A DNA stretch of 64,000 nucleotides, from contig JAMNXU010000030.1 in NCBI GenBank assembly GCA_023623175.1, positions 1 through 64,000 of the forward strand, given 5' to 3'. Source of the stretch: Bacillota bacterium (lineage in GTDB: Bacteria > Bacillota > Clostridia > Acetivibrionales > JAMNXU01). The position numbers and the translations under genes were made by a program. Position 1 is the stretch's first letter. Every line of letters begins with the position of its first letter. The notes under the pieces were generated by a model. The model saw nothing but the letters and a program-made list of their open reading frames with translations. It was not told the DNA's origin and did no database searches. Positions 1 to 64,000 of the stretch are shown here, piece after piece.

Positions 1-128
1 AACGCCGGTATATAGGATTCTTCGTTGCATCCAACATGCTGAATTAATTTAGTTTTAGGCTTTACCAAAGAAGATTTGTTCTGAAAAATCCTACAAAAAG
101 TTGACACTATCTTTCTATTTTAAATGAG

Positions 129-157
129 TTGAAATAAAACGGCTTTAGTGATATAAT
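129..157 (+). promoter_or_regulatory. candidate sigma-A promoter far upstream of oppB
   Basis: TTGAAA (129-134), a 17-base spacer and TATAAT (152-157) give a near-consensus housekeeping promoter. A transcript starting near 164 would have a leader of about 560 bases before oppB. No gene is visible in 1-729. Whether this promoter drives opp or a separate short RNA cannot be told from sequence. Confidence 0.5.
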
Positions 158-303
158 TTTCACGTTATGTAACCTACAGAAATTGGATATTATTACAACT
201 TTAGTGAATATATATAATTCCTGATGTATATATATTCATTTAACCAGATTTTACAGAGGAGTCCCGAATTCAGGCGGTTTGGGATATTGCTTATTTATTA
301 TTT

Positions 304-712
304 AAACTTATTATGTAGAGTTAATTGATAAAACTTATTTATGTAGGGTTAATTGGTACATTATAAAAATACCAACCGGAAGTATGAAAGAAATTTTGCT
401 GCAAGAGAAATTCATTAAGGTATCAGGTTAAACTTATTAAGTTAAAATTATGAAGGTTTTAAGCAAAACTTATATTGAGTTTAAGACAAGCATAAATATT
501 TATTGGGACGAGATTTAATAATTATTGAGAACATTAAGTAAATTTATAAAAGCAAAAACGCAAACATTAAGTATAAACAACAATGCGCAAACATCAAGCT
601 AAACAAATATTAAGCAGCTAAGCATACGTTAAGTTAAGTAAACATTAAACTGAGTAAACATTAAGTTAAGTAAACCATTAAGCTAATTATTATGCGAATT
701 ATTATGCAGCAA
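304..712. repeat. degenerate direct repeats in the oppB leader
   Basis: Two adjacent copies of a 27-29 base unit lie at 304-330 and 331-359, sharing AAACTTATT and TTAATTG. From about 529 to 700 a shorter motif, AAACATTAAGT, recurs many times with drift. The rest of the 1-729 spacer is AT-rich with no coding signal. The same kind of locus-specific repetition fills other spacers in this window. Confidence 0.6.
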
Positions 713-729
713 GTGTAAGGAGTGTTGAA

Positions 730-1650
730 ATGGCCGGCTATATTTTGAGGAGACTGCTTTCCGCAGCATTGACCCTGTTTTTTGTTGTAACGCTTACATT
801 TTTCCTCATGCATGCCGTACCCGGCGGTCCGTTCCTGGGAGAAAAGAACCTGCGCCCGGAAATTATTGAAAGCCTCAACAGGAAATTTGGCTTGGACAAA
901 CCAGTACATGAGCAATACATCAATTATCTGGGAAACCTTCTCAGGCTTGATCTTGGACCTTCGATGGCGCACCTGGGATTGACGGTAAATCAGATAATCG
1001 CCAGGACTTTCCCCGTTTCGGCAAAGCTCGGTGCAGTATCGATCCTGCTTGCGCTTCTTTTCGGTATTCCCATGGGAGTGCTAGCGGCGCTGAAACGCGG
1101 AAAGTGGCAGGACCATACGGTCATGTTCATAGCAACTCTGGGCATAGCCGTGCCCATGTTTGTCGTCGCCACAGTGGGAATGATTGTATTTGGCGTCAAG
1201 CTCAAATGGCTGCCCACCATAGGCCTGAAATCCGCCAGGCACTATATCCTGCCGGCCTTCGCCCTTTCTTTTTTCCCGATGTCCTTTATCGCGAGGCTGA
1301 TGAGGTCCAGCATGCTTGACGTAATAAGCCAGGACTATATAAGGACTGCGCGGGCCAAGGGCCTGAGCAGGGCTGTTGTTATATACAAGCACGCCCTCAA
1401 AAACTCGATACTGCCAATAGTGACCTATCTCGGTCCGCTGACGGCAGGCATAATGACGGGTAGTTTCGTTGTCGAGAAAGTATTTACAATACCCGGTCTC
1501 GGCAGGTATTTTGTTGAGAGCATAAACAGCAGGGACTACTCCGTTATAATGGGCGTCACGATATTTTACGCCTTCCTGCTGATAGTTATGAATTTAATTG
1601 TTGACGTGGCTTATGTATTTATCGATCCAAGAATCAAGCTCGAGAAATAG
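730..1650 (+). CDS. oppB: oligopeptide ABC transporter permease OppB
   Basis: Inner-membrane permease of a peptide (Opp/Dpp) importer, which forms the channel with OppC. The 306-residue protein has the usual N-terminal membrane helix (about 9-28), a periplasmic-side segment, and a block of helices from about 95. The cytoplasmic EAA loop that docks on the ATPases is at about 203-231 (YIRTARAKGLSR). The start is set by GTAAGGAG seven bases before ATG. It is first of a tight operon; oppC follows after 12 bases. The Opp/Dpp family is clear, but the exact substrate (peptides or, in some relatives, oligosaccharides or nickel) cannot be read from the permease. Confidence 0.93.
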   Translation: MAGYILRRLLSAALTLFFVVTLTFFLMHAVPGGPFLGEKNLRPEIIESLNRKFGLDKPVHEQYINYLGNLLRLDLGPSMAHLGLTVNQIIARTFPVSAKLGAVSILLALLFGIPMGVLAALKRGKWQDHTVMFIATLGIAVPMFVVATVGMIVFGVKLKWLPTIGLKSARHYILPAFALSFFPMSFIARLMRSSMLDVISQDYIRTARAKGLSRAVVIYKHALKNSILPIVTYLGPLTAGIMTGSFVVEKVFTIPGLGRYFVESINSRDYSVIMGVTIFYAFLLIVMNLIVDVAYVFIDPRIKLEK

Positions 1651-1662
1651 GGGTGAAAAAAG

Positions 1663-2736
1663 TTGAACCACGAAGTCGGGAAAAAAGTTGAGAATAAAAT
1701 GGAAAATAACATTGTAAATAAAGTTGCAAACAATGCCCGGAACGAGGCTGAGAAAAGAATAATAAAAATTGACACCAGCTCCTTTGAGCCTGTAGGAAAG
1801 GAAGAAAGGATCTCGACGATAAGTTCAAGAGAAAACCTCACCTATTGGAAGGATGCCTGGAAAAGGCTGAAGGCCAACAAGGTCGCCATGATTTCGCTTT
1901 ACGTTATTATATTGATCACGATACTGTCAATCGTGGTTCCGATGGTTTCACCCTATTCCTATTCACAGCAGATCAGAGGCGACGAATTCCAGCGTCCGAA
2001 CTGGAAGCACTGGTTTGGCACCGACGGCCTCGGAAGGGACCTTTTTGTAAGAGTTTTCTTCGGAACCAGGATATCCCTTGGCATCGGCCTTGTAGTCAGC
2101 ATCATGATCCTTATTATCGGTTCGTTCTATGGCGCAATATCAGGCCTGATTGGCGGCAAGGTTGACAACATCATGATGCGCCTGGTGGAAATACTGTATT
2201 CCATACCCGTGCTGCTGATGATAATCCTGATGATGGTCGTGCTCAAGGAACCCCTTCAGCAGGCATTTAACAAGTCGGCTTTCCTGAGGAGCCTTAGCAT
2301 GGTTGGTCCCGGCCTTATAAGCATATTCCTTGCCCTCAGCCTTTTCTACTGGACCGACATGGCGCGTATAGTGAGAGGGCAGGTACTGAGCCTCAAGGAA
2401 CAGGAATATGTTACGGCGGCTACTGCGCTTGGCGCGGGCAAGCTGAGAATAATACTGAAACACCTGATCCCCAACTGCATGGGGCCGATAATAGTTACCA
2501 CGACATTCCAGATTCCCAGCGCGATATTTACCGAAGCCTTCATGAGCTTCATCGGCCTGGGCGTCGACGCTCCCATGGCAAGCCTCGGTTCGCTGGCATC
2601 CGACGCGTTGAACGGCATATATTCGTTCCCTCACCTGCTGCTGTTCCCCGCAATAATGATAAGCGTAATCATACTCGCCTTCAACCTGCTCGGTGACGGT
2701 TTGCGCGATGCCCTTGATCCCAGAATGAGAAAGTAA
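1663..2736 (+). CDS. oppC: oligopeptide ABC transporter permease OppC
   Basis: Second permease of the peptide importer, 357 residues. A TTG start preceded by AGGGGTG is the best-supported start; the next ATG is 36 bases further in. Residues 1-60 are an unusual charged, Asn/Lys/Glu-rich tail in which VENKMENN and VNKVANN look like imperfect internal copies. The family core begins at about 65 with the first helix (74-93). The EAA loop is at about 251-271 (ALGAGKLRIILKHLIPN). The repetitive tail parallels the tandem-repeat drift seen in spacers of this window. oppD follows after 11 bases with a GGAG site. Confidence 0.92.
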   Translation: MNHEVGKKVENKMENNIVNKVANNARNEAEKRIIKIDTSSFEPVGKEERISTISSRENLTYWKDAWKRLKANKVAMISLYVIILITILSIVVPMVSPYSYSQQIRGDEFQRPNWKHWFGTDGLGRDLFVRVFFGTRISLGIGLVVSIMILIIGSFYGAISGLIGGKVDNIMMRLVEILYSIPVLLMIILMMVVLKEPLQQAFNKSAFLRSLSMVGPGLISIFLALSLFYWTDMARIVRGQVLSLKEQEYVTAATALGAGKLRIILKHLIPNCMGPIIVTTTFQIPSAIFTEAFMSFIGLGVDAPMASLGSLASDALNGIYSFPHLLLFPAIMISVIILAFNLLGDGLRDALDPRMRK

Positions 2737-2747
2737 GGAGAAGTGCA

Positions 2748-3764
2748 ATGAACAAGACACTGCTTGACATACAAAACCTGAAGGTTTCATTTTTCACTCC
2801 CGCCGGCGAGGTCAGGGCTGTAGACGGTATTTCATATACGCTGAACGCCGGTGAGGTTATAGGTATTGTCGGCGAATCTGGAAGTGGAAAGAGCGTGTCC
2901 TCTTACGCCGTCATGCGGTTAATTGATCCGCCGGGCCGGATAAAAGAAGGTAAAATCATGTTTAACGGAATGGATCTGACCCAGGCCGACGAAAAAACCA
3001 TGCAGAGCATTCGCGGCAATGAAATAAGCATGATATTCCAGGACCCGATGACGTCGCTCAACCCTGTTTTCAGGGTTGGCAACCAGATAATCGAGGCTAT
3101 CCTGAAGCACCAGGACGTTTCCAGGAAGGAAGCAAGGCAGCAGGCCATCGAAATGCTGAGACTTGTCGGCATTCCTGGTCCTGAAAAGAGGATTGACCAG
3201 TATCCCCACGAATTCAGCGGCGGAATGCGCCAAAGGGCAATGATAGCCATGGCCCTGAGCTGCAGGCCCAAGCTGCTCATTGCCGATGAGCCCACCACGG
3301 CTCTTGACGTCACGATCCAGGCGCAAATACTTGAGCTGATGAAAGAACTGAAGCAGAAAATAAACATGGCGATCATACTGATAACCCATGATCTCGGCAT
3401 AATTTCCGACCTTTGCGACCGCGTCATAGTGATGTATGCGGGCAAAATTGTCGAGGAAGCAAGCATAGACGATATATTCTACAACCCGAAGCATCCCTAC
3501 ACATCGGGACTGCTGAATTCAATACCGAAACTTGACGCTGACGAAAATCAAAGGCTTGTACCGATTGAAGGCAATCCGGTGGATTTGCTCAATCCCCCTG
3601 CCGGATGCCCCTTTGCCCCGAGGTGCAAGCATTGCATGAGAATTTGCCTGAAAGAAAATCCTCCGTTCTACAGGGTTTCCGATACCCAAAAGGCAGCATG
3701 CTGGCTTTTGTACAAGGATAATCCCGAAGCCCTGGAAGAGCTCGGATGCATTAAGGAGGGATAG
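2748..3764 (+). CDS. oppD: oligopeptide ABC transporter ATPase OppD
   Basis: ATP-hydrolysing subunit that powers peptide import with OppF. Visible motifs are Walker A GESGSGKS (42-49), signature FSGGM (156-160), Walker B LLIADEP (176-182) and the H-loop ITHD. The C-terminal oligopeptide-transporter extension carries Cys287, Cys293, Cys296, Cys300 and Cys318. In some family members such a cluster binds an iron-sulfur centre, so the same is possible here but unproven. Length (338) is normal. The stop is two bases before the oppF ATG, so translational coupling is likely. Confidence 0.94.
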
Positions 3765-3766
3765 GA

Positions 3767-4762
3767 ATGGCTGTCTTGGAGAAAGCTGCAGGCAACGAAA
3801 CTTTGCTCGAAGTGGAAAACCTGAAAAAGTATTTCCTTGCCAAAAAAGGCATGCTGTCGTCCCAAACTGCATGGCTGAAAGCGGTTGACGATGTCAGTTT
3901 TAATATAAACAAGGGTGAAACACTGGGTCTTGTCGGAGAAAGCGGATGCGGAAAAACCACCATCGGCCGCACCATACTGCATCTCTACGAACCCACGTCC
4001 GGAACGGTGAAGTTCAAGGGCAGGAAGATTGACAAACACAGTATTAAAACCCTGCGCCGCCATATGCAGATCATCTTCCAGGACCCGTTCGCATCGCTCA
4101 ACCCGAGAATGACGGTGGGCGACATAATAGGCGAACCCCTGGATATCCACAATCTCGCAAAAACTAAAAACGAGAGGAAAGACCGCATTTTGGCCCTGCT
4201 CGAAATGGTCGGGCTCAATCCCGAGCATGCGAACCGCTATCCCCATGAATTCAGCGGCGGACAGAGGCAGAGGATCGGAATCGCCAGGGCGCTGGCCGTT
4301 GAACCGGAGTTCATAGTCTGCGACGAGCCTATTTCAGCCCTCGACGTTTCAATACAGGCACAGGTTATCAATATGCTGGAAGACCTTCAGCAAGAGCTTG
4401 GTCTGACCTACCTGTTCATAGCTCATGATCTTTCAGTGGTAAAGCATATCAGCGACAGGGTCGGCGTTATGTACCTGGGCAAACTCGTGGAACTTTCGCC
4501 GAGCGGGAAGCTGTATAAAAACCCGCTGCATCCGTATACGAAAGCCCTGCTGTCGGCAATACCCGTTCCCGACCCGAATTTGAGCAGGAGCAGAAAAAGA
4601 ATAATACTTGAAGGCGATATTCCCAGCCCCATAAATCCTCCGTCGGGATGCAGGTTCAGGACAAGGTGCCCGCACGCAAAACCCATATGCGCCGAAGCAG
4701 AGCCCGTGCTTAAGGAACTGGAAAAAGACCACTTCTGCGCATGCCACCTGTTCGACAGTTGA
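3767..4762 (+). CDS. oppF: oligopeptide ABC transporter ATPase OppF
   Basis: Partner ATPase of OppD, 331 residues. Walker A GESGCGKT is at 57-64, SGGQRQ at 163-168 and Walker B FIVCDEP at 182-188. The C-terminal extension has four or more cysteines (in [14 protein letters not shown] and the last residues CACHL). The ATG follows AAGGAGGGAT, seven bases away. It closes the oppBCDF block; a 454-base spacer separates it from oppA. Confidence 0.94.
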
Positions 4763-5097
4763 TTTATAAAACCCGGGTAACCTGCGAATAATAACATTAA
4801 TTACCGTGGTTGCCTGAACATATGGTTTTATTTAAGACGGAAATTACAGGCCTGGCCTATAACGAAAAAATTGTCCGTTATAGGCTGTTCCGCCTGTTTA
4901 CATAAAGATATAAAGGATTGCCTGGCAAGGGCACAATTAAACAAAAAACCGGAACATTGCAATACGCTGATACATGGCGGAAAGTTTCCAGCCTGACCGG
5001 TAAAAAACGGACCAATAGTAATTGCTGTGCTAATTTTTAGCAATACAAAAGAACCATTTGTAGAAATATCGGATAAAGTGGTGCATTATATCGATAT
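4763..5097. other. oppF-oppA spacer with one inverted repeat
   Basis: There is no gene here. A perfect 10-bp inverted repeat, GCCTATAACG (4855-4864) and CGTTATAGGC (4876-4885), could form a hairpin but no T-run follows it, so a terminator is not supported. It may be a processing or operator site. The remainder is AT-rich and featureless. Confidence 0.4.
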
Positions 5098-5180
5098 TTG
5101 TGAAATAATAGACACCATATTGTGAAATAATATACATAATTATTAGAAATAATAGACATTATTAATAAATGATGTCTATT
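5098..5180 (+). repeat. three tandem 22-23 bp units plus palindrome before oppA
   Basis: Units at 5098-5119, 5120-5142 and 5143-5164 share GAAATAATAGACAT with drift. The last unit also forms a 9-bp inverted repeat, AATAGACAT (5151-5159) and ATGTCTATT (5172-5180), 37 bases before the oppA start. This could be an operator or a leader hairpin, or simply decayed tandem duplication. Confidence 0.55.
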
Positions 5181-5216
5181 AAAAATAAAACCAAAACAAT
5201 CAAGGGAGGTAAGTGT

Positions 5217-6860
5217 ATGTTAAAAAGAGTTATTGCATTATTGCTCACACTGGTTATGCTGATTGGTGTGACCGCAGGATGCAACACCTCAAAGAAAAAG
5301 TCTGACGGCGGCACAGGCGGAGACGAGATCGCTGTTTGCCTGGGCAGTCAGCCTAAGACCATCGACCCCACCCTTAACAATGCCGTGGATGGCGCCACAA
5401 TGATTATCCACGCTTTCGAAGGTCTCACAAAGCTTGACAAGGATGGCAACGTGGTGCCCGGTATGGCAAAGGATTGGGAAATGAGTGAAGACGGCACCGT
5501 ATTCAAGTTTTATCTCCGCGACGCAAAATGGAGCGACGGCAAGCCCGTAACAGCCCATGACTTTGTTTACTCCTGGAGAAGGGCCCTCGATCCTGAAGTT
5601 GGTGCCGAATATTCCTACCAGCTTTGGTACATCAAGAACGGAGAAGCATACAACCTGGGCCAAAACAAGGATCTTACTCCCGAAGACCTCGGTGTAAAAG
5701 CTCTCGACGATAAGACCCTCGAGGTTACACTTGAAGCTCCTTGCTCCTACTTCCTCGAGCTGACTTCATTCCCGACGCTGTTCCCGCTGAGGGAAGACGT
5801 GGTTGAAGCAAATCCCGATACATGGGCAACAAAACCTGAAACCTATATCTGCAACGGACCTTTCAAACTTGCAAAATGGGAACAGGATGCCGAGATCGTA
5901 TTTGAGAAAAACGAAAATTATTATGACGCAGATACAATCCTGCCGAAAGCCATCAAGTTCGTACTTATTGCTGACGCCAACGCAGAACTCGCAGCGTTCA
6001 GAAATGAAGAAATCCTGTTTACTGACAACGTACCTTCAGCAGAAATTCCTGCCCTGAAGGCGGAAGGCACTCTGAAAATTGCTCCTTACCTGGGAACCTA
6101 CTTCTATGTATTCAATGTCACGAAGAAACCCTTCGATGATCCCAGGGTCAGAAAAGCGCTGTCACTGGCAATTGACAGAGAATATATAGTTGAAAAAATA
6201 ACCCAGAGCGGAGAAATGCCTGCAGGCGCGTTCGTACCTCCGGGAGTTCCCGATGAACACGCAGATCCCGACTTCAGAACTGTCGGAAAATCATACATTG
6301 ATGTATCGAGCGACGCTTACGAAAAGAACTGCGAAGAAGCAAGAAGACTGCTGAAAGAAGCAGGTTATGAAAACGGAAAGGGCTTCCCGCAGGTTGAACT
6401 GCTGTACAATGTCGAATCCAACCACAAGCCGATTGCAGAAGCTGTTCAGAACATGTGGAAAGAACAGCTCGGAATAACCGTCAAGCTGTCCGGCCAGGAG
6501 TGGAGCGTATTCCAGCAGACCAGGACTGACGGCAACTTCCAGATTGCAAGACACGGCTGGCTCGGCGACTACAACGACCCGATGACATTCCTCGACATGT
6601 GGACTTCCACAAGCGGCCAGAACGACGCTGACTGGAAGAACGAAGAATTCGACAATTACATCAGGATCGCCAAGACCTCCGGTGATAGAAAAGAAAGAAT
6701 GGAAGCAATGCACAAGGCAGAAGATATCCTCATGGAAGAAATGCCTATTGCACCCGTATACTTCTACACCGATCCTTACCTCATCAACAGCAAGCTCAAG
6801 GGCTTCTACAGCTCGGCGCTGGGCTTCAAGTACTTCATGTATTGCTACATTGAGGACTAA
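5217..6860 (+). CDS. oppA: oligopeptide-binding lipoprotein OppA
   Basis: Extracellular solute-binding protein (family 5) that captures peptides for OppBCDF. The start is placed at ATG 5217, preceded by AAGGGAGG, not at the upstream in-frame ATG at 5169, which has no site. The 547-residue precursor has a lipoprotein signal: a Lys/Arg start, a hydrophobic stretch and lipobox TAGC with Cys22 as the lipidated residue. A Lys/Gly-rich linker follows. Family landmarks are the early PKTIDPTLNN region, WSDGKPVTAHDFVYSW, and the closing LKGFYSSALG. It has its own leader and a strong terminator downstream, in keeping with binding proteins being made in excess over the membrane parts. Confidence 0.93.
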   Translation: MLKRVIALLLTLVMLIGVTAGCNTSKKKSDGGTGGDEIAVCLGSQPKTIDPTLNNAVDGATMIIHAFEGLTKLDKDGNVVPGMAKDWEMSEDGTVFKFYLRDAKWSDGKPVTAHDFVYSWRRALDPEVGAEYSYQLWYIKNGEAYNLGQNKDLTPEDLGVKALDDKTLEVTLEAPCSYFLELTSFPTLFPLREDVVEANPDTWATKPETYICNGPFKLAKWEQDAEIVFEKNENYYDADTILPKAIKFVLIADANAELAAFRNEEILFTDNVPSAEIPALKAEGTLKIAPYLGTYFYVFNVTKKPFDDPRVRKALSLAIDREYIVEKITQSGEMPAGAFVPPGVPDEHADPDFRTVGKSYIDVSSDAYEKNCEEARRLLKEAGYENGKGFPQVELLYNVESNHKPIAEAVQNMWKEQLGITVKLSGQEWSVFQQTRTDGNFQIARHGWLGDYNDPMTFLDMWTSTSGQNDADWKNEEFDNYIRIAKTSGDRKERMEAMHKAEDILMEEMPIAPVYFYTDPYLINSKLKGFYSSALGFKYFMYCYIED

Positions 6861-6920
6861 GGATTAATTAAAACGCTTCTGGCGACATTAAATTAATAAT
6901 ACCTCACTGAAACCACTTGA

Positions 6921-6948
6921 ACAAAAAGGGGCATTTGCCCCTTTTTGT
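6921..6948 (+). terminator. intrinsic terminator after oppA
   Basis: ACAAAAAGGGGC and GCCCCTTTTTGT form a perfect 12-bp stem around a four-base loop (or 13 bp with an A-T pair), ending in TTTTTGTTTTG. This ends the opp transcript. Confidence 0.9.
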
Positions 6949-7125
6949 TTTGATCTTAATTTTTAAAGTAAGTGATTTTACTGCAAAAACTCAAATTGCC
7001 AAAGATTTCGTTGAAATCAGCAACGTCTCGCCTCGCGTCCAAAACGATCGGACACTTACGCGCCTCCTGATCCTGGAGTGGTCTTTCGCAGGCCATGACC
7101 CTTGTTTAAACATAAATCAATTCTA

Positions 7126-7154
7126 TTGTTATAACAAAAACACGGTGCTATAAT
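7126..7154 (+). promoter_or_regulatory. sigma-A promoter of the DMT exporter gene
   Basis: TTGTTA (7126-7131), a 17-base spacer and TATAAT (7149-7154) form a good housekeeping promoter. The predicted leader is about 220 bases and contains the GCTTTTT repeat tract. The stretch between the oppA terminator and this promoter (6952-7125) shows no gene. Confidence 0.65.
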
Positions 7155-7235
7155 ATCTTTTATATGGTTGGGCACGGCTGTTTTTTGCATAGAAAGCAGT
7201 ATTGCTGTCGACTGATACCATCAACTTATTAAGAT

Positions 7236-7342
7236 GCTTTTTGAAATATTTTTTATTGCTTTTTAAATGTTTTTATAGCTTTTTGAATTGCTTTTTAAAT
7301 GCTTTTAATGCTTTTTAAATTTTTTTTAAAATACTTTTAAGC
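7236..7342. repeat. degenerate GCTTTTTAAAT repeats
   Basis: GCTTTTTGAAAT, GCTTTTTAAATG, GCTTTTTGAATT, GCTTTTTAAATG, GCTTTTAAT and GCTTTTTAAATT follow head to tail in the leader of the exporter gene. The T-rich RNA would be unstructured. It is one of several locus-specific repeat tracts in this window. Confidence 0.6.
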
Positions 7343-7381
7343 ACTTACAAGACTATTATTATTTACATCTGGGTGATTGGA

Positions 7382-8350
7382 ATGACATCGCTGAAAAGTT
7401 TAAAGAACAACTTAAAAACAAAATACCTGCCTTTTGTGCTGTTAATTCTTGCAGTAATTTTTTGGGGCTGTTCATTTATAAGCACCAAGATCGTGCTGAA
7501 AGAGGTTCCCCCCATATCCATCGCCTTTTTCAGGCAGATTATCGCTTCGACGGTACTGTTTGCATGGGTTTCGGCAACGCGTTCCTTTGCGCGCATCGGG
7601 CTGCGTGATTTGGGTCTCATAGCCCTCGGCGGCCTGTTTGGCATCGTGCTGTATTTCATATTTGAAAATACCGCGCTGCTGCACACCACTGCCTCCAACG
7701 CCTCCATGATATCGGCAGCAGTTCCCATATTCACGCTTTTAACCGAATCGCTTTTTTACAAAATGAAAATATCCCGCAGGATGCTATGCTGCATAATCTC
7801 CTCAATAATCGGCGTATACCTCGTTATCAGCATTAACGGCAAGCTGGATTTTTCCTCAAGGACCTTTTTCGGAAACATGCTCGAAGTGTGCGCCATGGCT
7901 TCATGGGTGATTTTTGTCATGATTAACAAGGGTCTGGGCGACAGGTACCCCGGTGTCCTGGTAACGGCCTTGCAGACTTTTGTAAGCATCTTTTTGTTCA
8001 TACCCTTTATACTGCCCGAAGTCAATCAGTGGAGACCGATTTCCGCCGTGGCAGGTTTGCATCTCATGCTGCTTGGCGTCTTTTGCTCGGCCTGTGCATA
8101 CTTCTTTTATCTGCATGCCGTAAAAAGTCTCGGCGCAGCAAAAACCTCCGCCTTTGTCAACCTTATACCGGTTGTTTCCGTTACATCAGGGTTTTTCGTT
8201 CTCGGGGAGCGCATAACCGCCGTCCAGGTTGTGGGAACAATGCTGATAATAGGAAGTTTGTTCCTGATGAACCGTGACCAGGCGTCGAAACAAACCGTTC
8301 AACAGAAGGAACAATTTATTACTCCATCACAGGAAACGACGCCACAGTGA
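7382..8350 (+). CDS. DMT-superfamily (EamA-type) transporter
   Basis: A ten-helix inner-membrane protein of the drug/metabolite transporter superfamily, 322 residues from ATG 7382 (site GGGTG six bases before). A GTG nine bases upstream overlaps that site and is less likely. Two EamA halves are visible: the first opens with FVLLILAVIFWGCSFISTKI and includes ISIAFFRQIIAS; the second starts near NMLEVCAMASWVIFVMINK and has the AKTSAFVNLIPVVSV signature. Related proteins export amino acids or other metabolites, but the substrate is unknown. The C-terminal 30 residues are Gln/Thr-rich. It is a single-gene transcript between its own promoter and a terminator. Confidence 0.85.
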   Translation: MTSLKSLKNNLKTKYLPFVLLILAVIFWGCSFISTKIVLKEVPPISIAFFRQIIASTVLFAWVSATRSFARIGLRDLGLIALGGLFGIVLYFIFENTALLHTTASNASMISAAVPIFTLLTESLFYKMKISRRMLCCIISSIIGVYLVISINGKLDFSSRTFFGNMLEVCAMASWVIFVMINKGLGDRYPGVLVTALQTFVSIFLFIPFILPEVNQWRPISAVAGLHLMLLGVFCSACAYFFYLHAVKSLGAAKTSAFVNLIPVVSVTSGFFVLGERITAVQVVGTMLIIGSLFLMNRDQASKQTVQQKEQFITPSQETTPQ

Positions 8351-8423
8351 CAGCTCCATGATTCGATTCCAAGATTCATCCGCCGGAAATAAGGAAAGCC
8401 ATGCCCAACGCGGTCATAAAAAT

Positions 8424-8455
8424 AAAAGTACTGCATCAACTTTGGCAGTACTTTT
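8424..8455. terminator. bidirectional terminator between DMT gene and V-ATPase operon
   Basis: AAAAGTACTGC (8424-8434) pairs with GCAGTACTTTT (8445-8455) around a ten-base loop. T-runs lie on both sides (CTTTTTTATA on plus, TTTTATTTTTAT on minus), so it can end both convergent transcripts. Confidence 0.85.
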
Positions 8456-8527
8456 TTATATTAACAACAGCAGCTTCTGTGCAACCTGCTAAACAGTCCA
8501 CCCACAAGAATCAGCAAAAACCAGGCC

Positions 8528-9199
8528 CTACTCTTTTGCCTTCTGCTTTTCCCTGAAGTGATGGGCCTGCTCAAGCATCATGTCCTTGACCTTCATAAGC
8601 CGTGTCAGGTTGCCCCTCTCGTTTTCATCGAGCTTCATGGTGATATATTTGATCGTTTCCTCCAGCTGCGGTATCAGGAAATATTCCAAAGCATTAACCC
8701 TGCGCCTTGTCCGCTCAATCTCCATGGCGAGCATCTGGGCGGACTTCTCGGCCTGCGCCAGTTCAAGCATCAGCAACTGGGCTTCGGCAAGAGTCCCTAT
8801 GGCCTCGTCCAGTTCCGCCGATGTATTGGCAAAGCCGTAAGGATAAATATTGGACGCGTCGTTGTTTTCTACCCTGAAGTGAAATTCGGGCACCTTGACA
8901 CTCATTATATTTTTAGTCGAAATTTCAAGGGACACGCTCTGTTTGGGGAACATCAGGGCTTCTTCCAGTACTTCGTTGGACATGACAGCTCGCGCCATGA
9001 GAAAGCTTCCGTAAGCTTTCATCAGCATCGCTTCGACCTGTTCGCGAAGTTCCTTGTTCTTCCTGACAATATCAAGGAACTTCTTCATGAGTTCGTCCCT
9101 TTTGTCCTTCAACAGCTTGTGTCCCCTGCGTGCGACCTGGAGCCGCTTCTTGAGCCGCGCCAGCTCCATCCTCGTGGGGTTTACCTGTAACAAAGCCAT
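8528..9199 (-). CDS. ntpD: V/A-type ATPase subunit D
   Basis: Central-stalk subunit that transmits rotation between the A3B3 head and the membrane rotor. The 223-residue protein is mostly a long antiparallel coiled coil: an N-terminal helix rich in Lys/Arg/Leu (NPTRMELARLKKRLQVA) and a C-terminal helix ending in QAHHFREKQKAKE. MALLQVNPTR is the usual start. It is last in the nine-gene operon, separated from subunit B by 205 bases that hold a short direct repeat rather than a gene. Confidence 0.93.
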   Translation of the reverse strand: MALLQVNPTRMELARLKKRLQVARRGHKLLKDKRDELMKKFLDIVRKNKELREQVEAMLMKAYGSFLMARAVMSNEVLEEALMFPKQSVSLEISTKNIMSVKVPEFHFRVENNDASNIYPYGFANTSAELDEAIGTLAEAQLLMLELAQAEKSAQMLAMEIERTRRRVNALEYFLIPQLEETIKYITMKLDENERGNLTRLMKVKDMMLEQAHHFREKQKAKE

Positions 9200-9296
9200 A
9201 ATTCAACTCCTCAATTCCCGTACAATGAATCCATTCTTGTCTGATTCCTTCCGGCGCAAAGGTCCGGTTGCCGTTACATATCTATTTATCCGGTCT

Positions 9297-9335
9297 TATA
9301 TCTGAAAATGTGTCTTTTGTATATCTGAAAATGTG
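9297..9335. repeat. short direct repeat between ntpB and ntpD
   Basis: TATATCTGAAAATGTG occurs twice in tandem, with a T-rich 5-8 base link between copies. The unit is about 22-23 bases. Nothing else is visible in the 205-base gap. Confidence 0.55.
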
Positions 9336-9404
9336 CTATTTTTACTCGCAGCTTTTTTATGTTGTTCCGCCTGCAGCGTACCGGCCTGCTGTTTGTTTCT
9401 GCCG

Positions 9405-10778
9405 CTATCTTTTGCCGTAATACTTGTCGAGGTATTCGTCCCTGATACGTTTCAGTTCCGCCCTCGGCAGTATCGCGAGCAGCCTCCATCCGATATCCAG
9501 CGTTGTTTCAATGGACCTGTCTTCATCATATCCCTGGTTCACATATTCCTTTTCAAACGCGTCGGCAAATTTTGCATAGAGCTTGTCAATTTCCGTGAGC
9601 GCCGCTTCCCCGAGGATGACTGCCAGTTCCTTTGCCTCCTTGCCGCGGGCATAGGCCGCAAAAAGCTGGTTCATTGTATCGGCATGGTCTTCGCGCGTCT
9701 TTCCGGCGCCTATACCCTTGTCCTTCAGACGCGAAAGGGAAGGAAGCACGTCAATCGGCGGCTGAATGCCCTTCCTGTGAAGCTCCCTGCTCAGGATTAT
9801 CTGGCCTTCGGTAATATAACCCGTAAGGTCAGGGATCGGGTGGGTCTTGTCGTCCTCGGGCATGGTCAGTATAGGTATAAGTGTTATGCTGCCCTCGCTG
9901 TCCTTCCTTCTGCCGGCCCTTTCGTACATCGTCGCCAGGTCGGTGTACAGGTATCCCGGGTATCCCCTTCTGCCAGGCACTTCCTTGCGTGCCGCGGAAA
10001 CCTCGCGAAGCGCCTCGGCGTAGTTGGTTATATCGGTCAAAATAACAAGTACGTGCATGTTCTTTTCAAAAGCAAGATATTCAGCGGCTGTAAGAGCCAT
10101 ACGCGGTGTAGAAATACGCTCAATGGCGGGGTCATTGGCGAGATTCATGAACAGAACCGCACGGTTGATTGCCCCGGTTCTCCTGAAGTCCGAGATGAAA
10201 TAGTCCGCCTCTTCGAACGTGATTCCAATGGCTGCAAACACAACGGCAAAACGGCTGTCGGTGCCAATAACCTTTGCCTGTCGTGCAATCTGGGCGGCCA
10301 GTTGGGCGTGGGGAAGTCCCGAACCGGAAAATATGGGCAGCTTCTGGCCCCTGACGAGAGTATTAAGACCGTCTATGGCAGAAACTCCTGTCTGGATGAA
10401 TTCCGAGGGATAATTCCTTGCCGCCGGATTCATGGGCATTCCGTTGATATCCAGGCGTTTTTCGGGAATTATTTCAGGACCGCCGTCAGCAGGTCTTCCG
10501 AGGCCGTCAAATACGCGGCCCAGCATGTCCATTGACACGGGAAGCTCAATGCCCCTGCCCAGGAAACGCACCTTGCTTTCAGCCGCATTTATACCTGCAG
10601 AGCTTTCAAACAACTGCACAAGAGCACTGTCCTCATCCACTTCGAGTACCCTGCACCTGCGGATTTCTCCGTTTGCAAGCTCTATTTCGCCCAGTTCTCC
10701 GTACTTGACGCCTTCAACGCGTCTTACAAGCATAAGCGGCCCTGCAACTTCGGTAATGGTCCTGTATTCCTTAAGCAT
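9405..10778 (-). CDS. ntpB: V/A-type ATPase subunit B
   Basis: Non-catalytic nucleotide-binding-fold subunit of the A3B3 head, 457 residues, a normal family length. Recognisable stretches are [15 protein letters not shown] at the start, [39 protein letters not shown] (where a P-loop would be, degenerate as expected for B) and [15 protein letters not shown]. Its start overlaps the end of ntpA by eight bases, implying coupled translation. Confidence 0.95.
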
Positions 10779-12549
10779 CAGCGTCCACCTCCCTGGATAT
10801 CAGCGACTCCACCTGGCGGTCCAGTTCTTTTTCTATCGCCGCATAAACGCTGTCAACCTCTTTTTCGGCAACATACTTCGCCCTTCCTATTTGCTCCCTC
10901 ACGGGCAGCGCAAAGAGTTTTTCCATGTCAGCTCCCTTTTCAAGGGCTTCCCTGCCCTTGTAGTAGAAGGAAAGAATCAGCTTGAGAAGCCTGTACTGTT
11001 TTTTGAGCGATGTATAGGTATCCACGTCGTGGAAAGCATTCTGGTGCAGAAAATCCTCGCGGATGGATCTTGCGGCCTCCAGCGTCAGCCTGTCCGAGGC
11101 AGACAGCGCGTCAACGCCCACGAGCCTTACGATTTCCTGGAGTTCCGATTCTTCCTGCAGCAGGCGCATCGTGTCGCTTCTCAGGTCCACCCAGTCCCTG
11201 GCAATATTAGCTGCAATCCAAGCATCAAGCCTGTCGAGGTACAGTGAATAACTCCTGAGCCAATTTATGGCCGGAAAATGCCTTCTGTACGCAAGGTCCG
11301 CGTCGAGTCCCCAGAAGACCTTGACTATTCTCAGCGTAGCCTGGGTAACCGGCTCTGAAAGGTCGCCGCCGGGAGGTGAAACTGCGCCAATGGCCGTCAG
11401 CGTTCCTTCCCTTCCGTCGGAACCGATGCATATGACCCTGCCGGCTCTTTCATAGAACTGCGCAAGCCTTGAACCAAGGTAAGCTGGATAGCCTTCTTCG
11501 CCGGGCATTTCTTCAAGTCTTCCCGACATTTCCCTCAGGGCTTCCGCCCAACGGGACGTGGAATCGGCCATCAGGGCTACATTATATCCCATATCCCTGA
11601 AATATTCTGCTATCGTGATTCCCGTGTAAATTGATGACTCGCGCGCCGCCACGGGCATATCGGATGTGTTTGCAATTAGAACTGTTCTGTTCATCAGCGA
11701 TTCGCCCGTCCTGGGGTCCTTCAGTTCCGGGAACTCCGTGAGAACATCGGTCATTTCATTTCCGCGTTCACCGGCGCCTATATACACTACGATATCCGCA
11801 TCGGCCCATTTAGCCAGCTGGTGCTGTACAACAGTCTTTCCGCTTCCGAACGGTCCGGGCACTGCAGCCACGCCACCCTTTGCAATCGGGAACAGCGTGT
11901 CAATGACCCTCTGCCCTGTAACAAGCGGAGCCTCGGGCGCCAGCTTTTCCCTGTACGGCCTGCCCCTTCTTACAGGCCATTTTTGCATCATGGCAATATC
12001 TACAACTTCGCCGTTGTCCTTTTTAATCTTTGCAACGGTTTCAGTTATCGTGAATTCGCCCGTGTAAATATCTTCTATTACACCGCTGATACCCGGCGGT
12101 ACCATAATGCGGTGCTCCACCACCGGGGTTTCCTCCACCTTTCCAATGATGTCGCCGCCGGTAACATGGGTGCCCGGTCCAACAACGGGGAGAAACCGCC
12201 ACTTCTTTTCCCGGTCAAGGGAAGGAACTTCTATGCCTCGGGTGATATTGCTTCCGACCATATTCCTTATGGTTTCAAGGGGTCTCTGTATTCCGTCAAA
12301 TATGGTCCCTATCAGCCCGGGGCCAAGCTCGACACTCAGCGGTTCCCCGGTGGAATAAACCGGTTCCCCGGGTCCGAGTCCGGCTGTTTCTTCATATACC
12401 TGGATAGAAGCCCGGTCTTCGTGTATCTCGATTATCTCGCCGATAAGCCTCTGCTCGCTCACGCGGACAACGTCAAACATGTTGGCGTTACGCATGCCCT
12501 TGGCTATAACGAGGGGACCCGAGACCTTGACTATCGTTCCCTGTACCAA
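10771..12549 (-). CDS. ntpA: V/A-type ATPase catalytic subunit A
   Basis: Catalytic subunit that hydrolyses or makes ATP, coupled to ion flow through the I/K membrane part. At 592 residues it has the full length, including the A-specific non-homologous region (about 110-190). Walker A GPFGSGKT is at 232-239 and the catalytic-glutamate stretch [11 protein letters not shown] follows. Later landmarks are [22 protein letters not shown] and [11 protein letters not shown]. It is preceded by ntpG with a 32-base gap and overlaps ntpB. Confidence 0.96.
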
Positions 12550-12581
12550 ACCATATCCCTTCCTTCTGCTTCAAAATTTCC

Positions 12582-12911
12582 TCACTTTTCATCCCTGAAA
12601 ATGATATCAGCTCCAACGGCTTTTTCAACGGACTTCCTTACATTGAGCATACCGATGCCGGGATTGCCCCTGATACCCGGTATGAGAATGACAGCGGGAT
12701 GCATTTTTTCGCTGAACTCGTCAATAACATCCATTACAGGAGCCGCGGCCTGTTCCGTAATATATACGACGCCGTATCCTTCCCTGCCGAGCCTTCTTAA
12801 TGTTTCGGCGGTTTCGGAAGGTTCATTGACCGGAAAAACATCAAGCCCCAGCGCCCTGAATCCCAGGATGCTGTCCCTGTCACCTATGACACCAATTCTA
12901 TACATAAGCAT
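12582..12911 (-). CDS. ntpG: V/A-type ATPase subunit F (NtpG)
   Basis: Small stalk subunit that binds subunit D, 109 residues. It starts MLMYRIGVIGDRDSILGF and has the Rossmann-like GFRALGLDVFPV and YGVVYITEQAA strands typical of subunit F. The first two residues lie in the overlap with ntpC (14 bases), so the start at either Met1 or Met3 is possible. Confidence 0.92.
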   Translation of the reverse strand: MLMYRIGVIGDRDSILGFRALGLDVFPVNEPSETAETLRRLGREGYGVVYITEQAAAPVMDVIDEFSEKMHPAVILIPGIRGNPGIGMLNVRKSVEKAVGADIIFRDEK

Positions 12912-13902
12912 CCCTCAACCTTTCCCGTATCATCTCTGCGGGCATGCCGTTGAGCTTGCCCACCATGATAATGCGAAGATTCATTATTTCCGTTTCCTTG
13001 GCCCACAGGTAGGCTATCAGCGGTTCAATTCCGAGTGTCTTGTACTTTGCTTTTTTGATATAAGCCATAAGGTAATTGTCGAGGTATTTCTCGAAATCCG
13101 TAAACTTTCCGCTGCGGTGAAGCAGCTCCAGGGCCTGTTCAACGACCGCGCGGTACGAAGAAAAGCGCAGGCTCCCCGCAAATTCCTCATCGGTGGCTTC
13201 AAAAGCTTCCGTAAATAGCCTGGTATCGAGCTTTCCTCCGGGTATCAGTACGGACTCCAGGAAACTCCTTGTTTTGCCCATTTTCCTGACACGGAAAAAG
13301 GTCTTCAGATTGGACAGGTCAATCAGAAGCTCGATAAGCCCGGTTACAAAATCATTGCGGGCCGTATCCGCCAATTCCTTCATGTGCATGAAGCATGCCC
13401 TGTCGAGCCGGATATCTATCACCTGGGGATCCCTCGTCCTGTAGTACCAGTCAAAAGCGTCCCCGGCGGCCTCCGCCATTTTCGGCGGCAGCGCATCAAG
13501 GTTCTTTGACCGGATGGCATCCCTTAATGCGTCTGCATCAACAGATCCTGTATGGGAAAGCATACCCGCAGGCTCAGTTTTTAATATCTCCGACTTTATA
13601 ATCACTTTTATATTGTGATAATCGTTTTTCAGCAAAAACAGGTTGAAAAACTCAGGCTCAGGAGCGATTTCCCTCAGAAGTTCGTAAAGCTTCCTGTGTT
13701 CATTAAGCAAAATCTTTTCATATTCATAAGCCGGCAGGCCTTCACGCTCAATATCTCCATAACCGGCTTCAACCATGAATTTCAGGGCTTCTTCCGGCGT
13801 CCTGGCGTCAATCATCCGGTCGTACTTTTCCCTGCCCAGGAGCCTCTTTTCAATAGCCCGCACCACGGAAACCGAAAAAGCGTACTGTGTATCAACAGTC
13901 AA
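12898..13902 (-). CDS. ntpC: V/A-type ATPase subunit C
   Basis: Socket subunit that joins the D/F stalk to the K ring, 334 residues. It is an all-helical protein made of three similar bundles. Family signatures are the N-terminal YAFSVSVVRAIEKRLLG, FLLKNDYHNIKVIIK and the C-terminal YIKKAKYKTLGIEPLIAYLWAK (spread over about 285-310). The start overlaps nothing upstream; ntpE ends 57 bases before. Confidence 0.93.
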   Translation of the reverse strand: MTVDTQYAFSVSVVRAIEKRLLGREKYDRMIDARTPEEALKFMVEAGYGDIEREGLPAYEYEKILLNEHRKLYELLREIAPEPEFFNLFLLKNDYHNIKVIIKSEILKTEPAGMLSHTGSVDADALRDAIRSKNLDALPPKMAEAAGDAFDWYYRTRDPQVIDIRLDRACFMHMKELADTARNDFVTGLIELLIDLSNLKTFFRVRKMGKTRSFLESVLIPGGKLDTRLFTEAFEATDEEFAGSLRFSSYRAVVEQALELLHRSGKFTDFEKYLDNYLMAYIKKAKYKTLGIEPLIAYLWAKETEIMNLRIIMVGKLNGMPAEMIRERLRDAYV

Positions 13903-13959
13903 AGGGACACCTCCTTCGCCTGGTATTCCGCCGTATTATTAAAACAATACCCCCCAGGG

Positions 13960-14571
13960 CTATCCAAACAGTATTTTGAGCACATCCTGCTCCAGTTCCT
14001 CTCTGTTCATCTTCAGCAATACTTCAAAAGTATTGTTCAGTTCCACGTCTCCGCGTTTTAGTATAAATCCCCCGGAAAAATTCCCGCTCTCGGGCGACAA
14101 GCGGATATTTGCCGTCTTTCCCGATTGAGCGAGTTTTTTGTTAACGGAGTCCAAAACGCTGTCCAAATTCAGCCTTGCCCTGTCGGAAGCGGAAAACACT
14201 ACTTCTTCCGTGCCGTCCTGCACCGCATTGTATATCATATCGGCAAGCACTCCGGCATAATGCTCCGCAGGCATGGCGGCAAGTTTCCGGAGAGCCCTTT
14301 TGAAAGTCTCCTCAACCAAATCCTGCTTTACTTTCAGGCTTTGCTTCCTGAGCTCAAGTTCGGCCAATGCCAGCACCCTTTTTTCGGCGTTTTCAGCCTC
14401 CACCCGGGCCTTGCCCAGTATCTCCTCGCGTTTCTGGGCCGCCTTGGCTTTCGCGGCCTCCATTATCTCCCCGGCTTCCTTTTCCGCCTGTTTTATGGTG
14501 GCATCGGCCTTCTGCCTGGCCTCCTCAATAATGCGCGCCTTTATCTTTTCCAAACCTTGCATTAGGGGCAC
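13960..14571 (-). CDS. ntpE: V/A-type ATPase subunit E
   Basis: Peripheral-stalk subunit that pairs with subunit H/F (the small coiled-coil gene at the head of the operon), 203 residues. The first 105 residues are a long charged helix rich in Ala/Glu/Lys (ARQKADATIKQAEKEAGEIM). The rest is the globular head that contacts A3B3. The ATG is preceded by AGAGGAGTG. It is 15 bases downstream of ntpK. Confidence 0.92.
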   Translation of the reverse strand: MPLMQGLEKIKARIIEEARQKADATIKQAEKEAGEIMEAAKAKAAQKREEILGKARVEAENAEKRVLALAELELRKQSLKVKQDLVEETFKRALRKLAAMPAEHYAGVLADMIYNAVQDGTEEVVFSASDRARLNLDSVLDSVNKKLAQSGKTANIRLSPESGNFSGGFILKRGDVELNNTFEVLLKMNREELEQDVLKILFG

Positions 14572-14586
14572 TCCTCTTTGTGTATG

Positions 14587-15090
14587 TTAAATCTTTATAC
14601 CGATCATTATCATCAGGACCGAGGCCAACAGCGCAAGAACGGCGTAGGTCTCGACCATTGCCGCAAAAGTAATGGCCTTTGCCAGCTCTTCAGGCTTCTT
14701 GGCTATAATGCTGATTCCGGCAACCGACACACGGCCCTGGAATATGGCTGACAGGTATCCCACTACAATTATTGGCAAAGCCGCGGCTATGAACATAAAT
14801 CCCTGGGCGGTGGTAAGCTCTGCAATTTTTCCCGAGAAAACACCGATTTTGTAGAGAATAAGGAACGAAGTAATAAAACCATAGAGACCCTGGGTTCCTG
14901 GAAGCGCCTGGAGCACGAGGACCTGCGCAAATTTCTCCGGTTCCTCGGAAACCAGCCCTGCAGCCGCTTCACCGGCAAGCCCCACGCCTTTTGCAGAGCC
15001 TATACCCGCTACAAGCGTTGCAAGCGTGGCTGCAACAAATGCCAATACTCTTCCGTCGAACAAAAAGCCGATAAATTCTGCAAATGTCAT
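14587..15090 (-). CDS. ntpK: V/A-type ATPase rotor subunit K with Na+ ligands
   Basis: Membrane rotor proteolipid, 167 residues in two fused hairpins. The start is placed at the ATG ending at 15090: an upstream in-frame ATG lies inside the Shine-Dalgarno AGGAGGAC. Residues matching the Na+ ligands known for Enterococcus hirae NtpK are all present and equally offset: Leu63, Thr66 and Gln67 (in LPGTQGLYG), Gln118 (in FQGRV) and the carboxylate Glu147 (in VETYAVL). Sodium rather than proton coupling is therefore the better inference. As in V-type rotors, only the second hairpin carries the ion-binding Glu. The ATG is one base after the ntpI stop. Confidence 0.94.
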   Translation of the reverse strand: MTFAEFIGFLFDGRVLAFVAATLATLVAGIGSAKGVGLAGEAAAGLVSEEPEKFAQVLVLQALPGTQGLYGFITSFLILYKIGVFSGKIAELTTAQGFMFIAAALPIIVVGYLSAIFQGRVSVAGISIIAKKPEELAKAITFAAMVETYAVLALLASVLMIMIGIKI

Positions 15091-15091
15091 G

Positions 15092-17056
15092 TTAATTGTC
15101 CTCCTCATCCTTAATGTTTGTATATTTGGTTATCCTCTTAAAAGGCTTGAATACCTTGCCTCCGCTTTCATAAAACCTTCCGAAAAACTCCACGTACTGG
15201 AGCCTGCTGGCATGCACATAGGATCCCAGCAGATTTATGGCGAGGTTGAAGGTCTGGCCGACAAGGAAAACTATAAACAGCACTATAAATCCGAATACAG
15301 ACCTGCCCGGAAGCGCTCCCATTATGTTGATGACATTGGCAACAACTCCCGTTGCAAGTCCCAGCGCCAGCAACCTGGAATAAGACAAAACATCGCCGAA
15401 ATATCCGGTTATATTATAAAGGCTCAGGATTCCTGAAAAGAGCTTGGAAAACAAACCCTTCTTGTGCCTTCCCTGGGTAAGCACGAGCATCAATACCCCG
15501 GTCAGTGCCATGTACTTTCCGACCGGACCCACGGCACCTCCCACGGCAAAAAGCACAACTCCTATCAAAACCAGGTACCATGAACCTACGTCGAATATTG
15601 CCGCAAAATATTCGCGCCGCTTGACCAGCATGTATATCTGCGCCGCCATCGCGGTAAACACGTGTACAGCTCCGAAAATCATCGACCACATGAGCATCCT
15701 CATCGGGTCATCGAGCGGAATGAACCACAGAGGAGGGATAGCGGGCGTCTTGTTGAAAAGAATGTCAAAGAAGTTTCCGAACCAGCTTCCGAACATCGCT
15801 CCCCAGAAAAATGTCGATATTCCGCAGTAGAACATGAGCCCGAAAATATCGCGGATGATGCCTTCCGTTTTGTATTTTCTGAGCATAATCGCGCCGGCTA
15901 TGGTCAAAACAATCCCATATCCGGCGTCACCCAGCATAAGGCCAAAAAACATGCAGAAAAACGGCGCCATTACCGCGCTGGGATCAAAGGTCCCCGGCTT
16001 GGGAAGGTTATAGAACCGCGTGATCATTTCAAAGGGTTTAACAAAAGCATTGTTCCTGAGCAGTATCGGATAATCCTCGTCAGGTCGGGGTTCTCTCAGT
16101 TCGACAATGCAGTCCCACTTTTTCTCGAGCTTTGCCTTAACATTCTCGCTCTGGTCCGCGGGAAGCCAGCCCTGCAGGATAAAAGTACTGCTGGTCCTGA
16201 CAATATTGAAAAGGGCCTTCCTTTTTTCTGTTTCAATACTGAAATAATCATAAAGCACTTCAAGGTCATCGGCCAAAGCCGCGATTTCCTGTATCTGCGA
16301 CTCTACAAGCTTTCTCTCGACGTTTAATTCCTCAATGCCTGCCCTGCATCGGGCTATGTTCTCTTCGACCGTTCCCGCCATGCCGCGGAAAATGACCCTT
16401 GAGAAGTCGTATTTTTTCAATATTTCATTAATAACGCCTTCGAGACTTCTGTGATATATTATGTAAAAATATGAGTAATCCTTGTCCTGGCCTATTTTAT
16501 AAAGGCTGCTTTCCGCTGCGTTTTCCATAAGGTCGAGCCTTAGCAGCTCTTCATTGACAGAAGCCGGAAAGGTTCCCGTCACGATAACAGTGGATTTAGT
16601 CCTTGTTTCCTCCAGCGGCAGCGGATAATCGCGCCATGGCCCAAGGGACGCAATATCGCTTTCAAGCCGCGTAACCTCGTTTTTCAGCCTGTTGAGCCGA
16701 TCCACGTATTGGTAAACACGGTCTGCGGCTTCCATGAGCTCCTGCCTTCTGTCAGCAGTTTTGGCCATTTCATCAACACTGACCTGGCGCCTGGGTGCAA
16801 AAAGGCTTTTCTTCTGTTTCACCCTGTACGGGCTGAGAAAATCCAGGGCCCCCCTGATTCGAGCCAGTTCATTCTCCAGCTGGGCCACTTCTTCCTGGTT
16901 GCCGTCTTTCTCCAGGACCGACAGCGTCTCATCGGCGTCCTGCTGCTGCAGGTCAATAATATCCACCACGCCGAATTTCATGAGATCCCTGAGTATCCTG
17001 TCCTTGTCGCTGTTCATGCCTATAAGGGTCAGTCTGCGCATCTCAACTATTGCCAT
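15092..17056 (-). CDS. ntpI: V/A-type ATPase subunit I
   Basis: Membrane stator (a-subunit equivalent) that forms the ion half-channels against the K ring, 654 residues. The N-terminal half (1-320) is a soluble coiled-coil arm beginning MAIVEMRRLTLIGM. The C-terminal half has about seven or eight helices starting near FDPSAVMAPFFCMFFGLMLG. The GYFGDVLSYSRLLALGLATG segment includes the conserved stator Arg. The start overlaps the upstream coiled-coil gene by ten bases. Confidence 0.94.
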   Translation of the reverse strand: MAIVEMRRLTLIGMNSDKDRILRDLMKFGVVDIIDLQQQDADETLSVLEKDGNQEEVAQLENELARIRGALDFLSPYRVKQKKSLFAPRRQVSVDEMAKTADRRQELMEAADRVYQYVDRLNRLKNEVTRLESDIASLGPWRDYPLPLEETRTKSTVIVTGTFPASVNEELLRLDLMENAAESSLYKIGQDKDYSYFYIIYHRSLEGVINEILKKYDFSRVIFRGMAGTVEENIARCRAGIEELNVERKLVESQIQEIAALADDLEVLYDYFSIETEKRKALFNIVRTSSTFILQGWLPADQSENVKAKLEKKWDCIVELREPRPDEDYPILLRNNAFVKPFEMITRFYNLPKPGTFDPSAVMAPFFCMFFGLMLGDAGYGIVLTIAGAIMLRKYKTEGIIRDIFGLMFYCGISTFFWGAMFGSWFGNFFDILFNKTPAIPPLWFIPLDDPMRMLMWSMIFGAVHVFTAMAAQIYMLVKRREYFAAIFDVGSWYLVLIGVVLFAVGGAVGPVGKYMALTGVLMLVLTQGRHKKGLFSKLFSGILSLYNITGYFGDVLSYSRLLALGLATGVVANVINIMGALPGRSVFGFIVLFIVFLVGQTFNLAINLLGSYVHASRLQYVEFFGRFYESGGKVFKPFKRITKYTNIKDEEDN

Positions 17057-17370
17057 TTTGTTTCAAGCAGCCTCCCTATGATTTTGTCCGCCGCAAGATC
17101 CATCCTGGATTCAACATCTGCCCTCAGCTTCCTGAAATCCTCGTTTGCCTTGTCCCACATGGCCTGGACCTGCTGACGGGCCTTTTCTTCCGCCCGGGCA
17201 ATCAATAAGCAAGCTTCCCTTTCGGCATTCTCCGCCTCCTGCTCCAAAAAAGCCCTGGCATTGTCGTTTGCCTCCGCGACAATCCGGTGAGCGTCGGCTA
17301 CGGATTGCCGGATAATCTGTTCCGCTTCCTTTTCCGTATCCTTTATAATATTCAAAACATCAATCGACAC
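17047..17370 (-). CDS. ntpF: V/A-type ATPase peripheral-stalk subunit (NtpF/AhaH-like)
   Basis: First gene of the operon, 107 residues and almost wholly coiled coil (INIIKDTEKEAEQI-like heptads, many Glu/Ala/Arg). By position and shape it is the small stalk partner of subunit E (NtpF in Enterococcus, subunit H in archaea). The order ntpF-I-K-E-C-G-A-B-D equals the E. hirae operon. Sequence alone is weak for such a coil, so the call leans on gene order. Confidence 0.85.
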   Translation of the reverse strand: MSIDVLNIIKDTEKEAEQIIRQSVADAHRIVAEANDNARAFLEQEAENAEREACLLIARAEEKARQQVQAMWDKANEDFRKLRADVESRMDLAADKIIGRLLETKWQ

Positions 17371-17444
17371 TTAATCACCACCCTGAGTGAAAATGCCCTC
17401 CGGGGTTTATATCAGCCCGGTAATATTGTCCCACGCATAAACAT

Positions 17445-17450
17445 ATTATA
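17445..17450 (-). promoter_or_regulatory. possible -10 box of the V-ATPase operon
   Basis: TATAAT on the minus strand, about 75 bases before ntpF. The matching -35 region is poor (TGGCAA at 18 bases), so this is a weak call. Confidence 0.3.
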
Positions 17451-17486
17451 ACAAAAAAAATGCAGCCTTTGCCACATCAAAATATA

Positions 17487-17627
17487 CGGGGACGGGCGGG
17501 ACACGGGGGCGGGACACGGGGACGGTTCTCTTGTCCCACCGGGACACATTGCCTGGGACTTGGGACCTGCTTTTCTAGGCATAAGGGGACGGTTCTTCAG
17601 TCCCACTGGGACAGAAGAACCGTCCCC
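17487..17627. repeat. REP-like GGGGACGGTTCT repeat cluster with perfect palindrome
   Basis: Copies of GGGACACGGGGACGGTTCTC and partial copies occupy 17487-17546. A 43-base inverted pair occupies 17585-17627: GGGGACGGTTCTTC, then GTCCC-ACT-GGGAC, then GAAGAACCGTCCCC. The element lies between leuB and the V-ATPase operon. Related GC-rich palindromes in Firmicutes are thought to be REP-type elements moved by RAYT (Y1) transposases; no such transposase is in this window. It could also help end the leu transcript, although no T-run follows. Confidence 0.85.
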
Positions 17628-17647
17628 GCGTACCCTCGCGTACCTCT

Positions 17648-18736
17648 TTAATTCCCGCGTTCAATTTCCTCGCGGATCAATCTTCCCATTTCGCGCGTTC
17701 CGACATAATTCTCACCGGGAGCCGCTATGTCGGCAGTCCTGTGTCCTTTTTCAAGAACGCTGTTAACGGCTTTCTCTATATCAAGAGCCGCTTCTTCCAT
17801 TCCGAAGGAATACCTGAACATCATGGCCACGGAAAGAATCGTCGCGATGGGATTTGCCCTGTCCTGGCCTGCAATATCGGGAGCCGAACCGTGGATTGGC
17901 TCGTAGAGACCGAGAGTGCCGCTTCCGAGGCTTGCGGAAGGAAGCATTCCTATGGAACCCGTTATCATCGACGCTTCGTCGGAAAGGATGTCTCCGAACA
18001 TGTTTGTAGTGACAACCACGTCAAACTGCTCGGGTCTCCTCACAAGCTGCATGGCTGCATTGTCCACATACATGTGGTTAAGCTCCACGTCGGGATAGTC
18101 TTTTGCCACGCGCACAACAACCTCGCGCCACAGCCTGGAGCTTTCAAGCACGTTGGCCTTGTCAACGGAAGTGAGCTTTTTCTTTCTCTTCAATGCCGCT
18201 TCAAAAGCCAGGCGCGCAATTCTTTCCACTTCAGCTTCGGTATACAACTCGGTGTCATAGGCGGCCTGTCCCCTGTCCTGCGTCTCTTTTCTGCCCCTTT
18301 CTCCGAAATAAATGCCGCCGGTAAGCTCGCGCACAACCATTATGTCAATGCCGTCCTTTACAATATCGGGCCTTAAGGGGGACGCATTTTTCAGCGCGGG
18401 ATAGATCACCGCGGGCCTGAGATTCGCAAAAAGGCCCAAACCCGACCGTATCCCCAGGAGCCCCGCTTCAGGCCGCAGATGTCCCGGCAGCTTATCCCAC
18501 TTTTCGCCTCCCACGGCGCCAAGCAGCACTGCGTCGCTTTGCCTGCAGGTGTTCAGCGTTTTTTCGGGAAGGGGCACTCCAGTAGCGTCTATCGCGCATC
18601 CTCCCAGGAGTTCTTCCGTAATTTCGAATCCGCATCCGTGCTTTTCGCCGACGAGCTTCATAACTTCAACGGCCTGCGAAATGATTTCCGGCCCTATCCC
18701 GTCGCCGGGCAGCACAGTTACTTTGAATTTTTTCAT
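17648..18736 (-). CDS. leuB: 3-isopropylmalate dehydrogenase
   Basis: Oxidises and decarboxylates 3-isopropylmalate to 2-oxoisocaproate with NAD+ in leucine synthesis. The 362-residue protein opens with [13 protein letters not shown], has [14 protein letters not shown] (the substrate-side loop), [21 protein letters not shown], and the NAD-site [20 protein letters not shown]. The length is usual. It is third of leuCDB, 74 bases after leuD, and ends 21 bases before the REP-like palindrome. Confidence 0.96.
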
Positions 18737-18810
18737 ATCCTATTACCCCATTTCTCCAGATATATCTCTATATCTATATCTTCCAGTCGTTCAAAATCTT
18801 TTGCCGCAAC

Positions 18811-19302
18811 TCATGCCAACTGTTTGCGGATATACCCCACAAGCCCTCCAGCGGCTATTATCTCCTGCATAAATTCAGGGAAAGGCGCGGCAGTGTACTG
18901 CTTTCCCTTTGTGATATTAGTAATGACACCCGTCGTAAAATCAACGCTTACCTCGTCGCCCTCGGAAATGTCACGGGCCGCCTCGGGGCACTCAAGAATG
19001 GGTAAACCTATATTTATCGCATTCCTGAAAAAAATCCTCGCAAAAGTTTCTGCGATTACACAGGAAATGCCCGAGGCCTTTATGGCAATCGGCGCATGTT
19101 CACGGGAGGAACCGCAGCCGAAATTTTTTCCTGCAACCAGTATATCTCCCTTGTTTACCCTGCTCACAAAGGTTTTGTCCAGATCTTCCATGCAATGCCT
19201 GGCAAGCTCCGCCGGGTCCGAGGTATTCAGGTACCTTGCAGGTATGATTACGTCGGTGTCAACGTTATCTCCGTACTTGATCACTTTTCCTTTTACATTC
19301 AT
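18811..19302 (-). CDS. leuD: 3-isopropylmalate dehydratase small subunit
   Basis: Swivel-domain subunit that combines with LeuC to isomerise 2- to 3-isopropylmalate. It has 163 residues from the ATG ending at 19302, which is six bases after GGGAGG; a TTG six bases upstream is less likely. Landmarks are [15 protein letters not shown] and the [11 protein letters not shown] substrate loop. This is the short archaeal/clostridial form (about 165 residues) that pairs with a 420-residue LeuC. Confidence 0.95.
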
Positions 19303-19358
19303 AAGCAACCTCCCTTTCCTGAGACACCATTACTTGGTCAAAAAATGTTTAACGAATT

Positions 19359-20618
19359 TTACAGGCTGTCCGGCGACGCTATCTTTCCGGCTACGGCCGA
19401 TGCCGCCGCTACCGCCGGGCTGGCGAGGTAAATCTCGCTTTCCGGATGGCCCATCCTGCCGACAAAGTTGCGGTTGGTCGTCGAAACCGCCCTTTCTCCC
19501 TGCGCCAGGATGCCCATGTGTCCGCCGAGGCACGGTCCGCACGTCGGCGTGCTGACAGCCGCGCCCGCTTCAATAAATATGCTGAACAAACCTTCATCCA
19601 TGGCCTGTTTCCATACCTTCTGGGTCGCGGGAATAATGATGCACCTTACATCAGGATGCACCTTCCTGCCCTTGAGCACCTTTGCAGCCATCCTCATGTC
19701 TTCAATCCTGCCGTTGGTGCAAGAGCCGATAACAACCTGGTCTATTTTTATGTCGCCGATCTCGTCTATGGTCTTAGTGTTTTCAGGCAGGTGGGGGAAC
19801 GCTACCGTAAGCTTCACTTCGCTGAGATCAATCTCGTATACATCTGTATATTCAGCATCTTCATCAGCCTTAAACACGCGGTATTCCCTCTGCGAATGTT
19901 CCTTCACGTATTCTATGGTCTTTTCATCAACTTCGAAAATACCGTTCTTGGCCCCGGCTTCAATGGCCATGTTTGCAATGGTGAACCTGTCGTCCATCGA
20001 AAGCCATTTCAGGCCGTCCCCGGTGAATTCCATGGACTTGTAAAGCGCTCCGTCAACGCCTATTTTGCCAATAATGTGCAGTATAATGTCCTTGCCCGTT
20101 ACCCAGGGTCCCGGTTTGCCCTTCAAAACAAATTTCATTGCCTCGGGTACCTTGAACCAGGCTTCCCCCGTCGCCATGCCCGCAGCCATATCGGTGCTCC
20201 CCACGCCGGTGGAAAATGCCCCGAGAGCGCCGTAGGTGCATGTATGGGAATCGGCGCCTATAACCACGTCACCGCACACCACGAGGCCCTTTTCCGGCAG
20301 CAGCGCGTGTTCGACACCCATCTGTCCGACTTCAAAAAAGTTTACGATACCCATCTGTTTTGCAAATTCCCTGATATACTTCACCTGCTGCGCCGATTTG
20401 ATGTCCTTGTTGGGCGTAAAATGGTCAGGCACGATGGCTATTTTGTTCACGTCAAATACCCTGTCGGCGCCTATTTTCTTAAACTCATCCACCGCCACGG
20501 GCGTGGTGATGTCGTTTCCCAGAACCATATCCAGACGTGCCTTGATAAGCTGACCCGCGGTTACCTTGTCCAGGCCCGCATGGTCTGCCAGGATTTTCTG
20601 TGTCATGGTCATTCCCAT
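19359..20618 (-). CDS. leuC: 3-isopropylmalate dehydratase large subunit
   Basis: Aconitase-family large subunit carrying the 4Fe-4S cluster, 419 residues. The three cluster ligands are seen in [10 protein letters not shown] and in [10 protein letters not shown] (two Cys). [25 protein letters not shown] marks the aconitase core (around 120-145). It is the short form matching the LeuD length. GGAGG lies nine bases before ATG. It is first of leuCDB; leuA is not in the window. No T-box motif is seen upstream, but three 18-bp tandem repeats are. Confidence 0.95.
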
Positions 20619-20640
20619 AATCTCAATCCTCCAATCATTT

Positions 20641-20694
20641 TTCAGTCAATGTTTGCAATTCAGTCAATGTTTACAATGCAGTCAATGTTTGCAA
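20641..20694. repeat. three 18-bp tandem repeats in the leuC leader
   Basis: Units at 20641-20658, 20659-20676 and 20677-20694 differ at only one or two bases (core CAGTCAATGTTTGCAA). They start 22 bases upstream of the leuC start codon. They are less diverged than most other tracts here, so they may be recent or maintained. Regulator binding is possible but unsupported. Confidence 0.8.
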
Positions 20695-21019
20695 TAATAT
20701 CAGCCAATTAACCAGGTTAAATCAATTAACAATACCCGGCAGGTCAATCATATTCAGCCAAACAACCACATTCAGCCAACATATCGGGCCAATAAAATAA
20801 GTCCTGTTCAGCCATCACCGACCACTGTCACAAAGTTATCCGCGATAATTATCCAACCGCTGTTTACAGTAATTTCCATCCAGTTTTTCGCAAATATCCC
20901 GACTGTTCCTGCCTGCAGTTACTTGATATGTATTATAAGCGGCGGGAACAAAGTAATCTTCCCGATATTTATTTTCATGGAAAAACGTTTTTACTGTTTC
21001 TTGTCCGGCACAACAATAA
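20695..21019. other. leuC upstream spacer
   Basis: Further decayed AATTAACC and ACATTCAGCCAA-type repeats lie at 20695-20820. No gene, T-box signature or clear promoter was seen. A TATAAT on the minus strand at 20932-20937 lacks a good -35. Confidence 0.35.
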
Positions 21020-21055
21020 GGGACCTCCGGAAACGCCCCGTTTCCGTCAGGTCCC
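21020..21055 (-). terminator. hairpin at the end of the AraC-family gene
   Basis: GGGACCT (21020-21026) pairs with AGGTCCC (21049-21055), with an inner stem GGAAACG / CGTTTCC. The hairpin includes the last codons and stop of the regulator gene. On the minus strand it is followed by TTATTGTTGT, a weak T-run, so it is a likely but imperfect terminator. Confidence 0.55.
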
Positions 21056-21952
21056 GTATTGCTTTCCGCTGTGTTGTTTTCGGTAATTCATTGGAGTGGT
21101 TTTTACATATTTCTTAAAAATCTCGTTGAATCTCTGCTGATTGGAAAAACCAACGTTCAGCGCAATATCGCTTATTTTCATGCTGGTCTCCGTCAAAAGC
21201 TCCTTTGCCCTCTCAACCCTTACATTCAACAGGTAATTGATGGGGCTCATGCCCATTTCCTTCTTGAAGACCCTCGCAAAATAACTCGGGCTCAGAAAAA
21301 CATACCTGGATATGTCGCTTAAAGAAATGTCGCGCTCGAAATTGTTGTGAATGTATTTTGCCGCAATCTCTATAAGCTCCCTGAGTTTCGGAGCCTTGTC
21401 CCTTATGCTGCTCTCCCATTCCATTTTAAGCGCCCTTGAAATCAGCACAAACAGCTCTAGCACCAGCAAATGCTCCAAAAATTCACTTCCGATGTCGTTG
21501 TTTTCGCGTTCCTTCAAAATCCTGTTCAGCAGCGTGATAATGTCGTTTTTCTGGCTGACTTTCAGCTTTATGAATGCTCCCGCTTCCTTGTTGCTCACAA
21601 AATTCAGGAAATCATGAAGCGGCACCTCGGAAAACTCGCTGTTTGTCTGGTTCACGAATTTGAAATTCAGCACAATAAAAACGCACTTGTCCGGAGATTT
21701 CACGATAAATTTGTGAGGCTGCCGCGGTTTTATGATAATGATGTCATTGGGGCCGATATGCACCGGTTGACCCGCTATCTCGAAAACCGCATCGCCCTTC
21801 TTCATATAAACCATTTCATAGTTCTCATGTACGTTGGGTTCCATGTTCCAGCTGGCGTCATGAATCCGCTCAATTGTCTTCACAATCACCGGCAGAAAGC
21901 TCGCGGTATTCAGGAGGCTTTCCCACGCTTTCGGAATTTCTCCAGCACTCAT
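21047..21952 (-). CDS. AraC-family transcriptional regulator with cupin sensor
   Basis: A 301-residue regulator. Residues about 25-100 form a cupin-like sugar/ligand-sensing barrel (HENYEMVYMKKGDAVFEI, then PNDIIIIKPRQPHKF). The C-terminal 100 residues hold two helix-turn-helix motifs (ISLSDISRYVFLSPSYFARVF and ISDIALNVGFSNQQRFNEIF). GGAGGG lies six bases before the ATG. It is divergent from the second AraC gene. Such proteins usually control carbohydrate or stress genes, but no obvious target lies next to it. Confidence 0.9.
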   Translation of the reverse strand: MSAGEIPKAWESLLNTASFLPVIVKTIERIHDASWNMEPNVHENYEMVYMKKGDAVFEIAGQPVHIGPNDIIIIKPRQPHKFIVKSPDKCVFIVLNFKFVNQTNSEFSEVPLHDFLNFVSNKEAGAFIKLKVSQKNDIITLLNRILKERENNDIGSEFLEHLLVLELFVLISRALKMEWESSIRDKAPKLRELIEIAAKYIHNNFERDISLSDISRYVFLSPSYFARVFKKEMGMSPINYLLNVRVERAKELLTETSMKISDIALNVGFSNQQRFNEIFKKYVKTTPMNYRKQHSGKQYGT

Positions 21953-22110
21953 GAACGACCCTCCTCTCCAACCTGCTCATCTTCACTTCTCTGCTCGTCA
22001 TCCTCCAGCCTGCCTGCTTTCTATGATTTTTACCCTTTTATACTGACCTTTACTCTTCCATTCGTTCTTTTCAGTCTTCCCTTTATTCTATGTGCGTTTC
22101 CTGTGTAAAT

Positions 22111-22140
22111 ATTATACAGCAACATTCGGGCTTATAGCAA
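22111..22140 (-). promoter_or_regulatory. candidate promoter of the minus-strand AraC gene
   Basis: On the minus strand TTGCTA, an 18-base spacer and TATAAT (22111-22116) lie about 160 bases before the start codon. Confidence 0.45.
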
Positions 22141-22453
22141 TTTAATTCAGAGAAACATCCGCAAAATAAACATAATAAATTCACAAAAGAATTTAAACTT
22201 TCCATAAAATGGATTTATTTTTTACAAAAAGCGGTTTTATTTTACACAAAAATATCTTTTTTTGCTGATGCAATTGCCCCGGATTTTAGATATAATATTA
22301 CCCGCAAATTAAATGAAAACCAGCCGTAATCCCGAAAATAAGCAGTATCTTCCACTGCATGCGATGGTAATTTTTATTATTAAAGCTCGACTAACATTTA
22401 TAATTATGTTAAAATGTAAAATGGCCAAAAATCCAACAGGCAGGTGTTCAGCC
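22141..22453. other. intergenic region between divergent AraC genes
   Basis: AT-rich DNA with runs of A and T (22200-22262). A TATAAT at 22291-22296 could be the -10 of the plus-strand regulator, though no good -35 is seen. In-frame ATG codons at 22313 and 22421 have no ribosome site. The pyrimidine-rich 21960-22090 stretch shows weak TTCTCTGCTC/CTTCACTTCT-like repetition. Confidence 0.4.
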
Positions 22454-23356
22454 GTGTCAAAAACACCCGTATTTGATATCAGTAATTTAGTGGAAGACGA
22501 CAGTTTTCAGTTTGTGTTCGCAATAAAAAACGAGAACTACTACACCGAATTCCTCCATTCCCACGAACACATTCAGATGTGCTACATCCAGCACGGCACA
22601 TGTCTTCATGTATTGCCGGACAAGCAATGTACCCTTGTCAAAGGCGATATATTTGTAATTCCTCCATACCATGAGCACAACATAATGCCATTGGAAAACA
22701 GGAGTTTCACCTGTGTTGAGATAAATTTCAAACCCCAGTTCATAAACGAAAACATGACAGATCCGTCGATAATGAATTCCTTTGTCGATTATGCATACAT
22801 CCAGCCCTTCATAGAACAGGACAAGGAATTCCTGCCCAAGTTGAACCTGCCTACTCCGGAACAGTACAAGGTCGAACAGCTCATATCCAATATAAATAAC
22901 GAGCTGGAAACAAAAGAGGACGGCTACAAGCTGTCCATAAAGGCTGATCTCCTGAAACTGCTCATTCTTGTGGGAAGAGAGTACAAGAAATTCATTGAGC
23001 GCGGCACCAATGTGCAAATAATTAAGAAATACAGGAATTCATTCGATGAAGCGGTCAAGTACATCGAAACCTGTTACAATACCAACATCAGCCTTGAAAA
23101 AGCCGCGGCCAAGGCCTGCATGTCGCCTTCCTACTTCAGCCATATATTCAAAATGATCAAAGGCCAGACCTTCATCGAATACCTGAATAATGTGAGAATA
23201 CGCGAAGCCATGGAGCTTTTGAAAAACACCGACATGAATATTACTGAAATAAGCTTCGAAGCGGGCTTCGGCAACCTCGGCCATTTCAACAGGATGTTCA
23301 AGAGGATTGCCGGCACCACTCCGAAGGAATACCGCAAGCAGGTCCAGTCAAGATGA
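22454..23356 (+). CDS. AraC-family transcriptional regulator
   Basis: A regulator of 300 residues if it starts at GTG 22454, which follows AGGCAGGTG; the frame is open back to 22313 but without a ribosome site. A cupin-like sensor (HSHEHIQMCYIQHG, GDIFVIPPYHEHNI) precedes two helix-turn-helix motifs (ISLEKAAAKACMSPSYFSHIF and ITEISFEAGFGNLGHFNRMF). Its 3' end overlaps the convergent Tad-locus gene by nine bases. It and the divergent neighbour are not close copies. Confidence 0.88.
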   Translation: MSKTPVFDISNLVEDDSFQFVFAIKNENYYTEFLHSHEHIQMCYIQHGTCLHVLPDKQCTLVKGDIFVIPPYHEHNIMPLENRSFTCVEINFKPQFINENMTDPSIMNSFVDYAYIQPFIEQDKEFLPKLNLPTPEQYKVEQLISNINNELETKEDGYKLSIKADLLKLLILVGREYKKFIERGTNVQIIKKYRNSFDEAVKYIETCYNTNISLEKAAAKACMSPSYFSHIFKMIKGQTFIEYLNNVRIREAMELLKNTDMNITEISFEAGFGNLGHFNRMFKRIAGTTPKEYRKQVQSR

Positions 23357-23986
23357 CTCTCTGCGATCGATTTTAGCACCCGCAAAACAGGCAAAATATA
23401 CTTTTCGGTTTCTCAACAGGCCGTTTATTTCCAAGCCGCGGACAAAGGCGAAGAAATACGGCCTTTCTTTAAACTGGTTTGTCTTAATGTTGCCGTTTAC
23501 AAATATTATCCTCTTATCGGCATCGGGTCCCGTTTGGGGATAGAGGGTTCTCACCCTTTGGTTTATCGCGGCCTCGAGCATTTCAGGCCGCTCAACAAGG
23601 ACCGTTTCGGAATATCCTTCCCTGTAAAAGCGGCATTCCATGCCCGTATGCGACGGAGTCACAATCACAGTGAGCATGTGTTTTCTGAGTTCTTCCTCCG
23701 AAAACCCCGTGTTTTGTGAAAGCACCGTAAAGAATACCCTGTTTGCACTGTCCGCATCTATGTAGATATCATTAACGCTGAATAAGCCCGTTTCTTCGTC
23801 ATACCCTGCGGAAATCCCTTCCCTGCTCCTTGCGCGGTCGATTTCCTGCACTGCCGCCGAAGCTGCAAAATCCATGCCTCTCCCGAGAACCCTGCAATTC
23901 ATCGAGTAAAGCCCATAATCAACGGACGTAACAAGGACAAGCATAAACAAAAGCATCAGGGCAACGCTCATCAATACTGCGCCCAT
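23348..23986 (-). CDS. TadE/TadG-like pseudopilin candidate
   Basis: Last gene of the Tad locus. From the Met at 23986 the protein has 212 residues: one N-terminal membrane helix (about 3-25, MGAVLMSVALMLLFMLVLV) and then an extracellular domain with mixed strands, the layout of TadE/TadG minor pilins. The frame continues upstream to 24094, but those 36 codons are read from two copies of the REP-like repeat (GQENRPRVP twice), so they are probably not native. No clear site precedes either start. It overlaps the convergent AraC gene by nine bases. Family assignment rests on topology and neighbours. Confidence 0.6.
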   Translation of the reverse strand: MGAVLMSVALMLLFMLVLVTSVDYGLYSMNCRVLGRGMDFAASAAVQEIDRARSREGISAGYDEETGLFSVNDIYIDADSANRVFFTVLSQNTGFSEEELRKHMLTVIVTPSHTGMECRFYREGYSETVLVERPEMLEAAINQRVRTLYPQTGPDADKRIIFVNGNIKTNQFKERPYFFAFVRGLEINGLLRNRKVYFACFAGAKIDRRESS

Positions 23987-24012
23987 GCCGCCACCGTCCG
24001 TTTTTGCGATCA

Positions 24013-24200
24013 GTGGGACACGGGGACGGTTCTCTTGTCCCACTGGGACACGGGGACGGTTCTCCTGTCCCATTTTCCCTTTCAAAACACACATCTCCTT
24101 TCATAGGACACGGGGACAGTTTCCCTGTTCTGCCACCTCCTGCATCTGCCGCAGAAAACATATTCTTTTTCGCGGGATACAGGGACGGTTCCAATGCCCC
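24013..24200. repeat. REP-like repeat cluster inside the Tad locus
   Basis: Four copies of the GGGACACGGGGACGGTTCTC family lie at 24013-24043, 24044-24072, 24105-24132 and about 24174-24200, the last two more diverged. They separate the two pseudopilin-like genes and supply an in-frame extension to the downstream one. Confidence 0.85.
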
Positions 24201-24354
24201 ATCTCCTACCGAGGCAGTGGGCATGGGAGGAACTCCACCTTCCCACTCCCTCCCGTAAAAAGCAAATCGCATCACACAGAGCACAGAAGCGGCTCCCTTG
24301 TTTCATTCTCCGCCGAAAAACAAGGGCACATGCACGATTTTCCTGCCTCATAAC

Positions 24355-24792
24355 CTATCCCTCGAACTCTACGCGGCAAAAAGCTTTTGCCCTGTAAAAA
24401 ATACCGTTATGCCCGGAGTCCCCGAAAATAAAGTTTGAGAGCTTGGACGGATTTGCAGATACAACCAAAAGCATAAATACATCTCCTCTTTTCAGGCTTT
24501 CCCCCGGCGTATAATCCGTCAGGTCTGCGAGCTGGCCCCCGGAAAAGTAACCTTTTTTCATAATAATTCCGTTACCACGGACTGCCTTGATGCCAATTCC
24601 CGAAAGCTTTCCTGCAAAATCATCATAATCTTCAGGAGTAAAAACACCGGTGAGTCTTACCTTAAAGACCGCATCGTCCACGAGATCCTTCAGGTATCTC
24701 TGCCTTGAATCGAACTCAAAAAACGCCACGGTTTTGAAAAGCATGATGCACAAAACCGGCACGGTCACCAGGAATACAAGAATTTTGCCCAT
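24355..24792 (-). CDS. TadE-like membrane-anchored protein
   Basis: A 145-residue protein with one N-terminal hydrophobic helix (GKILVFLVTVPVLCIMLFKT, 2-21) and an exported-looking soluble domain. It is the layout of a minor pilin or pseudopilin. It starts 15 bases after the 52-residue gene, with GGATGGAGG close to ATG, so it is in the same transcript as the Tad genes. No catalytic motif is seen; the family call is by position and topology. Confidence 0.6.
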   Translation of the reverse strand: MGKILVFLVTVPVLCIMLFKTVAFFEFDSRQRYLKDLVDDAVFKVRLTGVFTPEDYDDFAGKLSGIGIKAVRGNGIIMKKGYFSGGQLADLTDYTPGESLKRGDVFMLLVVSANPSKLSNFIFGDSGHNGIFYRAKAFCRVEFEG

Positions 24793-24807
24793 AATCCTCC
24801 ATCCGTC

Positions 24808-24966
24808 TTAAAGAGTATCTTCAGCAATGCTGTCGCCGAGGTCCGCCACTGACTCAATGCACTTTTGTCCCACCGTCCTGATCTGCTCCGCCAGCGGCAG
24901 CACCACGCCAACGATCAGCGCAACACAAATAAACAGCAGAACGATGCTGACAATAATGTTCTTCAC
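24808..24966 (-). CDS. mini membrane protein 2, Flp-pilin-like candidate
   Basis: A 52-residue protein read from GTG, with GGAGTGAT upstream. It is a single hydrophobic segment at the very N-terminus (KNIIVSIVLLFICVALIVGV) followed by an acidic, helical tail (ESVADLGDSIAEDTL). It shares ALIVGV-LPLA with the neighbouring 55-residue gene, so the two are paralogues. Size, topology and place between tadC and the pseudopilin genes fit a Flp-type major pilin, but the usual Gly-x4-Glu-Tyr processing motif is absent. Confidence 0.65.
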   Translation of the reverse strand: MKNIIVSIVLLFICVALIVGVVLPLAEQIRTVGQKCIESVADLGDSIAEDTL

Positions 24967-25132
24967 ACCGCATCACTCCATATTTTCGATAACAGCCAAA
25001 TATAGGCAAAGTTCAGTTTTTTCATATCAGAAATATTGCTTTGGCATGAATAGTTTTGCACGATATTTTAAGGGAGCTCCCATTTATACCTGAGAAATCA
25101 GTGTCATAACATTCTGTTAATAGCAGCAATTC

Positions 25133-25300
25133 TTAACTTATTTCTTCAGCTAAAGAATCAATTTTTTCGTCAATTTTTATTAACTGTGTTTCCACACCCT
25201 GGCCAGTTTCACGCCCATGATTCGCCAACGGTAAAATTACCCCCACGATCAGCGCTACTGTAATGGCAAACATAACAATTGTAATTATCACTTTTTTCAT
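25133..25300 (-). CDS. mini membrane protein 1, Flp-pilin-like candidate
   Basis: A 55-residue protein from ATG, preceded by AAAGGGGATT. The N-terminal hydrophobic segment VIITIVMFAITVALIVGVIL is followed by a charged helical tail (IDEKIDSLAEEIS). It is paralogous to the 52-residue protein 166 bases downstream. The 25301-25493 spacer before it shows nothing recognisable. Function is inferred only from the Tad neighbourhood. Confidence 0.65.
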   Translation of the reverse strand: MKKVIITIVMFAITVALIVGVILPLANHGRETGQGVETQLIKIDEKIDSLAEEIS

Positions 25301-25493
25301 CGCAATCCCCTTTCTTAAATTAAAATCTCATGGAATTTGAGGTTTAGGAACTTCTGCCGGATTACATTTGATTGCTTGTAAATCATGTAAAACCCAATAC
25401 AAATCCAGACCATAAAGCAAATCCCTGTTTAACAGACGAACCAATAGACTGTTTCACAAAACTGCTTGACAAGCCTGACAAGACAGCCGGACC

Positions 25494-26672
25494 CTAGCGT
25501 AAATGCATGAAAGTCCTGTTGATTACCTCGACCAGGGGCCTTATTATCAGTTCAGTCAGCTCAAGGAGAACGGGCACGACACTGAGAAAAGCAATAACAT
25601 CCAGCAGATCCACGTCTTCCTCCGCCGTTATAATCATCTGTTCCTCCCTCTCGAGCCTGTTCCTTTCCAGAATATCAAGGGCCAGTTTTTTGTCTGACAG
25701 TGCATAGATCCTCAGGATATCCGCAAGGCGACTGAATTTACCGAATCTCGCCGAATTTTTCAGAGCGTCAAGGGCTGCCTGCCTGTCTGTCTTAAAAAGA
25801 ATCATGCAACCGGTCAGCCTGCCCCGGTAAAGCGGCGAAGCCTCCGCCATTTCCTTTAAAATATCAATTGTCTTAAAACCCCTGACACTTCCCAGCAGTT
25901 CAAATACATTCTCCAGTTTGACAACTTCCCTTTTGCTTCGGCTTCCCTTAAGACAAAACCCTATAACCAGCACCAACTCCGGAAGCCAATATGACAGCAG
26001 TATCAAGGCCCATGACCCGAAATTCAGGACTTTCAGCCTTTCATCGCGTTCAAAGGTGTTTACAATCTCCGCTGCCAGTAGGGAAGTTTCATAACTGTCC
26101 CTTCCTTTTGCAAAAGGCTCTATAATCTTGGCCACAGCCTCTTTTTTCTGCTGAAAATCCAGGCGTTTGAAAAAAGCAGGTTTTATCTCACTTTTGACCT
26201 TTTCGTACAGGGATGCCCATCCCGCGCCAGGGCCAAAACTTCTCTCTTCCCCGGAGAATTCCCTTATACCGGGACTTAAGCCGGACAGGTTCAATTCCTC
26301 TGCCGCAGCCGAGAATTCGGCAACAATGGCTTCCCGTATTTTTGAAACATTGGTAAACCGGACAGCCACGACACACATGCTGACCAGGATGAGGCAAATA
26401 ATCTTGTACAGGTAAAATACCTTTATGTCGACGGCCGAATCGGTCTTTTCCATAACCCGGGCCGTGATTTTAGAAAGAATCCCTTTCCTCAGCGTTAAAC
26501 AATCAAGCAGCCTCGAGACAGGTTTAAAAGCTATCAGTAACCGTACCAGCGAAGCCTTACTAATGCTTTGAAATTCAATCAACCCATGTTTACCCGGCCA
26601 CTGCGCCCTGCAGACGAATAATCCCGATACAATCAGCAGGCATCCCGTAATGGCCAGAACTGCCGCCGTCAA
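25494..26672 (-). CDS. tadC: Tad pilus inner-membrane platform protein TadC-like
   Basis: Platform protein of the Tad assembly machine, 392 residues. There is an N-terminal helix (about 3-22), a second near 88-105, an intervening soluble part (residues 110-225), another helix near SWALILLSYWLPELVLVIG, the helical repeat of the GspF/TadC domain (KLENVFELLGSVRGFKTIDILKEM region), and a last hydrophobic segment near VIAFLSVVPVLLELTELI. It is longer than typical TadC (about 300) because of the soluble insert. It lies directly after tadB. Confidence 0.75.
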   Translation of the reverse strand: MTAAVLAITGCLLIVSGLFVCRAQWPGKHGLIEFQSISKASLVRLLIAFKPVSRLLDCLTLRKGILSKITARVMEKTDSAVDIKVFYLYKIICLILVSMCVVAVRFTNVSKIREAIVAEFSAAAEELNLSGLSPGIREFSGEERSFGPGAGWASLYEKVKSEIKPAFFKRLDFQQKKEAVAKIIEPFAKGRDSYETSLLAAEIVNTFERDERLKVLNFGSWALILLSYWLPELVLVIGFCLKGSRSKREVVKLENVFELLGSVRGFKTIDILKEMAEASPLYRGRLTGCMILFKTDRQAALDALKNSARFGKFSRLADILRIYALSDKKLALDILERNRLEREEQMIITAEEDVDLLDVIAFLSVVPVLLELTELIIRPLVEVINRTFMHLR

Positions 26673-26695
26673 CAGGCTCTGTCTCCTTTCCCGGA

Positions 26696-26785
26696 ATCAG
26701 AATATACTGCCTCCAAAACCCACATCATATACTGCCCGATACCCCCATCATACTGTCCAATTTCCACATCATAACCTGCGCAATA
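26696..26785. repeat. degenerate tandem repeat overlapping the tadB stop
   Basis: CATATACTGCCCGATACCCC, CATCATACTGTCCAATTTCC and CATCATAACCTGCGCAAT follow each other. The last unit contains the tadB stop codon (26769-26771), so the spacer looks built by tandem copying of the gene end. Confidence 0.5.
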
Positions 26786-27731
26786 TCCGCACCGTAAAAA
26801 GCGAAAACATTGAAAAAATTATCAGCCTTGCCATTATGAAATTGATCCGCGGATCGCCGGCGACATCGGCCTCCACCGCAATTTTTGCGTTAAGCCACGC
26901 TATTGAGGGAATACTGAAGGCTGAAACAGCGACGGCAAAGACTTCATACCAGATTAGCCTCTTTGCCCTCTTTCTTTCCACATTCACATATCGCGTCATC
27001 GTCCTGTTCAGCTTGTAAAGCTGCTCTATCAGTTCTCCCCCGTTTTGCTTGTAGTTGGAAAGGAGTATGATGAATATGTTAAACCAGACATTGTTGAAAC
27101 CGGTTTTCAGTTTCTGCAGCGATTTTTCCATGTATAAGTCGTCCGATGCTCTGTAAATGATCCTGCCGAGGCTCTTGTCGACATATGCACAGCTTTCCAG
27201 CAGGGCAGGCCTGATTTTGCCATATTTAACAAATGCACTTCTGAATTCGTCTATCAGGCGGGGAATCTGGCATTCAATGCGGTAGCTGTAAATATCAAGA
27301 ATAAGGAAGAGCGTGTGCCAGGGCAGAAAAAAGCTCATGGTCACCAAAAGCAATTTCACGTACCACAGTATTCCGCCCCTGTATAAAAGCCGGAACAGCC
27401 CCGTGCCCGTTAACAGCACCAGGATGGACAGCATGCCCGTAATTGCAGGCAGACGGACATTATCCTCCGGCATGAAAACCGGGTAGCACGAAAGCCTGGC
27501 CTTAAGTTTGGAAAGAGGATAAACCGATGTTGCCCTGTCGAGCACTGCTGCTACAAACTTCATTACCGCGAGGTTCCTGCGTTTTTCTTTTTCACGGGTA
27601 TCAGAAATCCCGGGAAGCACCGGAAAAAACACGCCTTTAATTGTCAGCGCCAATCCCGCGGCCAGCAATACAAGCGACAGTAATAAAGCAGGAGTTGTCC
27701 CAAAAGTTTTGGCGGAAAATACTGCAAACAA
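26769..27731 (-). CDS. tadB: Tad pilus inner-membrane platform protein TadB-like
   Basis: First of the two platform proteins, 320 residues. The GspF-type domain is seen in the middle (IPRLIDEFRSAFVKYGKIRPALLESC and following). Hydrophobic helices are at about 10-30, 95-115, 125-150 and near the C-terminus. It begins immediately after the tadA stop (spacing zero), so it is translationally coupled. Confidence 0.8.
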   Translation of the reverse strand: MFAVFSAKTFGTTPALLLSLVLLAAGLALTIKGVFFPVLPGISDTREKEKRRNLAVMKFVAAVLDRATSVYPLSKLKARLSCYPVFMPEDNVRLPAITGMLSILVLLTGTGLFRLLYRGGILWYVKLLLVTMSFFLPWHTLFLILDIYSYRIECQIPRLIDEFRSAFVKYGKIRPALLESCAYVDKSLGRIIYRASDDLYMEKSLQKLKTGFNNVWFNIFIILLSNYKQNGGELIEQLYKLNRTMTRYVNVERKRAKRLIWYEVFAVAVSAFSIPSIAWLNAKIAVEADVAGDPRINFIMARLIIFSMFSLFTVRILRRL

Positions 27732-29417
27732 TTAACCTTCACCGCTTTCGTCTGCATAATAGTACTTGTCCCGGTCTCCATCCCCTATCCTGAACAGCGA
27801 AGCCAGAAATTCCACGTCCGATGTCGTCATCTCGTATTCGAGACACGACCGGATAAGTGCCGGGCTTGGGCCTTTCCTGTTAACACGGTACCTGCCGGAC
27901 TCCCTGTCATAAACGAACAGGTCATTTATCCTGAAACTCATGTCTTCGCTGTTGGCGATCACTTCAGATATTTTATATACATACCTGTGCCCCGTGGACC
28001 GGTCAAGTTTCAGTTGTATCACGATGTCAACGGCATCGGCCACGTCAAACTGTGCTTCGCGAAAATCAGTATAATGGCCGGTTTGCATCAGCAGCTGCCT
28101 CAGGTCATGAACCATTCTTTCAACTCCCGAGGAGTGGAATGTGAACAGGCTGCCGCGGGCCTGCCTCAGCATGGCCTTTATCATTTCGAAAGCCTCGTGA
28201 CAGTTGCGCACCTCGCCGTATATGATGATGTCCCTGTTGAGCCTGAAAAACAGTTCCGTAACGTCCGAAGGCCTGAAATCCTTGCCGTACTGTATCTCGA
28301 TCACGTTTTTCTCCGGATAGCTCGTTGAAATGCCCAGTTCGTGTACATTCTCGGCAAGTCCTATGCTGAGGTCGCTGTCCAGCTCCTTTATTATTATCTC
28401 GTCAGCCGCTGTTGTCTTTCCCGACCCCTGTTCGCCAATCACGGCTATATTGCGCCTTCCCTTGCCCGCAAGCAAACTGATGAGTTTCTGCAGCCGCTCT
28501 TCCATGAAATTTTTTCTCGCTTCCTGGTGATTCCTTGCGTAGTTGAAAAGCCGGACATTCACGGTGAAGTACCTTGAAAGCGGCGGCCTGACCGCCGTTA
28601 CACGCGAACCGTTTCTCAGCACTGCAAAAATCACCGGCTCCCCCGCGTTCATCTCATTCCTGGCGGTGCTGACCAACCGGTCCTCTATGACCCGGGCATA
28701 AATAGTTTCATTCCTGAATCTGAAAGCAGGATTGGGCACCCTGCGTTTTATTCCCCCGTATTGAATCCAGATGTAATCAAACCGGTTGCATGCCACTTCG
28801 TCCAGTTCACTGTCAAATATGAGTTCATCAAGAATGTTATATCCATACAGCTCCTGGTAAATAACCTGGGCGAGCTTCAGGAGCTTGGCATCGAAAGGAT
28901 CATCATGCCGGACTGAATACCTCGAAAAATATTTCTCAATTTCCCTGTCCACGGGCTTCTTTATGTTTCCGGGATCGCCGCCGGTATAAATGTTGGTAAA
29001 ATAATTTACATGGTATTGTCCAATTATGTCATCCACCGTTTCTTCATTGACGTATTGCTCCATTTCGCGCAGTATAAAATACACCCTGCTTTTCGTAAAT
29101 TCCCTCGCAGAAGCGCAGCCTTCGGTAGCGCTCAGCCTCAGATCCTGTTCCTTTTTTAGAAGTTTTTCAAATTCAGACCGCGCTTCCGGATCAGCAAGCC
29201 GTGGACTGCCATTGAAAAAAACGGCGAAGGGATCCTGCAAACGCCTTTTCATCGACTCATCCACAAGAACCATCAGCTTCTCAAGGCTTATGGCCCTGGT
29301 TTTTATGTCGATTTTTATGCTGGCTTTTATGTTGGTTTTCATGCTGGCTTTCATGTCAGTTTTCATATCAGCTTTCATACGCAGATCGGTTTTAAACTGG
29401 AGCCCGGTTGCCATCAC
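27732..29417 (-). CDS. tadA: Tad pilus assembly ATPase TadA/CpaF
   Basis: Hexameric secretion ATPase that powers pilin polymerisation, 561 residues from GTG 29417 (or 560 from ATG 29414; both lie behind GGGAGG). The N-terminal 50 residues carry seven tetrapeptide repeats (MKAD, MKTD, MKAS, MKTN and so on) before the conserved part. Walker A GEQGSGKTT is at about 330 and Walker B/His box follow (IIIYGEVRNCHEAFEMI, TFHSSGVERMVHDLRQLL). It overlaps the tadZ stop by a few bases. Confidence 0.92.
   Translation of the reverse strand: MMATGLQFKTDLRMKADMKTDMKASMKTNIKASIKIDIKTRAISLEKLMVLVDESMKRRLQDPFAVFFNGSPRLADPEARSEFEKLLKKEQDLRLSATEGCASAREFTKSRVYFILREMEQYVNEETVDDIIGQYHVNYFTNIYTGGDPGNIKKPVDREIEKYFSRYSVRHDDPFDAKLLKLAQVIYQELYGYNILDELIFDSELDEVACNRFDYIWIQYGGIKRRVPNPAFRFRNETIYARVIEDRLVSTARNEMNAGEPVIFAVLRNGSRVTAVRPPLSRYFTVNVRLFNYARNHQEARKNFMEERLQKLISLLAGKGRRNIAVIGEQGSGKTTAADEIIIKELDSDLSIGLAENVHELGISTSYPEKNVIEIQYGKDFRPSDVTELFFRLNRDIIIYGEVRNCHEAFEMIKAMLRQARGSLFTFHSSGVERMVHDLRQLLMQTGHYTDFREAQFDVADAVDIVIQLKLDRSTGHRYVYKISEVIANSEDMSFRINDLFVYDRESGRYRVNRKGPSPALIRSCLEYEMTTSDVEFLASLFRIGDGDRDKYYYADESGEG
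29298..29381 (-). repeat. seven 12-bp in-frame repeats at the start of tadA
   Basis: Seven 12-base units occur in exact register at 29298-29381, each coding a tetrapeptide of the form Met/Ile-Lys-x-x. Third-position and single-base drift separates the units. This is a coding counterpart of the spacer repeats and could vary in copy number. Confidence 0.85.
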
Positions 29418-30310
29418 CGTATGCCTCCCAGCAGCGCAACGGACGCTTTGCGGGATTTACCGGCGGCAACTTTGTGTCCCTTTTCCTCCAATTCCGCTTC
29501 CTCATATCCTTCAGCCACCAATCCTGTACCCGCCAAACCTGTTTCCTCCACTCCGGGTTCCTTCAGTCCGTCTGCTGCCAATCCCAGTTCAAAAGCCAGT
29601 TCCCGGGCTATACCGCCGAGCGCGCTGTTGAATTCCGTTTCGAGAAAAGCGTATGAATTCAGCGCTTTTTTTCGGTGCAATTCCGCGAGTCTTCCGCAAT
29701 AAGGCAATATGAACAGCCTGTCCACATCGTATACTTTTTCGGGTTCTTCCATAACCTGCGTCACATCTTCAACCCGGTTCAAGATCCAAAAAGCCTCGCG
29801 GCCGGTTTTAAAAAGCTTTCCCTCCAAAAGCGACGGGTCCTGGGGAAGCAGGTTGACCACACAATCGCTCTCTTCCAGCAGCAACCTTCCCAACAAATTC
29901 TCCGGCTCCGGTCCCGATGGCATGTCCACGATCACGAGGTCAAAAATGCTTTTAAACTCGTGCGCGAGGCTCCGGTAGGCGTCGGAATACCTGCTTATGA
30001 ACGCCGGTCCCGAGCGAAGGCTTCCGATGAAATAAACGTTATTGCGACGCGTGAGCATACCGTACAGATTGAGTCTCTCTCCCGCAGACACGGCGCCGAT
30101 ATTTACAATATCCTCCATTTCAACAAGCGGAGGCGTTGAGGAAAATATGCGCCTGAGTTCGCCGGATTTTCCTCCGGCACAGCAAAGAAGTATTCTGATT
30201 TTGTTATCGGTAAAATCGGACAATTTCAGAGCGAGTAAATATGCCAGCACCGTCTTTCCCGTCTTCCCCACGGAAGACCAGACTGATACCATTCGCCCCA
30301 TGGACTTCAA
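29414..30310 (-). CDS. tadZ: TadZ/CpaE-like ParA-family ATPase
   Basis: A MinD/ParA-type protein that places the Tad machine at its site in the cell, 298 residues. The P-loop SSVGKTGKT is at about 12-20. DLVIVDMPSGPEPENLLGR gives the Walker B region and CVVNLLPQDPSLLEG the later core. Residues 240-298 are a Gly/Glu-rich tail with imperfect repeats (GLKEPGVEETGLAGTGL), again repeat-derived and probably unstructured. The gene follows a 392-base spacer holding a ten-unit tandem array. Confidence 0.8.
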   Translation of the reverse strand: MKSMGRMVSVWSSVGKTGKTVLAYLLALKLSDFTDNKIRILLCCAGGKSGELRRIFSSTPPLVEMEDIVNIGAVSAGERLNLYGMLTRRNNVYFIGSLRSGPAFISRYSDAYRSLAHEFKSIFDLVIVDMPSGPEPENLLGRLLLEESDCVVNLLPQDPSLLEGKLFKTGREAFWILNRVEDVTQVMEEPEKVYDVDRLFILPYCGRLAELHRKKALNSYAFLETEFNSALGGIARELAFELGLAADGLKEPGVEETGLAGTGLVAEGYEEAELEEKGHKVAAGKSRKASVALLGGIR

Positions 30311-30443
30311 ATCACCTCCTGGTTGTAGTATTATTCAGACTTTCATATTATCCAAACTGTTTTATTGTTTTGATTGCCTTTTTATACAGGCTGTGTACTA
30401 AAAACTCATAACATGCAGGCATTGCAGTATAATGCTGAACTCC

Positions 30444-30681
30444 ATGTTATTGGGCAAGGATAGCATTATGTTATTTGGCTAAGGATAACTTCATTGTTTG
30501 GCCAAGAATAACTTCATGTTATTTGGCCAGGATAACACCATGTGTTTGGTTAAGGATAACGTCAAGTTATTAAGCAAAATTTAACATCATGTTGTTTGGC
30601 TAAAGATAACGTCACGTTGTTTGGCTAAGACAACACAATGTCGTTTGGCTAAAGATAACATCATGTTTTGGCTAAAGATGC
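30444..30681. repeat. ten-unit 23-25 bp tandem array between cpaB and tadZ
   Basis: About ten head-to-tail units begin at 30444, 30468, 30493, 30516, 30540, 30564, 30589, 30614, 30638 and 30663. The shared core is TTTGGCTAAAGATAAC, with one to six differences per unit. There are no spacers, so it is not a CRISPR. It lies in the leader of tadZ (start 30310) and ends 21 bases after the cpaB stop. The rest of the 30311-30702 gap (AT-rich) has no gene. Confidence 0.88.
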
Positions 30682-30702
30682 AAATTCGTGGCAAACATAA
30701 AC

Positions 30703-31368
30703 TTACCTGATAACGAAGTCCTCCGGAGCAGGCTTTTGGAGGATGCTGCAATAGGATTCGCAAAAAAGCCTGCCTCCGCCTGTCATGGCCGCATAAAGCC
30801 TGTTTCTCTGGTTGCTGTCCAGTACAAGCACAATATAGGCGTTCCTGCTGCCAACGGCTTTTTCAATGGAAATCCCGTTTTCATCGAGAATTTCATGGAC
30901 CTTTACCCTGGACAGAACTGTTACCGGCAGGCCGCCGGAATTTTCACTCCAGCGCTTTATGTCAATGAAACTGCCTTTCTCCAGCACAAAGGAAACATTG
31001 TTGTTTTTCTGCAGCTCCAATACTATCTTTTTTTCATCATCTTTGTACCAGTCCGCTTCCGGCAACAGCTCGCTGCTTCGCAGGTATTCGCCCGCAGGGA
31101 TGAAATTTGCGGCCTTCTTGCCTGTGGCGTCATCCATATGCCCAATCATAAGCGGAGTAACCGACGATGCCTTGATCTCCCTGTATTTAAGCATGTAGGC
31201 TTCAATCACCATGCCTTCGCGGATGTCGACGGCCGCCGTGAGGACCCTTACCGTTTTTCGCGTGTCAATGTCATACCTGCCCGTGACATACAAATAGGCC
31301 GCGGATAAAATTATCAGAAACACTCCGGTGCAAATCAGCACGGTTTTAATAACAATACGCCTTTTCAA
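30703..31368 (-). CDS. cpaB: CpaB/RcpC-like SAF-domain pilus assembly protein
   Basis: A 221-residue protein with an N-terminal membrane anchor (KTVLICTGVFLIILSAAYLYV, 8-28) and a SAF (antifreeze-like) domain. Its VRVLTAAVDIREGMVIEAYMLK and FIPAGEYLRSSEL elements are the usual signature. CpaB/RcpC is thought to act at the outer face of the Tad machine. In the transcription order kinase-cpaB-tadZ-tadA-tadB-tadC it is flanked by tandem-repeat arrays on both sides, so it may be expressed apart from the rest. Confidence 0.8.
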   Translation of the reverse strand: MKRRIVIKTVLICTGVFLIILSAAYLYVTGRYDIDTRKTVRVLTAAVDIREGMVIEAYMLKYREIKASSVTPLMIGHMDDATGKKAANFIPAGEYLRSSELLPEADWYKDDEKKIVLELQKNNNVSFVLEKGSFIDIKRWSENSGGLPVTVLSRVKVHEILDENGISIEKAVGSRNAYIVLVLDSNQRNRLYAAMTGGGRLFCESYCSILQKPAPEDFVIR

Positions 31369-31427
31369 ATCAGCCCCCGCCCCTGGTTTTTCGGATTCTG
31401 GTTTATTTGGTCTTAGGTTAATTTATT

Positions 31428-31660
31428 GAATTTTTTATCTATTGCGACTGGAATTTTATCTTTTGTGACTGGAATTCTTATCTTTTGAAATATAGAATTT
31501 TTATCCTTTGAAATATTGAATTCTTGTCTTTTGAAATATGGAATTCTCATCTTTTGAAATATTGAATTCCTGTCTTTTGAAATATAGAACTCTTATCTTG
31601 CGCGAATTGAATTTTTGTCTTCTACTTTTACAACCTAGAATTTTATCTCTTGCGATATTG
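31428..31660. repeat. ten-unit 23 bp tandem array between the kinase and cpaB
   Basis: Units begin at 31428, 31451, 31472, 31495, 31518, 31541, 31564, 31587, 31609 and 31638. The core is GAATTCTTATCTTTTGAAAT. The five central units are closest and the edges are more decayed. The final unit overlaps the last codons and stop of the kinase gene (stop at 31643-31645). It is in the cpaB leader. No spacers are present, so it is not a CRISPR. Confidence 0.9.
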
Positions 31661-33334
31661 GTTAATAAATAATTGTTTTTTCAGCCATTCTGCTATCCTC
31701 GCCCTGAAGCCCGGCCTAGGGAATATGCCGAAACAGGACAGGATTTCGCGGTACTCGTCAGGATACTTGTGAACGAGGGATTTTGCAAAAACGGTGCCGG
31801 AATTTCTGCAAATTTCCCTATCCCTGCTGTAACTTACGCAGCCGATGCAGCAGTCCTGCCCGAAAAAATTTTTAAAAAAACCGGCGGAAAGATTAATATC
31901 TTTTTTATACTCATAGGCCACAAACTTTATTTTCTCAGGCTGCAACCCGCAAACAGCCTTCAGAAGCCTTATTTCCCCGGACCATTCCAGCAAAGTGTTG
32001 AGGTCTGCGGTATCTGCAATGATTACAAAGTCCGACTTTCGAAAAAGGAATATATCACGCGCGGTGCACAGGCATCGGCGCAAAGCAGCAACCGTAATGT
32101 CAAAATGCCTGTATGCATAATTAATGGCCGATTCCGCCAGTTGTCTTTGCATCTCTGCCTGGAATTTATCAGAAGGCAGGCACAAAAGGTATAAATCCTT
32201 TTCCACTTCCGTCAGAGTTTCAAAAAATCCGGCATCGTCAAATCCCAATTCCGTTATGTCGTAAAATTTCCCCTTAAGATCCGCATTGCTCAATCCCAGT
32301 CTCGGCACCACCGCATGCCTGTGTTCGTCGGGAGTTATGATCAGCACCCTGAGCCCGGCCAGTTTATTTGCCATATAGGCCAGCTCGCAGGCGAACTCCG
32401 GATTGTCCCACACGGATAAAACAAGCCTTCTGAAACTCACGACCTTCCGCCGGGAAGAATCAGGTTCCTCAACCGCCCCCTGCCTGGCATCGGGCTCCAG
32501 GAGCTTTTTCAAATCCTCCCTGAGTTCTTCGACGCTTTGATATCTTTCTGACGGCTGAAGGCGCGTGCATCGCAATATAACGGCTTCGAATCCGGGCGAA
32601 AGCCCTGTTTCAATATATCCAACCCTTATACCGAATAAATCTGCGCTGCCTTCATCCATTCCGCCAAAATTTGCAGCTTCAAAATTGGTAACCTCGGGCC
32701 TTTTCCCTGTTACCAGCTGGTAAAGCGTAATTCCCAGGCCGTAAATATCCGTGGCAGGATCCGTTTGTCCGCTCCCGTACTGCTCGGGAGCAGCATATCC
32801 CCTGGTGCCGAGATACACCGTATCGCAGTCAGCCAGATCCTTGTATTCGCGGGCTGCGCTGAAATCCACCAGTTTAATCCTGTTGTCCTTCGACAATAAA
32901 ATATTTGAGGGTTTCAAATCCCTGTAGATGATAGGGTTCGGTTTTGCCGAGTGAAGATATGCCAGAACATCGCACAGCTGAAGAGCCCAATCCAGCACCT
33001 GGCGTTCCGGGAACCTTCCCGCCGCCTCCAGTTCCCTGTCAAGGGGCGTTCCGGCGACATAGTCCCGGATAATATAAATATTCTCATCATCCTCGACAAC
33101 GTCATAAATTCTCGGAATCGCAGGATGATCCAACTTTTTTAGAATTTCAACCTCTGCATAAACATCGTGGGCGGCAGCCCTGGCCTTGCTCTTTTCCTTT
33201 ATTGCCCACAGAGTGCCCAGCTTGCAGTTTTCAGCCAGATACACTCCGCCCGTGCTTCCTTTTCCGATTATTCCTATTATCCTGTATTTTTCGTCAAAAA
33301 GCGCCTTGCGACCGATTAAATTCTCCAGGCTCAT
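31643..33334 (-). CDS. Ser/Thr protein kinase with C-terminal TadZ/ParA-like domain
   Basis: A 563-residue protein. Residues 15-280 are a Hanks-type kinase: Gly-rich loop GKGSTGGV (24-31), Lys46 in AIKEK, catalytic loop YRDLKPSN (137-144, Tyr in place of the usual His), DFS instead of DFG at 157-159, and AAPEQYG (181-187). Residues about 296-563 read like a ParA/MinD fold without a working P-loop: RLVLSVWDNPEFACELAYMA aligns in order with the P-loop strand and helix, then LRVLIITPD, DLYLLCLPSD, and SDFVIIADTADLNTLL. There is no membrane helix. It lies at the head of the Tad locus, so a role in signalling to pilus placement is inferred. Confidence 0.8.
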   Translation of the reverse strand: MSLENLIGRKALFDEKYRIIGIIGKGSTGGVYLAENCKLGTLWAIKEKSKARAAAHDVYAEVEILKKLDHPAIPRIYDVVEDDENIYIIRDYVAGTPLDRELEAAGRFPERQVLDWALQLCDVLAYLHSAKPNPIIYRDLKPSNILLSKDNRIKLVDFSAAREYKDLADCDTVYLGTRGYAAPEQYGSGQTDPATDIYGLGITLYQLVTGKRPEVTNFEAANFGGMDEGSADLFGIRVGYIETGLSPGFEAVILRCTRLQPSERYQSVEELREDLKKLLEPDARQGAVEEPDSSRRKVVSFRRLVLSVWDNPEFACELAYMANKLAGLRVLIITPDEHRHAVVPRLGLSNADLKGKFYDITELGFDDAGFFETLTEVEKDLYLLCLPSDKFQAEMQRQLAESAINYAYRHFDITVAALRRCLCTARDIFLFRKSDFVIIADTADLNTLLEWSGEIRLLKAVCGLQPEKIKFVAYEYKKDINLSAGFFKNFFGQDCCIGCVSYSRDREICRNSGTVFAKSLVHKYPDEYREILSCFGIFPRPGFRARIAEWLKKQLFINQYRKR

Positions 33335-33386
33335 TACGAATTAAATTCCATTTCTTTTATAAATTCCTTAATATGTTTGCTATACC

Positions 33387-33415
33387 ATTATATAACATCT
33401 ATTTCCAAAAAGCAA
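33387..33415 (-). promoter_or_regulatory. candidate sigma-A promoter of the kinase/Tad locus
   Basis: On the minus strand TTGCTT (33410-33415), a 17-base spacer and TATAAT (33387-33392) lie about 50 bases before the kinase start. Confidence 0.5.
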
Positions 33416-34330
33416 CACTATTTTACCAAAAATTTAATAAATATTTTTTTGGCAGATTTTGATTCTATGCGTGAAATTTCTTATATTTACTGAGAAGACT
33501 TTACTTTGTCAAATGGAGAAAATATAATAAAAATGTGAGAATTTTCCCGGCAACTCTGTAAAACCATTTTTTACAGCATACCAAACCATCCGGCAAAGCA
33601 CATATCATGATATCGGCCTGAAATCACAACCTGAAACACATGCTTGACAGAAACACAAGCTTGATATAAGAAACACAAACCCGATACAGGAAACACGACC
33701 AGGAAATGCGAAATCAAATACGAGAAGTACTGCTCGATAATAATACAGGGAATTACCAGGTAACCACCCGGCCTTTATAAAAGCCAAAACCGAAACACCG
33801 GTGAATGCCGAAATAAGTCGCACAAAACTTAAATTTGGACAAAAACAAGTTAAGATAATGACAAAATCGATATAAAGTCAAAACTCTGATATATCCGAAA
33901 CATTATGTAGACAAATATCTACATACAACCATAATTGCGTACAGGATCAGCCAATATAAATCAATTGAAAATCAATATAAATCAAAGTAAACTAAAGTAA
34001 ACTATTATAAATCAAAATAAACCAATATAAGCCAAAATAGACCAGATAACAATAAATAAGCCGAGATTAACCGAAATAAGGAAACGGCTTGCAACACGAT
34101 ATAAGGCTTGCAACACGATATAATCAAAACCGTAACGGGATACAGCCAACACCGGATAAAGAAAAACTGGATACAGTCAACACCGGATACAGCCAAATCT
34201 GCAACAGGGTACAGCCAAAACCAGGTACAAAAAGGCGGCTTAAATACTTCCAGGCCAAAACAAGCAAAAACAAGCCACCACAAACCAGTACAAGCGAATC
34301 AACTCAAATCAGTGGCCTTTTTGCACCTAT
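33416..34330. other. one-kilobase repeat-rich spacer
   Basis: There is no convincing gene. From 33600 to 34320 the DNA is a patchwork of decayed tandem repeats: GAAACACAAGCTTGATA-type near 33620-33700, ATAAATCAAAATAAACC-type at 33950-34060, a near-exact pair GCTTGCAACACGATATAA at 34087-34123, and GGATACAGCCAA-type at 34135-34230. Short ORFs across it translate these repeats and were rejected. The 33416-33590 part is plain AT-rich DNA. Confidence 0.55.
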
Positions 34331-34344
34331 GAGGAGGTTGTGAG

Positions 34345-35331
34345 TTGAAAATCACAGGGGTCACCTATGTCACAAGAAGAAAAACTCCCAAAAAAGTAAT
34401 AATCTCATTGCTTGCACTGTTTCTGGTTATATGCCTGGCCCTACTGTCCGGTTACAACACCTGGGCAGTCCTGGTGCCGGAAAATTCTGCCTCAAACAGG
34501 ATCCGGCCGGACAAGGACATGAACTATGAGCAACTCGATTTTAAATCGCTCGACGGGGTATACACCTTAAACGGCATTCTTTTCAAGAGCGAAATCCCCG
34601 TCGTCAATTCCGGGAATTCCTCCTCAGGCAGCAGCAAAACCAGGACATCGGATAAAACGATAATAATGGTTCACGACTATGAAAGAAACAAGTACCAGTT
34701 TTCATCGGACACTTTAGAGTTGGTAAAAAAGCTGAATGAGAAAGGCTTTAACGTGCTTATATTTGACACACGCGCCAGCGGCGAATCAGACGGCAACATG
34801 GTAACGCTGGGAATAAAGGAAAAATACGACGTGCTGGGTGCCGTGAAACAGGCACGCGATCGGGGAGCTAAAAACATTTATATTCTGGGATTCGGTTCGG
34901 GAGCGGCCTCAGCCATTATAGCATCGGGAGAAAAGGTACGCGAGGCCGGCTACATTGATGCAATAATTGCTGACAGCCCGTACGCGGAAATTGGCAAATA
35001 CCTTGATAAAATTCTTCCTGAAAGGATTATCTTCCCGCATTTTCCCGTGTCCAACCTGACGGGGTTGTTCATAAAAATAGTAACGGGTTCGTTAAATTCC
35101 GTCAGCCCGACGGATTCCCTGCTATCAATGAAACCAAAGCCCGTGCTTTTCATACACGGTGAAAAAGACAAAAGTCCCGACACAAAAAGCCTGTTTGACA
35201 CCTATTCCAACATAAACCCTGATTATGCCCACTACTGGAAAGCCCGCGGCAGTTCCGCGCTAAACAACTATACCACCGCCCCGTCAACTTATGTAAACAA
35301 AATAGTGAGCTTTCTTAACTCTGTAGATTAA
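34345..35331 (+). CDS. membrane-anchored alpha/beta-hydrolase-fold protein, probably inactive
   Basis: A 328-residue protein. TTG is the start, seven bases after GAGGAGG. A signal-anchor helix is at about 17-35, then a Ser/Gly-rich linker (88-102) and an alpha/beta-hydrolase fold (S33/BAAT-like: TIIMVHDYERNKYQ, NVLIFDTRASGESDG, NIYILGFGSGAASA, PVLFIHGEKDKSPD). At the nucleophile elbow the usual Gly-x-Ser-x-Gly reads GFGSG, with Gly184 at the Ser position. Near the C-terminus the expected catalytic His is not seen (ARGSSALNNYTT). The acid in HGEKD is kept. This suggests a non-catalytic or altered enzyme. It is a monocistronic gene ending at a bidirectional terminator. Confidence 0.75.
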   Translation: MKITGVTYVTRRKTPKKVIISLLALFLVICLALLSGYNTWAVLVPENSASNRIRPDKDMNYEQLDFKSLDGVYTLNGILFKSEIPVVNSGNSSSGSSKTRTSDKTIIMVHDYERNKYQFSSDTLELVKKLNEKGFNVLIFDTRASGESDGNMVTLGIKEKYDVLGAVKQARDRGAKNIYILGFGSGAASAIIASGEKVREAGYIDAIIADSPYAEIGKYLDKILPERIIFPHFPVSNLTGLFIKIVTGSLNSVSPTDSLLSMKPKPVLFIHGEKDKSPDTKSLFDTYSNINPDYAHYWKARGSSALNNYTTAPSTYVNKIVSFLNSVD

Positions 35332-35357
35332 ATCATGTTTTTTCAACAAATCTAGAA

Positions 35358-35480
35358 TACTAATATAAGGGTATGAGATATAAAAATAAAAAATATGAGA
35401 TAAGAGATAGAATAATAAAAGATAGAAGAACAAAGATAAGAGATAGAAAGATAAGAGCACAGAAAAATGATACTATGAAA
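35358..35480. repeat. decayed AGATAAGAGATAGAA repeats
   Basis: Variants of ATGAGATA, AGATAAGAGATAGAA and AAAGATAGAAG recur from 35368 to 35460 just after the hydrolase stop. They are purine-rich and too diverged to count units reliably. Confidence 0.45.
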
Positions 35481-35518
35481 AATAGAATCTTGAAAAAATA
35501 AGCTCAAACAATAAAAAC

Positions 35519-35569
35519 AGCCCTCGCATGAGATCCCTTTAATTTTAAGATTTTCGTGCGTGGGCTTTT
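35519..35569. terminator. bidirectional terminator between hydrolase and flagellar genes
   Basis: AGCCC-T-CGCA (35519-35528) pairs with TGCG-T-GGGCT (35557-35566) around a long AT loop. CTTTTAAT follows on plus and TGTTTTTATTG on minus. It separates two convergent transcripts. Confidence 0.7.
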
Positions 35570-35666
35570 AATCTGTTTTAATCTGCTTTTTAATAATCTA
35601 ATCAGCTTCTTATAATTTTATAATCAGTCTGTCTAATTTTAAGTCTGTCTTAATCAGTCCTTTATA

Positions 35667-35728
35667 CATGTCCTGTTCAAAATTCTAACATGACCTGTTG
35701 AAATTCTAACATGGCTGTTCAAAATTCA
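35667..35728. repeat. three-unit tandem repeat overlapping the fliT-like stop
   Basis: Units at 35667-35688, 35689-35709 and 35710-35727 share CCTGTTCAAAATTCTAA. The last reaches into the stop codon of the flagellar chaperone gene (35726-35728). The T-rich 35580-35660 stretch shows weaker AATCAGTCTGTC repetition. Confidence 0.65.
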
Positions 35729-36202
35729 ATCTTTCCTGTCAATAAAATACGATTTAGTGATAGAAGGCGTTTGTTTATAGGCATCGGTCATTTTCCTGCC
35801 CTGGTTGAACCGCCGCAGATCATCCTTTATACGTTCCATTAGTTCCTTTGCCTTTTTGCTGTTGCTTTCCTCATAGCTGTGAATCTCACTTATCAAATCC
35901 GTAACGGCTTTTATTTTTTCCCTGAGTTCGCCAAACCCGGATGCTTCCGCCTGGCCAAGGTTCACGAAATCATACTCGCCTTTCAGCTGCGTGAACAAAG
36001 TGCCGAATTCCTCGTCCAAATGATTGATCTTATCAATCAGTGCCTGCTTGTCAGCTATTATTTTCTCAAGCTGATCCAGGGCATCCGGCTTGAATGATTC
36101 TGCCTGCTGTTTTGTAAGCTCAAGAATTCCGGCAAGAAGGCTCAGCTTGTTTTCAAGAATTTCAGTCATCCGGGATAACAGCATCTGCCTGGAATTTTTC
36201 AT
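35726..36202 (-). CDS. FliT/FlgN-like flagellar export chaperone
   Basis: A 158-residue, almost entirely helical protein (long Lys/Glu/Leu heptads, 1-110) directly after fliS. In Bacillus this slot holds FliT, the chaperone of the filament cap FliD; the sequence itself is closest in style to the FlgN family of chaperones. It is last in the flagellar block, four bases after the fliS stop. Confidence 0.7.
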   Translation of the reverse strand: MKNSRQMLLSRMTEILENKLSLLAGILELTKQQAESFKPDALDQLEKIIADKQALIDKINHLDEEFGTLFTQLKGEYDFVNLGQAEASGFGELREKIKAVTDLISEIHSYEESNSKKAKELMERIKDDLRRFNQGRKMTDAYKQTPSITKSYFIDRKD

Positions 36203-36206
36203 ATTA

Positions 36207-36623
36207 TCAACCCTGACCTACCGCCCTGGCCTGGCTTTCAGCCGCGGACTGCTGCCTTGCGAGCTTCATGGCCTGCGCCCATGTGTCGCGAAGCTCCTTT
36301 GCCAGGCCAAGAACTTCCGATAATATTTCCCTGTCCTTCCTGATATTGGCTTCCACAAGTCTCCTGTACATGTAATCATAAAGCAGGTTCAGCGATTCCG
36401 ATATGGCATATCGCATATCGAGGGTAACCTGAAACTCCCGGACAATGTCCTGGGCTCGGATAATACAGTTGTTGGCCTTTTCAATATTTTTCTCTTCCAA
36501 CGCCATCTCGGCCTGCATTATAAACTTGATCAGGCCGTTATAAAGCATAAGACTTAACTCCTCCGGGGTAGCAGTATTTACAGAATTCTCAATGTACCGT
36601 TCATAACCGTTATTGGTGTACAT
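36207..36623 (-). CDS. fliS: flagellin export chaperone FliS
   Basis: Binds the flagellin C-terminus in the cytoplasm to stop early polymerisation, 138 residues. The family start is seen (NGYERYIENSVNTATPEELSLMLYNG, about 4-29), as is IVREFQVTLDMRYAISESLNLLYDYMYRRLVEAN. The C-terminal Ala/Gln-rich tail is variable. It follows fliD after 178 bases with GGAGA at the start. Confidence 0.94.
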   Translation of the reverse strand: MYTNNGYERYIENSVNTATPEELSLMLYNGLIKFIMQAEMALEEKNIEKANNCIIRAQDIVREFQVTLDMRYAISESLNLLYDYMYRRLVEANIRKDREILSEVLGLAKELRDTWAQAMKLARQQSAAESQARAVGQG

Positions 36624-36801
36624 CTAACATTTCTCCTATCTCTTTTTATTTTGCATTGATGGCTAAATACAGTATTTCAGGCCAAGCGACAAATTGGCCG
36701 CGATTCCGCGCGATTACATTGCAATACAATCCGTTCTTATTCCCTGTATTATGTGCTTTTATCCCTTGCCCATATATGCCTGGTCTGCCCGGTAAGCTGG
36801 A

Positions 36802-39045
36802 TTACCAGCCGCCCGAATTATTACTGAACTGCGCCAACAGCCAGTTGCTCTGGGCGGTCATTTGGGCCAGGACCCTTTCCATTGCCGCAAACCTGTTATA
36901 ATACTCCGTCTCGCGCTCATAAAGCTTCCTCTGGAGCTCGTACATCCTGTCCTCATATTCGTCAATTTCATGATAAAGCATGTTGTCAAATTCCGTCCTG
37001 TCCCCGGGCATGCCGGCCTTTTGCAGCAAAATACCCTTGCCTCCGACGGTCCTTATATTATCCTCCAGGATGTCGAAAATCCTGAAAGCCAGGCCTTCTT
37101 CACGGTATCTTTCCATCCTTTTGTCGGAAGGCATATCAGCAGTCAGGTCGATGCTTGATTTCTTGGCAAAAAGGTTTGCCACCTCATCAGGATTATTGGC
37201 AATGGCCTCCCTCAACCTGGCCTCGTCAATTTTCAGTTTACCCTTTTCGCTGTAAGTACCTGTTGTAATACCGATATCCGTCAGTCCCAGCGACACCCCT
37301 TCCACCTTTTCAAACAGCGCGATCCTCAGGTTGTAAACAATATTCTGAAGTATGCTGTCATTCCTGAGAAGTCCCGTCTTTGCCTTCTCTTCCCATTTCT
37401 TAACCTCGTCTTCAGTGAGTTGTTCCTTTTCTTCCTGCGTCAGGGGATAAAAATTCCTGTCATATTTCTCGCTGAGCTTTGCATTTATCTTGTCAATTAC
37501 TTCGTTGTATTTTTCAACAAACTTCTTGATATTTTCAAAAATGCCGTCCACATCGAGCGATGCGGATATGGTCGCCGCAACCCTTTCTCCGGGTGCTCCT
37601 CCCGCCTTCAGCGGGCTTTCGCCGTGCAGCGTGTATGTAATTCCGTCCACCGTAAATGTGTTGCTGCTTCTTGTAAGGCTGTGGCCGTCAATGATAACCG
37701 ACGCATCGGAGCCTTTTACAAAACCTTCGGAAAGCCCCAGCTCCGAAAGCGCGCTCTCTTCAATGTTATCAGCATGACCAAAGGAAACAGTATGGCCTGA
37801 ACCGGGCTCAAGAACTACAAGCAGCCTGTTGTCAGCGTCAACTGCCACGCTCACATTGACCCCTGCAAAAGCCTCTTCAATTTTAGATTCCAGTTCGGCT
37901 GCAAGCTCGGCATGGCTTCCAAGTCCCGTGCTTAGTTCAATCTCTTTCGTAACGCCGTCTATATTAACGTTCAATTTCGTCTTTGTCAGGTTATAGTTTG
38001 CGGCACCGGTTCCCCTCGCGGATTGCAAACCAATCGCAGCAAGGAATGTGCTGCCGGTCTCGCTTATGGTGAGGTTGTTTCCTGCCCCGGTCTGCTTAGC
38101 CGTGAATTTTATGGTGTCGGTAAGCTCATTGTATTCCATCCTGACCCCGGCGGCCGAATCGTTGTTTATTGTGTTCATCATCGATGCCAGCGTCGTAGAC
38201 TTGTCAAAACTGAAACTGCGCCCGTTGATTGTCAGGTTCAGCTTGCCGTTTGCATCAAACTGTACATTCAGTTTACTTGATATAGTTTCAAGGCTCTCGT
38301 ATATATTCAGCCTGTTGCTGTTATTAAACAGGTGGAATCCGAGGTGGCTGTAAGCATCAAAAGACTCATTCGGTCCTGAATAAACCCTGACTTTTGTGAT
38401 CCCGCTTCCGGCTTTCGGCAGAATAACAAGCCTGCCCGTGCCATCTCCCGTGCTGTCGGTTACAATGATCTTGCCGCTTCCAAAGGCTGATTCAATTTTA
38501 TATTGTAAATCGTCCAGGAGTTCTTCCGCCGAATTTATGGAAGAGCTGATCGTAATCGTCTTCCTGACACCATCAATCTCAAGGCTGAAGCTTTTTCCCT
38601 TTATTGATTCTATGTTGATATCCGAAAGAACTGATCCCTCTATTTGCGCAGTAATCGGTCCGGAGCTTTCAATGGAGGCTGCTTTTGCAAGCTTGTTGAC
38701 TATTATGGAATGACTCCCGGCCAACGCGTTTACGTCGCCGCGCGCCGTTACGACAGAGCTGTCAGTAGATGTAACGTTCATTTTTTTATAATAAGCAGCA
38801 GACAAAGCATAGGATGACGGCTTTAAAACATCGAAAAACTCATCCTTCATGCTGCGCAGAAGGTTGATAATATTCCTGTATTCATCCCTTTTCCACTCAG
38901 CCAGCTGTTTTTTCCGGTACAGCTTGTCCAGAGGCATTCGGTCAATCTTCATCAGGTCTGATACTATCTGGTCCGTATCCAGTCCCGAAACCATACCGGT
39001 TATCCTGAACCTGGTATAAGCCGATGATACACTGTAAAGGTCCAC
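36802..39045 (-). CDS. fliD: flagellar filament cap protein FliD
   Basis: Hook-associated protein 2, which caps the filament and folds arriving flagellin. The 747 residues exceed the usual 450-500. The N-terminal part is typical (FRITGMVSGLDTDQIVSDLMKIDRMPLDKLYRKKQ) and so is the C-terminal coiled coil (RMYELQRKLYERETEYYNRFAAMERVLAQM). The extra length is a string of related beta-rich modules between about 150 and 490: each has an IDG-(V/Q) strand, an ELAAELESKIEEAF-type helix and a DLGL/ELGL ending. The start is right after flaG (four bases). Confidence 0.93.
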   Translation of the reverse strand: MDLYSVSSAYTRFRITGMVSGLDTDQIVSDLMKIDRMPLDKLYRKKQLAEWKRDEYRNIINLLRSMKDEFFDVLKPSSYALSAAYYKKMNVTSTDSSVVTARGDVNALAGSHSIIVNKLAKAASIESSGPITAQIEGSVLSDINIESIKGKSFSLEIDGVRKTITISSSINSAEELLDDLQYKIESAFGSGKIIVTDSTGDGTGRLVILPKAGSGITKVRVYSGPNESFDAYSHLGFHLFNNSNRLNIYESLETISSKLNVQFDANGKLNLTINGRSFSFDKSTTLASMMNTINNDSAAGVRMEYNELTDTIKFTAKQTGAGNNLTISETGSTFLAAIGLQSARGTGAANYNLTKTKLNVNIDGVTKEIELSTGLGSHAELAAELESKIEEAFAGVNVSVAVDADNRLLVVLEPGSGHTVSFGHADNIEESALSELGLSEGFVKGSDASVIIDGHSLTRSSNTFTVDGITYTLHGESPLKAGGAPGERVAATISASLDVDGIFENIKKFVEKYNEVIDKINAKLSEKYDRNFYPLTQEEKEQLTEDEVKKWEEKAKTGLLRNDSILQNIVYNLRIALFEKVEGVSLGLTDIGITTGTYSEKGKLKIDEARLREAIANNPDEVANLFAKKSSIDLTADMPSDKRMERYREEGLAFRIFDILEDNIRTVGGKGILLQKAGMPGDRTEFDNMLYHEIDEYEDRMYELQRKLYERETEYYNRFAAMERVLAQMTAQSNWLLAQFSNNSGGW

Positions 39046-39049
39046 TGCC

Positions 39050-39427
39050 TCACCTTCTTTCGTCTACGAATAATCCTGCAAGTTCCCACAGTTTGGCCAC
39101 AAGATCGAGAATTTTTTCCGGCGGGATTTCCCTGATGACTTCATTTGTCTCAGTGTCAATTACCTTGACCATGATGTCCTGTGTTCCTTCATGTATAGAA
39201 TACTCAAACCTTCTGTAAGTCCCCGCCAATGCCTTGTTGGCGCGTTCAATGGCATCGTTGAGCATCTTTTCCGGGACAGGAAGTTCTTTTGCCCTGTGAT
39301 CACCTGTCGGTGATATATTCCCCGCCGGCCAGCTTCCCGGTTCCGGTATCCTGGCGCAGGTCACTGCAGCGGCGCTGTTTTGAGCCGGAAAAGAAGTTAT
39401 AGCTGCATCCGTGCTACCGATTCTCAT
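39050..39427 (-). CDS. flaG: FlaG family protein
   Basis: A short filament-associated protein that affects filament length in some bacteria, 125 residues. The conserved C-terminal half is seen (YRRFEYSIHEGTQDIMVKVIDTETNEVIREIPPEKILDLVAKL spans about 73-115). The N-terminal half is low-complexity Ala/Pro. It starts the flaG-fliD-fliS-fliT unit behind a sigma-28-type promoter. Confidence 0.92.
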   Translation of the reverse strand: MRIGSTDAAITSFPAQNSAAAVTCARIPEPGSWPAGNISPTGDHRAKELPVPEKMLNDAIERANKALAGTYRRFEYSIHEGTQDIMVKVIDTETNEVIREIPPEKILDLVAKLWELAGLFVDERR

Positions 39428-39562
39428 GGTTATTCCTCCGTGAACAAAAATTTATAAAATTAGTTAATGTTCAATAAATTAAGTAAATATCAGGCTTTAT
39501 CTTATAATTTATAAGTTTTACTTGAACTTCCAAAAAACAAGTCAGCCTTCTTTACAATATAT

Positions 39563-39590
39563 TTATCGGGTATATGTAAAGTTTGTTTTA
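39563..39590 (-). promoter_or_regulatory. sigma-28 (SigD) type promoter of flaG-fliD
   Basis: On the minus strand a TAAA (39587-39590), a 16-base spacer and CCCGATAA (39563-39570) match the flagellar consensus TAAA-N15-GCCGATAA except for one base and one spacer position. It lies about 140 bases before flaG. Confidence 0.65.
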
Positions 39591-39618
39591 TAGGGAAAAT
39601 TTAAGACCAGTATTTTAT

Positions 39619-39650
39619 AAAAAAGAGCCAGAGGAGAATTCCTCCGGCCC
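39619..39650 (-). terminator. flagellin terminator
   Basis: The minus-strand RNA reads GGGCCGGAGGA, a short loop, then UCCUCUGGCUC and UUUUUU. The 11-bp stem includes two G-U pairs. It ends the hag transcript about 40 bases after the stop. Confidence 0.85.
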
Positions 39651-39690
39651 TTTGTCTTTTGCTGCGTCAGTTCCGTTAAACTGCTGCGGC

Positions 39691-41076
39691 TTACCTGAGA
39701 AGCTGCAGTACTCCCTGGGGCAGCTGATTTGCCTGTGCGAGCATAGCCTGTGCAGCCTGCTGGAGTATGTTGTTCTTCGTGAACTCCATTATCTCCTTCG
39801 CCATGTCTACGTCGCGGATACGGCTTTCTGCTGCGGTGAGGTTTTCAGCTGCAGTACCGAGGTTGTTGATGGTGTGCTCGAGACGATTCTGGAAAGCACC
39901 GAGCTTGGAGCGTTCTGCGGAAACCTGGGCAATGGCCTTGTCAATGGTAGCTATGGCCCTGTTGGCACCATCCTGGGTCTGTATATTAATGTCTTTTATG
40001 TATCCGCTTGTAGCATCGCCCAATGTAATGGTGCTCATTTCATTTATATCAACAAGCATGAACTGGTCTTTGTTTGCCCCTATATGCAAAACTGCTCCTG
40101 AAGATGTTACAGAAAACGTAGTATCTACTCCACCGGTCGCTGCAGTGGCAACAAACTCAGCGCCCTGGTAAACAACACTCTGTCCTACACCGGTTACCGT
40201 CTGGGATATATTGTCAGGATTTGTAAATGTAACAACTGCGTCTACACCGGCTACAGTTGCTGCTGCACCAAATACTCCATCAGCAGTCCATGCAGAATGT
40301 GATCCTGATAAATCAATTTTGCCTCCGCTGCCATATTCAACTGCTCTGAGCACTATCGCTGCTGAACCATCCGCGCCATCAACAAATTCAACCCCTGTGC
40401 GATCCGTGTATGAATTAACAACAGCTTTTAAGTCATCTACAGTTGCAACTCCTGTAGTATCAATTGTCACGCCATTAATAACCAGCGCTCCTGCAGTTAC
40501 TGCCGCTTCGACAGCAGAATTATCTGCATTATCGCTGGAAGTTTTGGTTGCCCTGGTTGCTGCAGTGTCAACAGTAACTGTATAAGTGCCAAGTTTCAGT
40601 CCTGTCACACTCACTATATCAATTACGCTGGTATCAGCAGATGTTCCCTGGGCCCCAAGGCTTCCATTCAGTAACTTCTGTGTATTAAACTCCGTAGTTT
40701 CCGAAATCCTGTTAATTTCCGATTTTAACTGCTCGATTTCTTTCTGGATTTCTTTTCTGTCATCCACTGTGTTGGTGTCATTTGCTGCCTGAACTGCCAG
40801 CTCTCTCATTCTCTGCAGGATGCTGTGGGTTTCATTCAGGGCACCTTCTGCGGTCTGGATGAGAGAAATAGCATCCTGGGCGTTCTTGGAAGCCATCTCC
40901 AAACCTCTGATCTGGCCTCTCATTTTTTCACTGATGGCAAGACCTGCAGCGTCGTCGCCTGCGCGATTGATACGCAGTCCTGATGAAAGTTTTTCGAGGG
41001 ATTTCGCACTGGCATTGTTGTTAATTGTCAACTGACGATAGGTGTTAAGAGATGCAATGTTGTGATTGATACGCAT
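39691..41076 (-). CDS. hag: flagellin
   Basis: Filament protein, 461 residues. The conserved D0/D1 ends are complete: MRINHNIASLNTYRQL, LSSGLRINRAGDDAAGLAIS and the C-terminal SRIRDVDMAKEIMEFTKNN and AMLAQANQLPQGVLQLL. Between about 160 and 335 a variable, Thr/Val/Ala-rich surface domain replaces the usual D2, with short beta-like repeats; it is more AT-rich in codon use than the ends. Monocistronic, with a sigma-28 promoter, a CsrA-type leader hairpin and a strong terminator. Confidence 0.95.
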   Translation of the reverse strand: MRINHNIASLNTYRQLTINNNASAKSLEKLSSGLRINRAGDDAAGLAISEKMRGQIRGLEMASKNAQDAISLIQTAEGALNETHSILQRMRELAVQAANDTNTVDDRKEIQKEIEQLKSEINRISETTEFNTQKLLNGSLGAQGTSADTSVIDIVSVTGLKLGTYTVTVDTAATRATKTSSDNADNSAVEAAVTAGALVINGVTIDTTGVATVDDLKAVVNSYTDRTGVEFVDGADGSAAIVLRAVEYGSGGKIDLSGSHSAWTADGVFGAAATVAGVDAVVTFTNPDNISQTVTGVGQSVVYQGAEFVATAATGGVDTTFSVTSSGAVLHIGANKDQFMLVDINEMSTITLGDATSGYIKDINIQTQDGANRAIATIDKAIAQVSAERSKLGAFQNRLEHTINNLGTAAENLTAAESRIRDVDMAKEIMEFTKNNILQQAAQAMLAQANQLPQGVLQLLR

Positions 41077-41083
41077 TATACAT

Positions 41084-41120
41084 CTTCCTCCTTGAATTAT
41101 TTAGTCGGGAATCCTTTCCC
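41084..41120 (-). promoter_or_regulatory. CsrA-binding sites in the hag leader (BS1 at SD, BS2 hairpin)
   Basis: In the leader RNA GGGAA-AGGA-UUCCC (41107-41120) is a 5-bp stem with AGGA in the loop, the classic CsrA target. The Shine-Dalgarno AAGGAGGAAG (41084-41093) holds two more GGA motifs. In Bacillus subtilis CsrA binds one site at the hag ribosome site and one upstream hairpin. csrA and its antagonist fliW are the next genes upstream. Confidence 0.8.
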
Positions 41121-41198
41121 TTTAATATAAATTGATTGAAATGCATCACCTTTTCATCCGGCCGGTTTTAAAAAGGTTTGCAATTTCTTTCACTTTAT

Positions 41199-41225
41199 AT
41201 ATCGTACTTTATTCAAAATAGTTTA
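41199..41225 (-). promoter_or_regulatory. sigma-28 (SigD) type promoter of flagellin
   Basis: On the minus strand TAAA (41222-41225), exactly 15 bases, then TACGATAT (41199-41206) matches the flagellar consensus in -35 and six of eight -10 positions. The leader is about 115 bases. The remaining 41226-41449 spacer shows no other feature. Confidence 0.7.
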
Positions 41226-41449
41226 TAGCAAAAATGAAAATTTTTCTGAAAAAGTCGCTGAGAATACAGAAAAAGATTATCGTTCATCGGATAATTCAAA
41301 AACCGGTTTCTCGGTTTAAATTGCAATATTGCAAAAACTACATATTTTCATATTTATAAAAAATACTCCAGAGGAATTACAAAGGGTCCCGTTTCCCGGA
41401 ACCCTGTCATAACCGCTATATATACCTGTTATATCCGCCAAGTATTTTC

Positions 41450-41719
41450 TTATTTTTTCTCGTCGGCATTCTCCTGTTTTTTCCCTTCGCCCTCCTGTTT
41501 CTTTCCGATATTTGAAAACCCGTCCGGCAGCTTTGCCGACTCGGCTGCCCTGCGGTTTTCCGCCTGTATTTCAAGGTAAATTTCCTTGCGGTGCACCGAA
41601 ACGCTCTTCGGAGCCTTTATTCCCAGGCGCACCTGGTCTCCCTGTATGTCAACGACGGTGATCTCGATATCGTCATTTATAACAAGCGACTGCTCTTTCT
41701 TTCGCGTCAGAACCAGCAT
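41450..41719 (-). CDS. csrA: carbon storage regulator CsrA
   Basis: RNA-binding translational repressor; the dimer covers GGA motifs in hag mRNA. The core is complete ([42 protein letters not shown], 1-52). The 89-residue length includes a long Lys/Glu/Gln tail (about 68-89) absent from most relatives. The start lies inside fliW, with 47 bases of overlap, and has AGGAGG nine bases before ATG. Confidence 0.95.
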
Positions 41720-42170
41720 TCTCGGCTACCTCCTGTCCCCGGAGTTCTTCCATTATATAGTGTCGCACACTGTACTCTGCCGTGTCAAGGACAGTCTGGG
41801 CGCCCTTGTTGTTCCTTGTATTTATGATGAGCGGAGCTTTCAGATTCATGGTCATTTTGGCCATATCATCCGGCACAACGACAACGGCCAGCACCACTAT
41901 GTCCGATGCATCCGCGATTTCCAGCTTTTCAACAATGTCATCGCTGATTTCAAAATCGTAATCGCCCTTGATCATGAACGGATTGACCACGACGAATGCG
42001 AGGTTGCCGTCATCAACGGACTGAAGCCATGAAAAAGGCGAGCTTCCGTCGCCAACGGGTATCAGCACGTATCTTTTCACGTCCTCAAAACCGAGAAGAC
42101 CCCTTTCAAAGGTGAGAATCTTCTTTTCGTCTATCTCCAGTTCTCCAAAATACCTGGTTTTAAGTTTCAT
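41673..42170 (-). CDS. fliW: flagellar assembly factor FliW
   Basis: Antagonist that binds CsrA, and flagellin in turn, closing a feedback loop on filament growth. 165 residues from the ATG ending at 42170, seven bases after GGGGG; a seven-codon extension upstream has no site. Landmarks are [40 protein letters not shown] and the final acidic-to-basic tail. The gene end overlaps csrA by 47 bases. Confidence 0.94.
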
Positions 42171-42445
42171 CTTCAGACCCCCGTAAAGCATTATTTTTCG
42201 TTTCAGACCTGATAAATAATCTTAATAAAAAAATACGCTGTTAATTCCCCAACTTCAAATTCGCCTTCAACTTCTAATTCGCTTTTAATAACATCAAATA
42301 TAATGCTTTTGCATTATCCCGCAAATATCTTCAACCGTGCTGCATTGAATTGTGCTGCCTTGCTACTTTAAACCCTATATCTACTTAAACCCATATATGC
42401 ACCTTAAACTCCCGCACTACCAATTCCAACCCTTACATTAACTTC

Positions 42446-43048
42446 TCAAACTCTTATATCAACCACTCTGCCGGCTCCTCCGCCGATGCTTCCCCTTGCG
42501 TCCTCGATGTATTGGAATTTTATCGACGGGTATTGCCTCATGTATATCCTTACAACCGACGGCCTGTAATAAATATCCACCCTGCCGGGTATGTACCTGC
42601 CTTCCACTCCCCTTGCAATTTCATCGACATTCCATTCTATTTTTAATGAACCAGTCACATCGAACCTTGGCCCGGTCTTGGGAATAAAATCTATGTTCGA
42701 TTCATACTGCGGCCACGAGTCCCTGGCGGCTATTTCAGCAATGGGATTTCCGCCGTACTCGATGGCAGCAAGCATGTCCCCGTCTGCCGCTTTCTTCTCT
42801 ATGAACTCCATCACACGCTGGTACGCCCTTTGCGAAATTTCTCTCGTCCTGTCGGCAGTATTCTTAAGCCCGGCGCTCGCACGCGCTTCGTACTGGTCTA
42901 TCAGCACCTTTGGCTTTTCGCTTTGTATACTAACCCTGGCCTTGTGGGTTTTCAGCTCTAACGTGGCATTCCGGATCCTGATTTCAAGCCTTGAGGGCGT
43001 TCTTTCTATCCCTATCAGGCCATTGATCCGGTTAATAACAAGTCCCAC
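42446..43048 (-). CDS. DUF6470 family (YviE-like) flagellar-locus protein
   Basis: A 200-residue protein in the slot between flgL and fliW, where Bacillus has yviE. It is beta-rich with repeated RIRNATLELKTHKARVSIQ-like strands, and ends in IKFQYIEDARGS then a Gly-rich tail. No enzyme motif is seen; function in flagellar assembly is implied by strict context only. A 275-base AT-rich spacer (42171-42445) with weak AAACCCATATATG-like repetition follows it. Confidence 0.75.
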   Translation of the reverse strand: MGLVINRINGLIGIERTPSRLEIRIRNATLELKTHKARVSIQSEKPKVLIDQYEARASAGLKNTADRTREISQRAYQRVMEFIEKKAADGDMLAAIEYGGNPIAEIAARDSWPQYESNIDFIPKTGPRFDVTGSLKIEWNVDEIARGVEGRYIPGRVDIYYRPSVVRIYMRQYPSIKFQYIEDARGSIGGGAGRVVDIRV

Positions 43049-43174
43049 TTAACCACCTCGTAAGCTCCTCTGTTGAAAACTGCAGTTATCGTTGCAATCC
43101 TTCATTAACACCTTAACAATATCTGAAAAATATCGATATATCATTCAAAATTATCGTGCAACCACTTCAGTGCA

Positions 43175-44419
43175 TTATCTGAGGAAATCTATCAGCGAAG
43201 TCTGGATAATCCTCGCTCCGCCGGCAAGAGATGCGCGGTAGACATTTTCCTCGTTCTTAAGCCTGATAATGGTCTCAGCCATGTCCACATCCTCGTTTTC
43301 GCTCATCAGCCTGGTGAAGTTTATGAGGTCGCTGTCCAAACGGTATGCCGTAAGTTCCAGCCTGTTCTGCCGCGCGCCGATGTCGGCCCTGATCCTCAGC
43401 ACATTGTCAAGTTCCCTGTCCAAATCGCCGAGGACCGCGTTTATACCGGCAACATCACCATTATCAAGGGCCTCAATGAAGTTTTCAAAAACCTGCACAA
43501 GGCTGCCCTTGCCGTAGGTTACCGAATCCAGCCCGAGATCTGCCGCGGCACTGGACGTTCCGTCAATGGAGATTGAGGCCGAAGTGTCCGTCGAGAGCCT
43601 CGTAAACTGCAGCTTGTTGCCTATGGCAAGAACCCTGACCTCTGAATTTCCCAAAGCCGTATTTATCGAATTCTCAATCATTTTAGCCAGCTCATCGATA
43701 CCTGAATATTGCCCGGCCGCCAGCGTAACAGTTGTGGCTGCTCCGCCGTCAATGCTTATTGTAAGCTCATCATTGACTCCTGCAGTAATGGTGATTGGTC
43801 CGCCCAAATCCAGCGATGATCCCGTCAGGATACCGTTGGCTGCATATGCGCCGGCGCCGCGGTTGAAAAGGTCGCCACCCGCAATATTAATGTGAACGCT
43901 GTCGCCTATGCCTATTTCAAATATTATATTCTCAAGGTTAGAAACATTAAGAAGATAATTGCCGGTGTTCTCGTCAAGAAGCTTCTTGTCCGTATTGTAG
44001 CCGGAAAAAATGTGTCTGCCGGCATAGGTGGTATTTCCGAGGTGCAAAAGCTGCGTCCTGAGCTGCTTGATTTCTTCGGCAATTTTCTTCAGATCGTCGG
44101 GAGTATTGGTCTGGTTTGATGCCTGCACGGCCAGTTCCCTCGCCCTGTGCACCACATCGCCAATATTGGCCAGCGCATCCTCGGTAATATCGAGCCAGGA
44201 CTGGGCATCCTTTACATTGCGCTTGTATTGCTCAACTTCAGCAACATCGGTCCTGAGTTTCAGCGCCCTTGCAGCCACGACCGGGTCATCGGAAGGCACG
44301 GTTATTTTTTTGCCTGTGGCCAGCTGATCCTGGTAGCGGCTCATCCTGACAAGGTTCCTTCCGATATTGTTGATCATGTTATTTATGAGCATGTTGTTCG
44401 TAATGCGCATCGCCGTCAC
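43175..44419 (-). CDS. flgL: flagellar hook-filament junction protein FlgL
   Basis: Hook-associated protein 3, 414 residues, longer than the usual 300. The ends are typical (MRITNNMLINNMINNIGRNL and ETIIRLKNEENVYRASLAGGARIIQTSLIDFL, the latter split by about 382-413). The extra part (about 195-300) is an inserted beta module with SIDGGAATTVTLAAGQ, DELAKMIENSINTAL and AAADLGLDS, which resembles the modules in FliD. Confidence 0.93.
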   Translation of the reverse strand: MTAMRITNNMLINNMINNIGRNLVRMSRYQDQLATGKKITVPSDDPVVAARALKLRTDVAEVEQYKRNVKDAQSWLDITEDALANIGDVVHRARELAVQASNQTNTPDDLKKIAEEIKQLRTQLLHLGNTTYAGRHIFSGYNTDKKLLDENTGNYLLNVSNLENIIFEIGIGDSVHINIAGGDLFNRGAGAYAANGILTGSSLDLGGPITITAGVNDELTISIDGGAATTVTLAAGQYSGIDELAKMIENSINTALGNSEVRVLAIGNKLQFTRLSTDTSASISIDGTSSAAADLGLDSVTYGKGSLVQVFENFIEALDNGDVAGINAVLGDLDRELDNVLRIRADIGARQNRLELTAYRLDSDLINFTRLMSENEDVDMAETIIRLKNEENVYRASLAGGARIIQTSLIDFLR

Positions 44420-44510
44420 TCCCGTCTGCTTTTCGTTTTAATGAGTTGCTTTTTTCCCGTGTTATTGCTCTTGTTTAAATTACAATTTTCCCGGGTCTGA
44501 TAAAGCTTCG

Positions 44511-44588
44511 AATTATGCTTCGTTTACGCTAAATTATGCTTTGTTTACGCTTGTGCGCCTGGTTTACACTTATGTGTTTATTTAACGA
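44511..44588. repeat. tandem repeat upstream of flgL
   Basis: Units AATTATGCTTCGTTTACGCT (44511-44530), a 21-base variant (44531-44551) and a decayed third (44552-44570) follow each other between flgK and flgL. Confidence 0.65.
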
Positions 44589-44630
44589 TTGTGCTATATT
44601 TGCGCTGAAAACAAGCAGTAATCCATGACT

Positions 44631-46220
44631 TTACAATCCGAGCCTGTTTATCAGCGTATCGTAGACCTCCACCATGACGTTGATCATCTTTGCTGCGGCA
44701 TTGTATGCATACTGGTACTTGACAAGATTTGCGAGCTCCTCATCTATCGACACACCAGAAACCGAAAGCCTTCGGTTCTCCACCTGTTTTACAACAATCT
44801 CCTGGTTATCGCAGATTCTCATTGCCTGCTGGGAATCAATGCCGAGCGTTGTAACCAGGGACTTCATGAAATCCTCGGGAGCACCTTCAAGGAACATATA
44901 CTTATTATGCCTCAGGGACAGGAGCCTGTTCAGGTTCTCGATGTTTCCCGCCTCCCCGCCGGGTCCCGCCGCGGCAATGGTATTGTAATCGTTCATTATA
45001 TCAAAACTCACGGCGAAGTTCTTCGCCGTCATGGCTTCATACCGCTCCGAAACCTGGGCCATCCCCGTCGCCCCGTTTATGAACTCGGCGCTGGACAGCG
45101 GAACATCGTCCGTTCCAAGTATCGTGAAAAACCGGATGCCCGTGCTTCCCCTGAGACCCAGGCCGTCGGCGTGGCCGTCAATATCGTCTATAACTCCGTC
45201 GCCGTCTATATCTATGTATCCTTCATTAAACGCCTTTGCCAGCGTCCTTACAAACTCGTTCAATTTCCTCTGGTAATAAGCTATGCCCTTGTACAACGGG
45301 GACCCGTTAAGGCCGTCGTTTCCGTCCCTAACGTCAAGGTATCCCTTGAGCTCTCCTCCCCTGATATCAAGGCTGTTGCCGTCCTCCCACCGTATGTCAT
45401 AGAGGTTGTCCACATCCTCGGGATTGAGCTTTGTCTGCCTGTGCACGGCTTCAAGCTTTGTCAGGTCGAAATGGTCAATAAAGGCCTTTCCGCTGATTGT
45501 TATGACAAAATGCCTGTCGTCCGCCCCGTTGGGAAGCTTGCCCACGACTACTTCATTGGCCTCAATGTTGATCAGCTTTGACAGCTTGTCCACGAGCAAC
45601 GTTCTCTGGTCCCTGAGGTCATTGGCCGTATTCCCGTCCAGCTCGGCAATGTATATCTGCCGGTTCAACTGCTGTATCTGGGCGCCAAGCGAATTTATTT
45701 CAGCAACCTTTGTATAAATCCGGTTGTTCAAATCCGACTGAAGTTTTTCAAGATGGGCTGCCGTACTGTTGAAATATTTGGCCAGCGTCACACCTTTTTC
45801 CCTGACAAGGGATCTTACGGCCGGGCTGGCGGGGTCCTTGGCCAGCTCCTGGAGCGCGCTGAAAAATTCATTCATAATTGTGGTAAAACCGCTGCCCGAC
45901 GGCTCATTGAACACGGCTTCCATGTCGGCCAGCACAATCCTTTTCGCGTCCCACTCTCCGTAAGTTACGGCCTCGCTCCAGTACTTGAAATCCAGGTATT
46001 CATCCCTGACCCTCTTGACGGCAATAACTTCGGATCCCGTGCCAAGCATGCCCGTCCCGTTGCTCAGCGGTATGGGCCTCGACGCCACCTGCTCGGCAAC
46101 CTGCCGTGAATATCCCGGTGTGTTCACATTATTTAAATTATGGTTAATAATATCGAGATTTCTCTGGGCTGAATAAAGACCCCTGAGCGCGACATTAAGT
46201 CCGAAAAATCCTTCTCTCAT
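44631..46220 (-). CDS. flgK: flagellar hook-associated protein FlgK (copy 2)
   Basis: Hook-associated protein 1, 529 residues, typical ends: GLNVALRGLYSAQRNLDIINHN with NNVNTPGYSRQ, and EELANLVKYQYAYNAAAKMINVM near the C-terminus. Within the central loop after LNGSPLYKG there is a segment DIDGDGVIDD (337-346) that fits the Ca2+ loop pattern D-x-D-x-D-G-x-I-D. It is preceded by a larger flgK copy after seven bases, so the two are a tandem pair. Confidence 0.93.
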   Translation of the reverse strand: MREGFFGLNVALRGLYSAQRNLDIINHNLNNVNTPGYSRQVAEQVASRPIPLSNGTGMLGTGSEVIAVKRVRDEYLDFKYWSEAVTYGEWDAKRIVLADMEAVFNEPSGSGFTTIMNEFFSALQELAKDPASPAVRSLVREKGVTLAKYFNSTAAHLEKLQSDLNNRIYTKVAEINSLGAQIQQLNRQIYIAELDGNTANDLRDQRTLLVDKLSKLINIEANEVVVGKLPNGADDRHFVITISGKAFIDHFDLTKLEAVHRQTKLNPEDVDNLYDIRWEDGNSLDIRGGELKGYLDVRDGNDGLNGSPLYKGIAYYQRKLNEFVRTLAKAFNEGYIDIDGDGVIDDIDGHADGLGLRGSTGIRFFTILGTDDVPLSSAEFINGATGMAQVSERYEAMTAKNFAVSFDIMNDYNTIAAAGPGGEAGNIENLNRLLSLRHNKYMFLEGAPEDFMKSLVTTLGIDSQQAMRICDNQEIVVKQVENRRLSVSGVSIDEELANLVKYQYAYNAAAKMINVMVEVYDTLINRLGL

Positions 46221-46227
46221 GCTTCAA

Positions 46228-48288
46228 TCACCTGCCTGAAAGTCCCGTTCTCAAGATAACGGTTTCCATCATTTCGTCCAGAACGTTCAATACCCTTGCG
46301 GCAGCATCGTAGGCAAACTTATACTTCATCATGCTGGAAAGTTCCTCGTCCATTGAAACGCCCATGATGGCCTGTCGCTGGTTGTCAGCCGATTCCACGA
46401 GTTTCAGCTGGTTAGCCGCAATCCTGTCGGCTTCCATGCCCTGGGTGCCAATGCTCAATATGATCGACTGGTAATACTCATCCATGCTGACAATGCCGGT
46501 CAAATCTGTCATAAGCGGAACATGCCTGAGATTGGCAATTTCACGCGCAATGGTGTTGTCCCCGCTCGCATCCCTTGCGGATGCCACTATGTTATTCAGA
46601 TCCAGGAGGTTGTCATTGAGCTTTATATTGCCAATGGACATGGGATAGGCCGGATCGATCACCACGAAGAAATCCTCTCCGTCAAGGCCGTTGAGCGTCT
46701 TGCCGCTCCTGTGCAGGTAATTGACCTCGCGCGCCAGGATATTGACGAGCGCATTGAGCTTTTTGATAATGTCCGGAAGTATATTTCCTGAATCGGGAAC
46801 CCTGCTCATCTCGCCGTTGACAATGTCGAGCGCAATCCTCGCCATCACATCACCGAATTCTGAAGAATCCAGATCATAGATCCTGCCTCCGAGAACCGCG
46901 GAAATGCTCTGCCACCCGGCGATTTCGCCCTGGGAAGCATCTCCCGTGCTGAAATATTTCCTGTTCGTAATAACCGACGTTGTCATATCCAGGCTGCCAA
47001 GCCTGTTCACAATTTCCCTGATACGCTCGCTGTCGGCTGCGGCCGTCCCGTCTCCGTCAATACTTTCATCGGTAAACACGAGGGCATAACGGCCGGCTCC
47101 CTGCCTGAAATTCAGGGATTCCAGCGCCGATATCGCTTCGTCCATGTTAAGGTTGTTGGTTCCGGTTTCACTGAGAGCGTTGAGCGCATTAATGAAATCG
47201 GCCACATTCGTAAAAGACTGGGCCGTAGCCGACGGACCGCCGTATGTTACCAGGTTCAGCACAAAATCCGAACCCATTACGTCAATTTCATCCAGGAAAC
47301 TGGCTATTTCAGACTTTATCCTGTCAAGATATGCGCCCGATCCGGAAGATACGTCTATCACGAAAGTAACATCGGTTTTGCTGTACGGTGAGCCGTTTTC
47401 GGGGCTTCCCTTGGCTCCGAAAACCTCTCCCCTTGACTCGAGCAATCCCTTGAGAATGCCGCTTTTTACGGGCACTTCAATTTCCGTGCCTTCAAGCTTG
47501 GGAACCACAAAAATACCGCCGGCGTTTGCCTCGGCCGCGTACAGGCTGGTCTGCTGACCCTTCGTCACAAGGAAATATCCCCCGAGGGTTATATCAACCT
47601 GCCCGTCCTGCATTTCAACGATTTGCACGTCGGCAAGGCGCGTAAGCCTGTCCAGCAGTAAATTCCTGCGGTCGCGGAGGTCATTGGCCCTGTCGCCGGT
47701 AACCTCCATTTTCATTATCTCAACGTTTAATTTCGCAATTTCCGAAGTAATTTGGTTTATCTCGTCAATCCTCACGCGGATTTCCGAGTCCAAATCCTTT
47801 TGCATTTTTTCTAACTGGCTTCCCATGTGATTCAGATGGTGGACCAGCGCTTCAGCCCTCTGCCTGACCAATGCCCTTACGGTCAGGCTGTCGGGCTCCT
47901 TGGAAAGCTCCTGCCATGCGTCCCAGAACTGGTTAAGCACATTTTGCAGGCCTGCCTGCAAAGGCTCGCCCAAAATCGCCTGGATATCCTGCAGGGTTCT
48001 CGAACGGGTCTCCCAGTAACCGAGATTCGTGCTCTCGCTCCTGTAAATGTTGTCGAGGAACATGTGCCTTATCTGCCGGATCTGCTGAATGTCAGCCCCG
48101 AGCCCAATCTGGTACATTCCGTACCTGCTGTAGGAGGTTTGCAGGGGACCGTTGGTGGCAATGAGCTGCTGGCGCACATATCCCGGTGTGTTTACATTGG
48201 AAATATTGTGGCCTGTAACATACAGGCCGCGTTCATTGACTGTAAGTCCTGATCTTGCTATTTCATAGCTGCCAAAGCCAACCGCCAT
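46228..48288 (-). CDS. FlgK paralogue with inserted von Willebrand A domain
   Basis: A 686-residue hook-associated protein. Residues 1-300 and 500-686 are FlgK: NISNVNTPGYVRQQL, IGLGADIQQIRQ, DEELSSMMKYKFAYDAAARVLNVL. Between them (about 305-495) sits a vWA domain: TDVTFVIDVSSGSG with Asp312 of a MIDAS-like DxS (normally DxSxS; here DVSSGS), TGTNNLNMDEAI (Thr377) and YALVFTDESIDGDG (Asp407), plus the helices between. The insertion point follows NGSPYSK, the same loop as NGSPLYKG in the neighbouring FlgK. GGAGGT is eight bases before ATG. Such surface vWA domains bind proteins or metals, so an adhesive hook-filament junction is possible. Confidence 0.88.
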   Translation of the reverse strand: MAVGFGSYEIARSGLTVNERGLYVTGHNISNVNTPGYVRQQLIATNGPLQTSYSRYGMYQIGLGADIQQIRQIRHMFLDNIYRSESTNLGYWETRSRTLQDIQAILGEPLQAGLQNVLNQFWDAWQELSKEPDSLTVRALVRQRAEALVHHLNHMGSQLEKMQKDLDSEIRVRIDEINQITSEIAKLNVEIMKMEVTGDRANDLRDRRNLLLDRLTRLADVQIVEMQDGQVDITLGGYFLVTKGQQTSLYAAEANAGGIFVVPKLEGTEIEVPVKSGILKGLLESRGEVFGAKGSPENGSPYSKTDVTFVIDVSSGSGAYLDRIKSEIASFLDEIDVMGSDFVLNLVTYGGPSATAQSFTNVADFINALNALSETGTNNLNMDEAISALESLNFRQGAGRYALVFTDESIDGDGTAAADSERIREIVNRLGSLDMTTSVITNRKYFSTGDASQGEIAGWQSISAVLGGRIYDLDSSEFGDVMARIALDIVNGEMSRVPDSGNILPDIIKKLNALVNILAREVNYLHRSGKTLNGLDGEDFFVVIDPAYPMSIGNIKLNDNLLDLNNIVASARDASGDNTIAREIANLRHVPLMTDLTGIVSMDEYYQSIILSIGTQGMEADRIAANQLKLVESADNQRQAIMGVSMDEELSSMMKYKFAYDAAARVLNVLDEMMETVILRTGLSGR

Positions 48289-48299
48289 TTAAAGTACCT

Positions 48300-48387
48300 C
48301 CGTACGTGCAGTGCCTGCAGAATCAAGAATTTACAACCTTCTGATCCGTAGTCAGAATGTCCGTACTTGCAGTACCTGCATAATCAA
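48300..48387. repeat. 27-bp direct repeat pair upstream of the vWA-flgK gene
   Basis: Copies at about 48300-48326 and 48361-48387 differ at about three positions (shared CCGTAC-TGCAGT-CCTGCA). They are 61 bases apart, between flgN and the large flgK. Confidence 0.7.
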
Positions 48388-48407
48388 ATCCTTAGCCACA
48401 AATTTTA

Positions 48408-48908
48408 TCAAAGCTTGATATCCAGCAGGCTTCTTTTACGGGTCGAATCCGGCGTTCCGCTGCTTCCGTAATTAATTCCACCGCTGTTGTCTTCTGTAAG
48501 CAGGTTGATGGAAAACTCTATGAAGTCCAGCGAATTCTTTATCAGCCGCGAATTCAGCTCATTTGAATTTTTCAGATCGTTGACGATGCCCGTCATTTCC
48601 TGCTGGTAATTGCGCAGCTCCTCGGCCTGCCTGCCTTCGACCTTCTCAACCAGGTAACTGATATTAATCTCCGAAGGCTCAACCTGCATTTCCGAGGCCA
48701 GTTTTTCAATCAGCTCCTCGCGGGTATTGCCTAGTTTCCCGAGCCGCACTACAATTGACTGCTCCAGCTTAGTAACATTCTCCAGTTCGGTAACCTTTCC
48801 TTCCACAATCAACCTGGTCTTTTGCCTGGAGAGATCTCTAAGGTAGGAATACAATTCCGACTCCTGGTGCAGGACCCTTAACAAATCATCCACTGCCTGG
48901 CTGTTCAT
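48408..48908 (-). CDS. flgN: flagellar export chaperone FlgN
   Basis: Chaperone for the hook-associated proteins FlgK and FlgL, 166 residues from the ATG ending at 48908 (six bases after GGTGGTG). The upstream hydrophobic codons in the frame are ignored as non-native. Helical throughout, with LLRVLHQESELYSYLRDLSRQK at the start and a final NSLDFIEFSINLL, typical of the family. It lies between flgM and the two flgK genes as in Bacillus. Confidence 0.88.
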   Translation of the reverse strand: MNSQAVDDLLRVLHQESELYSYLRDLSRQKTRLIVEGKVTELENVTKLEQSIVVRLGKLGNTREELIEKLASEMQVEPSEINISYLVEKVEGRQAEELRNYQQEMTGIVNDLKNSNELNSRLIKNSLDFIEFSINLLTEDNSGGINYGSSGTPDSTRKRSLLDIKL

Positions 48909-48966
48909 GATAAACACCACCAAAATACCAATCAAATTTCAGCTCTTCAGCCATATATCCATAACA

Positions 48967-49251
48967 TCAGACTTTTTTGTCCAATACAGACCTGATGATA
49001 CTGTCAGCCACATCCCTGCCGCTTACGTTATAAGTACCTGAACCATACTTTTCAGCAAGTATGTCCACCTTATCCTTCCGTATATCGGGAACGTCTTTCA
49101 GGGCCTTCAGCGCAACCTGGAGGTCCTTTGCCTGGCCGGAAATAGAAACCACATCCTTCTTCGAAGCGGCTGTCGTCTTTTGGATCTTGTTAACTGCCTT
49201 CTGCTTGCCGTCTATACCGAATATCTTCGGTAAATCTCCCCAAATCTTCAT
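48967..49251 (-). CDS. flgM: anti-sigma-28 factor FlgM
   Basis: Holds the flagellar sigma factor inactive until the hook is finished, then is exported. 94 residues, with the C-terminal sigma-binding part visible (RKDKVDILAEKYGSGTYNVSGRDVADSII, about 58-87). ATG follows AGAGGGGTATGT. It has its own sigma-28 promoter. Confidence 0.9.
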   Translation of the reverse strand: MKIWGDLPKIFGIDGKQKAVNKIQKTTAASKKDVVSISGQAKDLQVALKALKDVPDIRKDKVDILAEKYGSGTYNVSGRDVADSIIRSVLDKKV

Positions 49252-49293
49252 ACATACCCCTCTCGATATTTACAAAACTTACTCTATTTCACT

Positions 49294-49320
49294 TTATCGG
49301 TCATAATTTTTTATTAATTA
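49294..49320 (-). promoter_or_regulatory. sigma-28 (SigD) type promoter of flgM
   Basis: On the minus strand TAAT (49317-49320), 15 bases, then ACCGATAA (49294-49301), one base off the -10 consensus. About 43 bases before the flgM start. Bacillus flgM also has a SigD promoter. Confidence 0.65.
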
Positions 49321-49451
49321 ACATTAAAAATTTGCACAAATATAATCCGCTTTCCATATGGACCTGGCAAAATACCGGGTTAGCACAATAGCCCGTGAAC
49401 ACCCGCTGACATTAAATATATCGTCATTTCCCGGAAATCAATTTACAGCTT

Positions 49452-49910
49452 TTATTTTCCATCCTTCCTGTCGTACTTTTTATCGGTATCGGCACTTGTT
49501 TTAACATATCTCAGTCCCACGCCTCTTCTCACGTCACCGGGTATATTGCTCTGCAAATTTCTTACACTTTCCTTAAGCTGGCGTGCAAGTTCCCTTGAGC
49601 ATTCATCGCAAAAGCGCCCCGTCCTGATTGATTTCCCGCAGGACTCGCATTCCAGGACCATATTGCCGCCCTCATCGATAATCTCCAGCCTGCCTTCCCT
49701 CAGGTAGGCTTTTATTCTCTCCATGCTCACATCGAGGTCCATTGAGACCTGGGAAATCGTGGCACCCGGATGCTCGTAGAGGTATTCCTTTACCTTCCTG
49801 AAAATTTTCTCGTCCTCGTTCCTGCAGTCATAGCAAAGCTGCTGTCCCCCAAGATAATTGAATATTCTTCCGCACCTCTTGCAGTTTCTGATATCAGCCA
49901 CATCCTTCAC
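49452..49910 (-). CDS. yvyF: YvyF-like flagellar-operon zinc-ribbon protein
   Basis: A 152-residue protein with two Cys pairs at the N-terminus (CKRCGRIF, LCYDCRNED), a helix-turn-helix-like middle (ISQVSMDLDVSMERIKAYLREGRL) and a second zinc finger (CESCGKSIRTGRFCDECS). Matches the Firmicutes flagellar operon protein family by order (after comFC, before flgM). It may be a negative regulator of flagellar expression, but no direct evidence is in the sequence. Confidence 0.85.
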   Translation of the reverse strand: MKDVADIRNCKRCGRIFNYLGGQQLCYDCRNEDEKIFRKVKEYLYEHPGATISQVSMDLDVSMERIKAYLREGRLEIIDEGGNMVLECESCGKSIRTGRFCDECSRELARQLKESVRNLQSNIPGDVRRGVGLRYVKTSADTDKKYDRKDGK

Positions 49911-50068
49911 CCCTTAAACAAATCAAATTTAATAAGTCCGCCATTTGTTTATAATATCGGCATCGGTCCTTGCGATAATAATCCCGCTGAACCCCGGTAC
50001 TATTGCCGACCTGTCGGCGAACCATGGCTTTCCAATATATAAATACCACCTTTTTATTACCTTTCTTT

Positions 50069-50761
50069 TCATAATTTCTTTGTACTTGCCAGGACAGCAG
50101 CGAAAACCCTTGCGGCTCCCGCTTCCTTGAGAACCCGGGCGCACTGGTTGATGGTAGAACCCGTTGTAAAAATATCGTCTACCAGTAAAATTGTCTTGCC
50201 GTCCAGGCGGATGGATTTTTTCACGGAAAAGGCGCCTTCCACGTTCGCCTGCCTTTTTTCTCTCGACAGATGGCTCTGGAAGCCGGTATCCCTGGTTCTT
50301 TTCAATATACGGGACTTGTCGGGAATGCCAAGCTCCCGGCCGATATACCGCGACAGAAGCTGCGACTGGTTGTAACCCCTGCTCCTCATCCTCGACGAAT
50401 GAAGCGGTACGCTCAGCACCATGTCAAAGGAAGGGGCTTCTTCAATTTCCCGGAGGTTCCGGCATATCAGGCGGGCAAAAAACCTGTGGTAGGAAGGTCT
50501 GTTATAATATTTGAACTTCGTTATGGCTTTTTTGACATTGCCGCCGTAAACGCAGGCGCACAGGACGCCGTCCACGTACGGTATGTCTCCGAATTCCCTG
50601 TATGCCGAAGGAATCGTCCTTATTTCCCCCATGCAGTTCCCGCATGCTTCATACTCGCTTCCGGGAGGCAGCAGGCGGCCGCAAAAGATGCATTTCGGAG
50701 GGTATATTAACCTCAGGATGAAGCCCAGCATCGAGTTGACCGATTTTGCCGCTGTTTGCAT
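50069..50761 (-). CDS. comFC: ComFC-like phosphoribosyltransferase-fold protein
   Basis: A 230-residue protein of the ComF family linked to DNA uptake and single-strand handling. An N-terminal zinc finger (CIFCGRLLPPGSEYEACGNC) precedes a type I phosphoribosyltransferase domain (ILLVDDIFTTGSTINQC, the PRPP loop, about 191-207). RSRGYNQSQLLSR is a family signature. The 158-base gap to yvyF shows nothing. It follows recD2 by six bases. Confidence 0.9.
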   Translation of the reverse strand: MQTAAKSVNSMLGFILRLIYPPKCIFCGRLLPPGSEYEACGNCMGEIRTIPSAYREFGDIPYVDGVLCACVYGGNVKKAITKFKYYNRPSYHRFFARLICRNLREIEEAPSFDMVLSVPLHSSRMRSRGYNQSQLLSRYIGRELGIPDKSRILKRTRDTGFQSHLSREKRQANVEGAFSVKKSIRLDGKTILLVDDIFTTGSTINQCARVLKEAGAARVFAAVLASTKKL

Positions 50762-50767
50762 CCATCA

Positions 50768-53101
50768 TCAACCCCATTCCGCAATAAATCTGCGGAGCTT
50801 TTCCATGAGTCCCGAATGGCGCAGGGTTTCCCTCTTATTGTTAATCATTTCAATAATGGTATTTTCCACTCCTACAAGTACAACCAGGTCCCTCGCCCTC
50901 GTCACCGCCGTATAGAGCAAATTGCGCGTGAGCAGAACCTGGGGACCCGGGAACACCGGCATTATCACCACCGGGAATTCGCTTCCCTGGCTTTTGTGCA
51001 CGGTAATCGCAAAAGCGGGCTCAAGCTCGTCAAGAATGCTGTAATCATAATCAACATATTTGTCATCTTCATAAACCACTGTAACCCTGCGTTCCTCGCT
51101 GTCCACGCAGAAAATTGTCCCGGTGTCGCCGTTGAAGACCCCGGTTCCGTCGGCATAAGCATTGCCCGCCCGCTTCTCCCAGCGCAGGTTGTAATTGTTT
51201 TTTACCTGCATCACGCGGTCGCCTTCACGGAAAATATAATCGCGGAAAGCAATTTCATTCTTTTCCCGGCCCGGGGGATTGAGCGCCTTTTGCAGCTGGA
51301 CATTGAGGTTAATGACCCCTGCGGGCCCTTTCCTCACGGGAGTCAGGACCTGGATCTGTTTAATGGGATCATACCCGTAGGAATCGGGAATTCTCCTGCA
51401 GCACAGGTCGACAACGGTATCCACGAGGGATTGCGGACTGCTTCGCGGTATGAAGAAAAAGTCCTTGCCCTTTGCGTTGAGCACGGGCCGTTCGCCGCGG
51501 TTGATCCTGTGGGCATTGACGATTATCATGCTCTCCTCTTCCTGGCGGAATATTTCCGTGAGCTGCACCGTGCGTATTATCCCGCTTCCTATAATATCCT
51601 TGAGCACATTGCCTGCTCCCACCGACGGCAGCTGGTCCATATCCCCCGCTAAAATAAGCCTTGTTCCCGGCGCTATGGCCTTCAGCAGGTGGTTCATTAT
51701 AAGGATGTCGACCATCGAGGTTTCATCTATGATTACAACATCGGCTTCAATGGGATTGGCTTCATTTTTGAAAAACACGGGCTCCGCGTCTTCGCCGGAA
51801 TAACCTATTTCAAGCAGCCTGTGAATGGTTTTGGCCTCGTAGCCCGTCGCCTCGGTCATCCTTTTGGCTGCTCGGCCCGTCGGAGCCGCCAGCGCGACAG
51901 TATAGCCCTCCTTCTCCAGGAGCCGGATAATAGTCTTGATAATCGTGGTTTTCCCGGTACCGGGTCCGCCGGTGATCACGAGAACGCCGTTGACAAGCGC
52001 CTCGCGCACGGCCAGCTTCTGCATTTCCGCGAGCTCGATGCCCTCTTCCTGCTGAACCCTGTCCAGCAGTTCCTCGAAATCATCAAGCTCCGTCCTGAAC
52101 TGGACCGATGAAAGCTCAATCAGCTTTCTGCAGACATAGGTTTCAGCATTATAATACGCGCTTAAGTATACGCGTCGGCCTCCTGCACTGTCATTCCGCC
52201 CGCTGCTGACATCGCTCCGCCCACTCCGTCCGCTGCCGTCATCGCCCTGTCCGCTGATGCCATCGCCGCTGCCGGCTGTTTCTGATACATCCCTGCTCAC
52301 GTTTTCCACGTAAACCGAGCGGTCTATCATCAACGCCACAAGTGCATCTTCGATATCGTTCACTTCAACGCCCAGGAGCGCGGCGGTATGAGTTTTCAGT
52401 TTATCTTCGGGCAGGTAAACATGACCGCTGCCCGATGCGGCCTGGTAAAGAACATATTTTATGCCGCTGCAGAGACGGTACTTCGACATGGGATCAATTC
52501 CCAGGCTCAGCGCAATCCTGTCAGCCGTCTTGAACCCGATGCCGAATATTTCGTCCGCAAGGCGGTAGGGATTCTCCCTGATCTTTTCTATGGTGTCCGA
52601 GCCGAAAACCTTGTAAATTTTCGCTGAATAGGTTGGGCTTATACCGTATTGCTGAAAGAACATCACGATTTCGCTGAGCTCATTCTGCTCGGCAAAGGAC
52701 TGCCCGATATAAATTGCCTTGTCATGGCTTATGCCCTTTATTTCCGCAAGCCTTCCGGGGTCAAAACGCAGGATGTCGAGGGTTTCCTCCCCGAAACGCT
52801 CCACAATCTTTTGGGCCGTCACCGGGCCCACGCCTTTTATGATCCCCGACGCAAGGTACCTTTCAATAGCCTCGGCGGAATGGGGCAGGACCTTTTCATA
52901 CATCTCCACCTTGAGCTGCTCGCCATAATCCGGATGCCTCGTCCAGGTCCCGGTTATCTTAAGGGTCTCCCCGGCGCAGATAAAAGGCATGTAGCCCACC
53001 GCGACTATACAGTCCTTTTCGCCCTTCACCTCGCAAACCGTATACCCGTTTATCTCATTATGGTAAATAATCTCCTGCACTACACCCTCAAACTTAACCA
53101 A
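50768..53101 (-). CDS. recD2: RecD2 5'-3' DNA helicase
   Basis: Stand-alone RecD-type helicase in replication-fork and mismatch repair, 777 residues. An OB-fold N-terminus (FEGVVQEIIYHNEINGYTVCEV), two helix-hairpin-helix regions (GIIKGVGPVTAQKIVERFG, EIKGISHDKA) and the helicase core follow: Walker A GGPGTGKT (378-385), VVIIDETSMVDI, and the C-terminal TVHKSQGSEFPVVIMP. An atypical Gly/Ser/Asp/Arg stretch (about 271-308) sits between two strands (IDRSVYVENV and RRVYLSAYYNAE) and looks like an in-frame low-complexity insertion. The start is directly behind a REP-like repeat pair. Confidence 0.94.
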   Translation of the reverse strand: MVKFEGVVQEIIYHNEINGYTVCEVKGEKDCIVAVGYMPFICAGETLKITGTWTRHPDYGEQLKVEMYEKVLPHSAEAIERYLASGIIKGVGPVTAQKIVERFGEETLDILRFDPGRLAEIKGISHDKAIYIGQSFAEQNELSEIVMFFQQYGISPTYSAKIYKVFGSDTIEKIRENPYRLADEIFGIGFKTADRIALSLGIDPMSKYRLCSGIKYVLYQAASGSGHVYLPEDKLKTHTAALLGVEVNDIEDALVALMIDRSVYVENVSRDVSETAGSGDGISGQGDDGSGRSGRSDVSSGRNDSAGGRRVYLSAYYNAETYVCRKLIELSSVQFRTELDDFEELLDRVQQEEGIELAEMQKLAVREALVNGVLVITGGPGTGKTTIIKTIIRLLEKEGYTVALAAPTGRAAKRMTEATGYEAKTIHRLLEIGYSGEDAEPVFFKNEANPIEADVVIIDETSMVDILIMNHLLKAIAPGTRLILAGDMDQLPSVGAGNVLKDIIGSGIIRTVQLTEIFRQEEESMIIVNAHRINRGERPVLNAKGKDFFFIPRSSPQSLVDTVVDLCCRRIPDSYGYDPIKQIQVLTPVRKGPAGVINLNVQLQKALNPPGREKNEIAFRDYIFREGDRVMQVKNNYNLRWEKRAGNAYADGTGVFNGDTGTIFCVDSEERRVTVVYEDDKYVDYDYSILDELEPAFAITVHKSQGSEFPVVIMPVFPGPQVLLTRNLLYTAVTRARDLVVLVGVENTIIEMINNKRETLRHSGLMEKLRRFIAEWG

Positions 53102-53125
53102 TCAGCTCCACCTTTACCCTTCACC

Positions 53126-53176
53126 CGGGACACGGGGACGGCTCTTCGGGACACGGGGACGGTTCTCTTGTCCCAC
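53126..53176. repeat. REP-like GGGGACGGTTCT pair upstream of recD2
   Basis: Two copies in tandem, the first with CTCTT in place of TTCTC, ending in TTGTCCCAC, which can fold back on the opening CGGGACA. It lies 25 bases before the recD2 start. Confidence 0.8.
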
Positions 53177-53502
53177 TTTTCTTTAACATCATTATTTTCG
53201 CTCATCCGTTAAAAGCACTGACAATCAAATACATCGCTTTGTCAAACCCGGTCCAAATAACAAATACATCGCCTTGCCCGACCGGATCTGCATTAAAAAA
53301 ACGTCACCCTGCCTGATCCTGTCACCATTCCCTGCGTCTGGCCATGTCCCGGATATAATTTTCTTACACCGTTGTATTGTTACTGACAGAATATACGACA
53401 GAATACCAATATTAGTATATATCAAAACAAACCGGCGCGAAAGGACAAGTTGCATTAACACATTTTACGGTCCTTTCATAGTATAGATGGGGAGGTGGTT
53501 GT
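53177..53502. other. spacer between recD2 and the small membrane gene
   Basis: A 28-base direct repeat pair lies at about 53226-53253 and 53261-53288 (shared CAAATACATCGC and CCGG). No gene or clear promoter is seen. Confidence 0.4.
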
Positions 53503-53871
53503 GTGGCAGAGGCAATTGTTCTTGCTCTGTTTTGTTTTTTTGCATCGTATGGATTTATCATGCTGACCCGGTCGCTTCTGCAGGCTTTGTGGAGCAACAG
53601 GGCCTTGAAAACCGACGGCGTCCGGTTGGTACTGCTTGTAAAGAATCGTGAAAAAGATATTGAAGGAATTGTACGAAGTTTTCTTTCCGATGATTTCAAG
53701 ACAAGGCTAATGCTGAACCGGAATTTGAAAATTGTCGATCTCAACTCACAGGATAATACCTTTGTTATACTTGAAAAAATGAAAAAAGACTTCGAAAACC
53801 TGGATATTGTTAAAATCAATGACAATGAACACGAACAGTCATGCCCCATCCTCAGGAGCAGTAATATTTGA
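53503..53871 (+). CDS. small membrane-anchored protein of unknown function
   Basis: A 122-residue protein from GTG after GGGGAGGTGG. One N-terminal helix (about 5-27, IVLALFCFFASYGFIML) is followed by a soluble part whose LVLLVKNREKDIEGIVRSF and LKIVDLNSQDNTFVILEKM resemble the first half of a GT-A glycosyltransferase fold, but the catalytic part is missing. I do not recognise a family. A REP-like repeat follows its stop. Confidence 0.55.
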   Translation: MAEAIVLALFCFFASYGFIMLTRSLLQALWSNRALKTDGVRLVLLVKNREKDIEGIVRSFLSDDFKTRLMLNRNLKIVDLNSQDNTFVILEKMKKDFENLDIVKINDNEHEQSCPILRSSNI

Positions 53872-53873
53872 AT

Positions 53874-53953
53874 GGGGACGGTTCTGCAAAACTTAATTTT
53901 ATCCGCAAAATGCTGAGTTTTTCTACAAAATGTGACACAACTTAAGTTTTGCA
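53874..53953. repeat. REP-like repeat with 12-bp inverted arms
   Basis: TGGGGACGGTTCTGC (about 53874-53888) overlaps TGCAAAACTTAA (53885-53896), which is the exact complement-inverse of TTAAGTTTTGCA (53942-53953). This resembles a variant of the REP family or a hairpin-forming end. It lies between the small membrane gene and the HD-GYP gene. Confidence 0.65.
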
Positions 53954-54067
53954 TAAATGTCCTCAATAAAAATTTCTCTATAAAAAAAGGAAATTGTAAA
54001 TAATTGTCGAATAATAACTTGGAAAATACAACAATTATAAACAGCAAAAGGCAAGAGGAGTAACTCC

Positions 54068-55123
54068 ATGGTAAAAATAAGTGTTTCTGAGCTGAAGCCC
54101 GGAATGAAGCTGGCAAATGACGTTTATTTGGAAGATGGAAGGCTGCTCCTGATCGCAGGAATTACAATCAATAATAGGTATATTGCAAGACTGGAATCAT
54201 TTAACATCCCATATGTACTGGTAAATGAAAAACCTGAAACCGAAGAAGAACCTGTTGAAGAAAAAATCTACTCTGAAGCTTTAAATAGCCTGAAATCAGT
54301 TATATCATCCATCAGGGAAAGCAATCAGTTCAATCCCGATCCGTTGAAAGAGTCAGTAAAAAACATAGTTCACCAGGTAATGAATAATGAATGCGTGTTA
54401 ATGCATCTGACTGGCATTCGCGACATCGATAATTATACTTTCAACCATTCAATAGATGTGTGTATCTATTCTGTCATAACAGCCAAATACCTTGGATTCT
54501 CAATAAAAGAAATGAACGATCTTGGCGTGGGGGCAATACTGCACGACATCGGAAAATGCAAAATCCCCCGGGGAATCCTGATGAAACCCGCAAAACTGAC
54601 CGATGAAGAATATGAAACAATTAAGAAGCACACCGTCTACGGTTATGAAATTCTCTCCAATACCTACGGCTTAAGCACAAGCTCAGCTGCCATCGCCCTC
54701 AGCCACCATGAAAAATGGGACGGAAGCGGATACCCGCGCAAGCTTTCCGGGTTTGGGATTGATATGTTTTCGCGCATTGTGGCAGTTGCAGACATATATG
54801 ACTCCCTCACAGCCGACAGGGTTTACAGGAAACGGCTCCTCCCTCATCAAGCCGCCGAATACTTGTTGTCCAGTTCATCCACCCAGCTCGATCCCGAAAT
54901 CGTATCGGCATTTGTAAAAAGCATTGCCATATATCCCGACAATACAATTTTGCTTCTCGATAACGGAGAAATAGGAATAGTAGTGGACTCTGTCAATACA
55001 AGTTCAATCCACCCCAGGGTCAGGATAATAGCCCGGAAGGACGGCCCTCCCGTGCTGAAACCATACATACGAGACCTTTCAACTGACAATAATGTTTCTA
55101 TTGCCAATATACTGAGCAAATAG
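54068..55123 (+). CDS. HD-GYP domain phosphodiesterase
   Basis: Likely cyclic-di-GMP phosphodiesterase (or related dinucleotide enzyme), 351 residues. The N-terminal 60 residues match the DUF3391-like lead (VSELKPGMKLANDVYLEDGR). The HD-GYP core is complete: His159-Asp160 (LHDIGKCKIP), KHTVYGYEIL, His213-His214-Glu215, DGSGYP (218-223), and Asp242 in VAVADIYDSLTADRVYR. No GGDEF domain or membrane helix is seen. AAGAGGAG precedes ATG. Single gene, ended by a hairpin. Confidence 0.9.
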   Translation: MVKISVSELKPGMKLANDVYLEDGRLLLIAGITINNRYIARLESFNIPYVLVNEKPETEEEPVEEKIYSEALNSLKSVISSIRESNQFNPDPLKESVKNIVHQVMNNECVLMHLTGIRDIDNYTFNHSIDVCIYSVITAKYLGFSIKEMNDLGVGAILHDIGKCKIPRGILMKPAKLTDEEYETIKKHTVYGYEILSNTYGLSTSSAAIALSHHEKWDGSGYPRKLSGFGIDMFSRIVAVADIYDSLTADRVYRKRLLPHQAAEYLLSSSSTQLDPEIVSAFVKSIAIYPDNTILLLDNGEIGIVVDSVNTSSIHPRVRIIARKDGPPVLKPYIRDLSTDNNVSIANILSK

Positions 55124-55373
55124 CAATATCCCTTGCTTTAATACTCTGCATCACCGGTGAAATCCCGCTCTCAGGCTGATAATAAACCTGTACCATCATG
55201 GTTTAGTCCACTTGCAACAGGTACTGCAATACAACAGTGATCCTGATTTGCAGAGTTTATACATCTCTTTCACAGAATTCATCTGTCTCTTTTAAATACA
55301 GTGTACCGGATGAAAACTAACAAAAAGACTAACAAAAGGGAACTAAAAGAAAAATTTTTTGCCCCAAATTAAA

Positions 55374-55405
55374 AAGGCCCCATAATCCAAATATGAGGCC
55401 TCTTT
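55374..55405 (+). terminator. possible terminator after the HD-GYP gene
   Basis: AAAAGGCCCCATA and TATGAGGCCTCTTT form a stem with two mismatches, followed by TTTCAATC; weak. It is 250 bases past the stop. Confidence 0.4.
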
Positions 55406-55492
55406 CAATCATCTCTGTCATCCTGGTTCAAGGACCTGTGCGTCCTCAAGACCTGCACGTCCTCACCACGAGTCGTTGAATCCAGACTCCTT

Positions 55493-55517
55493 GACCGGGG
55501 TCTGTCCCACTGTCAGC
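55493..55517. repeat. REP-like remnant GGGGTCTGTCCCAC
   Basis: GACCGGGGTCTGTCCCACTGTC is a single partial palindrome, similar in style to the GGGACA-type family. Confidence 0.35.
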
Positions 55518-55544
55518 CAAAGTACTATAAATCAAACAACTTTT

Positions 55545-55674
55545 AGGCGCACACCTTTATGAAAACCTTAAGGCAAATACCTTTATGTACACACCTGTGA
55601 TGCGAACTTCTACATATGATGCAAGCTTCTACATGTGATGTTAGCTTCTACATGTGATGTTAGCTTCTACAAGC
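55545..55674. repeat. two tandem arrays overlapping the metK stop
   Basis: Four 19-bp units at 55599-55617, 55618-55636, 55637-55655 and 55656-55674 share GATGTTAGCTTCTACATGT. The last contains the metK stop (55667-55669), so the units look like copies of the gene end. Two 25-26 base units (55545-55570 and from 55571) precede them, sharing AGGC and ACCTTTATG. The 55124-55360 part of the spacer shows nothing. Confidence 0.85.
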
Positions 55675-56860
55675 GTTGTGCCTCGGCTTTCAGTACCTCA
55701 GCCTTGTCGGTCTTCTCCCAGGTGAAATCAGCGTCGTCCCTGCCAAAATGTCCATAGGCCGCGGTCTTCTTGTAAATCGGTCTCCTGAGCTGCAGTGTAT
55801 TTATAATAGCCGCAGGTCTCAGGTCAAAATGCCTTTTTATCAGTTCAACGATTTTTTCATCGGGAATAATGCCTGTCCCAAATGTGTCAACATTTATGCA
55901 AACGGGTCTCGCAACCCCGATGGCATAGGCCAGCTGCACTTCGCAGGTCCTGGCGATCCCTGCCGCCACGATATTCTTTGCCACATATCGAGCCGCATAG
56001 GCCGCCGAGCGGTCCACCTTGGTGGGATCCTTTCCGGAAAATGCCCCGCCTCCGTGCCTTGCATAACCGCCATATGTATCTACTATTATCTTTCTGCCCG
56101 TGAGCCCCGAATCCCCCTGGGGGCCTCCCACAACAAACCTGCCCGTGGGATTTACGAGGAATCGCGTATTCTTATCCAGCAGTTCGGCCGGAACAACGGG
56201 CATGATCACATGCTCTATGACATCCCTCTCAATGGTGGCATGATCAACATCGTCACTGTGCTGCGTCGATATAACAACGGTATCGACCCTTACAGGCCTG
56301 CCGTCTACATACTCAATGGTAACCTGGGATTTCCCGTCGGGGCGCAGGTATTTCAGCACATTTTGCTTTCTCACATCGCTGAGCCTCTTTGTCAGCTTAT
56401 GGGCCAGGGAAATGGGCATCGGCATGAGCTCCGGGGTTTCATCGCATGCAAAGCCGAACATCATGCCCTGGTCGCCGGCGCCGATGGCCTCGACTTCACT
56501 GTCAGTCATCTCGCCTATTCTGGCTTCCAGCGCCCTGTTAACGCCCATCGCAATATCCGGCGACTGGCTGTCAATCGACGTGATCACTGCACATGTATCC
56601 GAATCAAAGCCGTACTTGGCCCTGTTGTAACCAATTTCACGGATAGTATCTCTGGCAGTTTTCGGTATATCCACGTAACAATCAGTTGTTATCTCCCCCA
56701 TGACAACAACCAGACCGGTAGTAACGGCGGTTTCACAGGCAACCCGGGCATAGGGGTCCTCCTTTAAAATTGCATCAAGTATTGCATCGGAAATCTGGTC
56801 GCAAATCTTGTCAGGGTGCCCCTCGGTAACCGATTCCGACGTAAAAAGCTTTCTTGCCAC
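55667..56860 (-). CDS. metK: S-adenosylmethionine synthetase
   Basis: Makes SAM from methionine and ATP, 397 residues. Signatures are [18 protein letters not shown] at the start, [12 protein letters not shown] in the middle and [22 protein letters not shown]. The length and ends are normal. GGAGGGTTTGACA precedes ATG. No SAM riboswitch pattern is seen in the 148-base gap after ftsH. Confidence 0.96.
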
Positions 56861-57008
56861 TTGTCAAACCCTCCTTAGTTCCGCAGAATATGCCCTTAAG
56901 CGCTTGTACATCAATTTCGACGTTTACATTTAAAACGTTTGTAGTTACGCTTTCGCGAATAGATTACGCTTTTCAATTCAATTAAAAAATTACGCTTTTT
57001 CGAACAGG

Positions 57009-58829
57009 TCACGCATTTGCAAATATCTCTTCAAACTCTGCACCTTCGAGCTTCTCTTTCTGCATCAAAGCTTCGGCAACTTTATGCAGCTTGTTGATGT
57101 TCTCGCGGAGCAGCGCCTTGGCCTTTTCGTAAGCTGTATCTATGATGTTCTTCACTTCCCTGTCTATGGCTGCGGCTATTTCTTCGCTGTAATTCCTCGC
57201 CTGGGCCAAATCCCTGCCAATAAACACTTCGTCAGCGTCGGTGCCGAATATCAGGTTGCTGAGGTTCTCGCTCATGCCGTATTTCGTGATCATGTTTCTT
57301 GCAACGCCGTTAGCCTGCTTGAGATCACTGTAGGCGCCCGTGCTGACTTCCCCGAGAACCAGCTCTTCCGCGGCCCTTCCGCCGAGAGAAATGATTATTG
57401 TTTCCATCAGCTGGCTGCGCGTATGGTAATGCTTATCCTCTTCAGGCTTGTGCGCCGTGTAACCGCCGGCCATACCCGAAGGAATAATCGAAATCCTGTC
57501 CACCTTGTCCGTCGTGGAAATTACCTTGACGGCTATGGCGTGCCCGGCCTCGTGGTAAGCAGTGAGCATCTTTTCCTTTTCGCTCATTACCCTGCTCTTC
57601 TTCTCGGGACCCACAACCACCTTGAACGTGGCTTCCTTGATTTCCTCCATCGTAATCACTTTCTTGTCCTTGCGCGCGGCAAGCAGTGCCGCCTCGTTGA
57701 GCAGGTTCTCCAGGTCGGCCCCCGTGAAGCCCGGCGTGCTCTTTGCGAGCTCATCCAGCCGTACATCGGGCGCCAGCGGCTTTCCGCGGGCATGGACCCT
57801 CAATATGGCCTCACGTCCCTTGATATCGGGCAGACCCACGGTAATTCTCCTGTCAAACCTTCCGGGCCTGAGCAGCGCAGGGTCGAGTATATCGGGACGG
57901 TTGGTGGCAGCAAGCACGATAACGCCTTCATTAACACCGAATCCGTCCATTTCAACCAGCAGCTGGTTCAGCGTCTGCTCCCTTTCATCATGGCCTCCGC
58001 CGAGACCGGCTCCCCTGTGTCTTCCAACCGCGTCAATCTCATCTATGAAAACAATGCACGGAGAATTCTTCTTCGCCTGTTCAAACAAGTCCCTTACTCT
58101 CGATGCGCCAACTCCGACAAACATCTCGACAAAATCAGAACCGCTTATACTGAAAAAAGGCACACCGGCTTCGCCGGACACTGCTCTTGCAAGCAGCGTC
58201 TTACCGGTTCCCGGCGGTCCGACGAGCAGCACGCCTTTCGGTATTCTTGCGCCGAGTTCAATAAACTTCTTGGGCTGCTTGAGGAATTCAACAATCTCCC
58301 TCAGCTCTTCCTTCTCCTCTTCCTGGCCGGCCACATCGTCAAAGGTGACCTTGCGCTTGTCATCGGTACTCAGCTTGGCGCGGCTCTTACCGAAAGACAT
58401 CACCCGATTTCCGCCAGCTCCCTGGGACTGTTGCAGGAAGAATATCCAGAACAGGACAAATATAACAATAAGAACGATTGTCGGAAGCATCGAAACCCAC
58501 CATGGAGCCTCGGGCGGCTGCTGAATCCTGAATTCGTTGATCAGGTTGTTCTTCTGGGCTTCAGTCGCTTCGGAGACGAAAGAATATATGTCCTGGGGAA
58601 CATTGGCCACATAAACGTTCAGTTTCGAACCCAGATTGTTGTTCTTGAGCGTTATTGTTGCCTTATTTCCCTCTAATATAATCTTGTCAACATTATTGTT
58701 GTAAATCTCGTCAAGCAGCGTAGAATACGGAATCTCCCTGGGATTGTCCTGGTTCTGTACAAACGAGACAATTACCAGTATCAAAACAAAAAGAACTATA
58801 TAAAAGCTAATCCCCTTGAGGTATTTCAA
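57009..58829 (-). CDS. ftsH: ATP-dependent zinc metalloprotease FtsH
   Basis: Membrane-bound AAA protease for quality control, 606 residues. Two membrane helices (7-24 and 111-132) flank an extracytoplasmic loop. The AAA core has Walker A GPPGTGKT (204-211), Walker [13 protein letters not shown] and the SRH region [20 protein letters not shown]. The zinc site HEAGH is at 426-430. GGAGG precedes ATG. Order tilS-hpt-ftsH is the classic Bacillus/Clostridium block. Confidence 0.96.
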
Positions 58830-59131
58830 TAAATTCTCCCTCCTTAATCGCTGCGGTCAATAGGCTGTCACAAGGCTTGGAACAATTATGAAATTTTAAT
58901 TATTTTTAATCTAATATTAGCATATCACCTTTTAAAACTCAATAAACAGCAAAATTACGCCCAAAACCTGTATTTTAAGCCATATGGCACCTTGACGGTC
59001 CATATGGCCTGCCATGATCAAAAAAACAGCTTCAAAGAAAAAAAGAAACTAATTTACTATTATCCAAAAATCACTTGTTTAAAACGCCTTTTCACAAATA
59101 AGCGAAGCAATATATTCAAGGGTTTGATCCT
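58830..59131. other. hpt-ftsH spacer
   Basis: AT-rich, no gene. CCATATGGC occurs twice (about 58980 and 59001). The inverted repeat CAAGGGTT (59117-59124) and AACCCTTG (59134-59141) includes the hpt stop and may be a weak hairpin, without a T-run. Confidence 0.4.
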
Positions 59132-59677
59132 TTAACCCTTGTTGGCGTACACCCTCGGGCTCAGCGTGCAAACATCGGGAAGATTCCTGTAAAGCCCTGC
59201 ATAATCGAGTCCGTATCCCACAACAAATTTATCCGGTATTACAATGGCCTCGTAATCCACCTCGATATCAACTTTTCTCCTTGACGGCTTGTCCAGCGCT
59301 GTGCACAGTTTAACGCTCGCGGGATTGCGCGTGGAAAGGAGCTCCTTGAGATGCCTGAGCGTAAGTCCCGTATCAACGAGATCCTCCACAATCAGGACAT
59401 GTTTTCCTGTAATATCGATATCAATATCCTTTATAATCCTCACGACTCCTGAAGACGAAGTCGAGGCGCCGTAGCTCGAAACGGAAATAAAGTCCATGTC
59501 CACGGGAATGGTAATCTCCCTCATAAGGTCGGCAAGATACACAAAGCCTCCCTTCAGGACGCCAACGAGGACCAGGTCCTTCCCCCTGTAATCTTCGGAA
59601 ATCTGCTTTCCAACCCTCTTTGCCAGCTGCTGCAATTCCTCTCTTGTCACCAATACTTCTTCAATATCGTTCAGCAT
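59132..59677 (-). CDS. hpt: hypoxanthine phosphoribosyltransferase
   Basis: Salvages hypoxanthine or guanine with PRPP, 181 residues. It has LVGVLKGGFVYLADLMR, VDFISVSSYG-like MDFISVSSYG, and the PRPP loop VLIVEDLVDTGLTL (about 113-126), and closes with VVGYGLDYAGLYRNLPDV. It lies between tilS and ftsH. Confidence 0.94.
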   Translation of the reverse strand: MLNDIEEVLVTREELQQLAKRVGKQISEDYRGKDLVLVGVLKGGFVYLADLMREITIPVDMDFISVSSYGASTSSSGVVRIIKDIDIDITGKHVLIVEDLVDTGLTLRHLKELLSTRNPASVKLCTALDKPSRRKVDIEVDYEAIVIPDKFVVGYGLDYAGLYRNLPDVCTLSPRVYANKG

Positions 59678-59821
59678 AATTTACCCTCCATGTACTAATC
59701 CAATTTTATTTCAATGCTTTTTGATAAAATTGCAATGTATAATAAAATTGCAATACTGCCTGCAAATTACCTTGCGATGAAAATAATGCCTGAAATAATA
59801 CCTGCCAGAGGCATTTCGCCG

Positions 59822-61249
59822 TCAGCCCTGCATGAATCTTATGGACAGCACGGTTTTAGTATTTTCCGTCACCTTATATTTATCACTGATTTTATGCCCG
59901 ACAACCCAGACTATCTCGTTGCCCGTGGCAATCAGCGGAATACGGTCCCTCTCATGCCTTGGAATTTTCATCTCGTTGAAAAATTTCTTGAGCTTTTTGG
60001 TGCCGTTTCCTTTCAGAGGTTTAAACACGTCGCCGTCTCTTCGGTTTCGCAAATGAATTTCCCGATCAAGCTTTTCATAATCAAAAAACTGCACTAATGA
60101 ATTATATCCCATATCATTGCAGCGCTCAATATCTTTTGGCAACAAAACACTGGTTTCGACAATCCAGCCCGCGTCAGCAACTTCCGTTTTTCCGGGAACC
60201 CGTACCTTCACGTCGATTTCGCCTATTTCACCGCCTTTTTCAAAAGCGGCACTGAAAATCTCAAGCCCGCCGTAGGCAAATCTCGCCCGTATACCGCCCG
60301 GAAGGTGCAGCTCTGTCCCCGTCCTGCCCTTGCACAATTTCAGAATATCCCTGACATGCACGTTTTCAATACCGTCGAGGTCACCCTTGATATCCCTTAT
60401 GGCAAATCTCACAACCCGCCCTGCCATGGCGCCGCTTAGTTCCCCGAGTCTCTTCGCGTCAAGCTTAATGCTGCTGCATCCCTTGCCTTCGTGCTCCATG
60501 CCGCGCCCGTCGCCAAGCCTGCAGGAAATATACAGTTCATAGGCCTTATCATTTAAAAATGCAGCGTCTTCCCTCACATTCCCGGCAAGCCTCACAAGGC
60601 TCTCAACTATCGAAGGATTGAAATTTTCCTTAAGAAATGGAATAAGCTCAAGGCGGATCCTGTTCCTCGTATAAACGCTCTCGAGATTGCTCCTGTCCGT
60701 TCGCGTATCGAGATTGTTTTCGCGGCAATAAGCCTCGATTTCGCTCCTGTCGGCATCGAGCAGCGGGCGGATAATCCTGCCGCGGACATAGTCCATTCCC
60801 TTAAGCCCGTCAATACCCGTTCCGCGTATAATGTTCAGAAGCACGGTTTCGGCCTGGTCATTGCGGTTGTGCGCCACGGCAATTTTGTCGGCGCCGAGCC
60901 TGTCCGCATATTTTTCAAATATGGAATACCTGGCAATTCGGCCCGCTTCTTCAACGGAAATGCCTTCCTTTTCAGCCAAAGCGGCAACATCGCACTTTTC
61001 GGAATAAAACGGGATCCCCAGGCTTCGGCATAATTCGCGGCAGTATTCCTCGTCGGCGTCGGCCTCGTCGCCCCTGAGCATGTGATTCACATGAACAGCA
61101 AAAATTTTAGCTCCAAGCCTTCCGGAAAGATTCTTCAGGACATGGAGCAGACAAACGGAGTCGGGACCGCCCGAAAGTCCGACAACAATCCCTTCTCCAT
61201 ATTCTATCAGCCTGTGTTTTTCAATTGTGTCCAAAACCTTATCCAGCAT
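59822..61249 (-). CDS. tilS: tRNA(Ile)-lysidine synthetase
   Basis: Converts C34 of the minor isoleucine tRNA to lysidine so that AUA is read as Ile. 475 residues. The N-type ATP-pyrophosphatase motif SGGPDS is at 26-31. FAVHVNHMLRGDEADADEEYC and IAVAHNRNDQAETVLLNIIRG follow. The C-terminal TilS domain ends near KFFNEMKIPRHERDRIPLI. The upstream gene dnaB ends 55 bases away. Confidence 0.94.
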   Translation of the reverse strand: MLDKVLDTIEKHRLIEYGEGIVVGLSGGPDSVCLLHVLKNLSGRLGAKIFAVHVNHMLRGDEADADEEYCRELCRSLGIPFYSEKCDVAALAEKEGISVEEAGRIARYSIFEKYADRLGADKIAVAHNRNDQAETVLLNIIRGTGIDGLKGMDYVRGRIIRPLLDADRSEIEAYCRENNLDTRTDRSNLESVYTRNRIRLELIPFLKENFNPSIVESLVRLAGNVREDAAFLNDKAYELYISCRLGDGRGMEHEGKGCSSIKLDAKRLGELSGAMAGRVVRFAIRDIKGDLDGIENVHVRDILKLCKGRTGTELHLPGGIRARFAYGGLEIFSAAFEKGGEIGEIDVKVRVPGKTEVADAGWIVETSVLLPKDIERCNDMGYNSLVQFFDYEKLDREIHLRNRRDGDVFKPLKGNGTKKLKKFFNEMKIPRHERDRIPLIATGNEIVWVVGHKISDKYKVTENTKTVLSIRFMQG

Positions 61250-61304
61250 TTAAACGGCATCACTCCGCTTCTGCCAGGCTATCCGTCTTTTGATAAGCTT
61301 TTCC

Positions 61305-62636
61305 CTATTCCTTCTTGAGATTCGCAAACTTGGTGTACTGGCCCATCCACTTGAGTTCTACCGTGCCTGTAGATCCGTTTCTGTGCTTCGCGATGATAAT
61401 TTCCGCAATGTTGAGCTTGTCCGTGTCAGGGTTATAATAATCGTCCCTGTATAGGAACAGCACAATATCGGCATCCTGTTCTATGGCGCCGGATTCCCTC
61501 AAGTCGCTCAGCATCGGCCTGTGGTCCGTCCTCTGCTCGGGCGCACGGCTAAGCTGGGAACACGTGAAAATCGGGACATTAAGCTCCTTGGCGAGAATTT
61601 TGAGAGACCTCGACATCGCCGATATCTCCACCTGCCTGCTCTCGCTCTTTCCCGTCGACTGCAGCAGCTGCAGGTAATCGATAATCACAAGCCCGAGACC
61701 TTTTTCAAGCTTCAGCCTCCTGCATTTTGCCCGGATTTCCGTAATCGTGATACCGGGCGTGTCATCTATGTAAATGGGCGCTTCCGAAATGGGGCCAAGC
61801 CCCCGGGCAATCTTTTTCCAGTCTTCGTCGTCAAGCTTGCCCGTCCTCATCTTATGGCTGTCAATCATCACTTCGCTCGCGAGTATCCTGTTCACCAGCT
61901 GCTCCTTGGACATTTCAAGGTTGAAAATCGCCACGGGGACGCGCGCGCGAATAGCCGCATGGGCGGCCACGTTCAGCGTAAAAGCCGTCTTGCCCATGCC
62001 CGGGCGCGCCGCGAACAGTATGAGGTCCGAATTGTGCAGGCCGGCAAGCTTGTTGTCAAGGTCAATGAATCCCGTGGGAACTCCCGTAATATTGCCCTTA
62101 TTATGGTAGAGCTCCTCGAGCGTATCAAGGGTTTCGTACAGGATGTCCTTTATGTGCACAAAACCCTGGACGCGCTTTCTCTGCATTATGTCGAAAATGC
62201 TTTTTTCGGCCCTGTCGAGCACATAATCGACTTCCTCGGCAGAGCTGTACCCCATCTCCACGATATCCATCGAAACCTTTATCAGCTTTCGCAGGATGGA
62301 TTTTTCCTCGACAATTTTGGCATAATGCCGCGCATTGGCCGTTGTCGGCACCATCGTGGCAAGGTTGGCCAGGTACTCAAGCCCGCCTACGGCCTCCAGG
62401 GTACCCCTCTGCTTGAGCATCTCGCTGACCGTGACAAGGTCAATGGGCTCGCCGCTGTCGAACAGGCTTATGATCGCCGAGTAAATCTCTTTATGATCTT
62501 CGCGGTAAAAATCTTCACTTTTCAAAATCTCAGTTATGGCAGGGATGATCTCCCTGTCCAGGAGCATAGAACCAAGAACCGACTGCTCCGCTTCTATGTT
62601 CTGTGGCGGTATCCGTCCCATTGCTCTGATATCCAT
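61305..62636 (-). CDS. dnaB: replicative DNA helicase DnaB/DnaC
   Basis: Replication-fork 5'-3' helicase hexamer, 443 residues from the ATG ending at 62636, which follows GGGAGAGACT; an upstream 22-codon extension to 62702 lacks a site. The N-terminal domain has PPQNIEAEQSVLGSMLLD. The RecA-like core has ARPGMGKTAFTLNVA (Walker A), VIIDYLQLL and DLRESGAIEQDADIVLFLYRDDYY. The length matches Bacillus. Order gdpP-rplI-dnaB is conserved in Firmicutes. Confidence 0.95.
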   Translation of the reverse strand: MDIRAMGRIPPQNIEAEQSVLGSMLLDREIIPAITEILKSEDFYREDHKEIYSAIISLFDSGEPIDLVTVSEMLKQRGTLEAVGGLEYLANLATMVPTTANARHYAKIVEEKSILRKLIKVSMDIVEMGYSSAEEVDYVLDRAEKSIFDIMQRKRVQGFVHIKDILYETLDTLEELYHNKGNITGVPTGFIDLDNKLAGLHNSDLILFAARPGMGKTAFTLNVAAHAAIRARVPVAIFNLEMSKEQLVNRILASEVMIDSHKMRTGKLDDEDWKKIARGLGPISEAPIYIDDTPGITITEIRAKCRRLKLEKGLGLVIIDYLQLLQSTGKSESRQVEISAMSRSLKILAKELNVPIFTCSQLSRAPEQRTDHRPMLSDLRESGAIEQDADIVLFLYRDDYYNPDTDKLNIAEIIIAKHRNGSTGTVELKWMGQYTKFANLKKE

Positions 62637-62726
62637 AGTCTCTCCCACAAATCCATTTTGAAATCCATGCGCTACTGCCGGGCTGACCCGGCCATTGTTC
62701 AACTAACCAGTCTCCCCGTTCATTCC

Positions 62727-63173
62727 TTATTCAGCTTCAACCCTGACTTTGACCTTAGTGCTGACTCCCGGGTAAAGCTTGACATCCACGTCAACAACCC
62801 CGAGCGAGCGAATGGGTTCATCGAGCACAATATGCTTTTTATCTATGTCAACCTTGAACTCACTCTTTATCTTGTCAGCTATTTCCTTGTTTGTAATCGA
62901 ACCGAACAGTTTTCCCGATTCACCGGCCTTCGTCCTGATCACGATCGTTTTTCCCCCGAGGCTTTCCGCTACGGCCTTAGCGTTCGCAAGCTCCCTTTCC
63001 TTCCGCTTCTGTTCGGCTTCATTCCGGGCTTTCATCTGGCTTATATTAGCAGCGGTCGCCTCGACTGCAAGACCTTTCGGCAACAGGTAATTGCGGGCAT
63101 ACCCGTCGCTTACATCAACCATGCTGTCCTTTTTTCCAAGCCCCTTCACGTCCTGCTGCAGTATGACCTTCAT
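62727..63173 (-). CDS. rplI: ribosomal protein L9
   Basis: Large-subunit ribosomal protein, 148 residues. The N-terminal RNA-binding part has [20 protein letters not shown] and the [17 protein letters not shown] signature, followed by the long linker helix and the C-terminal domain with [20 protein letters not shown] precedes ATG. Confidence 0.96.
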
Positions 63174-63232
63174 AAAAATACCTCCTAAACCGTCTTTAAA
63201 ATACCGTTAAACTCACACGGAAACAGCCTGTT

Positions 63233-63290
63233 GTTCGCTGTTCTGTCCTTCTCTGTTCTGTCCCTGGCTTTTCTATCCTTCTCTGTTCTT
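63233..63290. repeat. GTTCTGTCC repeats overlapping the gdpP stop
   Basis: GTTCTGTCCTTCTCT, GTTCTGTCCCTGGC and TATCCTTCTCTGTTCTTTT follow each other. They extend from the gdpP-rplI gap into the last codons of gdpP (stop at 63273-63275). Confidence 0.5.
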
Positions 63291-64000
63291 TTCCACATAT
63301 TCCATTATAGCATATTTAAGCTTTTCTTTCGCATCCTCCAGCGTGGCGCCGTGAAGCTGCGCCCCGGCAACGGAAAAATGCCCTCCGCCGCCGAGCTTTT
63401 CCAATATAACCTGCACGTTGATATCCCCCAGCGACCGCCCGCTGATAAACACGCCGTCGCTTAAATACCCCAGCACGAATGCCGCGGAAATGCCGACGAG
63501 GTTCAGAAGCTCGTCGGCGGCCTTCGCCGCAATCAGCTGCTGGTTCTTCATATCGCGCGGGCACGTGGAAATCGCAATGTTTTCATTAAATAATTCCGCA
63601 TTTCTCACAATATCGGATACTTCCACGTAGCTTCGCAGGTCGTTCTGGAAAAGCTGCTTCACCGATACCGTGTCAAGTCCGTGCCTCCTTAGATAGGAAG
63701 CGGCCTCAAATGTCCTTACGCCGGTCTTGAACGTAAAGCTTTTTGTATCCACAATAATTCCCGCATACAGCGCTTCCGTCTCAATCGGCGAAAGCCTGAT
63801 TTTGTCGTCAAGATACTGGATAATCTCCGTCACGAGCTCGCACGTGGACGAAGCATAGGGCTCCTGGTATGTAAGCAGCGCATCGCGGATAAACTCGGTG
63901 CCCTTCCTGTGATGGTCAATCACCACCACGTGGCGCCCGGGACCCTCAAGCAGCTCGGGACATTCGGTAATGCTCGGCCTGTGGGTATCCACCACCACTA
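63273..64000 (-). CDS. gdpP: cyclic-di-AMP phosphodiesterase GdpP, C-terminal part
   Basis: Only the last 242 codons are in the window; the frame stays open to position 64000. The DHH part shows VVDTHRPSITECP and VIDHHRKG. The DHHA1 part shows GYLSDGVFISGRSLGDINVQ and GGGGHFSVAGAQL. In full-length GdpP a membrane, PAS-like and GGDEF-like part precedes this. It hydrolyses the signal c-di-AMP. Context with rplI and dnaB supports GdpP over other DHH proteins. Confidence 0.9.
   Translation of the reverse strand, partial: VVVDTHRPSITECPELLEGPGRHVVVIDHHRKGTEFIRDALLTYQEPYASSTCELVTEIIQYLDDKIRLSPIETEALYAGIIVDTKSFTFKTGVRTFEAASYLRRHGLDTVSVKQLFQNDLRSYVEVSDIVRNAELFNENIAISTCPRDMKNQQLIAAKAADELLNLVGISAAFVLGYLSDGVFISGRSLGDINVQVILEKLGGGGHFSVAGAQLHGATLEDAKEKLKYAIMEYVEKNREG

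Follow-up and report, generated by a model that had tools for sequence, protein, structure and literature searches.

The window, by which we mean the whole stretch of DNA that was analysed (64,000 nucleotides), contains the gene flgK1, which codes for a FlgK paralogue interrupted by a von Willebrand A (vWA) domain. Its neighbours are flgM, flgN, flgK2, flgL, a DUF6470 gene and fliW, so that the surroundings represent an ordinary late flagellar locus. The features are:

48967..49251, (-), flgM, anti-sigma-28 (PF04316, 1.8e-16)
48408..48935, (-), flgN, FlgK/FlgL export chaperone family (PF05130, 1.8e-30)
46228..48288, (-), flgK1, 686-aa FlgK paralogue with vWA insert (TIGR02492, 3.2e-100; ORF intact)
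47428..48288, (-), FlgK1 N-terminal half (D0, D1a, D1b), residues 1-287 (Pfam FlgK_D1 99-289; model)
47380..47433, (-), entry stalk RGEVFGAKGSPENGSPYS, residues 286-303, after helix 278-286 (conserved in relatives)
46804..47379, (-), vWA domain of FlgK1, residues 304-495 (PF00092, model, Foldseek and VIA-align)
47341..47355, (-), MIDAS motif 1, DVSSG 312-316 (DxSxG, Gly replacing Ser/Thr; motif alignment)
47152..47166, (-), candidate MIDAS motif 2, TGTNN 375-379 (motif alignment; Thr not conserved, alignment uncertain)
47062..47076, (-), MIDAS motif 3, FTDES 405-409 (motif alignment; Asp407 kept in 7/52)
46780..46803, (-), exit stalk RVPDSGNI, residues 496-503 (model and comparison of relatives)
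46231..46779, (-), FlgK1 C-terminal half (helix alpha7, minimal D2 region, D1, D0), residues 504-686 (Pfam Flg_bbr_C; model)
44631..46220, (-), flgK2, second FlgK, without vWA (TIGR02492, 5.9e-99)
43175..44419, (-), flgL (TIGR02550, 8.6e-91)

The DUF6470 gene (42446-43048, minus strand) is located between flgL and fliW. FliD of the window (36802-39045, minus strand) has 747 amino acids, with ~320 residues between FliD_N and FliD_C, and is above the usual size; a gene for a second FlgN-family chaperone (35726-36202, minus strand) adjoins fliS and fliD. Apart from this gene, a Pfam VWA search of the whole genome gave only two vWA stretches, which share a single 1053-aa frame on a different contig.

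The flgK1 reading frame is open throughout and its terminal regions are normal. FlgK1 matches the FlgK equivalog TIGR02492 over its N- and C-terminal regions with 336.5 bits (cut-off 170.75; E 3.2e-100), and a Pfam scan of the protein returned FlgK and VWA models and nothing else, among them FlgK_D1 (2.8e-51) and VWA PF00092 at residues 306-429 (E 9.5e-9, 36.1 bits, cut-off 23.8). In an AlphaFold model for which 63 FlgK1 sequences served as input (mean pLDDT 79.7), a series of helices ending with 278-286 is followed by a domain of alternating strands and helices at 304-495 and a further helix at 504-527. Residues 75-640 of this model superimpose on Salmonella FlgK (2d4y) with Z 33.9 (VIA-align; 336 residues, rmsd 1.8), a match from which the D1a/D1b fold of FlgK is assigned to FlgK1. 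Residues 302-494 match TFIIH p44 with Z 19.2 (VIA-align; 171 residues, rmsd 2.5) and other vWA domains with Z about 19, and the best-ranked bacterial vWA in Foldseek is the LapA vWFA (9no5; E 2.9e-7, 18% identity). A Rossmann-like vWA fold of the insert is thus supported by sequence profile and predicted model. An earlier note on this DNA had placed a vWA domain at 46800-47376, between two complete halves of a 686-residue FlgK, and had expected the match over residues 305-495; both the intact FlgK frame and the domain are found as claimed, and the borders agree within about a codon.

The position of the insert can be defined precisely. NGSPYSK, the loop that the earlier note had named from the sequence, comprises residues 298-304 of FlgK1, and FlgK2 indeed has NGSPLYKG at the equivalent loop. 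In C. jejuni FlgK, the helices alpha6 (291-299) and alpha7 (314-339) are separated by an inserted Gly300-Gly313 of 14 residues, whereas in the FlgK proteins of Salmonella and Burkholderia the helix runs through without interruption (PMC5691160). The FlgK1 profile pairs GLLESRGE-stalk-ENG with LDLRGRNYSKSEGKYEDG of C. jejuni FlgK, which corresponds to the published Gly300-Gly313, and the vWA has thus been placed, directly after D1b, at a helix break that is also known from another FlgK. A large D2 is absent from FlgK1. The outer surface of the modelled 11-subunit C. jejuni FlgK ring is formed by D1b and D2 (PMC5691160), and 11 FlgK molecules are present in the hook-filament junction determined by cryo-EM (PMC12221982); by analogy, we infer that the vWA is displayed outward.

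To see how widespread this architecture is, a search suggested in the earlier note, FlgK proteins of other Clostridia were compared, with 58 genomes taken from the order of Acetivibrio and Ruminiclostridium, which includes R. papyrosolvens, R. sufflavum, A. mesophilus, A. straminisolvens and A. alkalicellulosi. A FlgK1 match was present in 54 of the 58 genomes. The flgK1-flgK2 tandem is found throughout the order, flgK2 being the gene after flgK1 wherever the next gene was readable, and FlgK1 and FlgK2 form separate, fully supported clades. An insert of 155-221 residues is present in 35 of the 47 fully readable FlgK1 proteins of the order and absent from 12. Elsewhere in the class, a vWA occupies the same FlgK1 site in the families f23 (14 read) and f40 (3 read), so that the insertion site is shared by 51 relatives in total. 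The FlgK1 proteins of f38 retain the entry stalk (RGDVAGYKGSxENGS) and continue with a tail of ~20-30 residues instead of a vWA; in f32, f10, f11 and f37, the helix at the site is short or continuous, and the continuous-helix form of f10, f11 and f13 could, on the tree, be either ancestral or secondary. FlgK2 frames of 829-886 aa turned out to be upstream frame extensions and were rejected as inserts. The FlgK2 of one f40 genome (G113, locus L142, 5002-7110, minus strand) is also interrupted at the alpha6/alpha7 break, by an insert of domain size that differs from the vWA and to which a Pfam scan gave no match. Phage homologues of the vWA insert were also rejected, as the matches in the phage collection were partial FlgK hits on phage-labelled contigs.

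The domain has been lost repeatedly. In the Acetivibrio family, FlgK1 proteins without vWA are nested among vWA-bearing ones, which corresponds to at least two losses (G003 beside G002; G005 and G006 inside G008/G004) with support of 100/99 to 100/100 at the respective forks, and a third loss has probably occurred in genus g4. Where it is present, the domain diverges rapidly: mean pairwise identity among insert-bearing FlgK1 proteins is 29% for the insert and 62% for D1a. In close pairs with unsaturated dS, dN/dS of the insert is mostly 0.10-0.20, reaching 0.29-0.44 in close pairs of f40, and dN/dS of the core in these pairs is mostly 0.04-0.11; dN of the insert is mostly 2-4 times that of the core. 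Such ratios indicate purifying selection on the insert, and the domain is therefore maintained, yet fast-changing. Conservation is highest in the first strand and the stalk; most of the loops and helices vary.

The earlier note had described DVSSGS (312), TGTNN (375) and YALVFTDES as being in the right order for a MIDAS metal site, with a Gly in the first motif. The three motifs are present in this order (FTDES at 405), and with DxSxG, Asp407 and possibly Thr377 as ligands, the window's vWA could still bind a metal. Conservation of the site is a different matter. Asp312 is kept in 42 of the 52 inserts and lost in 10, Ser314 is kept in 34, and the third-motif aspartate is found in just those 7 listed above, with Asn (23) and Gly (13) as the commonest replacements; DxSxT together with the third-motif Asp occurs in only three relatives, all of f23. 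The complete and conserved ligand set (DxSxS, Thr and Asp) is therefore not a trait of the family. It appears, with less certainty, that most members do not use a complete MIDAS site and that most of the site persists in the window's copy and in a few relatives. The fold is kept without the site in L105, an insert of a different genome that lacks it: modelled alone, this insert is still a vWA (pLDDT 88, Z about 17). Of the earlier note's reading, the vWA fold, the exact loop, the intact FlgK on either side and the occurrence in other Clostridia are supported, but a metal-bridged ligand is weakened as a general explanation, since the site is incomplete in most relatives and the fold is kept without it. 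Ten metal-site-less inserts form a group in the insert tree that is one clade in 0% of the core-tree bootstraps; an AU test did not reject this group as one clade in the core tree (p 0.37), and module swapping between lineages is therefore not claimed.

With its constant insertion site, its repeated loss and its mostly incomplete metal site, the domain looks less like a classical adhesin that depends on metal than like an attachment that faces outward and can be removed. The reading that we prefer, with confidence evenly balanced between belief and doubt, is that the vWA of FlgK1, within an ancient FlgK1-FlgK2 pair, faces outward from the hook-filament junction as a protein-binding module that the cell can dispense with. 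FlgK1 would be a subunit of this junction, a placement that follows from its identity as a FlgK, and one partner of the ancient tandem pair, with the vWA inserted on a short glycine-rich stalk at the alpha6/alpha7 break of D1, just after D1b. It would be exported with its FlgN chaperone and assemble into the junction ring, where the vWA, as judged from C. jejuni and Salmonella, would be held outside the ring next to D1b, up to 11 copies giving rise to a collar. Less certain than this placement are the dispensable protein-binding function and its partner, which may change among lineages and could be a ligand outside the cell, a surface or a second cell, or a flagellar component specific to the lineage. 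Adhesion and mechanosensing, which the earlier note had suggested, are possible functions.

The best structural matches of the insert in VIA-align include the vWA scaffolds p44 and Rpn10. The vWA domains of TFIIH p44 and Rpn10 are protein-protein platforms without MIDAS metal, and the vWA of FlgK1 might likewise be a metal-independent platform that packs on an adjacent FlgK1, FlgK2, FlgE or FlgL and stiffens or adapts the junction. This is a serious though somewhat improbable alternative. In its favour, D2 of C. jejuni FlgK has been modelled touching the extra domains of FlgE (PMC5691160), and FlgL proteins with extra domains (414-568 aa, and 832 in one f40 genome, compared to about 305 usually) were found, in the window and in related loci, only in genomes with a vWA-bearing FlgK1 (Fisher p 0.046, from a hand tally in which kinship is ignored). 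However, flgK1, flgK2 and flgL stayed in place through several losses of the vWA, and a mechanical role that is essential is difficult to reconcile with such repeated loss. The FlgE frame has about 440-530 aa with or without the vWA; its length does not track the presence of the domain, and a function as a spacer for a larger hook protein was rejected.

Fast change and loss would also fit a mostly neutral decoration. That the insert is largely neutral, tolerated and simply inherited by descent is nevertheless unlikely: the decay of the metal site agrees with it as well, but dN/dS values mostly of 0.1-0.2, a fold that persists despite low identity and the survival of the domain over divergence at class level speak against it. 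A sensor of force or surface contact, in which the junction vWA reports contact or load by analogy with PilY1, is very improbable: the vWA of this pilus-tip protein is needed for force-dependent surface sensing (PMC8806160) and FlgK has been proposed to buffer the junction elastically (PMC12221982), but the window's FlgK1 contains no Cys, whereas PilY1 sensing needs a vWA Cys, it lacks the PilY1 C-terminal domain in the Pfam scan, no signalling route from FlgK to the cell is known, and the vWA is dispensable in relatives.

A profile of the insert was also run against 398 genomes of the phylum. The matches were mostly ordinary secreted vWA proteins, plus two further flagellar proteins. One (L149, genome G478, ORF about 1033-2496, plus strand) is a flagellin with the order Flagellin_N, VWA, Flagellin_C, the vWA residing in the variable region; the other (L150, genome G740, ORF about 109-2556, plus strand) is a FlgK with a vWA after D1, at a site that differs from that of FlgK1. 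Both have an intact-looking first MIDAS motif, and in the tree the vWA domain of each is most closely related to that of the other. Conservation at family level was rejected for both cases, each being a singleton among the sampled genomes of its own order. Tentatively, and with more doubt than the module proposed above, one might suppose that a junction collar of ~11 vWA domains in many Clostridia binds changing external ligands, and that flagellar axial proteins acquired vWA domains on at least three occasions (the FlgK alpha6/alpha7 break, FlgK after D1 and the flagellin variable region). If this were true, the junction, and not the filament alone, would serve as a surface for adhesion or recognition.

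The hook-filament junction is usually viewed as a passive mechanical adaptor, and here a binding-type domain is present at one exact loop of it, in a large part of one Clostridia order including cellulose degraders. The alpha6/alpha7 break is thereby identified as a site at which a whole domain can be accommodated in FlgK. Since orthologues without vWA and forms with the stalk alone occur naturally, what an extra domain does at the junction can be tested in cultured species, e.g. of Ruminiclostridium.

Foreign domains in flagellar proteins are not new as such. Domains in the hypervariable region of flagellin are known, e.g. in flagellinolysin (PMC5595980), and we found no report in the open-access literature of a vWA in FlgK, of tandem FlgK or of a domain insertion in FlgK. 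Flagellinolysin resembles FlgK1 in having a foreign globular domain inside an exported flagellar axial protein, but it combines flagellin with a metallopeptidase and is present in thousands of copies, whereas FlgK1 combines FlgK with a vWA and is expected in about 11; no HExxH motif was found in any of the 52 inserts. PilY1 likewise carries a vWA on a motility fibre, but on the tip of the type IV pilus, a different organelle, and differs by its C-terminal domain and its Cys. LapA of Pseudomonas fluorescens has a similar vWA fold, but is a giant, non-flagellar surface adhesin. The closest known systems are the FlgK (HAP1) proteins of Salmonella and C. jejuni (2d4y, 9go6, 5xbj, 9gsx), which have D0, D1a and D1b in common with FlgK1 and, in C. 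jejuni, Gly300-Gly313 at the same alpha6/alpha7 break. The window differs from these systems by two FlgK genes in tandem, and while the known extra domains D2 and D3 of FlgK follow alpha7, the extra domain of FlgK1 is a vWA at the alpha6/alpha7 break, combined with a minimal D2.
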